Positions 1 through 64,000 of a DNA stretch of 64,000 nucleotides are shown here, piece by piece; positions within the stretch are counted from its first letter, which is position 1, and the number at the start of each line of letters is the position of its first letter. A program made the translations under genes and the position numbers. The stretch is from Onthophagus taurus (Eukaryota; Arthropoda; Insecta; Coleoptera; Scarabaeidae), in the NCBI RefSeq assembly GCF_036711975.1, contig NC_091971.1:18917501-18981500 (forward strand). Reading direction: 5' to 3'. Below the pieces are notes generated by a model, which had not been told where the DNA came from, made no database searches, and saw nothing but the letters and a program-made list of their open reading frames with translations.

Positions 1-135
1 TAAAACAAGTTCAATATGGTTACAAATAAACTACCACTTCCGGTTGACGGATATGATTTAAAACTTGATACGAATCTTAGATTTTGCTATAACAGCTATG
101 TATTAAATTTCATTGTCGTAGCTTGCTGAGTTGTT
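1..135 (+). repeat. Fragment of a dispersed repeat
   Basis: This stretch resembles 32230-32340 in the same orientation. Both share a 'cacttccggtt' block, a run ending in 'ctata' and then 'aaatttcatt'. The resemblance is diverged, so this is an old repeat copy of unknown class. The related copy runs on to a LINE-like 3' tail ('gagaaagtaaaaa'), so this may be non-coding LINE sequence. Confidence 0.35.
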
Positions 136-245
136 GAGGTGTGAATATAGTCGTCCTAAATTTGTGAAATTGACCGCTGTGCGTCGTTGTACTTAAAGAT
201 CTTAAATATCAAACAACCAGAGAAATTAATATTGGACCTCAGCAA

Positions 246-578
246 ATGGAGGTAAATTACAAAGTCAGCGAAGGTCAGCCAACAGGTCCATATAATACAA
301 ATACATGTAATGATCCAATTTCCATTGTAGAACGTCTTGTAAACAAAATTTTTAGCTATAAAAGGATGAGAACAATACACAACATTATTTGGCTTCCAAA
401 AAAATTAAAATGTTACTTTCCTATACCCATACCTAAGAAAGGTAGAGTAGTTTTAGGTTCCACCTTGCATGGAACAACGGATGTTGACAGAAATTCAATG
501 AAAAAGAAACCGGAAGTGATATTATTTCATAATTCAACGAAAGGTGGAGTTGATACTGTAGATGCATTGTGTTTTTAA
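246..578 (+). pseudogene. piggyBac-type transposase fragment
   Basis: A 110-residue open stretch ends with KPEVILFHNSTKGGVDTVD, the strongly conserved C-terminal part of the piggyBac catalytic domain (DDE_Tnp_1_7), where the last Asp of the DDD set lies in the GVD motif. It lacks the N-terminal half and the Cys-rich C-terminal domain, so it is a dead fragment. Upstream frames show no clear continuation. Confidence 0.8.
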
Positions 579-904
579 AAGCCTTTAAAAAACGATTTGT
601 AAGAAAGATGTCATCGAGTGATGACAATACATAACCCAACCTAAGCCCAAACCTTTTTTGTAACATCTTTTCGAGAATAACCTGCAAGATTGTAATTATA
701 TAAGCAAGAATATTTCTCGATGCTTTGAATGAAACGACTGATGTCTTTCTCGACCATTTTGTAAAAATAACATCAGAAACACAACGGACTGAATCACGTG
801 GTCGGCAACCGGTTGCTTATGGGTAGCGTTGGTGAAGACGTCTTTATAATACATATATCAATAATGCATCGAAATTACAATTCGACATCACGTAGCTTTG
901 GTTA
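579..904. other. Unassigned intergenic sequence
   Basis: I see no gene, RNA or clear repeat structure here. It lies between the piggyBac fragment and an inverted-repeat element. Confidence 0.5.
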
Positions 905-2142
905 ACGAGAGGCCTAAAGGGGCTACACGCGTAACTGCAAACTTGACAAGTATGCATGATCAATCTTTTTGTACAGGATGCTTTAGCGTTTGTAGGATAA
1001 TTTTGCACAAACATTTTGCTTGTGCAATCCGCTTGATGATGGATTGAATTTTAATCATGCAAGCGAAACCGCACGTGTGTACCAAGCACACTGCTTGACG
1101 TGTGGCCAAACGTAGGGATTTCTACCTACGTGTAGGGATTTTTCAGCCTAAAAATGGCGTAGGGAGATTTTCTTTAATTTATGAAATATGTAGGGATAAT
1201 AATAGTAGGGGTCGCAATCTGAGATCCCGCACTGAGAGACATTATTCTTGACTTTCAAGAAAAATTTATTCTTGAATGAAGAAGTATTATCGAATGAAGT
1301 ATATAATAATAATAATAAAGATGTTTATTGATCAGATAAGAAACAAAATAAAACAAAGAGTAATACAAAGACAAATAAAATTAAGAAATTAATGAGATGT
1401 GTCTAAATCTGATCAAAGAGAGTCATGTCAGGTCGACCAAGAGCAATAGTCTCCTGATCACTCTGTTTTTCAAAGACCCTCATTTTGAATACAACAACAA
1501 AATCAAAAAGGTACAACCGAACGATTCAAGTCAATAAAAAAACCCAAAGCGACATGACTCTTCAATAGAAATAACTAAATTGAATTAAAAAAAAAAATTT
1601 TTCTTTCCTCTTCAAAAATAATAATAATAACAAACTAAAATCTATCATTCAACAGCTCACTCAAAAACACCTTAACTTTGCTCTTGAAGGAAATCAGACC
1701 AATAGAATATATCATATTCTTAATATCGAACAATATCAATTTTTTGTATCAAAAAATTGATTCTTGCGTCAATAATTTATAATTCTTAAATGAAGAATTA
1801 TACAAGATTATTGTTACATGAACAAGTTTTTCTAAACAGAAAGATCGAAGTAAAAATTTGTATAAATGGTTAAGAATCCAATCAAAGATGACATTAGTTA
1901 TTAGAATTAGTTATAAGTTTAATTTTTATAATCCGTTATAGCATTTAAATAGAGAGCATGAGTTAAATAAGTTGAGAATTAAGATTCTAACCTCACTACT
2001 TAGTCCAAGCGCAAACTGGCGCTTGTTCAAGCATACTTGTATCGTGTGGTGTCGAAGTGAAATTTTACATGCTTGTACAAAAAGATTGATCATGCATGCT
2101 TGTCACGTTTGCAGTTACGTGTGTAGTCACCTTAACACTCCT
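905..2142. mobile_element. Non-autonomous element with long terminal inverted repeats
   Basis: The segment 922-975 is the near-exact reverse complement of 2074-2126; both arms contain 'gcatgatcaatctttttgta' in their respective orientations. Weaker complementarity continues a dozen or so bases outward. The interior is A/T rich, with an 'aataataataataa' run near 1300, and has no transposase. It looks like an internally deleted DNA transposon. Outer edges and target duplication could not be fixed. Confidence 0.6.
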
Positions 2143-2297
2143 ATGAGACGTCAAAACGCGTTTACAATTAATATGTCCAAAGGTGTGGTTGACGAAGAGA
2201 TACCAAAACGTCTAAAAATTACAACAAGTAGATGTCAAGGCTGTTCGTCTGGGAAGGATTGTAAAACTAAAACCCCATGCGATAAATAGGGGAAGTA

Positions 2298-2412
2298 AGG
2301 GTGTGTCGAAACATTGCGCGGTAGCAACACGCGATATTCGCAGCAATGCTACGAGGTATGCGAGACACGCCGCGCACTTACTAAAAGTGTATGGTGGTGG
2401 TGTGGACACACC
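2298..2412. mobile_element. Small MITE-like inverted-repeat element
   Basis: About 115 bp bounded by 'agggtgtgtc' on the left and its exact complement 'gacacaccct' on the right, with a GC-rich interior unlike the AT-rich surroundings. It is non-coding and lies just downstream of the 3' end of the palmitoyltransferase gene. The family is not identified. Confidence 0.5.
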
Positions 2413-2565
2413 CTAATACAATTATATACAAAGTATAAATCGTTCCTATATGTTAAAAAGCCATCAGTATGTAGAAAGTGACAGCAGCAACTAAAAACTT
2501 CCATTATATATGTATTTTACCCCATATCTATTATATATTTCAGTTAATAAACAGTTCTAAAACAA

Positions 2566-2571
2566 TTTATT
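2566..2571 (-). terminator. Candidate polyadenylation signal of the app-like gene
   Basis: TTTATT on the plus strand reads AATAAA on the minus strand, about 115 bases past the stop codon of the palmitoyltransferase. The spacing fits a short 3' UTR. No transcript evidence is available. Confidence 0.4.
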
Positions 2572-2684
2572 CATGTATATTTGACCTCAATTGTTCATAT
2601 ACGTCAGATGAGTATAAAATACCCAACGTGCGTCCTTAACTAATAATTTGGTACGCGCGTCCTACCGGGTTAAATCTAACCCAA

Positions 2685-5600
2685 TCACCGAAAATTTTCT
2701 TGTATATACAACCGATTAAAATTTGGTTTTGGAAAATTATGCACCTTAACGTTAGTAACAACCCCGTTATTAGCCCCATTATTAATTAATCGATCGCCAG
2801 CGGTTTTAACGACACAATACGGATTTTCGACGCAAAATTCGCCAGCGTGTACATTCTCGTAAACGTAACTAGCGGGTCGCCGGCGGCTTGTTGTGCGTTT
2901 ACCGATAATCGGTTGTTGTTGGGATCCGAAATGGGGCCCATAACGTTTTTCGGTCGGCGTGATATGACGAGCCGCCGCTGTAAACCTGTACATTGTTTCC
3001 GATTCATAATCGAGATATGAAAGCGGACGCGATGGTATAATTCGATTTGTTGAACATTTGGAGGATGAGGATGACGTCGAACCTGACGCCGATCCTTGAA
3101 CAAAACCCCTATGAATTATTGGCGAGTACGTACCTGGATTTTCCGCCGTTTGACGATACATTTCCGGTACTTGATGAAGTGGGTTTCCATTCTAAAATTT
3201 GTTTTTTTTCAAATATTTAATTTTTTATTTATTTTATTCTTACCAAATTAGTTTGCGGCGGAAAACTTGGTTGAATAACATTTGTTGGTTCAATTGTAAC
3301 AATCTTTTTTCCAATTTCTCGTCGATATTCCTCTGTAACAACACCTCTCCGATCGATTAACGATGGAGTAACCGGTCCACACAAGATATAAAAACAATTT
3401 AAACACACATTCCCTTGAGAGTACGGATTGAAGCTTTCTTGGCCGCTTTTTCCGGTGAACGACCCCTTTATATCTTCATTCGTGGTTTGATTACTTGTAG
3501 TAAGGTAGGTATGAAATCCGGCAAGACCCAAGATGCTCCAAACACTGAAGAAACACACTATTCCCACGATTAAACTAGACGGCGATTCCCTTACGGCATC
3601 CAAAAATTGTTTATCATCTTTTGTAACTAAGAGTCGAAGAAAAAAAGGAGATATTCTTGAAAGAACGGGTCTTTATGCTTTTAATAGAGTGGTTTTTACT
3701 TACTTAGAATTAGGTGAGCGATGGCACACGCGAATATGAACACAGCAAGAAATGCTAATGACACTATGAACATGTAGAAAAACCGATAATTTCTTCTACC
3801 TACGCAATTTCCAACCTAAAAATAATAAAATATAAAAATTAAAATAATTTAACCTTAAATTTTTTTTAATCAACAGATGGAAAACACACATCTGTAATTA
3901 TAGGACATTTGCCCACATCACTAACTGAAGGAGAAATATTTAACGAACTACAAACCCACAAATTTCTAATTATTAGAGTAACTACATTACTTAACAAAAG
4001 CAATAGACCAATATCATTATGCGCAGTTGAACTGAAAACAGAAAAAAAGGCCTAAAATATATTATGTAATATCAAATCAATTTTTCAATGCATAATTAGC
4101 GTTGTAGCGAGAAGAAAACCAGGAAACATACCATAATGCTATTGATATTAGGAATTTGGTGATATCTGGAACTACTGTTTCTAATAGCCGAAATCTGTTA
4201 AATACGAAAAAAATCATATAATATATAGCAACAAAATGCACCCAGGCGAAGACCACCCCATACTCGAAATGTAAATATGACTCCTCAAGGAAATGATGAC
4301 CACACCACCGCAAAAAGTTATTCACAAATTTTAAATCATTCAAAACCAAAATTTAAACACTACTCCCACGTCTAGCTCAAATCATAATCCTATATCTTCA
4401 TCCCTCACAATTAGATACCATAATCAAACATCTAAAAGATCTTCTTACACCAGTTGTAACACAAATTAAACAATTCATCGCAAATTCCCTACTTCCTAAT
4501 CTTATCAATAGATAACAATAACAACCGAACTATACAAGATATCACCGTTCATCAATCAACGAACGGAAATCATTGAATTTCTCCATTACTGAAATACATT
4601 TAAAGCGGGGTAACATCCCAGTATACAACGTATACGAAAGGATCGAATTTCTACAACAGTGGCAAAATAGGAATACAGCATGAAGAGTTAAATAAAAAAA
4701 ATGATAAATGGTGAACAAATATCGATAGTAAATGCATTACAAATAATACCACCTGAAGAATACATATTTTATTTATATCAGCGAGATCGACTGTCAGATA
4801 TAATCGTCATTGTTATAAAAAAGAACTTCAACAAACCAATAGATCAACACGTACTCAATGAAAACTGATACATGGCAAACCAAACTAGGAGTTACATTTG
4901 TAAAAGTCTAAAACTACCACCAAATCAATATAAAGAATGAGATAGTAAATCTCTTCAAGTACTTTTTAAAAGCTACAATAATAGAACTAGTAAAACAAAT
5001 ATGTAGATTGAGACGAGAATGGTAGCGAACGAGGAGACGTGAAACCAAAAACAGAATAAACAATTTCACCCACAGTTCACTGATAATTTATGGATTGGTG
5101 ATGAAGCTCATTTCCACCTCAGTGGATATATTATTATTATTATTATTATAATAAGTGTAACTTTCGCTATAGAAAACCCTCATCAACTTCACGAATAACC
5201 TGTCCATTCGGCCAAAGTTACAGCTTGATATACCATATTTTCGTATAGCATAATAGACTGCCTAAGTCTGACATCACAGAGGTGGGCGGAACTTATACCG
5301 ACTCCAAACAATTTCGTTGCTAATCACAGTTGCTAAGATAATTCGCCATAAAAATGTCATTTAAAATGTCACTTACTTTATTTTATTTTAACACTAATTG
5401 AAAATTGCATAAATATGAGGATTTTTCGTTAGCAACACAGTTAGCAACGAAGATGTTTGGAGCCGGTATAAGCTCCGCCCATCCCTGTGACGTCAAGGCT
5501 TAGGTTGTCTATTGATCCATACTTCTTTCAGATTGATGATGGCCATACAGTCACCATAACATCAGCGTGATATGTTCGAATGCTGTAAACCGTTTTTCAT

Positions 5601-8600
5601 CCCACAAGTGCCTATGAATGAGAATACTCATTTCCAACAAGATGGACTTGTCACACAGCTAGAATTACGTTGAACTTTCTGAGAGTGAAAATGAGAATAT
5701 TCATTGGCACTACAACCCCGCTAGGGGTTGTGTCTTGGCCTGTTCTAACATTAGCTTCCACTCTCTTCTATCTCGTGCCTTGGTCTTCCAGTTTCCAACT
5801 CCCAGCATTTTTCCACCTGGTCCTTAAAAACTGTTTGGCGAAACATTTGCTTTGGGGGTTCCCTGTCATCCATCCATTCTTTCTAGAGGGCCAAACCACC
5901 TTAACCTATTGATTTTAATGGATTGTACAATATTTGATTCTTCATAGAGCCGCCACAACTCAAAATTGTAACGACATCTCCATATTCCGTTTTCCTTAAC
6001 ACCCCTGTATATGTGGCGGAGTACCTTTCTTTCAAAGCAGCCCAACAAGTTTTCGTCATTTTTTGTCATCGTTCATGTTTCTGATTCATATGTGAGGACT
6101 GGTCTTATAAGCGTTTTTTATATTATTACCTTAGTTTTGCTGGTTACTATACGATTTCGTTGCAATTTGGTACAGCGATAGTATGCACTAAAATAAGGTT
6201 TACCTATACTACATACAATATAATACATAGGGGAATAAATAAATACGATACTAAACAAATAAAAACGCAAAACAAAACAGCTTTATGCCAACATTCGGTA
6301 ACTTTAAATCATAAGTTTGATATTGAAAGTCCCAAAATATTAACTACAAAGAAAAACATAATAATAAGAAAAAATTTAGAGTCGATCTTCATAACAAAAA
6401 ACATTAATAAAGTAGTTAATTTTAAAACTGATGTTGGAACAAAAGGGGGAGCATTATGCGGATATTTTAAATAAATTAGTTTTACGATGGAGTGAGGGAG
6501 ATAAATACAGGTTTCCAACAAATAATAGATTTGCAATTTGATTTGAAGATGCATAAAAGTATATTAAGAGACGATAAATGATAAAAGTGGTGAAAAGTTG
6601 TTGGTCAGAATCATATTCTGCATGTTCTGGTTTAAGTGTAAGAAAATAAATGTGTTTTTCATTTCTGTAAAAGTAATTAGTTACGTTTTATTTTTGTAAT
6701 TCGTTGTTTCTTTAGATAAGAAAACTATCAAGCCTGATGCTGGGAATAGTTTTCGAAACGTCGACTTGATTTGTTTATAATGGTTTAGAAATAAACATTT
6801 TAAAGGAGGAAATGGTGTCATATTTCGTATATTCATATATTTTGTTTTTATGCTATGCTTTGAAGGCCTCTATGAGGTCCCTTTTTGTTCTTGCTATTAC
6901 AATTGTTCCTCTATTTGCTATACCCGATTCTTTTACAGCCTTCTCCAGAGCGATGTTAAATAGTAGGCATGATAGGCTGTTCCCTGGAGTAGCCCCACAC
7001 CTGTCTGAAAGGATCTAGATAAGTTATTTTGGACCTTAAACTCAATTTGCGTTGCGATGCTTGATTTGGTCGACGGTTTATTTTCCTTTATGAGAGCCAC
7101 TTTGGTACTTGCCTACTATCTCATTGTACTGTTGGTCATAAAGTATGTAGGCAAACACTTTATATGCCACATTTAGGAGGGTAATTCCCCTGTAGTTGTT
7201 ACATACAGCTTGGTCTCCCTTCTTATGTATAGGCAGGGTTTTACCTATGTTCCAGCCTTTTGGGAGTTTTAAGTGCTTCCAGATTAGTTCCACCAACCTA
7301 CATATATGATCCTTCAGCTTGTTTATCCCATGTTTCAGAAGTTCAGATGTATGCCATCGATACCAGGTGCTTTATGGTTCTTCAACTTATTCACTGCTTT
7401 AACTACTTCTTCCTCAATCATCAGGGGGTCATATTTCTCTCTTTCATCTTCTGCATCTTCCATACTTTCCAAGTGTTCATTGCCGTCCAGCAGTTCTTCT
7501 ATTTCCTCACTTCTCATGTTTGGTCTTGCTTCAAAATTTTCAGACCATATTTCTAATATCTGTGTTTATCCACTAATATTGATAATTGATTCATCAGTAA
7601 AAATGGGAATATTCATTGATTTCCACAATCACTAGATCTAAGCATGTGCGACTATTTTTTATGGGGATATCCCAACTATACAAGACTTAAAATTGTGGAT
7701 TGAAGACGCAATCCACAATACAATTTGCAATAATCCAGCCATACTACGACGTGTCAGTGAAAATTTCCGTGATTCATGCCGACTTCCTATGATTAATATT
7801 CATAAAAGAAACATTTTTCTGCTTTACATAAAATTTTCTTTTTTAATTTGTTGCAAAAAAAATTAAATTTGTTTACTACTAAAACTATTAATACTTTTAA
7901 ATAATGTGGTTTGACTGCCCCACCTTGTAGTATAGAAAAAAAAACATTACTACAATAAACTATAAATATTGTGTACAACATATAAAAAAGTTGAGCCGAT
8001 AAAAACTGATAAAAAAAAACAGATGGCGATACTAAACCGTTTAATACCGACATCTATGACCCACAAAGATAAACTTTTCAACAAAATTTTCAGGTAATAA
8101 TTAATACTCATAACATGTTATCACTAAAAATACATTCCCTAGATAAGGAAAACATTAACATAACAATCTTCCATTTACTAAAACATGATAAGAGATTAAA
8201 AAAAATTCTGACTCAGACAATAAATAAAAATAGAATGGTTTAAGAATTTTTATTTACCCATGGACAATGATGATCAAATCGATCCACGCAATTATCACAG
8301 AGACTGCAGTGTGAAGCTCTAGGTGGTCGAAAAATCTTGCATGTAAAGCAATATTTTAGTTTAACAGTTTGACCTTTTATAAGAACCTCTTTAGCTCTTG
8401 GTGGGGGCCTATAAGTTGGACTATTGGCGGAATTTGTAACTTCTGAAACGAAAATTATTAAATAAAATAAAAATATATTATTAAATTAATTTTATACCTA
8501 TTTGCTTTTCAACATAAGCAGCTTCATCTTGAGTAGCCCGGGGGATGATTCCCGGATCTGTTAGGGACGTTCTCAGGAGGGCGGACATTGTGAAAAGGAA

Positions 8601-9133
8601 GAGTACCGCTCCAATTATTGGAATGAAAATTGTTACATTTTCTGCTAAATAAGGGCAGCTAAAAAATAAATGTTATGATTAATCTAAATTCATGAAATTG
8701 ATTGGTAATGTTTTATTATGTACAAATTCTAATAATAATCTTTAACAAAATTTTGGTAATCTCAAATTACATCATTAAACCATAAAAAATCAATTAAAGT
8801 TGAAACATTATCGTGTTCCATCATTCATTTTTATCAAGATTTAAGACATACATTATCGTCAATAAGAGACAATTATTAAATAAAATAAAGCTAATTTACT
8901 TAATCTAAAAATACTTACTCAAAAATAAAGAATAAAATACTTGTCCCAGTAATTAAAAACACTGTTAATAAAAAAACTCCAGAATGTGGTGCAGTCATAA
9001 TGCGACCATTACAATAAAACCGATTTCTTCCAGAGAATAATTCCCATTTTCTCACAACAGGTTCCCTGGCCATTTTTGACAGGGATTCACTGCTGGCGAG
9101 ACTACTGGATGCTGGGGCCGGATCGGGGGACAT
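2685..9133 (-). CDS. app: DHHC palmitoyltransferase, ZDHHC14/18 (approximated) type
   Basis: Integral-membrane S-acyltransferase that would attach palmitate to protein cysteines; the fly orthologue app acts in planar polarity and Fat signalling. Six coding exons were read: about 9133-8919, 8658-8499, 8442-8258, 3815-3704, 3626-3244 and 3191-2685, giving about 520 residues. Splice phases agree throughout, apart from a one-base uncertainty in the second exon. Exon 3 carries the cysteine-rich core [17 protein letters not shown] followed by the catalytic DHHCPW; exon 4 starts [13 protein letters not shown]. Exon 5 has the ZDHHC9/14/18 signature TTNEDIKGS and, later, NPYSQGN and SLIDRRG. Four hydrophobic segments are visible. 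The start Met lies ahead of PDPAPASSS, with [15 protein letters not shown] following. The C-tail (exon 6) is polar and poorly conserved. The 4.4-kb third intron is full of transposons. Family assignment is secure; orthology to app rather than another member is inferred. Confidence 0.92.
3880..4990 (+). mobile_element. Relic of a Jockey/I-type LINE, ORF1 region
   Basis: Plus-strand conceptual translation near 3895-4040 gives an ORF1-like stretch, [18 protein letters not shown], followed after a gap by PISLCAVEL. This matches the pattern of the PRE_C2HC domain of insect Jockey/I-clade gag-like proteins. Around 4420-4500 a further piece reads [18 protein letters not shown], like the C-terminal part of such proteins. 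Stops and shifts break it everywhere. No reverse transcriptase part is recognisable downstream. Confidence 0.5.
5252..5513. mobile_element. MITE with ~70-bp terminal inverted repeats
   Basis: The left arm begins 'aatagactgcctaagtctga' and contains 'ggtgggcggaact' and 'ttcgttgctaa'. The right arm is its imperfect reverse complement, starting 'ttagcaacgaa' and ending 'taggttgtctatt'. The element is about 262 bp with a short AT-rich centre and no coding capacity. A target duplication is not clear. Confidence 0.75.
5707..7602 (-). mobile_element. 5'-truncated LINE (non-LTR retrotransposon)
   Basis: The minus strand encodes pieces of a reverse transcriptase. Around 7517-7335 is [16 protein letters not shown], around 7250-7100 is [15 protein letters not shown], near 6990-6880 is a palm-like stretch, and around 6180-5870 are [20 protein letters not shown] and the C-terminal [17 protein letters not shown]. 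The order fits one element read right to left. Frameshifts and a nested insertion at about 6186-6815 break it. The copy inserted into a mariner-like element with a target duplication. The clade is not certain. Confidence 0.8.
6186..6815 (+). mobile_element. 3' end of a Penelope-like element nested in the LINE
   Basis: The plus strand encodes [15 protein letters not shown], then a charged stretch and VNFKTDV. This is the typical C-terminal GIY-YIG endonuclease end of Penelope-like elements (A-L-x-x-H ... N-H-x-F-D ... E-S-I ... VN). The downstream non-coding tail contains 'cctgatgctggg' and 'cgaaacgtcgac', similar to the motif found at many Penelope-like 3' ends. LINE coding continues on both sides, which shows that this is an insertion. 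Confidence 0.65.
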
Positions 9134-9765
9134 TTGTGTTGATACACTTGTTGTTTATATTGTTGTTATTACCTGCGGACGAGGCCCTCAGTACGTCGTA
9201 CGCGAAATTGTCGTAGGACAATGAGGAGCCGAAACGCATCAAGGGGAAAAGGCTGTCTATGAAGGGGGACTGTTTTCTACTTGTTGGGTTAGAAGCTCAT
9301 CACGTCCAATCGTTACCGCCAATTTTCTTTAACGTACCCGTAACTCCACGATTTCCGTTTGTCGCGAGCATCTTCAGAATCAACGAGAACGTTTTAAGTG
9401 CGAGTTAATAATTGTTCTATTAAAATTTATGATACAGAGTGGCGATGATCGAACAAGGACATTTTTTTGCATATTTTTGACAGCGAAGAAAACAGGTGAT
9501 ATTTGAAATTAGGAACGGGGTCAAAATTCCTAATCGTCAGTTAACATACTATTTACGAAATATAATCGTTTTTATTTAACATTAAAATTAATTATTATTT
9601 AAAAATTGCTTACCATTATGATCACAAATTATTCTTCTTATATTTTATATAATAAAATAATTTAGTTGTGGTATTACACTTTATTGATGTATAATTGTTG
9701 AACAAGGGGAGATGATGTCATTATTATTTATAAAATAGTACAGTTATCAAAATAAAAAATGTGCA
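9134..9765. promoter_or_regulatory. Upstream region of the app-like gene
   Basis: The first 300 bases upstream of the start codon are noticeably richer in G+C and CpG than the rest of the window, as expected of a 5' UTR or promoter. A 'ccgcag|gtaat' on the minus strand near 9170 could be a splice donor of a leader exon. No TATA box or other specific element can be assigned. Confidence 0.3.
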
Positions 9766-9769
9766 TTAA

Positions 9770-10338
9770 TGGGGTCATACACACTTATTAAATTTAGAGA
9801 AAATTTTTATGTCAAACGATATATGCAAGTATATGCATGAACACAAAGTAAAAGAAATATTTTGATCAATTTTATATTTTGCGTAATTTGAAGTGAAAAA
9901 TAGCAAATATTCAAACGAAATAAGTTCGCGGCTTTTCTGTGACGTAGGAACCGCACTGTCTAAAACAAGTTAAATTGTCCGTTAGATAGCGCTTGCGGTA
10001 TGACAGTGTCAAAATAAAACCATGGATGTAATACAGTGTCTCTATTACATCCATGAACAAAACATAATAAACATAACCTACAAACACTCTATCTCTTTTA
10101 AATACAACCTAAATGACGTTCATCTCTTTCTCGCATTTGAGCGGGGAGCAGGGGACGCAAAAGTGAGAATCGTACGTCATAAACGCGGGAATTTTAAAAG
10201 CGCAAATGGGTATATAAATTTTCAATAATTTTTTTAACAATGACTTTGTTCGAAAATATAAAAAAAAAAATAACGGTAACTATATTTTTATATAAACTTT
10301 CAGAAAATATAATAAAAAAAAAATCGTGTATGACCCCA
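9770..10338. mobile_element. MITE flanked by TTAA
   Basis: A 569-bp element begins 'tggggtcatacac' and ends 'gtgtatgacccca', an exact inverted repeat, and each end abuts TTAA (9766-9769 and 10339-10342). A TTAA target duplication is characteristic of piggyBac (also Kolobok) transposition, so this is probably a non-autonomous passenger of such a family. The interior has no transposase. It contains a 13-bp-arm hairpin, 'catggatgtaata' and its complement, at 10021-10055. Confidence 0.75.
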
Positions 10339-10342
10339 TTAA

Positions 10343-11030
10343 TTATATCCTTGATTTTAAATATTATTGATTTTTTCTATAAAGATAATATTAATATAAA
10401 GCAATATTATCTTTAGCAAAAATTTTTAGAAATAAAAAAACTCTTGATTACAACAATATGTACTTATGTACAATCACCACAGAAAATGATGTACTTTTAA
10501 AGTTATGTCAAAATTTCAATTAAACTTAATATAAAGATAAATTAATTAAAAATGAAGTTTATTTGGAATTACTGGTACAAAGTTCATGCATAATCAAGTA
10601 ATTTATCGTTTCTGACTAATTGGAAATTATAAAATTTTTGAAAAAACTTTTTGAGTGACCTTTAAACATTCAAATTTTGTAAATAATAAATAATTTAAAC
10701 CTGCTTTATTTACTGAAATCTGATGCAATAATAGAGAAACCCGATTTTTTATTAAGAGCACTTTCCTTGACAGAGAGACAGTGCAGTTTTTACAATCTTA
10801 CATTCCAGACGGTTTTGAGGTTATAACACGTTTCGCACACCGGAACTTTAATTGAGATTCTCTCAAAAATGTAAGTACAATTATTTACAGATTGATTCGT
10901 TATTAAAACGTTAATTAAAATACAGATTAAAATCAATAACCCAATTTTTAAATACTTTTTATGATCTAGCATATGGTAATTTCTTCACAACTCAATACCA
11001 AAGTTACATCACCCTGAAACCCCTTTCAAA
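10343..11030. other. AT-rich intergenic DNA upstream of AlaRS
   Basis: No gene or repeat is recognised. The last 100 bases presumably hold the promoter and 5' UTR of the alanyl-tRNA synthetase gene, but no core promoter motif stands out. Confidence 0.4.
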
Positions 11031-14000
11031 ATGAATACTGAAATGACCGCTAAAGAAATCCGAAGCGCCTTCATCAACTTCTTTAAATCAAAAAAGCACG
11101 AATATGTTCATTCCTCATCTACAATTCCCCTTGATGACCCAACATTATTATTCACAAATGCTGGAATGAATCAATTTAAACCCATCTTCCTTGGTATTGC
11201 TGATCCCAATAGTGATATGGCGAAATGGACTCGGACTGTTAACACTCAAAAATGTATTCGTGCTGGTGGAAAACACAACGATCTTGATGATGTTGGAAAA
11301 GATGTTTATCACCACACTTTCTTTGAAATGCTTGGAAATTGGTCGTTTGGGGATTATTTTAAAAAGGAAATTTGCGCTTGGGCTTGGGAATTACTTACAG
11401 AGGTTCTAAAATTACCTAGTGAGCGATTGTATGTTACTTATTTCGGTGGTGATGAAAAATCTGGGTTAGAACCTGATTTAGAATGTAAACAAATTTGGTT
11501 AGAACTTGGTATAAAACCGGAACACATTATTCCAGGGAATATGAAAGATAATTTTTGGGAAATGGGGGAAACTGGACCATGTGGGCCATGTTCTGAACTT
11601 CATTTTGATCGAATTGGAAATCGCGATGTTCCACATTTAGTTAACCAAGATGACCCAGATGTCCTTGAAATTTGGAATTTGGTTTTTATTCAATTTAATC
11701 GCGAATCAGATGGTTCATTAAAACTCCTTCCAAAAAAACACATTGATTGTGGATTAGGACTTGAACGATTAGTATCTGTAATTCAAAATAAACGTTCCAA
11801 TTATGATACAGATTTATTTCAACCACTTTTTGAGGCGATTCAAAAGGGAACAGGGGCTCCAAAATACCAAGGTAGGGTTGGAGATGAAGATAAAGATGGT
11901 ATTGATATGGCTTATAGAGTTCTTGCTGATCACGCTCGTACTTTAACAATTGCTTTATCTGATGGAGGTTCACCAGATAATACTGGTCGTGGGTACGTTT
12001 TAAGGAGAATTTTAAGACGCGCTGTTAGATATGCGACGGAAAAATTACACGCCCAACCAAAATTCTTTGCAAGTTTAGTGAATACAGTTGTTGAGTTATT
12101 AGGGGAAACGTTTCCAGAAGTGAAGAAGGATCCACAAGGGATTATTGATGTAATTAATGAAGAGGAGGAGCAGTTTTTGAAAACTTTATCGAGGGGGCGA
12201 AATTTATTGAATCGCACAATCACAAAATTGGGTGGGGGTTGTAATAATTTACCTGGAGATGTTGCTTGGAGGCTTTATGATACTTATGGATTTCCTGTTG
12301 ATTTAACACAATTGATGGCTGAAGAAAAAGGTTTAGCTGTTGATATGAATGGTTATGAGGAATCGAAAAAACAAGCACAACTTATATCACAAGTAAGTTA
12401 AACATTTTTATTTATAATTTCAATAACAGGTTTACATAACCTTAGTTTATGAAAAACCTAAAATTGATTAAAGTTATATACTTCTTTTTTAAATGAATCA
12501 TGCTTCAGTAGTACAAGAAGTACTCTTCAATTGGCTTTTTTGTGTGTGTTATTATCTCAGCAGCTTGAATACTTTCTGTGTCTTGTTAATATTTATATAC
12601 AGGTGTCCCATGTAAGCGGCAAAGTACATAAATGGCATTAATAAGTTGAGACATTTTTATACATACAGGATGTTCCATTACGACGTACCGAAATAAACAT
12701 ACCGGGTGTCCCTTAGAAGTGGCTCACCCCCATATTTTTTTTTATTATTAGTGATATAAGAAAACCATTTGGAATGCATAATTAGGCCGTTAAAACGGAT
12801 TACTACGACATTAAATCAGTCTCTTTGTACTTCCGGTTATACCGGATGTGAGTACTAATTTCGCTATTTCTTTAAATCTATAAATTTTTTTTCTTCAGTT
12901 GGGTAGACAGTATAATTTCACATAACTTTTACTTGAAAACATTTTTTATTTCGCTTATAATTTTTGAAAAAAAAAATTATTTCTTTAGTTTTTAACGTTT
13001 TAGTAGCTTCGCTGTGCATAGAGCACAGAGGGCAGATATTTGAACACTTATAAATAAAGTTTATTAAATCATTATTAATGCTTAATCACGTATTTTCATG
13101 GTTTTATTTCATGGCCTACTAATGAAAAAATGAACAAGATCAGATCTGCCTTTCTTTGCATGATTTAAAAAAATTCTGCTATATTTCAACAACTGCAACA
13201 GATAGGTAGAGGGATATGTACTGAAGATTTGTAGAGAATTAAATTCTCTATCTGATAAACCAATCAAATATAGGCTGTTTCATTTAAAATTTTCGACTTT
13301 TTTCCAATTGAATATGGTAAAACAGTAGTTATATTGTTGAACATTCTGTAAAAGATAGACCGATGTAGTCAATGGGGATCTATTTAAGGATATCCCAGCA
13401 GCAACTGTTACAAATTTTAACTTGCTAGATCGATCAGTCTAGATCGATATGTTTATACACCTCATTCTTAAGGGATATCAAACAAAAAATCGCATGGCGT
13501 TAAGTCTTATTTAATAGTTTTTATATCATATTATAAATAACAATCTTTAAGCAATTTGACATAAAGATTACTTCTATATCATTGAATTAAAACTAGCACT
13601 AGAAACTTTTATGTTAAGCAGTGCGCAAAGTGTTTGACGTTTCGGATACCTTCTTCCTCGATATCTAAAAACAACGTTAAATAAAATCGTGAATTTTACA
13701 GAATGGATTACCAATTCGATTTCAATTCTATTAAGTTGTTTTTGTCAAATCCAGGTGGAATAAGCTTTATTGAGTTAACTAACATCTTCCATGTGCAGCC
13801 GAGGTCGCTGTTTTCCGTGTTGCCAGATCACGAAGGTGTCTTCCACGTAACAGAGCCATAGCTTTGGTTTCCACGGACTCTTTCTTAACACTTCTTCTTC
13901 AAACATATTCATGTAAAAATTGGCGATTACAGGTGACAAAGGTAATCCCATGGCTGCCTGTTCTCATAGCTCATAGAATTCTCCTTTTCAGCTAAATTAT

Positions 14001-17000
14001 GTCGACGATAAGCAGTACTCCACTAGCCCTGGAACATACTTCTATAAGCCCTCGGGGATGAGTTTCTGGCCAAACCCACATGGTATCTTTGACTGATACT
14101 CAGGAAAATATAGATTGCACATCGAAACTTATCAGGATATCCTCAGGATCTAACTTCACACTTCTGATTGAATCCACGAAATGCGTAGAATCTCTGACAT
14201 GATTCTGCTTTACTTGTATATGGAGACAGAATCTTGGCAAGGTGTTTCGCCAGGTGATACGTTGGAGGATTTATATCTCTCACAATACAGAGTAGCGGGA
14301 CATCCATAGATTTTAGGTAATCTATATATTCTTGGTGCTACAGGGGCCTATACGAATAAACTTCTCTGCTGGAGAAGGTTGCAACATAGCATCTGAAACG
14401 TTAAACACTTTTTGAAACGACGCATGGCTTAACTCGAATGTTTCTAGGTCTAGTGTTAGTTCTAGTAATAGTGCTATTCTTAATTCTAGTATCATAAACT
14501 AGAATCTTGAATTTTCAATTTAACATAGATATCATATCGTGCTTTTTAAAAATACAGTCGATATGTGGCCTCGACTGAGTGATTAACATTTTATCAACCT
14601 AAAACTGTTCATCATACTGCAGCACCTCGGCTTTATGAAGTAAAATTATAAATCTTTTGACTAATTAAGCTAAAGTCGCTTTTGCGACCGAGGTTCAGTG
14701 ATTAACTTTTTATGAACTTGAAATTGTTCAACATATTGTGGCGTCTTCGCCGCAAGCTGACTCGGCTTTATCGGGTAATGTTATAGATCTCTAGACTGAT
14801 TTAGCTAGGGACGCTTGCAGCAGAAGCTCAGCGATGAAAGTCATATTTACTTCACTTTTGACCAACTGTATAGGAAGCGTAATTATATAAATTTTCAACT
14901 TTGTTGCTTGTAAAAATGTTTGTGGCTAAGAAATGCGGAATGAAAATGAAAATAAGTAGAAAACGAAAAGCTTTAGGTATCAACAATCTTTATCAAAGTC
15001 AATCTATTTTTGTATAAAGGATTTGAATATAGTATTCTATTTAAGAAAACGATTTTGTAGTCTACTACTAATGGACCGAAAGTGGCGACCAGTTTTGAAA
15101 ATATTTTAGATCGAAATACATGAGATCATTTGTTTTGACTTTATTTCATCTAGAATTGTAGCTGGCATGTTCATTATTTCTCGTATTTTCTGGTTAATAA
15201 TTTTTTCTATTTCAGATCTTCTTGCCATTCTCCAATAATCCATTTCCGTGGCCAGCACCCTCCTTACATCACTTATCATTTTATTATATCAACTATGGTT
15301 TTAAAGATGGTCTCTGCTCCACAGTACTGAATTTAGCATACTTATAGTTACCTTTTCTTTATTTATTTGGTCTTTAATTATTTCCGTGTTTTTTCCGGTG
15401 TGATGTATTCTCATGCCCAGGTAATCATACGCGTCACATACTTGTACAACATTTCCATTGTTCAGTAGTAGATATTTGTCGTTTCCTCCTATATACACAT
15501 ACTTTATTCTGTATGTTTGTTTGTAGTCTCCACTGCCTGTATTCTGCCTGTATTTATATCTTCTCTATCTTGGGTCATTACTGTCTGGTCACCTGCCTAA
15601 TGTAACGTCTATGGCTAGACGTGTATGGCGCATTAGGCTTAGCTGTCAAATGGTTATCCAGCCTATGCTTTTGTTACTTTTACAGCGTTTAAGCGCCCCA
15701 TCTAGCAAATTCTGAACAGACTAGGGAATGCACAGCACCCTGACGAACCCTTTTATTAGTTTGGCACCATATTGTACTTGTACTTGCAATGCTTTTATGA
15801 CGGTGTGGTTTCTATTTGTTGTTTCAAGTATCTCTCTTCTTTCTAGTAATTGTGCACGTTATATGCACATTGTCTATCGTGCATGAAAACCAGCGTGTCC
15901 TTCGCTAAACAGTTCGATTTCTTTGTCAGTTATCTGCGTCAGAAATTTTCCATACATATATTCTACTCAATGTATTCATTATTGCGATATCTCTATAGTT
16001 CTCGAGATGATCATTTTTGTCCCTTTTATGTACTGATATGATCCATGATTTTTTCTAGTAGTTAGGTATTTTGTCTGCATTAAAGTTTTTCCGCACAAGT
16101 GTTGTCAACAATCGTAAAAGCTTTTCAGACGGCTCTTTAATCAGTTCTGTACAGGTGTATATGTAGAGTGTATACAAGTAGTTGCTTCGCATAGTAAAGT
16201 ATGGAGAGTTGTGCATAAACAGCTACTTTACCCATACCATGTACAGCGAGTGCAAGGTCTAAGTCTAAGTGAAGCTATTTTATGATTTTCGATCAAATGC
16301 TATTTTGTAACTGGTTTCTACAGCAGTTTGTAATGTATTTCCCGGTCTCGGAGCTGTGCTGTTTCTTATTCTTTTCATACCTTCAAATACCTTGTCTCCT
16401 AGTATATCTATCTCTCCTCCTTCCATCATATATCCATTTATTTGCTGTTTCCAAGTATTCCTTGTTAATATTTAATGTATAAAATTTGAGAAATAATTTA
16501 TATTCAAATTTATACTAAATTTTGAGCTAATTCCAATTTTGTTATAGGGTAAAGGTATCGGAATTGAAGACACAATAAATTTAGATGTCCACTCAATAAC
16601 TGAACTTCAACAAAAAGGAGTTTCCCCAACAGATGATTCTCCAAAATACAATTATTCAGCAACAAGTACTTCTTTCGATTACACTTTTGAACCATGCGAA
16701 GCAAAAGTAATCGCTTTACGTTTTAATAAACAATTCGTGGACTCAATCACCACCGGACAAGAAGCGGGAATTTTACTTGATAAAACCTGTTTTTATGCGG
16801 AACAAGGTGGTCAAATTTACGATACCGGTTACATCGTAAAAACAGATGATGAATCTGTGGAATTTACGGTTAAAAACGTCCAAGTGCGAGGAGGTTATAT
16901 CATCCATATAGGCAACATTGAAGGTGTTTTAAAAGTAGGGGACAAAGTTAATCTCCAAATAGATTCATCCCGAAGACGATTAGTTATGAATAATCACACC

Positions 17001-18080
17001 GGGACTCACATTTTAAATTATGCTTTAAGGAAGGTTTTGGGTACAGAAGCTGATCAAAGAGGATCTTTAGTTGCACCGGATCGTTTAAGATTCGATTTTA
17101 CAAATAAAGGAGCTTTAAATGCGGAACAAGTCAAACAAGTTGAGTTAGCTTCAAAAGAAATTATCGCAACCAACAAAGAAGTTTTTGCTAAAGAAACCGC
17201 TTTAGGTGTCGCTAAGACAATAAATGGCCTCCGTGCTGTTTTTGAAGAAACTTACCCCGATCCAGTACGAGTCGTTTCCGTTGGAATTCCCGTTGAAACT
17301 TTAGAAACTGATCCATTTGGGCCCGAAGGAACGAAAACTTCCGTCGAATTTTGTGGCGGTACTCATTTAAAATATGTGGGTCATTGCGGCGATTTTGTAA
17401 TTTCAAGCGAAGAGGCCATCGCTAAAGGAATAAGAAGGATTGTAGCTTTAACCGGCCCGGAAGCCGCAAAAGCTTTAAAAAAGACCGAATTGTTAGAAAA
17501 TAAATTAAACGACATCAAAACAACAATCGATAAATCCGATTTTGATTCAAAAGAAATTGTTAAATCAATCGTTGAATTAACCGAGGAAGCATCACATTCA
17601 ATAATCCCATATTGGAAAAAAGAAGAAATTCGAAACGCTTTAAAAACGTTAAAGAAGAACCTCGATGATAAAGAACGCGCTAAAAAAGCTGCAATTGCCA
17701 ACCAAGTTGTTGATGAAGTTAAATTATTTTTAAAAGAGAATCCGAATTTACCGATTATTGTTAAATGTTTAAACGCGGCGTCTAATACGAAAGCTTTGGA
17801 TTCCGCGCTTAAACAAGTTAAGGCTTTAAGTCCGAAATCTGCCGCTATGTTTGTATCGGTTGATATGGATTGTTCAAAAGTCTTTAGTTTAGCTGCTGTA
17901 CCTAAAGAAGCACAAGAGAAAGGATTAAAAGCCAATGAATGGATTCAACAAGTATCGGTATTGATGAACGGAAAAGGAGGTGGAAAAGCCGATTCCGCCC
18001 AAGCTTCTGGAACCAATGTCGCTGCGATAGAACAAGTTCTTATTGTTGCTAAACAATACGCCGAAACATTTTTAGTTTAA
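11031..18080 (+). CDS. AlaRS: Alanyl-tRNA synthetase, cytoplasmic
   Basis: Class II synthetase that charges tRNA-Ala and hydrolyses mischarged Ser/Gly-tRNA-Ala. Two coding exons, 11031-12392 and 16548-18080, join in frame (…LISQ|GKGIG…) to give 964 residues, matching the 968 or so of animal cytosolic enzymes. Catalytic domain: motif 1 region [14 protein letters not shown] (residues 42-55), motif 2 region [15 protein letters not shown] with [14 protein letters not shown], and motif 3 [18 protein letters not shown]. Editing domain: zinc-site HTGTH (about 604-608) and CGGTH (about 723-727), both intact. The C-Ala domain ends with the glycine-rich GKGGGK. The start codon sits just before the conserved [10 protein letters not shown] helix. 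The 4.2-kb intron is filled with Penelope and LINE remains. No frameshift is seen; the gene looks functional. Confidence 0.97.
12590..12735. repeat. Three short 'caggtgtccc'-type motifs
   Basis: Within about 110 bases, 'acaggtgtccc', 'acaggatgttcc' and 'accgggtgtccc' recur, each followed by unrelated sequence. This motif is common at the ends of short insect transposons, so the segment may be several stacked truncated ends. The class is unknown. Confidence 0.3.
13735..14400 (-). mobile_element. Penelope-like reverse transcriptase remnant
   Basis: Read on the minus strand, the frame near 13960-13800 gives [20 protein letters not shown], then [16 protein letters not shown] and HG. This is the RT core of Penelope-like elements ('[13 protein letters not shown] ... 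YVDDTFVIW'). The catalytic Y-x-D-D reads YVED, a loss of the first Asp. Upstream, towards 14300, pieces such as [21 protein letters not shown] and [16 protein letters not shown] agree with the same family. Several frames and stops are involved, so it is inactive. It lies antisense in the AlaRS intron. Confidence 0.8.
14565..14835. repeat. Two imperfect tandem copies of a ~130-bp unit
   Basis: Segments starting near 14572 and 14697 share 'gtgattaac', 'ctcggcttta', a 'tctnnngactnattnagct' block and 'cgctt' in the same order. This suggests an old tandem duplication, perhaps of Penelope non-coding DNA, since it lies next to a Penelope remnant. Confidence 0.45.
15130..16140 (-). mobile_element. 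LINE reverse transcriptase remnant
   Basis: The minus strand contains [15 protein letters not shown] and [10 protein letters not shown] (15498-15301), the region just after the palm domain in LINEs ('YLG... ... LNSVLWS'). It is followed towards lower coordinates by a degenerate tail with an N[21 protein letters not shown] stretch. Upstream, near 16050-15950, a damaged 'VHKKGT...' block fits the RT fingers. It looks like the same broad class as the LINE at 5.7-7.6 kb. It lies in the AlaRS intron. Confidence 0.65.
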
Positions 18081-18135
18081 TAGGTGTTTTTATTATGTAA
18101 TACTGATAAATAACACTGTTTTGTAATTGTAATTG

Positions 18136-18141
18136 AATAAA
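18136..18141 (+). terminator. Polyadenylation signal of AlaRS
   Basis: An AATAAA hexamer lies about 55 bases downstream of the AlaRS stop codon, in a short AT-rich 3' UTR. Position and sequence are canonical. Confidence 0.65.
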
Positions 18142-18215
18142 TAAAATTGGAAACATTAATTATTAAAATTATAATTTTGTTGTTGTTTGAAATTGAATCA
18201 AGTAAGATTACTTAT

Positions 18216-18434
18216 CGTCGGCTTAGTAAGAAATCCACGTAACTCCGATTTTTACCAAAAATAAAATTTTGATGTAATTATGCAACAAATTATTAAATCT
18301 ACCAATTCCGAAAACTGCGCGTATATTGAAATACAAGTTTCAGCTCAAATGCTTAAAATAAAAAGCACTTAATACGACAGTCAAATTTAAAAAAAAAAAG
18401 TTTTTTCTGTCTCTGTTTTCTTACTAAGCCGACG
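18216..18434. mobile_element. MITE with 18-bp terminal inverted repeats
   Basis: The element starts 'cgtcggcttagtaagaaa' and ends with its exact complement 'tttcttactaagccgacg', 219 bp in all. TTAT is present on both sides and could be the target duplication. It is non-coding. The superfamily cannot be assigned from this alone. Confidence 0.75.
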
Positions 18435-18743
18435 TTATATTGTTATAAAGTAATTAAGTATGTTCATTTTTCCTCAATTGTTAGCTGTCAATAAAAATCT
18501 TGACACAATAAGAAGCGCGTCTCTATCTAAAAATAATTCTTCGAATCTCTTTTTCTATATTTGTTTTTTATGCGAAAATTAAAAGTCAAAGTGAAGATTC
18601 GAGAAGTCTTATAGTTTACCGACAGTTATTAAATTATACTCCACATTTCTCTAAAATTTGTGGATTAAGGAAAGTTTGGAGAATTATCGAGTTTCTATCT
18701 ATTTAATATAATGTAATCTTAATTTAATTAATAAAAGAAACCA

Positions 18744-19187
18744 GTGTTCTCTTTGTCGAAGGTTAAATCAAATCGATGTTTTGAGGATATATACGACTCA
18801 ACGCAAGTTAAAAGATCATACTACATTACGCTGGACGAAGCAGAACCAGAAAGGCACTGTACAAGCAAACGGTTCATAACTAAAGTTATGTTTAAGGCTG
18901 TAGTGGCCAGACCACACTATGATAGTGCTAAAAAACTGTATTTCAACGGCAAAATAGGACTCTGGCCTTTTGTAAGAAGAACAATGGTGACCAAAAACAT
19001 CGAGTCTATTAACGCAGCAGAATGCAAAAAGATGATTATCGATAAGGTTGTACCAGCCATTAGATCCAAGTTGATTGGTTCCAAATTGATGATAATGCAT
19101 CAAGATAACATAATTCATAAGCAATACCACCATAGTTATCTCAATTTCTTATGCACAAGCCAGGAAATCCCACAATATCAAAATTGA
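18744..19187 (+). pseudogene. mariner-like transposase fragment (plant/oomycete-type motifs)
   Basis: An open stretch of 147 codons carries KVMFKAVVARPHYD, FNGKIGLWPFV and IDKVVPAI, then MIMHQDN with a following His. These match the order of motifs I associate with plant and oomycete mariner-like transposases ('KVMFLAAVARPR…GKIGIWPFV…QDNA..H'), where the Asp of QDN is catalytic. Only the middle of the catalytic domain remains; no N-terminal DNA-binding part or third Asp is visible. The 3' end of this reading frame is the first unit of the satellite array that follows, so the array appears to have arisen from this gene. Exact family placement needs a protein search. Confidence 0.6.
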
Positions 19188-21585
19188 CAATAATCTACAT
19201 TAAATTCTGTTATGATGAAAAAACTGAAAATGATAGAGAAAAACGTTTTCCTTAAAAATTGATGATAATGAATCGAGGCAACATAATCCATAGTTAATGC
19301 CACCATAGATATCACCATTTCTTAGGTTCAAGCCAGGAATTCTCAAAATATCAAAATTGGTAATCATCTGTGTTAAATTCTGTTATAAGTAGAAAATTAA
19401 AGATGATAGAGAAAAACGGTTCCCATAAAAATTAATGATAATGAATCAAGATAACATAATTTGTAGTCAATGCCACCATAGATATCACCATTTCTTAGGT
19501 TCAAGCCAGGAATTCTCAAAATATCAAAATTGACAATCATCTGAGTTAAATTCTGTTATAAGTAGAAAACTAAAGGTGATTAGAAAAACGTTTCCCATAA
19601 AAATTAATGATAATGAATCAAGATAACATAATTCATAACCAATGCTATCATAGATATCACTATTTCTTAGGTTCAAGTCAGAAATTCTCAAAATATCAAA
19701 ATTGACAATCATCTGCGTTAAATTCTGTTATAAGTAGAAAATTAAAGGTGATAGAGAAAAACGTTTCCCATAAAAATTAATGATAATGAATCAAGATAAC
19801 ATAATTCATAACCAATGCTATCATAGATATCACTATTTCTTAGGTTCAAGTCAGAAATTCTCAAAATATCAAAATTGACAATCATCTGCGTTAAATTCTG
19901 TTATAAGTAGAAAATTAAAGGTGATAGAGAAAAACGTTTCCCATAAAAATTAATGATAATGAATCAAAATAACATAATTCATATCCAATGCTATCACAGA
20001 TATCACTATTTCTTAGGTTCAAGCCAGGAATTCTCAAAATATCAAAATTGACAATCATCTGCGTTAAATTCTGTTATAAGCAGAAAATTAAAGGTGATAG
20101 AGAAAAACGTTTCCCATATAAATTAATGATAATGAATCAAAATAACATAATTCATAACCAATGCTATCATAGATATCACTATTTCTCAGGTTCAAGTCAG
20201 GAATTCTCAAAATATCAAAATTGATAATCATTTGCGTTAAATTCTGTTATAAGTAGAAAACGAAAGGTGATTGAGAAAAACGTTTCCCATAAAAATTAAT
20301 GATAATGAATCAAAATAACATAATTCATAACCAATGCTATCATATATATCACTATTTCTCATGTTCAAGACAGGAATTCTCAAAATATCAAAATTGACAA
20401 TCATCTGCGTTAAATTCTGTTATAAGTAGAAAATTAAAGGTGATAGAGAACAATGTTTCCCATAAAAATCAATGATAATGAATCAAGATAACATAATCCA
20501 TAGTTTATGCCACCATAGATATCATCATTTCTTAGGTTCAAGCCAGGAATTCTGAAAATATCAAAATTCACAATCATCTGCGTTAAATTCTGTTATAAGT
20601 AGAAAATTAAAGGTGATAGAGAAAAACGTTTCCCATAAAAATTAATGATAATGAATCAAGATAATATAATTCATAACCAATGCTGTCATAGATATTACTA
20701 TTTCTTAGGTTCAAGCCAGGAATTCTCAAAATATCAAAAATAAATCATCTGCGTTAAATTCTGTTATAAGTAGAAAACTAAAGGTGATAGAGAAAAACGT
20801 TTCCCATCAAAATTAATGTTAATGAATCAAAATAACATAATTCATAACCAATGCTATCATAGATATCACTATTTCTTAGGTTGAAGTCAGGAATTCTCAA
20901 AATATCAAAATTGACAATCATCTGCGTTAAATTCTGTTATAAGTAGAAAATTAAAGGTGATAGAGAAAAACGATTCCCATAAAAATTAATGATAATGAGT
21001 CAAGATAACATAATTCGTAGTCAATGCCACCATAGATATCACTCATTTCTTAGGTTCAAGTCAGGAATCTCATAATATCAAAATTGACAATCATCTGTGT
21101 TAAATTCTGTTATAAGTTGAAAACTAAAGGTGATTGAGAAAAACGTTTCCCATAAAAATTAATGATAATGAATCAAGATAACATAATTCATAACCAATGC
21201 TATCATAGATATTACTATTTCTTAGGTTCAAGCCAGGAATTCTCAAAACATCAAAATTAACAATCATCTGCATTAAATTCTGTTATAAGTAGAAAATTAA
21301 ATGTGATAGAGAGAAACGGTTCCCATAAAAATTAATGATAATGAGTCAAGATAACATAATTCGTAGTCAATGCCACCATAGATATCACCATTTCTTAGGT
21401 TCAAGCCAGAAATTCTCAAAATATCAAAATTGACAATCATCTGCGTTAAATTCTGTTATAAGTAGAAAATTAAAGGTGATAGAGAAAAACGTTTCCCATA
21501 AAAATTAATGATAATGAATCAAGATAACATAATTGATAATGCTATCATAGATATCACTATTTCTTTGGTTCAAGCCAGGTGTTAA
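19076..21585 (+). repeat. 172-bp satellite array derived from a transposase
   Basis: About 14.5 head-to-tail copies of a 172-bp unit, recognisable by 'ttaatgataatgaatcaag', 'ggttcaagccaggaattctc' and 'ttaaattctgttataag'. Spacing between copies is 172-173 bases where checked. In the first copy the 'atgataatgcatcaagataa' block is the MIMHQDN codons of the upstream transposase fragment, and later units encode MIMNQDN-like versions. Two or more subtypes alternate (with 'accaatgctatcat' or 'gtcaatgccaccat'). It lies between AlaRS and symporter A. Confidence 0.9.
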
Positions 21586-21686
21586 AAGTGCCTTCGATGC
21601 ATTAACTAAAGAAAAGTTAGATAACGTATTCTCGACACTATAAAAGTGAATATGCTATTGTTTTCTCCGTGTTCATCATGTATTTT

Positions 21687-22850
21687 AATTAGAGTGGTAG
21701 AAAATAAAATATTTTACTTCTATTTAAATGATGAAAATGTTTGTTTACTTATGTTTTCGGTATTTATCGTATTTCGAATAAAAAATTATTCGTCCTCAGG
21801 CACGACTACAAAACATGAAACATATAAACTAGGTGAGAGTCTTAATTAAACATTATAATACGTTGAACAAAACTTATTTCACAGGACATATTAAAAATTA
21901 AAGGTTAAAATTAGCTAAATACTACTAAAACATTACTAAAAATATATTTACCGTCAATTTGTTTAGGCATTAAAAATGATGTTAAACATTCTCGATAAAT
22001 TTGAGGTGTAGGAAAACTTTTAATACGACCCAAATATTAATGTTCTTCGTTGTAAGGTAAAGATCTTAAGCTTTCGAAGACAAATGTAGAACTGCGGTTT
22101 TTGTGGTTCAAACAGGGTTAGAAAAGGTGGGGTTTCAAATAAACAGGTATAAAAATTGTCAGATGTAAAACAAAACACGTGCGCAAGTGCAAATGCTTTC
22201 AAAATAAAATGTCTCAATTGTTTCGATAAGCGAAAAGCCAGAATAAAAATCACAATAAAAAAATTACAATAAAACTCAAACCAAAATCAGCAATACATAG
22301 TGATATTGTCACGATTAACCTAGAATCTAAGGGTTCAGGAAAATTCAAAACTATATTTATGCGTTAATAAATCTATGGAAATCGTTTATCAGCCGTTTAT
22401 CGTTTATCAGGCTCTCACCACCGTTATTTTTAAGTTTGTTTTTATATTTAAGTATAAAAAGTTCTTCGTATAGGTCGAGTTCTTTGAACTTGTTTATATT
22501 TTTAATTAATTTAATATTACTCATATTAGATGTTATCGAGAATGTTTAACATCATTTTTAATGCCTAAACAAATTGACGGTAAATATATTTTTAGTAATG
22601 TTTTAGTAGTATTTAGTTAATTTTAACCTTTAATTTTTAATATGTCCTGTGAAATAAGTTTTGTTCAACGTATTATAATGTTTAATTAAGACACTCACCT
22701 AGTTTATATGTTTCATGTTTTGTAGTCGTGCCTGAGGACGAATAATTTTTTATTCGAAATACGAGCTACAAGCACCGAAAACATAAGTAAATAAACATTT
22801 TCATCATCTAAATAGAAGTAAAATATTTTATTTTCTACCACTCTAATATA
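21687..22850. mobile_element. Penelope-like element tails in a 310-bp inverted repeat
   Basis: The left arm (about 21687-21998) and right arm (about 22542-22850) are near-identical reverse complements of roughly 310 bases. The 540-bp spacer encodes on the minus strand FKELDLYEELFILKYK, a C-terminal motif like those of Penelope-like elements. The arms contain 'cctgaggacgaataa' followed by a complementary 'ttattcgaaa', which resembles the hammerhead-type motif known from Penelope-like elements. Tail-to-tail partial copies are common for this class. No intact reverse transcriptase is present. Confidence 0.6.
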
Positions 22851-22899
22851 AAAGTGAATAAATTTGAATCTGAGCATGCTACAGAAAAACTTTTGGAAC

Positions 22900-23435
22900 G
22901 ATAGTTGTAGCAAATTGTATTCTTAACAAAATTGCTCTCTTGCGCTTTTGCTTTCAGACGCATAGATATCGAGAAAAATATGAAAATTCATGAATAAAGA
23001 AAAACTTCGCCATGAAGGGCGTTTACATTGAACTAGCTGAATTGTATTTAAATGTGTAAAATTTTTATTAATGTATGTTTAAATTAAGTTACAAATTGAA
23101 TTACTAATTTTACAAACACAATAAAGCAGTTTCCAAAGTTTTGTATACCATAATTTGAGAAAAATTGTAAAGAGAAATAAATGTATACTATAATTTGGAA
23201 CAGAGGGACTAACTTTTATTTAAATTTTTAATAAATTTACTTCTAAATTAGATTTTTATAATTTGCTTGTTTTTATTAAATATTTATTAAATAAATTTAG
23301 TCTAAAATTTAACAAAAAGAATAAAATATTTAAAATTAAAATCGAGCTAACTTCACTTTGTACTAAGTTTAAAAATTAAACACATTAAATTTACATTAAA
23401 TTTACTTTTTTTAACAAATTTTATTAAAAACATTA
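22900..23435. other. AT-rich sequence downstream of symporter A
   Basis: No gene or repeat is recognised. The part next to 23436 presumably includes the 3' UTR of the symporter gene; a TTTATT (AATAAA on the minus strand) lies close to the stop. Confidence 0.4.
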
Positions 23436-26400
23436 TTATGCAGTCATAACAGAGACTTTCCTCATATTATCTTGCATTTTCGGTGGACTTTCATCTGATA
23501 GATCGATAGCAACGTTAAAAATTCCTCTCATTGGGATATTATTCTCTTTATTTTTCTTAGTTTTTAAAGGAATTCCCAAAAATTCTTTGAAATTGTTTGG
23601 TAGGGAGTGCAAAATCTCGCTTATCGGAGGTGTAATCAAATCGTCGTTCACCTCTGATGGATCTTGTTTGCCAAAAGCGAAAGATACCAAAAGACCTAAT
23701 ATTAATGTAATTAAACATCCAATAGCGGAGTACCATAAAAACGAAATTCTGTATAAAAAGAAAATTGGTTCATCTTTAGTTTCGTTTAAATCGAATGTAG
23801 TTTCTTCTTTTGCTGTGTTATTTAAACAAAGGCATCCTGAGATATTCGTTGGTTTTTCTTGTAAGATAATCGAACCGGTTGCCATTGAAATTTGTTGTCC
23901 AATTCCCATCCACAAAACTAAAGCTAAAGCGATTGTTGAACCAAAAATTGCACCCTAAAACAGTTTAAATTATGATTTATAAATAATAATTGATTGAGTA
24001 TTACTTTAGCATTTGCCCATGGAAAAAACATTCCCAAAGTAAATAATCCCAATGTAACCCCACCAACCATTCCATTAAAACTGATGGCGATTTGTAAAAC
24101 ACTACCTAGTTGTTCAACAACGAAAACTAATATAAAACTTAAAGCCCCGTATAAAACCGAGACCCATTTAGCCCATAAAGCACCTTTCGATTCTGGTAGA
24201 GTTATCCCGAATAATCCAGTTAAAATGTCCTCACAAGTAACAGCTGCTAAGCTATTTAATGCCGAGGCGACGGTACTGAAAGACATATCTAGATGTTAAT
24301 TATTATCTATTAACTAAAGTAAATAATTATTTTATAGATGAGTCGTAAAAATTTGTGAAAAGAGATAAATGTAAATTTTTATGACTCATCCCATATAAAA
24401 AATTTTAGTATACCCCAAGCTCGCAGCAAAAATTCCTGCAACAAAGAAGCCTGTGATGCCCTTTAAGTGTCCAATTTCCGATATCACATATAACGGGAGG
24501 ATTTCATCTGACGCATGAATGTTATTAGCTCTAATTGGGTCGCACGATTTGTAATGAGCCACCAAAATCATTCCTGTGTAAAAGTTTATCGTAAAAACTA
24601 ATATTAACCCAAAACATGACACCCATAAAGCTCTAAAATTTAACAAAATGATTAAAAAGAAAGATTAAATGAGTTTATTATTTACTTTCTTGCTTGTTTT
24701 ATCGTTTCTACGGATAAATATTTTTGTATCGAAGCTTGATTCGAACAAAACATTGTCATCCAATAAAAAGTCCCCCCTAAAACAACTGGCCAAAAACCAT
24801 TTCTTATCGTTGGATCTGGATTTAAACTATAATTAAAAATTAAAAAAATAAATTTAGATTTTTGAAATGAGTGTTTTTATTATTACTTTAAAAATTCTAA
24901 TCTTTCGGTATTATAGTTTTGAGACCAAACAACACCGGCGCCTCCGACAAATTTCTCACCAAAATGAACGATTAAAAGTAAAGATCCAACCAAAACAGCA
25001 GCTTGAAAAGTATCCGTCATTATAACCGCTTTCATCCCACCTTGAGACGCATAAAATATACATACTATATACACTACGGTTACAGCAACGTACACGTTTA
25101 AACCGGTTACTGAAAAAATGATCATTAAAAAAATTAAAAAGATTATTTTTTATAATTTACCGTGGCTTAGAGCTAAAGCCGGAGCATATACTGCTACACT
25201 TGTGTACAAAACCATTTGAATAATGTAAAGAATACTGGCAAAGGTACGAACGTTCTTGTTGAAACGTAATGATAAGTACTCGTAGCTACTGGTTAAACGG
25301 AGCTTCATGTAAACGGGAAGATAGAATTTTGATGCTAATGGTACGACTATGATAAAAGAGAAACAAACCATCCAATATTGCGAACCGTACATGTACATTT
25401 CAGCTGGGTTGCCCAATAATTCAACAGCCGTTATAAAACTGAAAATATTTACAAATTTATCTGTGTTAAAAATGGTATCAAATAGTAATCAAATAATTTT
25501 AGAGTTTTTATAAAATTTATGTTGTTTTTCTGATTTCTAATAACATTTTCAGTACATACATGGTTGAAGTTAATATGTTAACAAAATTCCCTGGTAATTT
25601 TGCCAACTTTATAATAACTTGAGAAGTATTATAGAAAAAAATATACTGTAGAAAAATTAAATTAAAAAGTTAAAGGTTTTGACTAATGATGGAACGTATA
25701 GTGATTTTGCCTTCTCCTACGGCCGGATATCTGGTTATCGGGCATATCTAGCCATCCATTATGGTTATAATTTCTGGTGCATTTCTGAAATGCTTGCCAC
25801 ATTATTGCGATATTTGAATAAAAATGAAATTAATAAGATAGCTGATAAGATAGGTCAACTTACTTGGATTCAAGATACAAAATGAACTTTTTTGATGCTG
25901 ATAAAATTAACGAAGCAACTCTAAAAAGGGGATACTTTAATTAATAATTGGCGATATTTCCACAAGGATCCTTTAAGAAATGAACTTTATAGCGAATTTT
26001 GAAAGTTATCGATGAAAATGCAACATCGAAAATTTTATCCAAATTTTAAATATTGTTTTCTTAAAAACTAAAAGTTATTTTCACGCGACTAATTGAGTAA
26101 TTTACTTTATCCCAGGTGAGCTCGCTGTCGTTAAGAGTTTTTGGGCTTAAATATTTTTTTAAACACGAATCAAACCTTAAAAACTTCGTAGTTACATCTC
26201 ATGGACTCCCATGAAATGCGTAGACTTCTAACCAACGCAAACTAGAGCAAATAGTGCAAAATATCATGCTTGAAGACGATTCCAACAACGACAATAACTT
26301 TGAAAGCGATTCAGTAAATGAAGAAGATCACGAAATCGAATCTGATGCCATCCTAACCTTGAATCAAGCGAAGATGAAATAACACTTACTAAAAGTTATT

Positions 26401-29400
26401 TTGTAGGAAAAGATAAAACCTTCAAGTGGAAAAAAAAATTTCCAACTTCAAGAAGAACAAGAGCATTTGAATGCTCTTGTTGCATCTCCGCATTTGAATA
26501 CTTGAATACTAAATGAATAGATAGATCTAATAATAACTTCATTCTAAAGCGAGATTCGCAGAATGCCACTGTAGCTGAAGTAATACCATTGATTGATATT
26601 TTAATAATGAGTGGAATGTTGAGAGTTTCCCATCTTAGTTTTCTGGATATGTGGAATTCCGACGGCACTGGTATAGACTTTGTTCGCTTCTGCATGAGGT
26701 CCAAGAGGTTCTTGTTTTTAATGAGATGCATTAGATTTGATTCTCTGACCAGCAGACCAGATCGTGTAAAAACCGACAAGATGGTACATCTAAGAGATAT
26801 ATTCGTTGAACAATGCAAGAACAACTATTATTACAAGACCACCAGGTTCAACTATTCACCAAGTTGGGATAAAAACAAATTCTTTTCTTTGACGTTTCTA
26901 ATTTTTGACGTTCTACTGTAATTATATATATTTTTTAGAGAAACTAAATGTTTATTATCCAACTGGATAATAAACATTTAAATACTGGATGTATTGATTG
27001 AAAAGTTGATAATTTGAAAAAAAAATTACATAATTAGTAGTGGTGGAACGGATATCCGGTATCCGGCCTCCGATACCGGATAGTTACCAAATAAACCTAT
27101 TACTTAGTACTCCACCATTCACAGGAATTAGTATCTCTTTTAGGTGTTGGACACTGTAGATAATAATCAAGTTCAACCCCCACAGGACTTTTTTGATTGA
27201 ATACAACTTTATTTATATCAGGTTTGTCACTAAGAACCTCATTGTAACAATCCCAATCTGGGTTTCTTCTCTTCGCTTGTGATTCATCACCACATTCATT
27301 ACTAACAGAACTGTTGCTGTTATAACTTTCGATTATTAATTAAAGTATCCTCTTTTTAATGCAAAAAGCCGTTTTGAGAAAGCACTTTCAGTTCTTGAGA
27401 AATAAATTTTTGAAATGATCGACAATTTATTCGAATTTTTTAATTTTCGCTGATTACGTTTTAAAAATTCGTATAAAATCCAGTTCTTGGAATATGAGTA
27501 TGAAAATCTCCCAAAGTGTCAATAAGAGGGTCCTCTTTCCAATGAATCAACCCGTTTTGAAAAATAGCTTTGAGTTTTTGAGAAAACAATGTTTGAAGTT
27601 TTGATAAATCTTCGATTTTGCAATTTTCATCAATAACTTTCAAAATTCGCTATAAAATTCATTTCTTGAAGAATCCTTCTGGAAATGTAACCAACTATTA
27701 ACTAAAATATCCTCTTTTTAATCCAACAAGCCGTTTTGAAAAATTGCTTTTAGTTTTTGAGAAATAAATTTTTGAAATTATCGACAATTTTTTCGAATCT
27801 TGCAATTTTCGCTTATTAAGTTTTAAAAATTCGTATAAAATCCAGTTCTTGGAATATGAGATTGAAAATTTTCCAAAGTGTTAATAAGAGTGTCCTTTTT
27901 CCAATGAACCAACACGATTTGAAAAATAAGTTTTAGTTTTTGAGATAACAATATTTGAAGTTTTGAAAAATTTTCAATGTTGTAATTTTCATCGATAACA
28001 CAGGCCGACAAATTTTTAAACCAAAGACTAGACTATACCTTCCAAATAATTTTCGATACTCTGAATCCGAATCTGACGTCAGAATTGCTTCATCGCCTAA
28101 GATTTTCAAGATATCTTACCTAAAATATACGAAAAACACGATTTTTCAGCACATTCAAGGCTGAATTTACATCAAAAGATAATTTTTCTCCACAGAAGTC
28201 ATTATGCCATTTAAAAGTATTTCTCTGCCCCCTTAAAATCTATGTGGCTGAAGTTAGATTCATATTCGAATCTGTACCAGATTCAGATTCATAAAATTAC
28301 AGTTGACCAGACAAGTATTGAACATATCAATTAAAAAATAGTTTTCTGAAATTACAGAAGTTGTAGCAATCTGCGACTACCCTGGATAATTCGAATAGAC
28401 CCTCTAGTATGTTCCCTGTCTATCCTCACCCTCAGATTTGCCGTAGGGGCCGAGCGGTTCACCGTTTTCAATAGCATACTTAGATATTATTTTCTCAATA
28501 ACTAGAGACTGCAGCACCCTGGGACTAGTTCAGATTATTGCATTAGGTCCTCTGGTATCTTTCTAGCCCACCAGCACCCCCAGATTTGCCGTAGGGGCCA
28601 AGGGGTGAATTTTTTAATATTATTCGTTTTCAATATCAAATGTAAACATTATTTTCTCAATAATTAGAGACTGCAGCACCCTGATACTAGTCTAGATTAT
28701 TGCATTAGGTCCTCTGGTATCTTACTAGCCCACCAGCACTCCCAGATTTGCCGTAGGGGCCGAGGGGCGAATTTTTTAATATTACTCGTTTTCAATATCA
28801 AATGTAAACATTATTTTCTCAATAATTAGAGACTGCAGCACCCTGATACTAGTCTAGATTATTGCATTAGGTCCTCTGGTATCTTACTAGCCCACCAGCA
28901 CCCCCAGATTTGCCGTAGGGGCCGAGGGGTGAATTTTTTAATATTACTCGTTTTCAATATCAAATGTAAACATTATTTTCTCAATAATTAGAGACTGCAG
29001 CACCCTGATACTAGTCTAGATTATTGCATTAGGTCCTCTGGTATCTTACTAGCCCACCAGCACCCCCAGATTTGCCGTAGGGGCCGAGGGGTGAATTTTT
29101 TAATATTACTCGTTTTCAATATCAAATGTAAACATTATTTTCTCAATAATTAGAGACTGCAGCACACTGATACTAGTCTAGATTATTGCATTAGGTCCTC
29201 TGGTATCTTACTAGCCCACCAGCACCCCCAGATTTGCCGTAGGGGCCGAGGGGTGAATTTTTTAATATTACTCGTTTTCAATATCAAATGTAAACATTAT
29301 TTTCTCAATAATTAGAGACTGCAGCACCCTGATACTAGTCTAGATTATTGTATTAGGTCCTCTGGTATCCTTCTAGCCCATCAGCACCCCCAGATTTGCC

Positions 29401-32400
29401 GTAGGGGCCGAGGGGTGAATTTTTTAATATTACTCGTTTTCAATATCAAATTTAAACTTTATTTTCTCAATAACTAGAGACTGCAGCACCCTAGAACTAG
29501 TCTAGATTATTATATTTAAAATTGATGTAATATTTAGTTTGATATTATAATTTCGTATTGCTTTTACTTCTATATAATAACATTGAAATAAAAGAAAGAT
29601 CTACTAATGCAAATGAAACTATAATACTAAATAGTAACAGCCCCATTCTAAAACGTTCGTCGCCAACTATATCGCAGCTACTTGTTTCTAACGTTTCATT
29701 ATTTAGTAATATTCATGATAGATTAGATGAAGAACATTTATCAGAACCCTCTACTGATAATGAAACCTTTATAAGTAAGGCACAGCTACCGACGTTACAG
29801 GTAGAGCCGTGTCAATATAAAAAACATATAATATAAAAAACAAATACAAAAAACAATATAAAAAATTAATTTAAATGCTTTAATGTGTCTAAAAATTTTG
29901 AAGTGTCGTTCAAGTTTCATTAATAAAGAAGTAAAAGCCATATGAAAATTATACTTTCAAATCAAACTAAATATTGAATAAGTTTTGAATATAATAATCT
30001 AGACCAGTCCCAGGGGTGTAGTCTTTAGTTCTTCTAGTCTAGTCTAGAAAATAATTTTTAATTTTGCTATTGAAAACCAGGAATTTTAAAAAATTCACCC
30101 TTCGGCTCCTACGGCAAATCTGGGGGTGCGAGTGGACTAGAAGGATACTAGAGGACATAATGCAATAATATAGACTAGTCCCAGGGTGCTGCAGTTTCTA
30201 GTTATTGAGAAAATAATTTTTACATTTGATACTGAAAACGAGGAATATTGAAAAATTCACCCTTCGGCCTCTACGGCAAATTTGGGGGTGCTGATGGGCT
30301 ACAAGGATACCAGAGGACCTAATGCAATAATCTAGACTAGTCCCAGGGTGCTGCAGTTTCTAGTTATTGAGAAAATAATTTTTACATTTGATATTGAAAA
30401 CGAGGAATATTGAAAAATTCACCCTTCGGCCCCTACGGCAAATTTGGGGGTGCTGATGGGCTAGAAGGATACCAGAGGACCTAATGCAATAATCTAGACT
30501 AGTATCACGGTGCTGCAGTCTCTAATTATTGAGAAAATAATGTTTAAATTTGATATTGAAAACGAGGAATATTGAAAAATTGAAAAATTCACCCTTCGGC
30601 TCCTACGGCAAATCTGGGGGTGCTGATGGGCTAGAAGGATACCAGAGGACCTAATACAATTATCTAGACTAGTCCCAGGGTGCTGCAGTCTCTAGTAATT
30701 GAGAAAATAATTTTTAACTTTGCTATTGAAAACGAGGAATATTGAAAAATTCACCCTTCAGCCCCTACGGCAAATCTGGGGGTGCTGATGGGCTACAAGG
30801 ATACCAGAGGACCTAATACAATTATCTAGACTAGTCCCAGGGTGCTGAAGTCTCTAGTAATTGAGAAAATAATTTTTAACTTTGCTATTGAAAACGAGTA
30901 ATATTGAAAAATTTACCCTTCGGTCCCTACGGCAAATCTGGGGGTGCTGGTATGCTAGAAAGATACCAGAGGACCTAATGCAATAATCTAGACTAGTATT
31001 AGGGTGCTGCAGTCTCTAATTATTGAGAAAATAATGTTTACATTTGATATTGAAAACGAGTAATATTAAAAAATTCACCCCTCGGCCCCTAGGGCAAATC
31101 TGGGGGTGCTGGTGGGCTAGAAAGATACCAGAGGACCTAATGCAATAATCTAGACTAGTCCCAGGGTGCTGCAGTTTCTAGTTATTGAGAAAATAATTTT
31201 TACATTTGATATTAAAAACGAGGAATATTGAAAAATTCACCCTTCGGCCCCTACGGCAAATCTGGGGTTGCTGGTGTACTAGAAGGATACCAGAGGAACT
31301 AATGCAATAATCTAGACTATTCCCAGGGTGCTGCAGTCTCTAGTTATTGAGAAAATAATGTTTAAATTTGCTATTGAAAACAAGGAATATTAAAAAATTC
31401 ACCCCTCAGCCCCTACGGCAAATCTGGGGTTGCTGGTATGCTAGAAGGGTACCAGAGGAACTAATGCAATAATCTAGACTATTCCCAGGGTGCTGCAGTC
31501 TCTAGTTATTGAGAAAATAATGTTTACATTTGATATTGAAAACGAGTAATATTAAAAAATTCACCCCTCGGCCATTACGGCAAATCTGGGGGTGCCGGTG
31601 GGCTAGAAAGATACCAGAGGACCTAATGCAATAATCTAGACTAGTATCAGGGTGCTGCAGTCTCTAGTTATTGAGAAAATAATATCTAAGTATGCTATTG
31701 AAAACGAGGAACCCCTCGGCCCCTACGGCAAATCTGAGGGTGAGGGTAGACAGGGAACATACTAGAGGGTCTATTCGAATTATCCAGGGTAGTCGCAGAT
31801 TGCTACAACTTCTGTAGTTTCAGAAAACGATTTTTCAATTGATATGTTCAATACTTGTCTGGTCAACTGTAATTTTATGAATCTGAATCTGGTACAGATT
31901 CGAATATGAATCTAACTTCAGCCACATTTAAAATCTTATATTATTCATTTAAATATTTTTCTTGATCTCTGAGAAATTGTCCCCTAAAACTAAGAAATTC
32001 ATCATGTTTGAAATAACATCTTTTTATTTTCCCGTTTTATTTACAAATTTTAAAATGGTGAAAATGTTAAAATGTGTTCAGGTAAAGTGACACTTGCACT
32101 CAAGTGATTTCGCTAAAATTCAATATATGGTATTTTTTTATCATTTATTAGATGTATACGAAAGTATATGTTGGGCTATACATATCAAAAGTGTAAGTTT
32201 ATATGAAACATTTGAATGTCTTCAGGTAAAGTGCCATTTCCGGTTAGTGGATTTGGTCCAAAAGTTGTTTAAGAGCTTTCGATTTTGGTTTAATAGCTAT
32301 ATACCAAATTTCATTACGATAACTGATTGCGTTTTTAAGTTATCGTGTTTACACACATTATTACATACGTATCTACGTACATAAATACGCACAGGCATTT

Positions 32401-35400
32401 TCTGGGAATGGTCAATATCAGGACTCAGGGGACCTCAAAACGTGTATATCCATCAAAATGTCGAGGTCGAATCTTTGCACGATTACAATACTTTGTCTCA
32501 TATACTTCGTATAAAGTGCGAGAAAGTAAAAATTAATTTACAATATTTTTCTTTGATATACTTTATAACAATGAAACTTCATAACTTTCACTTATTCTCG
32601 AATATTTTTAAATTAATTTGTTTTTTATTGTATTTAATTTTGTATTTTTAAAACTTCTTTTCTATTTATAACAGTTTAGATGTTATTTTAGTTTCTTATG
32701 ATAACGATCGCGCATCAATTCAAACGATCACTTAACACTCTTACGCTTATATTGAGCAGCGTTATCGTTTCTTTTCAAAGACCAGCAGTAGTCAGCCATC
32801 ATTCTTTCATCCCATCTACCTTGATAGTGTCGCTTTTTTTCTTTCAAATCCTGATGGAATCGTTCACCTATTTCTTCGCTGAAGGCTCCTACATTTTCCT
32901 GAAAGTAATGTAAATGGGAAAATAGGAAATGTAGCTTCAAACTCATTAAACAGCCTAATTTTTTAAAGTTTAATAACATTGTCGATACAATGTTTTTATG
33001 TTGTGGGTCCCGATGATTGCCCAGGAAATTTTGTACAACTTCTTAACTTAACCAAGCATTTTTTGCGTTATCTGTTATTGTTCCTATAAAATCGTCATCT
33101 TTCATTAAGTTTCTTATATCAGGCCCCACGAAAATACCTTCCTTAACTTTAGCATTACTTAAATTTTGAAATGCAGACTTAAGGTATTTAAAACAGTTTC
33201 CATCAGTATTTAAGGCTTTTACGAATTGTTTGATCAAGCCTAATTTGATATGGAGTGGAGGTAACAAAATACGCTTTGTGTCAACAAGACTCTTGTAAAC
33301 AACATTGTTAGAACCAACTTTCCAATCAAATCTTTCAGGCCACTTTTTTTTAATCCAATGTTGTTCTCGGGCACGACTGTCCCAAATGCAGAGAAAGCAA
33401 GGATTTTTTGTAAACCAACCAAAATATTGATCATTTTAAAGTAGTCACCACATATAAACCAGTTGTGGATGTTGTAATTGATTTTTTCGAGTACAAATTG
33501 AAGGTCTTCGTATGATTCTTTTCGCCTGGTGGAATGACCAATAGGGATTGCTGCGTATTTATTGCCGTTATGGAGCAACACTGCTTTAAGGCGTTCTTTA
33601 GAAGAATCTATAAAGAGAAGCCAGTCATCGGACTTATACACATCTACTTGATATGTGTTGATAAGTCCTTCTATATCATTACAATAAACTAAGGAATTTT
33701 CACTAGAAAAATATTTCAGAAATTCCTCATCTCTTCTTCTGTACGCTGTAATTTTTGTTCCGGGTAACAACATGTTCCTCTCTTTAAGTCTTGAAGCCAA
33801 TAATTCAGCTGAATCTTTAGAAAGAATAAGATCGCGAATAAGATCACCTAATGAATCTTGATCAAAAAGTTCAGGGTCTTTGGCACTAACAGAATCCTCA
33901 TAATCACTGTCAATAGAACTCATTTCTTCCAAACAACATTCATATTTATTAGGTGGTACTTTGTCTAATCTCGCTATTTTTCCTTTCTTGGCTGGTGTTA
34001 CGCTTTGTACGTTAGAATATAATATGTTTCCTTTATTTTTTTTATTACAACCTGTTATATCACAGGCACAGAAGTAACAGTCTTCATTGTGATCCTTAGG
34101 CTCGTACCACATGGTTGGTGTAATGACAACTTCCTTTTTCATATAGTTCCAATTAATCAGAGTTAATCTACAAGTAGTACAAATAGATGTAGGTACCCAC
34201 GGTTTAACTAAATTTCTCATAGGTATGTTGTAACATTCCACAAATTTTTTTAATCCATTCATTAATGGTTCTGCGATAAGGACATGTTTCGAAGTTTCCG
34301 CAAAAAAGTCACTAAAGAATAAGCTTTCCGCCTCATATTTTTTTATATTAATATTCCATCGTTTTAAAATTTTTTTGTAGAAAATCCAATATGGTTGTGA
34401 TTTTCATCTTATAAAACGCTATAGAGCTTAAATAAAAATATAATATGTAAATTGTCTCTTTTTGAATGAATAAATCTCGTAAGCAATCATTTTATTTTTG
34501 TAAATACTGCTATAGTTTTCCCATTAAAACTACAACTTTGCTAACAAACCAAATAAATTCATAAAAATTAACTGGATTTTGAATCTCCAGTTTCTCAATT
34601 GAATACCTCCTGGTTAAAAGATAAATGCATGGTTAAAAATTTCAACTTTAAAGCTTCATTTTTAGATATTTGATCACATTTTCGCATATTTGTTTTACTG
34701 TGCGTCAACATCGCTAACTTTATGTAACTCAACATTAGTTTATCAAGGACAGAGCAAACCGATGTACTTATTAATTTCAACAGATGATATCTCGAAGAAG
34801 AAAAAAGATATTTAAGTAATTGAAAAAGAGTTTTAAAGGGGAAGGGTAATAATTTCAAAACTTCTAAAAAAAATTGTTTTTTTTAACTCCCTCATGTGAA
34901 CTATAACCACAAATACGACCAGAAACCGCATTTTTAACATATTTTGGTTAAGATATTTTGAAAACCTTACGTGATGAAGCATTTTTGAGGTTAAATTTGG
35001 ATTTAGAACGTGAAAAACCTTCGGGATAGTATAGTCTAGTTGTTGGTTTAGAAAACATTTAAATTTTTGTCGGCCTGTGTAATTTTCAAAATTCGCTATA
35101 AAATTCATTTCTTGAAAGATCCTTGTGGAAATATCACCAATTATTAATTAAAGTATCCTCTTTTTAAGGCAACAAGCCATTTTGAAAAATCACTTTTAGT
35201 TCTTAAGAAATACATTTTTGAAATAATCGACAATTTTTTCGAATTTTACAATTTTCGCCGATTAAGTTTTAAAAATTCGTTAAAATCCATTTCTTGGAAT
35301 ATGAGTTTGAAAATTTTCCAAAGTGTTAATATGAGTGTCCTCTTTCCAATGAACCAACACGTTTTGAAAAATAACTTTTAATTTTTGAGAAAACATTATT

Positions 35401-36442
35401 TGAAGTTTTGATAAAATTTTCCATGTTACAATTTTCATTGATAACTTTCAAAATTTGCTATAAAATTCATTTCTTGAAGGATCCTTGTGAAAATATCACC
35501 AATTATTAATTAAAGTTTTGAAAAATCACATCCAGTTCTTGAGAAATAAATTTTTGAAACGAACGTCAATTTTTTCTAATTTTGTAGTTTCGCCGATTAA
35601 GTTTTAAAAATTCGTATAAAATGCAGTTCTTGGAATGTGAGTATGAAAATTTCCCAAAGTGTTAATAGAAGCGCCTTCTTTCCAATGAACCAACCCGTTT
35701 TGAAAAATAGTTTTTAGTTTTTGAGAAAACAATATTTGAAGTTTTGATAACTTTCAAAATTCGCTATAGAATTCATTTCTTAAAGAATCCTTGTGGAAAT
35801 ATCGCCAATTATTAATTAAAGTATCCTCTTTTTAGAGTTGCTTCGTTAGTTAAATCAGCATCAAAAAAGTTTTTGTATCTTGGATCCAAATATCACTTCA
35901 GAAATGCACCAGAAATTATAACCATAATGGCCGGATGAAGGGAATGCCGAATATCCGGTATCCGGCTTTTCCCAAAATCATTATTCCTTCCATCACTAAT
36001 GTACATATTTATTGAAAAGTTGATAATTTGAAAAAATTTTACTACTTAATGTTGATTATATTGTCCATAATTAGTATTATTTTGAGACAGCTTTCTAATT
36101 ATAATTAAATTAAACTTCTTACCTTGCTGCTAATGACATAGCCATAGGAAAAGTACCCATCGAGCTCCCACCCAATAAAAAATCACTACTAGTTTCCTGT
36201 TTTCCACCGAAAAACCCATAAAATACTCCGATTCCACACGAAATAACCAACATAGCGGTTAACACTAAGTAATCAACCCAAGAGAACGAATTTGTAATAA
36301 CTTCATGGTTATCTTCGCATACAACATTTTTGCTATCTTCTTTATCAGCTTCCTGACAATTTCCTTTTTGTATCAATGAAATAAAGATGAGAGTGACGAT
36401 AAAAATGATAAAGCTACATTTTTCTTTGGTTGAAACGGTCAT
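23436..36442 (-). CDS. SLC5-family sodium:solute symporter A (SMVT/SMCT-like)
   Basis: Plasma-membrane sodium-coupled transporter resembling the multivitamin (SLC5A6) and monocarboxylate (SLC5A8/12) subgroup; the substrate cannot be read from sequence. Seven coding exons with consistent phases: 36442-36123, 25438-25161, 25109-24887, 24826-24686, 24632-24414, 24275-24005 and 23954-23436, giving 656 residues. The N-terminus is hydrophobic with a possible signal anchor. Family landmarks are [17 protein letters not shown] (TM1), [67 protein letters not shown] and [14 protein letters not shown]. Near TM8 the Na2-site region reads SLGTVASALN, where paralogue B has [10 protein letters not shown]. 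The C-terminal tail is long and charged. Intron 1 is 10.7 kb and hosts nested transposons. Symporter B is a paralogue on the same strand. Confidence 0.93.
25680..26105 (+). mobile_element. Truncated copy of the hAT-derived, satellite-bearing element
   Basis: It begins 'actaatgatggaacg' and continues with 'ccggatatctgg', then sequence nearly identical to the 5' part of the element at 60.6 kb ('ataagatagctgataagat', 'aagatacaaaatgaac', 'ggatactttaattaataatt'). It ends within the first internal repeat unit, where piggyBac-like DNA starts. Confidence 0.65.
26220..26921 (+). pseudogene. piggyBac-type transposase fragment
   Basis: The plus strand around 26580-26850 encodes [20 protein letters not shown], then [20 protein letters not shown] and MRCIRFD, then RPDRVKTDK. 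This matches the 'GLLYLAGV…LW..DGTGI…FL.RCLRFDD' segment at the start of the piggyBac catalytic domain. An acidic N-terminal region is suggested upstream (26270-26380). It covers a different part of the protein than the fragment at 246-578. Stops and a missing C-terminus show that it is dead. Confidence 0.8.
26947..26980. repeat. Perfect 15-bp-arm hairpin
   Basis: 'aaatgtttattatcc' is followed after four bases by its exact reverse complement. It sits between the piggyBac fragment and the hAT-derived element and could be a transposon-end remnant. Confidence 0.6.
28242..31927. mobile_element. Foldback element with tandem-repeat arms and 9-bp target duplication
   Basis: The left end 'atgtggctgaagttagattc' is the inverse of the right end, and 'ttaaaatct' stands directly outside both ends (28233-28241 and 31928-31936), a perfect 9-bp target duplication. 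The unique outer part of each arm is about 150 bp. Inward, each arm is an array of ~162-bp units ('ggtcctctggtatc', 'cagatttgccgtaggggcc', 'gactgcagcaccct'): about seven units on the left (28390-29525) and ten on the right (30000-31760), in opposite orientation. The 475-bp loop holds one small open frame. Nine-base duplications are typical of Mutator-like and foldback elements. Confidence 0.88.
29558..29836 (+). CDS. Small open frame in the foldback loop, unknown
   Basis: A 92-codon frame lies exactly in the unique loop between the repeat arms. The product is polar, rich in Ser, Asn, Thr and Glu, with no motif I recognise and no clear signal peptide or membrane segment. It could be the remains of a gene captured by the element or a chance frame in AT-rich DNA. 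No ortholog or expression is shown. Confidence 0.25.
   Translation: MLLLLYNNIEIKERSTNANETIILNSNSPILKRSSPTISQLLVSNVSLFSNIHDRLDEEHLSEPSTDNETFISKAQLPTLQVEPCQYKKHII
32080..32531 (+). repeat. LINE-like 3' tail / dispersed repeat
   Basis: The segment ends 'agtgcgagaaagtaaaaa', with earlier blocks 'tccatcaaaatgtcgaggtc' and 'tttgcacgattacaatactt'. This layout is familiar from 3' ends of beetle RTE-like LINEs. Its 5' part resembles the first 135 bases of the window. No protein motif is present, so the class is inferred. Confidence 0.4.
32700..34262 (-). pseudogene. Transposase-like gene of an unclassified family (copy 1)
   Basis: The first 280 or so codons are open from the Met at 34262. They show a Cys cluster likely to bind zinc (CTTC at residues 28-31, CYFCAC at 62-67), an acidic linker, [11 protein letters not shown], then [19 protein letters not shown] and [11 protein letters not shown]. 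The last two look like the first strands of an RNase-H fold (D in FIDSS and GDY). A frameshift near 33430 leads into [16 protein letters not shown], then [19 protein letters not shown]. After a stop near 33041 the frame continues with MSLKLHF, GERFHQD and [10 protein letters not shown] know this motif set from unnamed proteins in many arthropod genomes, but no superfamily name. Terminal inverted repeats around it support transposase function. One frameshift and one stop make this copy non-functional. Confidence 0.7.
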
Positions 36443-38300
36443 AATAAACCCAATTTTCTTTTTATTTCAATTTAAAATTAATAAAAAATCTTAAAAAAAA
36501 AAAATAATTGACGAAGGCAATTCGGAAAATATACAACAAAAACTTACTTGTTAATAAAAAAAAATCTCACCCTATATATCTTATTTTTAATTCCTCCAAA
36601 AATGTCCTAAATTGAATCTGAATGATTTGCCTGCTTGAATTACACCTGTATTTCATTCGCGAAATTAAATGTTTAAATCGAACTAATCAAGAATAACTTG
36701 AAACTGAAGTGAAACGATAACGAATTTTTCTGGAACTGATTCTTTTTTTTCTTTCTCGTTTTCTGCTTACAACAATAAAACTGTAACTGAACAAAATTCT
36801 GAACTGAATGTATCACCTCTACAGTTTGGCTTCTCTTTAATAAACTCCGTCCTAATTGATTCGAGTTGTTCAAGTTCGACGTCGCTGAAAATCATCGGTT
36901 TGTAGAGGTGGTAAACGAGAAGGAGAAGAAGTTGACACAGCTTTCGTGAATTGAGAATTAGCTGGATTCTTCAGCTTTAGATTTGGTTGAGTCGGGTTTA
37001 AATTAAAATCTTAATTATTTTATTTATTTTAAGTATGTAGCGGAAAGCTAAAACCATAGCAATTAACGAAAAGCGGTTAATTCCAGCTAGATTAATTAAA
37101 AAGGACAATTAAAAAGGAATTGAAAATACTTAAGAAGTACACACAGCTGGTGATATTTCGCGAATTACTGAAAATAACTTCAAATAATTCTTCATCAAGT
37201 TCAAACTCAATTGAAACATACTTTTACGTCTTAAACATATTTTTTGCGTTGTTTGTGACGATTTTAGAAATAAGGTTTTAATTAACACAAAGTAGGACGC
37301 AAGAGGGTTTAGGAATATGAGACGTTGAAATCAGATCTTAACTGGTAAAAACAGATTTATCTAGTTTCGATCAGCTATCTTAGCACAATATGCACACGTG
37401 GAAATGAATCGACCAGTTTTGATTGCCATCGATTAGAAATTTATATTTATTTAAATTTATTCATAATAATTATCGTTTCGTAAACAAGAAAAAGAAAACT
37501 ATCGTCCTAATAACAATAATTCATTAACAAATAATATAAATTAATTTTTTTGTTCATTTAAAAAAAAAATTAAGGTTAGATATTAACTGCCATCTGTCAT
37601 TTTGACGTTTATAGGTTATTTTATTGGTTTTTCGTTGTCAAAATTAATGGATGTCAAAAGTTGACATTGACGTATGTATTTCCTTTAAAATTTAATTCTT
37701 ACATATTCATTTGTGTGCAAATTTCTAAATAATGAGCGATAGAAAAAAATGTTGGGTTGGGTCGTTTGTGAATCTTCGTGGATGGAAAGGTGAAGAACAG
37801 GTATAAAAGAAGTACGAAGAACGTGTTGAGCGTAAAACGAAGGATATAACCGGATAAAACCGATGATGGCGGTCAAAACTGGATAAAACCGAAAATCTTG
37901 GTGTCGCAGAAACTTGTTGCTTTAGTGTACGAACTGGCCGTTTGTTCATTGAAATCGGCTGGTTCTCGCTGTTGATGTTGAGATACGGAGGAATTGGGAT
38001 GTTACTAAACGTCATTCGATTTTATTGGGATCAATTGATACGAGACACCCCGTCAAAAAGTTATAATTTGAAAAGTTGTTAAGAGATTTACAACTTTATT
38101 GACAATTTTCGGATACTTTATACTATAGTAATCAATATATTGTTATAATTTTGTGAGTAATTAAAAAAATGGTGATTTTAAAATAACTTGGGAGTTAAAT
38201 TACAAAAAAAAACCGTCATAACGTTTTGTTATACAGAGTGGTTCATCCTTAATCGAAAACAAAGCTTGTTTCTGTAAAAGTATTAAAATTTAACCCACAT
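36443..38300. other. Upstream region of symporter A and unassigned DNA
   Basis: The portion near 36450 should contain the symporter promoter and leader. Several short frames on the minus strand (around 36.7-36.9 and 37.7-38.0 kb) have compositions typical of chance frames, and I do not call them. 'tacagagtggttcatcc' near 38234 looks like a transposon end preceding the satellite. Confidence 0.35.
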
Positions 38301-41300
38301 TTCTCATGATCCAATTTTTAATAATGTCTAAGGTACAGGTGTTAAAAGTAAAAACTTTATTTTCGTTTTTCTTAAATAACTTCGCTTATTCCAGGAATAT
38401 TAACGTGAAAATTCTATGATAGTGATCAATGGATTAAAACTGTTTATTGGATATGTTTTATAGGCTAATTTTAAATAATTTTTGTACAAAACATTTTATT
38501 CCATCAGTTATAATTATTGAGTTATAGAAGATATTTGTTAAAATACTTGAAAATTCTTAATTTTTGGGGCTGAGGTTGGTATAACTGATCGGTGGATTCA
38601 AATTGCTTATTGGATATATTATATAGGCTAATTTTTAACCTTTTTTGTATGAAACGTTTTATTCCATCAGTTATAATTATTGAGTTATAGAAGAAACTTG
38701 TTGAAATACTTGAAAATTCCTAATTGTTGGGAGTTGAGATTGGTACAACTGATTGGTGGATGAAAACTGTTTATTGGATATGTTTTATAGGCTAATTCTA
38801 AATAATTTTTGTACAAAACGTTTTATTCCATCAGTTATAATTATTGAGTTATAGAAGATATTTGTTAAAATACTTGAAAATTCTTAATTTTTGGGGCTGA
38901 GGTTGGTATAACTGATCGGTGGATTCAAATTGCTTATTGGATATATTATATAGGCTAATTTTAAACCTTTTTTGTATGAAACGTTTTATTCCATCAGTTA
39001 TAATTATTGAGTTATAGAAGAAACTTGTTGAAATACTTGAAAATTCCTAATTGTTGGGGGTTGCGATTGGTACAACTGATCGGTGGATGAAAACTGTTTA
39101 TTGGATATGTTTTATAGGCTAATTCTAAATAATTTTTGTACAAAACATTTTATTCCATCAGTTATAATTATTGAGTTATAGAAGATATTTGTTGAAATAC
39201 TTGAAAATTCTTAATTTTTGGGGTTGAGGTTGGTATAACTGATAGGTGGATTAAAATTGCTTGCTGGATATATTATATAGGCTAATTCTAAACCTTTTCT
39301 GTATGAAACGTTTTATTCCATAAGTGATAGTTATTGAGTTATAGCAAACTGTTGAAATAATTAAAAATTTGTAATTGTTGGAGTTGCGGTTTTTACTACT
39401 GATCGATGGATGAAAACTGTTTATTGGATATGTTTTGTAGGCTAATTCTAAATAATTTTGTACAAAACGTTTTATTCCATCAGTTATAATTATTGAGTTA
39501 TGGAAGATATTTGTTGAAATACTTAAAAATTCTTAATTTTTGGGGTTGAGGTTGGTATAACTGATAGGTGGATTAAAATTGCTTGCTGGATATATTATAT
39601 AGGCTAATTCTAAACCTTTTCTGTATGAAACGTTTTATTCCATAAGTGATAGTTATTGAGTTATAGCAAACTGTTGAAATAATTAAAAATTTGTAATTTT
39701 TGGGTTTAAGGTTGGTATTACTAATCGATGGATTAAAACTGTCTGTTGGATATGGTTTTTAGGCTAATTCTAAATCATTTTTGTATGAAACGTTTTATTT
39801 CATCAGTTATAGTTATTGAGTTATAGAAGAAATTGTTGAAATAATTGAAAATTTTTAATTGTTGGAGTAGCGGTTGGTACTACTGATCGATGGATGAAAA
39901 CTGTTTATTGGATATGTTTTATAGGCTAATTCTAAATAATTTTTGTACAAAACGTTTTATTCCATCAGTTATAATTATTGAGTTATAGAAGATATTTGTT
40001 AAAATACTTGAAAATTTTTAATTTTTGGGGTTGAGGTTGGTATAACTGATCAATTTATTAAAATTGCTTGTTGGATATATTATATAGACTAATTCTAAAC
40101 CTTTTTTGTATGAAACGTTTTATTCCATAAGTGATAGTTATAGAGTATTAGAAAAAATTGATGAAATAATTAAAAATTTGTAATTTTTGGGTTTAGGGTT
40201 GATATTACTAATCGATGAATTAAAACTGTTTGTTGGATATGGTTTTTAGGCTAATTCTAAATCATTTTTGTATGAAACGTTTTATTCCATCAGTTATAAT
40301 TATTGAGTTATCGAAGAAACTTGTTGAAATACTTGAAAATTCCTAATTGTTGGGGTTGAGATTGGTACAAGTAATCGGTGGATGAAAACTGTTTATTGGA
40401 CATGTTTTATAGGCTAATTCGAAATAATTTTTGTACAAAACGTTTTATTCCATCAGTTATAATTATTGAGTTATAGAAGATATTTGTTGAAATACTTGAA
40501 AATTCTTAATTTTTGGGGTTGAGGTTGGTAACTAATAGGTGGATTAAAATTTCTTGCTGTATATATTATATAGGCTAATTCTAAACCTTTTTTGTATGAA
40601 ACGTTTTATTCCATAAGTGATAGATTGAGTTTTAGAAAACATTGTTGAAATAATTAAAAATTTGTAATTTTTGGGTTTAGGGTTGGTGTTACTAATCGAT
40701 GGATTAAAACTGTCTGTTGGATATGGTTTTTAGGCTAATTCTAAATTATTTTTGTATGAAACGTTTTATTCCATCAGTTATAGTTATTGAGTTATAGAAG
40801 AAATGGTTGAAATACTTGAAAATTCTTAATTGTTGGGGTTGAGGTTGGTACTACTAATCGATGGATTAAAACTGTTTATTGGATATGTTTTATAGGCTAA
40901 TTCTAAATAATTTTTGTACAAAACGTTTTATTCCATGAGTTATAATTATTGAGTTATAGAAGATATTTGTTGAAATACTTGAAAATTCTTAATTTTTGGG
41001 GTTGAGGTTGGTATAACTGATCGGTGGATTAAAATTGTTTGTTGGATATATTATATAGGCTAATTCTAAACCTTTTTTGTATGAAACGTTTTATTCCATA
41101 AGTGATGGTTATTGAGTTATAGAAGAAACTTGTTGAAATACTTGAAAATTCTTCGTTGTTGAGGTTGAAATTGGTACAACTGATCGGTGGATTACAATTG
41201 CTTGTTGGATATGTTTTATAGGATAATTTTGTATAATTTTTGTATGAAACGTTTTATTCCATAAGTGATAGTTATTGAGTTATAGAAAACATTGTGGAAA

Positions 41301-42600
41301 TAATTAAAAATTTGTAATTTTTGGGTTTAGGGTTGGCATTACTAATCGATGGATTAAAACTGTTTGTTCGATATGGTTTTTAGGCGAATTCTAAATCATT
41401 TTTGTATGAAACGTTTTATTCCATTAGTTATAATTATTGAGTTATAGAAGAAACTTGTTGAAATACTTGAAAATTTTTAATTTTTGGGGTTGAGGTTGGT
41501 ATAACTGATCAATTTATTAAAATTGCTTGTTGGATATATTATATAGACTAATTGTAAACCTTTTTTGTATGAAACGTTTTATTCCATAAGTGATAGTTAT
41601 AGAGTTATAGAAAAAATTGATGAAATAATTAAAAATTTTTAATTTTTGAGTTTAGGGTTGATATTACTAATCGATGAATTAAAACTGTTTGTTGGATATA
41701 GTTTTTAGGCTAATTCTAAATCATTTTTGTATGAAACGTTTTATTCCATCAGTTATAATTATTGAGTTATCGAAGAAACTTGTTTAAATACTTGAAAATT
41801 CCTAATTGTTGGGGTTGAGATTGGTACAAGTAATCGGTGGATGAAAACTGTTTATTGGACATGTTTTATAGGCTAATTCTAAATAATTTTTGTACAAAAC
41901 ATTTTATTCCATCAGTTATAATTATTGAGTTATAGAAGATATTTGTTGAAATACTTGAAAATTCTTAATTTTTGGGGTTGAGGTTGGTATAACTGATAGG
42001 TGGATTAAAATTGCTTGCTGGATATATTATATAGGCTAATTCTAAACCTTTTTTGTATGAAACGTTTTATTCCATAAGTGATAGTTATTGAGTTATAGCA
42101 AACTGTTGAAATAATTAAAAATTTGTAATTTTTGGGTTTAGGATTGGTATTACTAATCGATGGATTAAAACTGTTTGTTCGATTGGTTTTTAGGCTAATT
42201 TTAAATAATTTTTGTATGAAACGTTTTATTCCATCAGTTATAGTTATTGAGTTATAGAAGAAATTATTGAAATAATTGAAAATTTTTAATTGTTGGAGTT
42301 GCGGTTGGTACTACTGATCGATGGATGAAAACTGTTTATTGGATATGTTTTATAGGCTAATTCTAAATAATTTTTGTACAAAACATTTCATTCCATCAGT
42401 TATAATTATTGAGTTATAGAAGATATTTGTTGAAATACTTGAAAATTCTTAATTTTTGGGGTTGAGGTTGGTATAACTGATCGGTGGATTAAAATTGCTT
42501 GCTGGATTATTAGGTATATAGGGTAATTCTAAACGTTTTTTGTATGAAACGTTTTATTCCATAAGTGATAGTTATTGAGTTATAGAAAACATTGTTGAAT
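38300..42600 (+). repeat. 163-bp satellite array with dimeric higher-order structure
   Basis: About 26 tandem monomers, each marked by 'cgttttattccatcagttat' and 'ttattgagttatagaa'. Marker spacing is 163, 164, 163, 164, 163 over the first copies. Two monomer types alternate. One has 'gtacaaaacg', 'gatatttgttgaaat' and 'ggatatattatataggct'; the other has 'gtatgaaacg', 'gaaacttgttgaaat' and 'ggatatgttttataggct'. This gives a ~327-bp higher-order unit. Blocks of units in the second half (near 40.0-40.6 and 41.45-42.1 kb) look duplicated as longer segments. There is no coding potential. It lies between the two symporter genes. Confidence 0.9.
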
Positions 42601-42984
42601 CCTTTGACCATGTATAAAATGTTTGTTCTGATCCTTGTTGTCACCTCCACAACAGATATGAAAGTCAATTTGCCGAGAATAACAATAAGCATCTTACACT
42701 AATGCTTTATATAGACTCTATCTGCAGTTGTTGTAAATCGTAACACAAACCAACAGCATTATGTACTTCATGATTCATCAACATGTAGAAAGTGTTGGCT
42801 CTAATTTTTTTGATGCAATGGTATTCGTTTTTTCTTGAGTTCCTTTGCCCATCATTTTTGTTTTGTTAGATAGAATAGCATACTACATAAATACTAAATT
42901 TATTACAATTACAGCATATGCGAAAACACTAAACGTGTAGTTTTTTCTATTTTACTAAATTAACTGGAATTAATTAAATATGTA
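42601..42984. other. Unassigned sequence between satellite and hAT-derived element
   Basis: I see nothing recognisable: no long frame, no inverted repeat and no RNA gene. Confidence 0.4.
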
Positions 42985-44150
42985 TGTCATAGTTGTGGAA
43001 CGGATATACGGCAACTATCCGGTATCCGGACTATGCGGCCATTTTTTAACCAAATATCCGGCTTTGGCAGGATATAAAAACCTATTACTTAATACTCCAC
43101 CATTCACAGGAATTAGTATCTCTTTTAGGTTTTGGACACTGCAGATAATAATCAAGTTCAACCCCAATAGGACTCTCTTCATTGAATACAACCTTCTTTA
43201 TATCAGATTTGTCATTAGCAACCTCATTGTAACAATCCCAATACGATATATAAAATCTCTTGTTGCAGTTTCGTCTAGTTTTCTTCTCTTGGCTTGTAAT
43301 TCATCATCACATTCGTTACTAACAGCACTGTCGCTGTTATAACTTTCGATTATTAATTAAAGTATCCTCTTTTTAATGCAAAAAGCCGTTTTGAAAAATC
43401 ACTTTCAGTTCTTGAGAAATCAATTTTTGAAATAATCGACAATATTTTCGAATTTTGCAATTTTTGCCGATTAAGTTTTAAAAATTCGTATAAAATCCAT
43501 TTCTTGGAATATGAGTTTGAAAATTTTCCAAAGTGTTAATAAAAGTGTCCTCTTGCCAATGAACCAACAGATTTTGAAAAATTACTTTTAGTTTTTGAGA
43601 AAACCATATTTGAAGTTTTGATAAAATTTTCGATGTTGCAATTTTCATCGATAACTTGCAAAATTCGCTATAAAATTCATTTGTTGAAGGATCCTTGCGG
43701 AAATATCACCAATTATTAATTATAGTATCCTCTTTCTAATGCAACAAGCCGTTTTAAAAAATCGCTTTTAGTTTTTGAGAAATAAATTTTTGAAACGAAC
43801 GACAATTTTTTCGAATTTTGTAATTTTCGCCGATTAAGTTTTAAAAATCCGTATAAAATCCAGTTCTTGGAATATGAGTATGAAAATCTCCCAACGTGTT
43901 AATAAAAGTGTCCTCTTTCCAATGAACCAACCCGTTTTGAAAAATAACTTTTAGTTTTTGAGAAAACAATATTTGAAGTTTTGATTAAATTTTCGATGTT
44001 GCAATTTTCATCGATAACTTTCAAAATTCGCTATAAAATTCATTTCTTGTAGAATCCTTGTGGAAATATCACCAATTATTAATTATATTATCCTCTTTTT
44101 AATGCAAAAAGCCGTTTTGACAAATCACTTTTAGTTCTTGAGAAATAAAG
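42985..44150 (-). mobile_element. hAT-derived, satellite-bearing element, third copy
   Basis: It starts 'agttgtggaacggatata', followed by 'atccggtatccgg', then a block nearly identical to 27.1-27.35 kb ('aatactccaccattcacagg', encoding CEWWS on the minus strand). About two and a half copies of the ~363-bp internal repeat follow. The expected right end is missing: the last repeat breaks off at an 'agagagagag' run near 44150. Confidence 0.7.
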
Positions 44151-44947
44151 AGAGAGAGAGTGAAAGATATTTATTTCAGCTTATCACAATACAATTAAAT
44201 ATTAAATAAAATTATTATACAATGTAAAAGAATCCTTTTAAGAATCCACGATTTTCTTGTAAATAGTGTCAAAATTTGAGGATTGAAAAAGAGGAGAAAG
44301 GTTTGAGGAGATATTTTTGTAGGCTTTTTGTGCGAGGAGAGATATTCGTTGAGTAATGGGAATCATTTGGAATTTTTCATAAAGGATAATAAATTAATTA
44401 ATTAATAAATTATATTATGTAAGCTTTATGGATTTACACAGTGGATTTATACCACAGCTTGATACAAATTTATTTATTTATTTAATTAGTCTTCAGCTGT
44501 GGATTAACTTTTGAACAAGAAGAGATTTTTTGAAGAGTATAACTGCAAATTGTTCATATTTTGAAGTTTATTACTAAGGATACTATGGCTTCCGTTCGTT
44601 TTCCACCAGTAATTTTCCTTGTACGGCTACTACTATAAGTCTCGTTTATTTCCACGCTGTCTATTTCCATTTCATCGTCTCTTTGTTCTTTACATTTTAT
44701 TGCAGTCGCATTACAAACGTATATTAAACGTGAATATTGACACTACATTGACTACCTGATGCCCTAGCCCACCGATAAATGGACGAGCATCGAACAAAAC
44801 AATTTCTGTTTACAATTATTTGTCATTATTATATAAATTAATTCACGGAACATCTGATAGAGGCAAACAAAGTAAAATTAGGGCATTATAAATCAACATA
44901 AACATTAAACATAGTTAATTGAAAAATCTTTTTTATTAAAATAATTA
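44151..44947. other. Downstream region of symporter B
   Basis: No gene is seen. The stretch contains AT-rich low-complexity runs ('atttatttatttattt' near 44470), and 'gtgaaagatatttatttcag' at its left edge looks like a retroelement tail. The part nearest 44947 should include the 3' UTR. Confidence 0.35.
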
Positions 44948-47900
44948 TTAAGTGACGACATTTTTTCTTAATTGTTTCTTAAGTTTCCGTCTAATTGGAG
45001 TAATGAAAAGATTAGGGTCATGATCGAGTTTTTCTTTTCCCCAAATGAGGTCGGATATCCAACTGAGAATGTAGCCGGCTATAAACACGGACAACAAACC
45101 AAAAACGCCGTTATATAAATAAGAAATTCTGTATAGCCAAAGATAATTTATTTCTTCATCTTGTCGAGTATTAAAAGAAGTTTGATTCAAAAATGATACT
45201 CCATCGAGTTCTTGTCCACAACCGTCGATTGAAACAGGTAGTTTTGGTGGAGATGGTCTCGGTAAACCAAAACCTGCCCATAAAGCTAACGATAATCCGA
45301 GTAATAAAGCAGTTAAACTTCCCTAAAAAATTAAAGAAGTAATAATATTTGAAAATCGTGAAATTTTTTAAATAAACCTTTTGATTGGCTCTCGTTGTAA
45401 ACATGCCTAAGGAGAAAAATCCTAATAATGGTCCACCGACGACTCCGAAAATCGTTAAAGAAGATTGTAGAACACCGCCGAAATTTTCCGCTAGAAAAGC
45501 GACTCCCAAACAAATAAAACCATAACACAACGCGGCTATTTTGGAGAAAATTGCTAATTTTGTTTCTTTTAAATCAGTGTTGTAGAGTTTTTTATAAATT
45601 GGCTAAAAAAATAAATATTAAAATTATTTGATTAAAAAAAAAAATTATAGCAGAGCGTGGTTTCGATCCACGGACCTCTGGGTTATGGGCCCAGCACGCT
45701 TCCACTGCGCCACTCTGCTGCACATAAAGTATACTGTCTAAAATAGGACTTTGAAATTATTTGGTAGTTTAATTATAAACATTATACAGTATGTCTCATA
45801 ATTTACATCAAAGTAAGATACCTTAAAATAATCTTCCATTGTAACTGCAGCTAACGAATTAATTGTTGCTGAAACTGTTGATAAAGCAGCGCTGGCTAAA
45901 CCAGCTACAAATAAACCGGTTAAACCACTGATATGACCCATACTATCAATTACGAAATAAGGCATTAACTAAAAATTTAAAATATGTATTGGTGATTTAA
46001 AAAAATTAATGGAATAAAATTAATATACTTGGTCATTTAATTCAATTTTTCCTGCTGCAACTGGATCGCAATTGTAAAATCTTGAGTAAATGGCTAATCC
46101 GGAGAATGAAGTGCTTAAACTTAGCGCGCTTAAAATAGGCCATTGCACCCATAATGCGGTTTGGGCTGATTTTAAGTCTTTTAAGGTGAGATATCGTTGA
46201 ACTTGAGTTTGATTTACACCGTATAGTGTTAAAAATGTTATTCCTCCACCTATTATTAAGGTAAACCAAGTGTGTCTTACGGTGGGATCAGGATCAAAAC
46301 TAAAATAAAAAAATTAGAACTTAATTTAATAAATATACATACATAGAGTAGAGTTGCGATAATGTAAACTTGCGCTTAAGTGAGCAACTCTGTAATGTAA
46401 GCACCAAATATTATGTATACACGAAAATGTATCATGCCTTCGTACTTGCTTTCGTCCATGTGCTGAAGTATTGAAATATCAAAGAAAACGTGATTCAATT
46501 GATCTCAGAAAGTCGACCATGAACGAGCTGCTCATTGAGACTTGTGCTGTGGTGAGTTCGATTTTTATTGCTATCTCAGCACAAAGAAAATGAATCAATT
46601 ACCAAAATCGAAAGAAAAACGGAAGAAAAGACGGTGATGGATTAGAAGGTGAATACTTGAAAAGAAATCGAGGGCACATAATTTGGTTGTCAGAGAGCTA
46701 ACAAGTCGTTACACTAACAATTTGAAAAATTTGCTAAGAATGTCTGAATGCGAGCTTGATTACCTTCTGGAAGGCGTTTCACAAATGATTTCAAAATCAG
46801 ATACAAATATGAGACAAGCAGTAAACGCTAAAACAAGTTTGATTATATCGGTTATTGCTGAATTACTGGGCGAATGAAATAATACATCAGGTCAAACCAG
46901 AAAATTCTTGGCTTATAACTGTCATCGTAAGAACACCGCAGGTTTTTAAATTTTGAAATAACATCTTTGAGTCCAAATCCAGAAATATTGATCGCGTTAG
47001 AAATTTTCATCTGCTGCCATTCTCACTTCTCGGTTTCTGTACTTTTCAATAGTTGCATCATACAATAGTGGTTCACTAGCATACAGTGCGAGAAACCACG
47101 TGGTCTCATTAGGCTTGTTTTGGTTTAAGAGTATACGTATAATACGCAATATATATGCGCAGAAAAGTTCAGAACTAAGAACTCTTGAACCAATTGCCTA
47201 TTGTCTTGTAGTTTACTAACAATACTTTTCATTGTATTACTGCTTGCCATCTTAATCGATCGATCTCATGACAAAAATCAAACCAGTTTGATCTGCTGCG
47301 TGAATTTTTTTCACGCAGAGCATGTTACTCGATAACGTTCCTCATGCTAGCGTATCACGCTCCATGGGAAGGCGGCTTACTACTCTTTAAACAAAATGCG
47401 AAAACAATGCGTAATGTTTTGTCTTGTTATAAATGTGTTGGCTGCTGTGTGGTGGTGGAGACGAAAACGTAGGTAGTGAGTTTTGCAAAAAATGGCAAAA
47501 ACTAAATGTTTATCTCTCCACAAAAATCTAAAATACTAGAAGAATTCTGTGTTAGCTAGAAAGTACAGCATAGTAAAATCAACCGTTTGTTCCATAATAA
47601 ATAAAAAATCAAAAATATTAGCAGAGCTAGGTCAACCATTAAGGTCGAAGTAGAAAACGTACATTTTCCTTGTCAACGTGAAAGACATGTATCACGTAAA
47701 TACATGACATTAATGGAAACTTAATGAAACAAAAAACCATACATTTTTTGGTGGCTGATTTTAAAAGTTTCAATGCGTTATGACCTAAGAGTGTTAAAGA
47801 ACTGTGAAGAAAAATAGTCATCTCAACCTGAACTTGTCCAGCCTTTTAAACGTAAATTGGATAATAAGATTCAAGAACTCAACTTTGCGAAGCCGATGAA

Positions 47901-50900
47901 ACGGGATTACACTAACAACAGTTACTAGACAAAACATACATTTCTCTGGGCAAAAAATCTGCTCCTATTACACTGTGGAACATTTTCGGGGTCATTGTCT
48001 GGGGGGTGAGAAATTCAAAGTCAGGATGAAAGTACTTGGCCAGTACAGTAAAACCTCCAAAGGGTTTGACGTTCTCAGGCCAAACTTTTTTTTATGACCT
48101 TTTATATTTCTTTCCTTATCTTGATGTTTGTTTGCTTAGTTTTTCAGTTATAACTCAAGAATCATTGATGATTTCTCATTTCATTCTTCAGCAAAGACTA
48201 AGGCTTAGCTAAGGCTTAAATAAATAATTTTCATTAATATATCCATGTAAAAAATTAAGTTGGCCAATTTTATGGACTGAAATCTTCAAAAAATAGTCAA
48301 ATTTCGAAAAAAAGAAAAAAAATTCTATTTGATAAATAACGTCTTTACTCGAGAGTTCTACGAATTGTAACTAAAAAAGAGTATTCTAATATAAGTATAT
48401 AGTAATATAGTACTATAACAAATACGAATAAATAAAAAAAGTCATATATAAAACAAATATAAGATAAGTTCAAAAGGGATATATATAGACCTGAGTCTTC
48501 ATGCCCGAAGAGTATTGATTTTATGAAAAATAACAAAAATTAAGGGCAAATTTAGTTTAAAGAAGAACAAAGTTTATATGTTCGTAAACATTGCTCTAGA
48601 GTCTAGGCCTTTTCGATGGTGATTGTTGTGGGCTAGTGTCATCGCTATCGCAATCATCGCTGTCATCAGTTTCTAAACTACACATAATGTCAACTTGTGA
48701 CTCCATTGCTGACCCTACTGCAACTTCTGGAAATTCTTCATCATCAGGATAATCCATGTCTTCGACGACATGTCTACTTCACCAGCAAATTTCCGCAAGT
48801 ATTGCACTCGGCGACTGTTTTCCTCTGTATCTGATTTGTTTTTTTTATTAAAATGAGTTTGAAAAAAGATCTCATAGATATTACCTAATTTCAAATGGCA
48901 TAGCAACTTGATGGTATCGTTCGTCTTGTTCATCAGATTCAGTGGCCAATTGTCTGCTGAAGTAGTCCAGATGATGACGTAAATAGTGAATTTTCAAGGA
49001 CATGTGGACGCCAATTTTCGAGAACGATGTTAACATCCTTGCGACAGAAACATTGTAGTTGCTAGAACGATGTTTTCACAACAAGCCTTCTATTACTTCT
49101 TTAATTGCGTTCTAAGCATCCGTATTTCACATTTTATATGGACATAAACATTCAATTTAACGCGAAAAATGGAAGTGTGCAAGCCAAAGTGTGATCTTCC
49201 ACCAAAATGTTATAGTGAACATAAATTGGATTCCAAATATAGTGTGTAAAACTTCTTACAATCGTTTAATGGATTGGAATAATAGAAGACATGAATCTAT
49301 GCCATTCGGTATTCCAATGATTTGGACTGCTACACATGTGCCAATAAAGGAGCCGCATTAAGAAAAACGGCAAGAAAATCGAATAATTACGTTGGTGTTG
49401 CAAGTGGCCAAAGACCATTGCCTATTCGGGCTACATTCCTGTGCCAAAATGTTTCAGCCCAGATCTATCTTCTGTGATTGCTTCGACTTTTACATCAATA
49501 TATGATTCAAGTGATGATCCCTCATATGATCCCGAACCATCTGTATCCAATCAGCCTATTTTAATAAATCAAAATCAGCTTGATTCCATTGTTGCTAAAT
49601 TGAAATTATCACAGCATAAATCAGAACAGCTTGCTTCGTTTTTGAAATCAAACAATCTTTTGGCACCCGGTACGAAAGTCACAGCTTATCGAAGTCGTCA
49701 GGCAACACTCCAAAGTTTATTTGTTGTGATGTAGGAAAATTGATGGACGCAATGGAAATAAAATATGAAGCAGATGACTGGAGATTATTTATTGACAGTT
49801 CAAAACTCAGTTTAAAAGCGGTTTTGCTACATAAGACCAATGAAAAACCTTCGGTTCCAATCGCCTATAGTACAGAAACGAAAGAAACATGATGCACTAC
49901 AACATATTTTAAAAATGGTTAACTACGCTAAACATATATTATGTGGCGCATATGCTGCGATTTAGAAGTTGTAGCATTGCTTTGCGGTCTTCGAAACGGC
50001 TATATAAAATATATGTGCTATTTGTGCGATTGGGACACAAGATTTACCGGAGGCCAATATGCATGCCACAAATAGAAACATAGGGAGCACAGCAGGTTAG
50101 AAGTGGCCAATATTATTCGTGAATCTCTGGTGCCGAAACTTTTCCTAACATATTTCTCATCATTTTCTATCGCAATAAATTAATTTTTTCCATCAGGCGT
50201 ACTAAATGTGACGCATTCAACAATATTTTGATTGAGACTGAATTGGATGCTTGGAACGCAATTAAAAAAGTAACAGAAGGCTTGTTGGGAAAGCATCGTT
50301 CTAGCAACTACAATGTTTCTGTCGCATGGATGTTAACATCGTTCTCGAAAATTGGCGTCCACATGTCCTTGAAAATTCACTATTTACATCATCTGGACTA
50401 CTTCAGCAGACATTTGGCCACTGAATCTGATGAACAAGGCGAACGCTACCATCAAGTTGCTATGCCATTTGAAATTAGGTAATATCTATGAGATTTTTTT
50501 TCAAACTCATTTTAATAAAAAAACAAATCAGATACAGAGGAAAACAGTCGCCGAGTGCAATACTTGCGGAAATTTGCTGGTGAAGTAGACATGTCTTGGA
50601 CGACATGGATTATCCTGATGATGAATAATTTCCAGAAGTTGCAGTAGGGTCAGCAATGGAGTCACAAGTTGACATTATGTGTGGCTTAGAAACTGATGAC
50701 AGCGATGATTGCAATAGCGATGACACTAGCCCATAACAATCACCATCGAAAAGGCCTAGACTCTAGAGCAATGTTTATGAACATATAAACTTTGTTCTTC
50801 TTTAAACTAAGTTTGTCCTTAATTTTTGTTAATTTTCTTAAAAAAATACTCTTCGAGCAGGAAGACTCAAGTCTATAGCCCTTTTGGACTTATCTTATAT

Positions 50901-53900
50901 TTGTTTTATATACAGGGTGCCCATTATGTATGGAATATAGTATATATCTTGGTAGGTATCAACTTTATAAAAAAACATTTTATACAAAAGTTGTTTAATA
51001 TTTTATTTGTCATAATAAGACAGCATTCAATTGTTTTTATTTCAGAAAACAAATGAGCAACGAATAACACTTGAAGTTTTTTAAATGGCAATGTACCCTT
51101 TCGTTAGGCTCATTTGATAGAGATTTTTTTTCTCTTTACGATAACGTAAAATTTTAGTACCCTCATATCAGAAAATTTTTGAAAAAAATGTAAAAATAGT
51201 TAGAACTCTCGAGTAAAGACATTATTTTTCAAAGAGAATTTTTTTTTTATTTTCGAGATTTGACAATTTTTTTTAAGATTTCAGTCGATAAAATTAGTCC
51301 AACTTAATTTTTTACATGAATATGTTAATGAAAATTATTTATTTAAGCCTTAGCTAAGCCTTAGTCTTTGCTGAAGAATGAAATGAAAAATCATCAATGA
51401 TTCTTGAGTTATAAACTTATAACTGAAAAACTAAGCAAACAAACATTAAGAAAAGAAATATAAAAGGTCATAAAAAAAAGTTTGGCCTGAGAACGTCAAA
51501 CCCTTTGGAGGTTTTACTATATGGACCTAGTACTTTCACCCTGACTTAAAATTTTTCACCCCCCATAATGGCTGTTGCACTATGTTATGAAAACAGCAAA
51601 ACAACGCATAACTTTTCTTGGATGCGCAAATGCGTCTGGATCTCATAAATTACGACCTCTAGTAATTGGAAAAGCTAAAACTCCCAGATGTTTCAAAAAT
51701 TTTAAGAACCCAGTTATTCACACCAACCCCAAAAATGCTTGACGGAAGTTTTTAAACTTATTTTTTGATCATTTCGTTCCAGAGGTATTGTTAGTAGATG
51801 TGTCAGTGGAAAAGTTATTGCTACGGTTGATCGAAATTTAACTTAAAAGATATTTATGAATGAAAATCTTCCACAAAGGGCGTTAATCCTATTAGGTAAT
51901 GTTCCTTCACATCCTTCCGAAGAAGAACTTAAAACTAAAGATGGAATGAAATGTGCCATAATGTTACCACCAAATGTAACTGCTTTGATCCGACCAATGG
52001 ATCAAAACGCATTAAAAATCACGAAACTGTGTTACAGAAACAGTGTATTACGTTTTATTGTGTGTCACATTGAAAAAAATATCAAATAAATTTGCTATGA
52101 GAACATTGGCAGCAGCATGGAAGAAATTAAAACCAAGGATTTTACAAAAATGTTAGCATAAAATAAAAAATAATGAAGAGTATTATGCTGAAGATGAATT
52201 ACTCCTGTCTACTTTGCAGAAAATGTGGATATGAAGCAGAAAACATCGTTAGAGACACTCTTTCACTTCTGCTAGAAATTTAACCTGTACATAACATTAC
52301 ATAAATTATAACTCGGGTAGGCAGACCAACCAACGTTGCACCTCGACCTCAAAGATCTATTATACACCGATAGATAACATATCAAATTTCACCGTGCAGT
52401 CCAATGCTCTTAACGAACATTAATACCTTGCTCTTTGAAAAGTCATTCAGATCCTTTAAAACTTAATAAACAACTTAGCGTGTCTCATTCCAGGAAAACT
52501 GGCCCACAGTAGGCGAAGTCTTTCTTCAGCCCACAGTCCAATTCTTTATTTGGCCATCGCAAATTCAACCTATAACTAGTGTACAATTTGATTACACACT
52601 TTTTAAAATCAATAGCAATTTGTCCAAATGATTTTTAAGGCAACTACAATTCTAAAGACGTTGACCTATGGTATTTATGAAATTCAAAACAATTCAGGAG
52701 AGAATGTTCTTGAAGAAGAAACCGATGTTGAAAAAAACAAAACGATTCCAGAATAGGTACGACCTATAAAATAACCCAAGCTGACGCAATTAAGTGTTTA
52801 GAAACTGCAATACAATAGGCCGAAAGGAAACTTCGGCCTATTGAAGGCCTATAGAAGCTTAATAGAAATATTTTGTTGTAGGGATCAAATACATGTTAGA
52901 AATGCTTGACGTCTTGCTCAAAATGACCTTGAAGCTGTGGCTCAAGCGTTATTCAAAGAGGAATTTGAGGAACAAGTGGGGAAAAAAAGTTGAAAACTTC
53001 AGAATCGGAAGAACAAATTATAAAAGAAAGTGACCATAACACTGAATTCGAAATGGAACTAAGTGATAAAGATTGTTCTGATTCAGACAAAGAGGACGAT
53101 AGTGATAGTGAGGGTTTAGAAAGCGATAAAGACAAGTACTCAAAAAAACTTAAAAACAAAGTGATACAAAAATCCAGTGGAAAGCAAATTCAGCAAAACT
53201 GCTAGTTAAAATATTGGAAAAATACTTTCTGGGCCTAGGCAGTGTTCGCGAGACGTTGCCAATGAGAGAACTGCGTTCGAAAAACTTTTTATTGGCGACA
53301 TCATTGAAAATATAGTTGAATGTACCAATTTACAAATAACAAAGATGCGTATAAAATATAACCTGCCGGGCTAAAGACACAACAAATACAAAATTTATGA
53401 CATTTATCGGATTATTACTACTTGCAGGAACTGCGAAGCAACACACTTCCTTGAATTGTGGACTGAAGATGGAACCGGCTTAGAAATATTTAGAGCTGGC
53501 ATAAGTTATGATTTTTATTTTTGCTTGCCGTTCTAAGCTTTGACACCAAAAATACTAGAGCGGATCGCAACATGCCTGAAAAGCTGCTATTCGAGTTACA
53601 GTGGGTCGTTTTGTGGAGAACTGCAATAACAATTACGGTTTGGAAGAAGATGTCAGAATAAACGAGGTGTTAGTGCCTTTTAGAGGTTGATGCAGCTTTC
53701 TTCAATATATCCATAGCAAGCCTACAAAGTATGGGTTACAATTATTTGGCAGACATTTTATGTTACAAATTTAGAGCTGTATTGTGCTAATCAGCCAAAA
53801 GGGTCGTACAACTAATCAAATAAACCAGCTGACAATGTTCATCGTTTACTTCAAAAAAACCAGAAACATTCGGATTTAGCCGTGAGTCTCTTAAGCAAAC

Positions 53901-55002
53901 TCTTTTTCCAAGCAAAACTTTTCCTTTGCAGAACTACCCAATGCCTGTACTATTAAGCTATGTTGCATTTTATGTGGGACAGTACAAGTACATAGTAGTT
54001 TCGTAACTATGGTTACTGCATTCATATATTGCGAGTTATATAAAAATTCCCAAAGCTCGTCGTGACTCTGTATTTCGTTTTTGAAGTACCTATAATGTAT
54101 TACTTACTTTAACAAATCTGTTCGTCCACCTTTTTCAGCTATATCCCAAATTTCTTGTAAACCCCCGACATCGATTCCGGCATAAATAATGATGCAAAAA
54201 ACAGAAGCGAACATTAATAAGGATTGGAAAACATCCGTCATAAGAACAGCTTTCATTCCACCAATCGTTGAATAAAATGTACAAACCAAACCTAAAAATT
54301 TTACAAAACCATAATAAATTAAAAATCTTAAAGTACACCATACTTTACTTTATATATAGATATATTAGAAAGAACATGAATACAAACAAGCTTACCAACC
54401 GTCAGAATTGCGGCATACTTTGAAATACCAGTTAAAGCACCTAAAGCTAAAGCTGGGGCGTACAAAACAATCCCCATGTACAAAATCATTTGGAAACTAT
54501 AACACAACGAAGCTGTCAAACGAGATAATTTCCCAAAACGTTTCTCAAGGTACTAAAAATCATAATTTATTAAAAATAGATATGGCTGAATCATTTCTGA
54601 TAATTCGAACCTCATAAGCACTTGTTGCTTGCAATTTAAAAAATACCGGTAAATAAATATATGCGGCAATCGGCGTAAATAAGCCATACGATAAGTTGAT
54701 TACGATAAATTGAAAACCGTAAACGTAATTTTCGCTGGAAACCCCCAATAAAGTTACTGCTGACATGAAAGAAGCCATTAACGAAAAAGCTACCGGTATT
54801 ATCGACATATTTTTATCCGCCAAAAGATATTCCTAAAATAAAACTTTTTTATTACAATAAATCTTTAAAATTATATTTTTACCTTTGCAGTTTTCTGTTT
54901 TCCTCCCGTAAATCTGAAATAAACCCCAATTCCGGCGGAAATCAATAAAACAACACCTAAAATTACATAATCCCAAACCCCTAAACTAACTACTTCAACC
55001 AT
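44948..55002 (-). CDS. SLC5-family sodium:solute symporter B (SMVT/SMCT-like)
   Basis: Second sodium-coupled transporter of the SLC5A5/6/8/12 subgroup. Eight coding exons with consistent phases: 55002-54883, 54832-54611, 54552-54396, 54291-54108, 46299-46029, 45968-45822, 45602-45378 and 45322-44948, giving 566 residues. Landmarks are [20 protein letters not shown] (TM1), [63 protein letters not shown] and [15 protein letters not shown], the Na2-site helix with the usual Ser-Thr. Two donors are weak (GTTCGA and GTTTAT) but phase and homology support them. The C-terminus is basic (KKQLRKN). The 7.8-kb intron 4 contains transposons and the 219-bp intron 6 contains an initiator tRNA. It is paralogous to symporter A, with similar but not identical exon structure. 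Confidence 0.93.
45648..45719 (-). tRNA. tRNA-iMet: Initiator tRNA-Met (CAT)
   Basis: A 72-nt cloverleaf with a 7-bp acceptor stem AGCAGAG/CTCTGCT and discriminator A. The anticodon stem has the three G:C pairs diagnostic of initiators (TGGGCCCATAACCCA, anticodon CAT). The T arm is CGTGG ATCGAAA CCACG, the initiator-type loop without the usual TTC. It closely resembles insect initiator tRNAs. It sits in sense orientation within an intron of symporter B and needs no CCA in DNA. The internal A and B box regions look intact. Confidence 0.96.
46620..46880 (+). pseudogene. PIF/Harbinger-type transposase N-terminal fragment
   Basis: The plus strand encodes a basic lead (KKRR.WIRR), then [27 protein letters not shown] and [20 protein letters not shown]. 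This is the conserved N-terminal region of HARBI1/ALP1-like proteins ('LRMS…FD.LL..V.P.I.K.DT.MR.AI'). It ends at LLGE with a stop; the DDE nuclease part is absent nearby. Upstream codons contain stops, so it is a relic. Confidence 0.7.
46881..47500. other. Unassigned intronic DNA
   Basis: This lies between the Harbinger relic and the Tigger element. There is no open frame of note and no clear inverted repeat. It may contain degraded ends of either element. Confidence 0.35.
49190..50520 (+). pseudogene. Transposase-like gene of the unclassified family (copy 2)
   Basis: The plus strand shows the same ordered motifs as the gene at 32.7-34.3 kb: [13 protein letters not shown] in the N-terminal part, an acidic/Ser stretch, then [16 protein letters not shown]. 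After a frame change come [19 protein letters not shown] and PIAYST, then YLCDWDTRF, and near the end [19 protein letters not shown] with DEQGERYHQ. Several frameshifts and stops separate these pieces. The conserved FIDSS, CDWD and GERYHQ acidic residues support a nuclease fold. It is divergent from copy 1, so two lineages of the family are present. Confidence 0.65.
50912..51205. repeat. ~290-bp insertion in the right arm of the inverted-repeat element
   Basis: Comparison with the left arm (48350-48450) shows extra sequence starting 'cagggtgcccattatgta'. That start resembles the 'cagggtgtccc' ends seen near 12.6 kb, so this is probably a short transposon that inserted after the arms formed. 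It encodes nothing recognisable. Confidence 0.45.
52900..54010 (+). pseudogene. piggyBac-type transposase, heavily decayed
   Basis: An acidic Ser/Asp-rich stretch (52990-53205) is followed by [20 protein letters not shown], then [12 protein letters not shown] and [17 protein letters not shown]. This is the N-terminal and early catalytic pattern of piggyBac transposases ('LWA.DGTGIEIFR..MS'). Later frames give MQLSSIYP and other weak pieces up to about 53990. Frameshifts and stops are numerous. It is the third piggyBac-like relic in the window and lies in intron 4 of symporter B. Confidence 0.65.
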
Positions 55003-55278
55003 GTTTCAAATTCTTTGATCAAATCGTGTGATTTTACTAGGGTAAGGTTCAACAAATCTCTAGACTCGGATGAGACTAAAATGAGATAATTGTAATTAAA
55101 AATAAAGATAAAAGGTTGTTGTTCTATCACTATAATCTTACCACAGCAAATAACGCGATCATTTAGATTAGAAGTAATTAAATAAGTTATGTTGTAACAT
55201 AAGAATAGGATTTTTTTGGTAATAAAAACTTAATCCTGTTTTAGACATTTATTACAGTAATTTAAATTAATTTAAAAT

Positions 55279-57030
55279 TTAAAGTGAAAAAGTTAAATTT
55301 AATAGCGACATCTATACGCAATTATTAAAATCCTTAATTTTTATTGAAACGCACCATCTCGTGTCAAACTAATAAATTAAATAACTTTAATCACAAAAGT
55401 GATAATTATAATAATTAGCAATAATTTCTTCATGTTTTTAACGTTTTTAATGATATGTGTAGGTAATTAGTTCAATTTAAATCGTATTTACCGTATTTAT
55501 ACTCATTTTAACTTCAATACTCTTCAATTACCCAGTGTTTTCATTGAATATTAGTGAAATAAAGGTTTGGGGGCCAGGTTTAGATCCTGAAAATGTTGTT
55601 TTACCAACAAGATATTTATAGATTTTATAGAAGCTAATCTAACAAAGTAAGATATTCTCAAGTATTTAGATGATCCTTTTAATATTTTCTTTAATTATTT
55701 TCTTAATTTTTAGTGCTGGTGATGCAGATAGTTTTCAATTTGAAATCAATGGATTATCGAGTAATAAACCGTGTAAATTGAGATCTAATATATTAAATAG
55801 GAAGGATGGGGTGTTTATATTCAGATATAAACAATATGAGTACTGTGATACACTAAAAATAATCTTAACCTATAAAAATTACCACATCGGGGAATCTCCT
55901 TATATTTTTAATAAAGTTCTTTCAGAAGAATGTAATTGCCCTATTTCTATTGATAAATTTTTAAATAATTTTCAATGTGGGGACGTCCCAAATCGAATTG
56001 TTAAAGATTTAGATGAATTTTCAGAGATAAAATGGTCTCGGTTAAGAAATAAATTGATAAAAACCTTTGATAGTCCAGGTGCAATAAGTTTGTGCCATTA
56101 CTTAATTAAAAATAACGTTATTAAATGGATATGTTATGGAAAATACACTTGTAATTTAAATTAATGTGAAAAAATTAAATTTAAGAGCGACATCTATACG
56201 CGACAATTAAAATCCTTAATTCTTCTTGATACACGCCATCTCGTGTCAAACTAATAAATTAAAAAACTTTAATCACAAAAGTGATAATTATAATAATTAG
56301 CAATAATTTCTTCACGTTTTTTAACGTTTTTAATGATATGTGTAGGTAATTAGTTCAATTTAAATAATGTTTACCGTATTTATACTCATTTTAACTTCAA
56401 TACTCTTCAACTACCAAGTGTTTTCATTGAATATTAGTGAAATAAAGGTTTGGGGCCCAGGTTTAGATCCAGAAAATGTTGTTTTACCAACAAGATATGT
56501 TTTTATAGAAGCTAATCTAACAATGTAAGATATTCTCAAGTATTTAGATGATCCTTTTAATATTTTCTTTAATTTTCTTAATTTTTAGTGCTGGTGATGC
56601 AGATAGCTTTCATTTTGAAATCAATGGATTATCGAATAATAAACCATGTAAATTGAGATCTAATATATTAAATAGGAAGGATGGGGTGTTTATATTCAGA
56701 TATAAACAATATGAGTACTGTGATACACTAAAAATAATCTTAACCTATAAAAATTACCACATCGGGGAATCTCCTTATATTTTTAATAAAGTTCTTTCAG
56801 AAGAATGTAATTGCCCTATTTCTATTGATAAATTTTTAAATAATTTTCAATGTGGGAACGTCCCAACTCGAATTAATAAAGATTTAGCGGAATTTTCAGA
56901 GATAAAATGGTCTCGGTTAAGAAATAAATTGATAAAAACCTTTGATAGTCCAGGTGCAATAAGTTTGTGCCATTACTTAATTAAAAATAACGTTATTAAA
57001 CGGAAATGTTATGGAAAATACACTGGATTT
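55279..57030 (+). repeat. Tandem duplication of ~0.88 kb covering the start of the POGLUT gene
   Basis: Two adjacent copies (about 55279-56160 and 56163-57030) are nearly identical through upstream DNA, exon 1, intron 1 and part of exon 2. The first copy ends abruptly inside exon 2, where the upstream sequence of the second begins ('taatgtgaaaaaattaaa' against 'aaagtgaaaaagttaaa'). The high similarity of non-coding parts suggests a recent event. Confidence 0.85.
55480..56164 (+). pseudogene. Truncated 5' copy of the KDEL-type protein O-glucosyltransferase gene
   Basis: This is the first copy of the tandem duplication. Compared with the intact gene downstream, the start codon is changed (GTA in place of ATG). 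Exon 1 gains an in-frame stop just after LPTRY through a small rearrangement, and the base before the donor differs. Exon 2 is open from AGDADSFQFEINGLS to SLCHYLIKNNVIKW but stops at the duplication boundary, losing the whole glucosyltransferase domain. The remaining frame encodes only the filamin-like N-terminal domain. It is unlikely to make a functional protein, although it still carries a copy of the upstream region. Confidence 0.85.
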
Positions 57031-57999
57031 AAAATGTTTTCTGATAGTATTTTAACTTCCTTGGTGAAAAAAGTCAAATTACCTGATTTAGAATTTTTTG
57101 TAAACTTGGGTGATTGGCCTTTAACTTCAGAAGCAAAGAAATTTCCAATTTTTTCATGGTGTGGAAGCAAAAATTCTTTTGATATTGTTATGCCAACCTA
57201 TGATTTAACAGAATCTACTTTAGAAAATTTGGGGCGGTAATAATAAATTAAAAATTAAATAAAATGAGGTTAAAATAATGTTTTTAGGGTAACTTTAGAT
57301 ATGTTATCAGTACAAGGAAACGTTAATTTAAAGTGGGATGAGAGGAGCCCAAAAATGTTTTGGAGGGGTCGCGATTCAAATAAAAATCGCTTAAAGTTGA
57401 TAGATATCTCTAGAAATCATCCGGATTTATTCAATGTTTCTTTAACTAATTTCTTTTTCTTTCGAGATCAAGAAGAATATTATGGAAAACAAGAATATAT
57501 TTCTTTCTACAAATTTTTCGATGTAAATTAAAATTTTTTTTCATAATTCATTTAATTTTTAATTTAATTTTAGTATAAATATCAATTATTGATTGATGGA
57601 ACTGTATCTGCGTATCGATCCCCTTATTTATTAGGCGGGGGTTCGTTAGTTTTCAAACAAAAATCAATGTACTATGAACATTTTTATAACGAATTAAAAC
57701 CAAACCTCCATTACGTTAGTATCGAAGAAGATCTATCAGATTTAGTTGAAAAAATTGAATGGGCTATAAACAACGATGATGAAGCAAGAAAGATTGGATT
57801 GGAAGGTCAAAAATTTGCGGTTGAAAATTTATTACCTTCAAACGTTTTTTGTTATTACACGCAACTTTTAAATGAATTTTCGAAACTCCTCGTGGAAAAA
57901 GTGGAGGATTTGGATGATATGGAAATCGTTGAAGTAAATGAAGAAAATAAAAAGTGTAAATGTTTGGCGGAAAATCATCATGAAAAGGATGAATTATAA
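56367..57999 (+). CDS. Protein O-glucosyltransferase 2/3-like (KDELC family)
   Basis: ER-lumen glycosyltransferase related to POGLUT2/3 (KDELC1/2), which O-glucosylate EGF repeats of Notch and fibrillins. Four exons, 56367-56524, 56589-57236, 57288-57522 and 57574-57999, join in phase to 488 residues, like the ~500 of animal homologues. A hydrophobic N-terminal signal peptide is followed by a filamin-type domain (VWGPGLDPENVVLPTRY, LNRKDGVFIFRYKQY, SPYIF). The CAP10/rumi-type catalytic domain follows, with PDLEFFVNLGDWPL, FSWCGSKNSFDIVMPTYD, MFWRGRDSNKNRL, LIDGTVSAYRSPYLL and YYEHFYNEL. The protein ends in the ER-retention signal KDEL. The upstream truncated copy arose by tandem duplication. 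Gene ends converge with SCAP. Confidence 0.95.
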
Positions 58000-58029
58000 T
58001 CGAGGATAACTATATTAATTCTTTTTGTT

Positions 58030-58336
58030 TTTAAGAATTGAGTTGGATTTATTTAGGCAAAACAAACTCGATTAAGAAAAATATGTAATTTAATGAACTT
58101 AACAGTTTTGGAAGTACAAAAAATATTAGAGGGGGTGCAACTTGAACAATTCAATTTTATTAATGTTGGTACTTGTACATAAAAAAAGCTTTATTCACAT
58201 AAATAATTAAAATAAATAACTACTAAAAGATCTCGTTATTTACAACAATATAAAACGCTTTCCTATTTTTCATTTTCACCACCATGTTAAGGCACTAAAC
58301 TCCTTTTATTGAAATCTTACTATTCGCAATTGATTA
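58030..58336. repeat. Duplicated 3' end of the SCAP gene
   Basis: This segment matches about 63006-63434 in the same orientation, with two gaps of roughly 70 and 47 bases. Shared blocks include 'aagaattgagttggattta', 'gggtgcaacttgaacaattc' and 'tttccattttcaccaccat'-type sequence. It includes the 3' flank and about eight terminal-region codons of SCAP (NQLRIVRF). It begins 30 bases after the POGLUT stop codon. Confidence 0.85.
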
Positions 58337-58369
58337 ACAAACAAATTATAAATTTGTCTATTTCATAGC

Positions 58370-58580
58370 TTTCAAGAAGCTCCAGTTTGTACCCTTTCTT
58401 CTGTTAATGTTACATTATTGTGGATGTCAAAATTGTGATTATGTAAGGTTAAGTGATTGCCAAAATTAGAGTTGGATTTAATTATGTGTTCTCTAATTCT
58501 AGTTTTAAGAGCTCTTCCTGTTTTATAGAAAACACACAACTCGAATGTCTTAATGATCAAAATTATTATTTTGACAAATT
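58370..58580 (-). mobile_element. Penelope-like GIY-YIG fragment
   Basis: The minus strand encodes CVFYKTGRALKTRIREH, then NSNFGNHLTLHNHNFD. This matches the GIY-YIG endonuclease motif series of Penelope-like elements ('YIGQTGRSLKTRxKEH … H … NH.FD'). Only a short piece remains. Confidence 0.6.
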
Positions 58581-58599
58581 TCTAAATGAATTCACACTT

Positions 58600-59170
58600 T
58601 TTAATTATATGAGATCTAGTTGTTCACCATACACTGTTACGTATTTTAATTTTAATAGTTTAATTGACTGAGTTCTAATTTTAAGAATAGCTTTATGAAA
58701 CATAAAATCAGTTACATTCATTAATTCTTCTCGTTTCTCATTAAGAGTATGTTTTATATAAACACTCATATACAGGTGTATCTGAATGATGTGCCCAAAC
58801 TTCAGGGGTGATTCTTTAAGCAATTTTAAGGGTACTTTAATATATGAACCAAATAATTTTGGAAAATTTTGGTTTAATTTTTTTTTCTCAAAAACCATAA
58901 ACGCTGAGAAAATGAAATTTGGGGAATATGTTTAACTCATAATAAGGCACGTTTTGACCCTATTTGTACTTTCAACCTATCCTTCTAAACTACAAAACAT
59001 AACCACCCCCGTTCAATTTATGCCTAGATTTTTATTATGAAGGTGATAAATACATTGGAAAAACTTCAGTTAGATAGATTAAACTATTCTAAAACTTTTT
59101 TGTCTCTCTGATGTTCTTCTAAAATTTAATAATTTATGAGAAAAAAAATAATTAAACAAACGCTAACTGT
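58600..59170. other. Unassigned transposon-rich intergenic DNA
   Basis: Frames exist on the minus strand (58.6-58.9 kb) but show no family motif. This may be the rest of a degraded retroelement. 'caggtgtatctgaatgatg' near 58772 resembles the short-transposon end motif seen elsewhere. Confidence 0.3.
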
Positions 59171-59179
59171 TAAGCTGTA

Positions 59180-59640
59180 GGATTCTGCCTCTTTGGTTTT
59201 GTTTTGCGACGGAGTTATCATACTCTTCGCTTGTCTGTGACCTGGAAGTTCTTTCCAGCGTAAGGCTACCTTTGAGACCTCCCAATTGTTGATTATTTGT
59301 GTTAGGTGGCTTTTTTCTAGTCCACAGCCAAGTTGGGGTCCAATGAAGGGCGTGTTCGCTGCCTCTTTGGCCAGCTTGTCCGCTTTCTAATTGCCCTTAA
59401 TGTTGCTGTGACCTGGAACCCACCATAGGGTAACATCATTACCCCTAGCGAGTTCTCTCAGGTTGCTGGTACACTCTCTAATCAGCGCGGTGTCACACGT
59501 ATAGGCCTGAATTGCCTTTAAGACGGCCCGACTGTCTGTGAAAATGTTTATGGATGCACCTTTCTGTAGCTTCAAAACGGAGCAGAAGTTTATAGCAAGA
59601 ACTTCTGCTTGGAAAATTAACGAGTAAGTTTATCTTAATT
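59180..59640 (-). mobile_element. LINE RNase H domain fragment
   Basis: The minus strand encodes INIFTDSRAVLKAIQAY, then RELARGNDVTLWWVPGHSNI followed by KADKLAKEA in the next frame. This is the RNase H domain of Jockey/I/R1-type LINEs: the catalytic D of FTDSRA and the VPGH motif with the following D of 'N..AD'. A stop after IKGN breaks it. The reverse transcriptase part is missing. Confidence 0.8.
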
Positions 59641-60236
59641 TTTAATTTGTAACATCAATTAATATTACATACTCAATAACCTATTGTAGCGCTTCTGAGG
59701 CTGTCGTAAGTCGAAACTTGTCAAGCCGAATTTAAAAATAAACCAGTAAAAAAGTACAAAATTCAATTAATTTATATTTTTCTTCGTTTACATTTAATAT
59801 AATACTGGTAAAATGGATTACACAATCAATATTGATTATTTTAATAGAAATTGAGTAATTGAGATAATAAACTGAGTAATTCATGTTTACACGAACTGTA
59901 TAGTTCACTTATATCCCGAGACCCTGACCAGGTTTTGCTTCTTACATATGTATTATTGGATGTAAACATTGACAATATTTTAACCGTTTCTTTAATATTT
60001 TTACTTACATATAAGTTTTGAACATATAAGTTTGAAATATATAAATTTCGTTTTGGACGTCTTAATGTGATTTCTGTAAAGTTTGGTTGTACTAACAATT
60101 TTTGATACTCTTCGTAACTTCTTAGTTTTTTTTAAATAATTTGCAACCTGTTCAATCGTGTCGGCTGCTACATAAACTTTGAACTTTGTAGTTCAAACAT
60201 TATACCAAATTATTGTAATGCATATGAACTGATAAT
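59641..60236. other. Unassigned intergenic DNA
   Basis: No recognised gene or repeat. It may include the 3' part of the ZMYM1-like hAT element that follows on the minus strand. Confidence 0.3.
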
Positions 60237-62260
60237 TTAACTTGCTTCTACTTTAATTTTATTTCCATGTGAACCCAGCAAAGACGTGTCTTCTACAATA
60301 TCAAAAAATGCATCGTAAATCTCTTTAAGTTGAAATCTAACGGGCCTGATCGCATTTATTCTACTTTCCCATCTCGTAGAACATACAGATTTTAATATTA
60401 AATTAGCCAGATGTTTGACAAGAATAGACCATTTATAAATGGATGCAGGAAAAAAGATTACCATTTCTATATTTGATTCTGCAGTATCATTTAAAACAAC
60501 ATTAATAGAGTGACAGGAGCAAGGAACAAATAACGCTCTCTGATTTATACTTGAAACTCTATATTTATAAATGTCTAGAAAACTAGTGATGGATCGGATA
60601 GCGATTTTGCGAAAAGCCGGATATCAGATATTCGGCATCCCCTTCGGCTAGATATCCGGCATATCTATCCGGCCATTATTGTTATAATTTCTCGTGCATT
60701 TCTGAAGTGATACCCTATATTCTCACATTATTGTGGTATTTGAATAAAAATTAAATTAATAAGAAAGCTGATAAGATATGTCAACTTATTTGGATCTAAG
60801 ATACAAAATGAACTTTTTTGATACTGATTTAACGAACGAAGCAACTCTAAAAAGAGGATACTTTAATTAATAATTGGTGATATTTCCACAAGGATCCTTC
60901 AAGAAATCAATTTTATAGCGAAGTTTGAAAGTTATTGATGAAAATAGCAACATCGAAAATTTTATCAAAACTTCAAATATTGTATTCTCAAAAACTAAAA
61001 GCTATTTTTCAAAACGGGTTGGTTCATTTTAAATAAGACATTTTTATTAACATTTTGGGAAATGTTCATACTCATATTCCAAGAAATCGATTTTATACGA
61101 ATTTTCAAAACTTTTTCGGCGAAAATTACAAAATTCGAAAAAATGTCGTTCGTTTCAAAAATTTATTTCTCAAGAACTGAAAGTGATTTTTCAAAACGGC
61201 TTTTTGCATTAAAAGGAGGATACTATAATTAATAATTGGTGATATTTCCACAAAGATCCTTCAAGAAATAAATTTTATAGCGAATTTTGAAAGTTATCGA
61301 TGAAAATTGCAATATCGAAAATTTTATCAAAACTTCAAATATTGTTTTCTCAGAAACTAAAAGCTATATTTCAAAACGGTCTGGTTCATTGAAAAGAAGA
61401 CACTTTTGTTAACACTTTAGGAGATTTTCATGCTCATATTCCAAGAACTGGATTTTATACGAATTTTTAAAACTTAATCGACAAGAATTGCAAAATTCGA
61501 AAAAATTGTCGATCATTTCAAAAATTTATTTCTCAAGAACTGAAAGTGATTTTTCAAAACGGCTTTTTGCATTAAAAAGAGGATACTTTAATTAATAATC
61601 GAAAGTGATAACAGTGACAGTTCTGTTAGTAATGAATGTGATGATGAATTACAAGCGAAGAGAAGAAAACTAGACGAAACTGCAACAAGAGATTTTACAT
61701 ATCGTATTGGGATTGTTACAATGAGGTTGCTAATGACAAACCTGATATAAATAAAGTTGTATTCAATGAAAAAAGTCCTATTGGGGTTGAACTTGATTAT
61801 TATCTGCAGTGTATAAAACCTAAAAGAGATACTAATTCCTGTGAATGGTGGAGTATTAAGTAATAGGTTTTTAATATCCTGCCAAAGCCGGCAACTATCC
61901 GGCCGGATAGTTGCCGGATATCCGTTCCACCACTAGTCTAAACCTAGTACTTTTATTATGTCTAAAAATATAGATGCCAGACCGACTCCTGTAGTGTCAG
62001 TTACTTCAATAAAATCAATAAAATGTTCTTCCACCAAATACGTATTCTTTGATTCGGTGTTAACAAATCGAACTATTAATGTAGTTGTTCTTTGTGGCTG
62101 ATATCGGGACTTGTATCCCTAATTATAGAAAAAAAATCGGCTTTGTTTGCCATTTCTATAATTTTCTTTTGTCATTTGTACCAATAAACATACTAGTTCA
62201 TTTTGTATGTCTTTACTAATATAATGAACCTGTGTCTTTTTAGACGTGGTAAATTGCATC
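60237..62260 (-). mobile_element. hAT-type transposase (ZMYM1-like) relic, interrupted
   Basis: The minus strand right part (about 62260-61945) encodes VHYISKDIQNELVCLL, TTTLIVRFVNTESKN and EEHFIDFIEVTDTTGVGL. The left part (about 60560-60237) encodes ALFVPCSCHSINVVLND, YKWSILVKHLANLILK and CSTRWESRINAIRPVRFQLK. These motifs occur in this order in ZMYM1/TTF-type hAT proteins ('FVPCSAHSLNL … S.TRWE.R'). The two parts are separated by the element at 60588-61935. Stops are present. Confidence 0.75.
60588..61935 (+). mobile_element. hAT-derived element with internal satellite, complete copy
   Basis: It begins 'tagtgatggatcgg' and ends '…atccgttccaccacta', with several 'atccggc' repeats at both ends. 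A short 5' part ([11 protein letters not shown]-type codons and KMNFF) and a 3' part encoding SDSSVSNECDDE and a damaged NSCEWWS remain from a hAT transposase. Between them lie about two copies of a 363-bp unit (starts near 60848, 61213 and 61575), each made of two related ~180-bp halves. It is inserted in the ZMYM1-like hAT relic. Confidence 0.75.
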
Positions 62261-63005
62261 AAAATTGACAAATAATTTTCGCAAAAAAATTAATTTTTGG
62301 GGTGGTTAGGGTAGTTAACCCCAGCCACCCCCAAATGTCATGTCGTATAGGGTTTATTTTACTGCATAAATCTTAATTTGCAACTAATTTATGGTTTTTT
62401 TGAAAATATTGTTCAAAACTGTAACAGTTTATCACATTATTCTTAGGGAAAGGGGTTATCTATCATATATCCCATAACATTGCAGGGGATGGTCAGAGGC
62501 AAATAAGAAAAAACATATAATTCATATTTTTAAACGTACTATAGGATACTTAATATCGCCAAAATCGACACGAGAGTTTTTAAAATATGTATTAAAAAAA
62601 ACATTCTTCCAGTCATTATAACCTGTTATAAATTTAGTATTTATCGCATTAAATAATTTATAACAGAAACAATAAATCTTGTCCTGTGACTCAGAATAAA
62701 TAAGCCACAATAAAAATGTTTGGATGAGAATTTTCTTCCCATATGATCGATTGAAAACAAAAATGTATCTGACGTATTTGCAGGACCTTTCTCAATAACT
62801 AAAGTTTTGATTTACTCCGTTAAGCCGACCAGTTAGAAGGGTCATTATAAATTACCATACTCATAACTTCGTTGCTACTTTCCTCGTGGTTCCCGTCCCA
62901 TTTACCTTGTACTTGCCGGATTGACGCTGATTTTGGTGCGTTGATAGTTACAGTAGATGTAGGAGAACCAAAATTGATTTTCAATTTCTAGTTGGATTTG
63001 AAGTG
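62261..63005. other. Unassigned sequence before the SCAP 3' end
   Basis: There is an imperfect palindrome near 62298-62337 ('ggggtggtt' against 'ccagccacccc'), but no gene or known element. Confidence 0.3.
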
Positions 63006-63383
63006 TTTAAGAATTGAGTTGGATTTATTTATACAAAACAAACTCGATTAAGAAAAAAATGTAATTTAATGAACTTTAACAGTTTTTGAATTACAAAAAA
63101 TATCAGAGGGTGCAACTTGAACAATTCAATTTTATTAATGTTGGTACTTGTACATAAAAAAAAGCTTTCATTCACTTAAATAATAAAAATAAATAACGGA
63201 CACAATTCTATTTTTACATTACCTTAAAAAAAACGAAAAGAAAAAAATGTATAAAATCAAAACAAAAAAAAAACTACTAAAAGATCTCGTTATTTACAAC
63301 AATATAAAACGCTTTCCTATTTTTCATTTTCACCACCATCTTAAGGCACTAAACTCCTTTTGTTTGTTTATTCTCTTTTCATA

Positions 63384-64000
63384 TCAATCGTATTTTCTTG
63401 TAATAATGGGAAATCTTACTATTCGCAATTGATTCGCGTAATCGCATACAACTGAATCTCGCAACATCAAAAGATTATTAACAAGAACTAGTGGAGATCG
63501 CCCAAGGACAATGTGTCGGATGACTTCCGTTGTACGAACGTCATAAATAACTAAACTACTCGAACGAGCCGTCACCACCAAATGCGGACTTAACATTTGT
63601 ACTTGGCTCGTAAAAGAATTTTGAACATAAATTGTATTCAATAAATGACCTTGAAATCGTTCCCAAACACATATTCTTTCGTCAGTACCCAAAGAAATCA
63701 CATAACTTGCCGAATAAGTTAATGAAGTTACTGAACCATCATGGGCTTGTATACTAAACATACAAGTACCTAAAAAAATTGATGTAATCGAATTGTATGT
63801 TTGAGCCTAAAATTACCTGTTAATAAATCCCAAATACACAACATTCCATCTTGAGATCCACTTCCAGAAGTTCCTGGACTTACTCTATCAATAAACAAAC
63901 AAGTTATTGGTCCGCAATGCCCATGTAAAGTATACAAAGGCGTCCCATCCTCCAACCTAAAAACTTTTAATGTATGATCTTGACTTCCAGTTAAAATGCG
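63384..64000 (-). CDS. SCAP: SCAP (SREBP cleavage-activating protein), C-terminal end
   Basis: Escort protein that carries SREBP from the ER to the Golgi; its cytosolic C-terminal WD40 propeller binds SREBP. Only the end is in the window. The last exon, 63769-63384, joins in phase with an exon from the window edge to 63817 (…WDLLTG|TCMFS…). The visible protein has WD40 repeats: ILTGSQDHTLKVFRLEDG, TPLYTLHGHCGPITCLFIDR, GSQDGMLCIWDLLTG, then QAHDGSVTSLTYSASYVIS and DERICVWERF. The final part VVCDYANQLRIVRFP matches the SCAP terminus. The gene continues past 64000. A partial duplicate of its 3' end lies at 58.0-58.3 kb. Assignment rests on the order and sequence of these repeats. Confidence 0.85.

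Follow-up and report, generated by a model that had tools for sequence, protein, structure and literature searches.

A probable Chapaev3 DNA transposon with a WDSR/GERFHQD transposase in Onthophagus taurus

Chapaev3 transposons are distantly related to the enzyme behind antibody gene rearrangement. CAC is found at the ends of Transib elements and of RSS, and the duplications of Transib and RAG are 5 bp long. PIF/Harbinger duplications are TWA, and the Harbinger-type transposase is not known to have C(2)C/H(4)H. In the passages of PMC4079192 devoted to Chapaev, the hallmarks given are 3-4-bp duplications and CAC/GTG termini; for Chapaev3 they report a TWA duplication between A and T in all elements those authors examined, confirmed by empty sites, and a silkworm transposase of 556 aa with C(2)C, LH and H(4)H. 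Chapaev3 carries a Chapa zinc domain according to a section of PMC4411706. Parts of PMC12730594 assign the motif order D, D, C(2)C, LH, H(4)H, E to CMC transposases, CAC ends and 3-bp duplications to fungal EnSpm, and a duplication of 3 bp to PIF/Harbinger. Repbase has put Chapaev inside EnSpm, as stated in a passage of PMC4455052.

We analysed a stretch of 64,000 nucleotides of the Onthophagus taurus genome (contig NC_091971.1; hereafter, the window) and found an element that is very probably a defective copy of a cut-and-paste DNA transposon of the Chapaev3 superfamily (CMC group). Membership was judged against published Chapaev3 hallmarks rather than by protein alignment, and the case for it is strong but not closed. 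The Chapaev3 elements Garfield, Merrow and Conan, as portrayed in excerpts of PMC4079192, are like the element described here in their CAC...GTG ends, their A-TWA-T sites, their transposases of ~556-562 aa and their DDE/C(2)C/LH/H(4)H motifs. Chapaev3 likewise occurs in animal hosts including insects, with deletion derivatives, and most of its members have one-exon uninterrupted frames as found here, although Garfield and Merrow differ in this respect and are shorter (~2.3-2.45 kb) than the window family, which is mostly ~3.1-3.5 kb long (same excerpts). The initial annotation had put forward an undescribed family, a view to be given up on a match to a named superfamily with known ends. Since the ends, duplication, A/T flanks, length and motifs are those published for Chapaev3, such a match exists at the superfamily level, and the proposal fails there. 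The element is most likely not of a new kind, and may at most represent an unnamed family within Chapaev3. It is a real transposon, rightly spotted and bounded from the letters, but from a named group as far as tested.

The 14-mer CACAGGCCGACAAA forms both ends of the element in inverted orientation (27999-28012, plus strand; 35066-35079, minus strand), and with up to 2 mismatches permitted these were its only sites in the window (0.17 expected). Similarity to the opposite ends of three other copies (L010, L015 and L024; 70.7-72.6%) extended over ~146 bp on the left and ~157 bp on the right, and the two ends of the window copy aligned with each other over a similar length. The outer flanks read ATAA and TAAT, which places the TAA duplication at 27996-27998 and 35080-35082. 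The ends and duplication first proposed were thus recovered exactly, with the 14-bp inverted ends at 27999 and 35079 and TAA on either side. The insertion site lies within a repeat, of which the window has 7 other copies (88-92% identical to the joined flanks, weaker matches left uncounted); these cross the site unbroken with a single TAA and represent the empty site. This target repeat of ~363 bp occurs as scattered pieces in both orientations, at 27336-27959, 35080-35800, 43349-44149 and 60880-61342.

Table 1 Features of the transposon copy and of the element nested in it, in window coordinates.
Feature	Position	Strand	Remarks
Left target-site duplication TAA	27996..27998		A before; read from the flanks and from uninterrupted copies of the flanking repeat
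Chapaev3-like DNA transposon copy	27999..35079	- (coding strand)	7081 bp, nested element included
Left terminal inverted repeat	27999..28144	+	First 14 bp exact, ~146 bp similar to opposite end
Left duplication of nested element	28233..28241		9 bp, TTAAAATCT
Nested foldback-like element	28242..31927		3686 bp, ends ATGTGGCTGAAG / CTTCAGCCACAT
Right duplication of nested element	31928..31936		9 bp, TTAAAATCT
C-terminal part of the transposase gene	32728..33042	-	H(4)H and GERFHQD (third acidic residue)
Middle part of the transposase gene	33043..33435	-	C(2)C onward; closes in in-frame stop 33043-33045
N-terminal and first catalytic part of the transposase gene	33408..34403	-	Later cysteine pairs, D1, D2; then frameshift
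D2 (CGD) codon	33444-33446	-	Counted from aligned reading
D1 (FIDSS) codon	33606-33608	-	Counted from aligned reading
Right terminal inverted repeat	34923..35079	-	~157 bp, imperfect past 14 bp
Right target-site duplication TAA	35080..35082		T after; read from the flanks

To profile further copies with the same 14-bp ends, a check suggested by the initial annotation, we searched the 290.8-Mb genome and obtained 61 exact matches to CACAGGCCGACAAA, against 1 for the reversed control. Forty of the 61 make 20 inward pairs with a spacing of <12 kb, and the gene is enclosed in 19 of these; the one pair lacking it, L025 (1449 bp), probably arose by deletion. In the gene search, 150 places out of 680 candidates were scored, and 40 of the scored places were close hits (identity of at least 69%): 19 lie within a pair, 13 have one exact, properly oriented end at most 7 kb away, and 8 have no exact 14-mer nearby. 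Flanks were read on both sides for 19 of the 20 pairs, the L027 pair being left out on account of its left flank. The 3-bp flanks were identical in 17 pairs (12 TAA, 5 TTA) and did not match in L012 and L016; shuffling the right flanks gave a mean of 10.4 matches and reached 17 in 47 of 100,000 shuffles. The base preceding the duplication was A in 19/19 pairs, and that following it was T in 18/19. A PIF/Harbinger element would account for a 3-bp duplication of TAA or TTA, but has a negligible chance of being the source here, given the CAC...GTG ends, the C(2)C-LH-H(4)H stretch between D2 and E, and a Pfam search in which a Harbinger-type match was not found.

Besides the close copies, the gene search returned many at ~50-60% identity. 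This one genome harbours three subfamilies, all with CAC...GTG terminal inverted repeats; two include near-identical copies and have frames free of interruption. The ends of the second and third were located from homology boundaries, not from the CAC pattern. The second subfamily (L029, L030, L032) has ends CACTGGACAACA and a length of 2.17-2.19 kb, and its flanks were identical in the 3/3 copies read, being TAA in L030, TTA in L032 and, departing from TWA, TAG in L029. A 13-mer of these ends matched the genome 20 times, its reversed control 4 times; six inward pairs, spaced by 2.06-2.19 kb, each cover a scored gene hit. In the third subfamily, L034 and L035 start with CACAGGGGAACA and have TTA/TTA flanks, so that 4 of the 5 duplications outside the window family are TWA; the right end of L033 is lost. 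The copies L033-L035 are mutually 98.9-99.3% identical across ~2.55 kb and have uninterrupted frames of 564-565 aa, which suggests that this subfamily probably moved recently. Element ends were looked for in L031 and L036 and not found; a copy of the gene from yet another subfamily lies within a large palindrome in L036 (780-5400).

Stop to stop, the uninterrupted frames measure 558, 564, 565, 565 and 587 aa, in line with the Chapaev3 transposase length; the 558-aa frame (L032) has the first cysteine, not a methionine, as its opening residue. dN/dS was computed for seven pairs. Four of them gave the following values (L012-L015, dS 0.069, dN 0.031; L012-L024, 0.066 and 0.030; L034-L033, 0.022 and 0.010; L034-L035, 0.022 and 0.008). 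Constraint was not evident in L030-L032 (dS 0.015, dN 0.014) or in L015-L024 (dS 0.004, dN 0.015), and for L034-L030 dS was saturated, with a dN of 0.50.

Of the 14 rows in the family alignment, several are near-identical copies; each residue is covered by 10 to 12 rows. The motifs follow the order D (FIDSS), D (CGD), C(2)C, LH, H(4)H, E (GERFHQD). The acidic triad proposed at the outset held in every covering row: the D of FIDSS in 10/10, the D of CGD in 12/12 and the E of GER in 11/11. In L034 numbering, D265 (FIDSS), D319 (CVD/CGD), C338/C341, D344 (WDSR), H495/H500 and E517 (GERFHQD) are invariant where covered, and H387 of LH is replaced by Y in 2/12 rows. These residues are consistent with a DDE transposase of the Chapaev3 type. 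The N-terminus has seven cysteines, of which C63, C66, C99 and C102 are found in 10/10 rows and C11, C19 and C22 in 9/10, the exception being L015 of the window's own subfamily.

Gene-end linkage in 19/20 pairs, 3-bp duplications and conserved motifs together uphold the claimed transposase identity. A host gene or unrelated repeat caught between transposon ends might also be found broken, as in the window copy, or apart from any exact 14-mer, as in 8 of the 40 close hits; against such a capture, 19/20 end pairs enclose the gene, and the two diverged subfamilies, at 48-49% protein identity and with other end sequences, have the same gene within CAC ends, leaving it a very small probability.

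In the window, the minus strand codes for every one of the protein motifs first noticed, split over three open pieces between 34403 and 32728, so the claim of a gene inside the element stands as to its motifs; the gene itself is broken, and its first three N-terminal cysteines are unreadable here. The first open frame departs from the family sequence at 33408 and a second one picks up within 33435. As read from the sequence, the copy is dead, with a frameshift near 33408-33435, the stop at 33043-33045 and a damaged N-terminus. The frame also breaks right before EVVQNFLGN in L015, L016 and L018, and that of L010 stops at the same NAWLS. These common breaks point to descent from an already broken copy, and the copies in question probably share that ancestor and were moved in trans.

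From the observed ends, duplication, empty site, multicopy gene-end linkage and motif conservation, we propose that an intact transposase would bind the CAC...GTG terminal repeats, probably via its N-terminal cysteine cluster. A putative DDE (RNase-H-like) site, made up of the D of FIDSS, the D of CGD and the E of GERFHQD, would cut the ends; insertion of the excised element at ATWAT, with a stagger of 3 bp, would then produce the TWA duplication. Structural zinc is held by C(2)C and H(4)H in RAG1 and Transib, and by analogy these motifs may hold it here. Broken copies would be moved by the same protein in trans.

Transib and RAG1 show the same motif order as this family, from the two D residues through C(2)C, LH and H(4)H to the final E, and likewise have an acidic stretch in front of that E. 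The same genome contains transposase fragments, L037-L046, that we take to be Transib-type because of weak RAG1-profile matches and the motifs typical of that group; one of them, L046, is open over 645 aa within the stretch examined. The D1-D2 spacing was 104 residues in L046 vs 54 here, the distance from D2 to the first C was 16 vs 19 (D319-C338), and that from the last H to E was 21 vs 17 (H500-E517). When the family profile (Neff 2.0, built from 14 sequences) was compared by hhalign with 9 Transib-type pieces, the match lacked significance (Prob 0.2, score 19.0), and the controls outscored it, 60 column-permuted profiles reaching 27.2 and the reversed one 22.7; the best local alignment covered the H(4)H-to-E segment. 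It is therefore motif order and published work, and not a score, that tie the family to RAG1/Transib. Transib membership was rejected, the duplications being of 3 bp, not 5 bp, and the hhalign match falling within the permuted controls. Of the 31 places that a genome search with the RAG1 family produced (best E 0.00137), none passed the cut-off and none belonged to the 150 scored gene places.

Pfam searches with the transposase returned nothing above the curated cut-off; the best match was zf-AD (E 0.0076), and this weak match, to the N-terminus, recurred most in the Pfam and PDB searches. RAG1 and Transib were not found in the PDB sequence searches, scans of viral and prokaryote contigs revealed no relative, and a full-text search for GERFHQD gave no mention in the papers covered. 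An AlphaFold2 model of the 98-aa first catalytic segment, made from a single sequence, had a pLDDT of 47, too poor to use, with a strand order and helix compatible with an RNase-H core. EnSpm/CACTA elements have CAC ends and 3-bp duplications in common with this family, as described for fungal EnSpm in the cited excerpts, but the A-TWA-T preference is described there for Chapaev3, and a CACTA-type Pfam match was not found here.

These search results would also suit a separate unnamed CMCT (EnSpm-Mirage-Chapaev-Transib) lineage beside Chapaev3, with the same TWA duplication and CAC ends: the Pfam and PDB searches gave no sequence-level match to a named family, no tie was established between the N-terminal cysteine cluster and the Chapa domain, and one copy (L029) has a TAG duplication. 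We consider such a lineage unlikely, since the testable Chapaev3 hallmarks, including the A-TWA-T context and the protein length, were all found. If WDSR/GERFHQD proteins nevertheless sat beside Chapaev3, the choice of TWA would predate Chapaev3, a similarly unlikely prospect. Under the Chapaev3 assignment, a protein family for which Pfam gave no match in this analysis, and known at first only as unnamed arthropod proteins, gains a likely name and mechanism; for transposon biology, one family is added to a known group and no new question is raised.

Of the 7081 bp of the window copy, 3686 bp belong to the nested foldback-like element and not to the transposon. The arms of the nested element consist of ~162-bp tandem units in opposite orientation, forming long inverted arms. 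L015 holds its site singly, as TGAAAATCT, with one base different, and the size of the 9-bp duplication is reminiscent of Mutator-like/foldback elements. Outside the transposon, the window has a transposase fragment at 26517-26921 matching Pfam DDE_Tnp_1_7 (E 2.2e-10), which we take to be of piggyBac type. A tandem array at 38423-42599, with units of 163, 325 and 488 bp (25.7 copies of the 163-bp unit), sits where the GC skew is positive.
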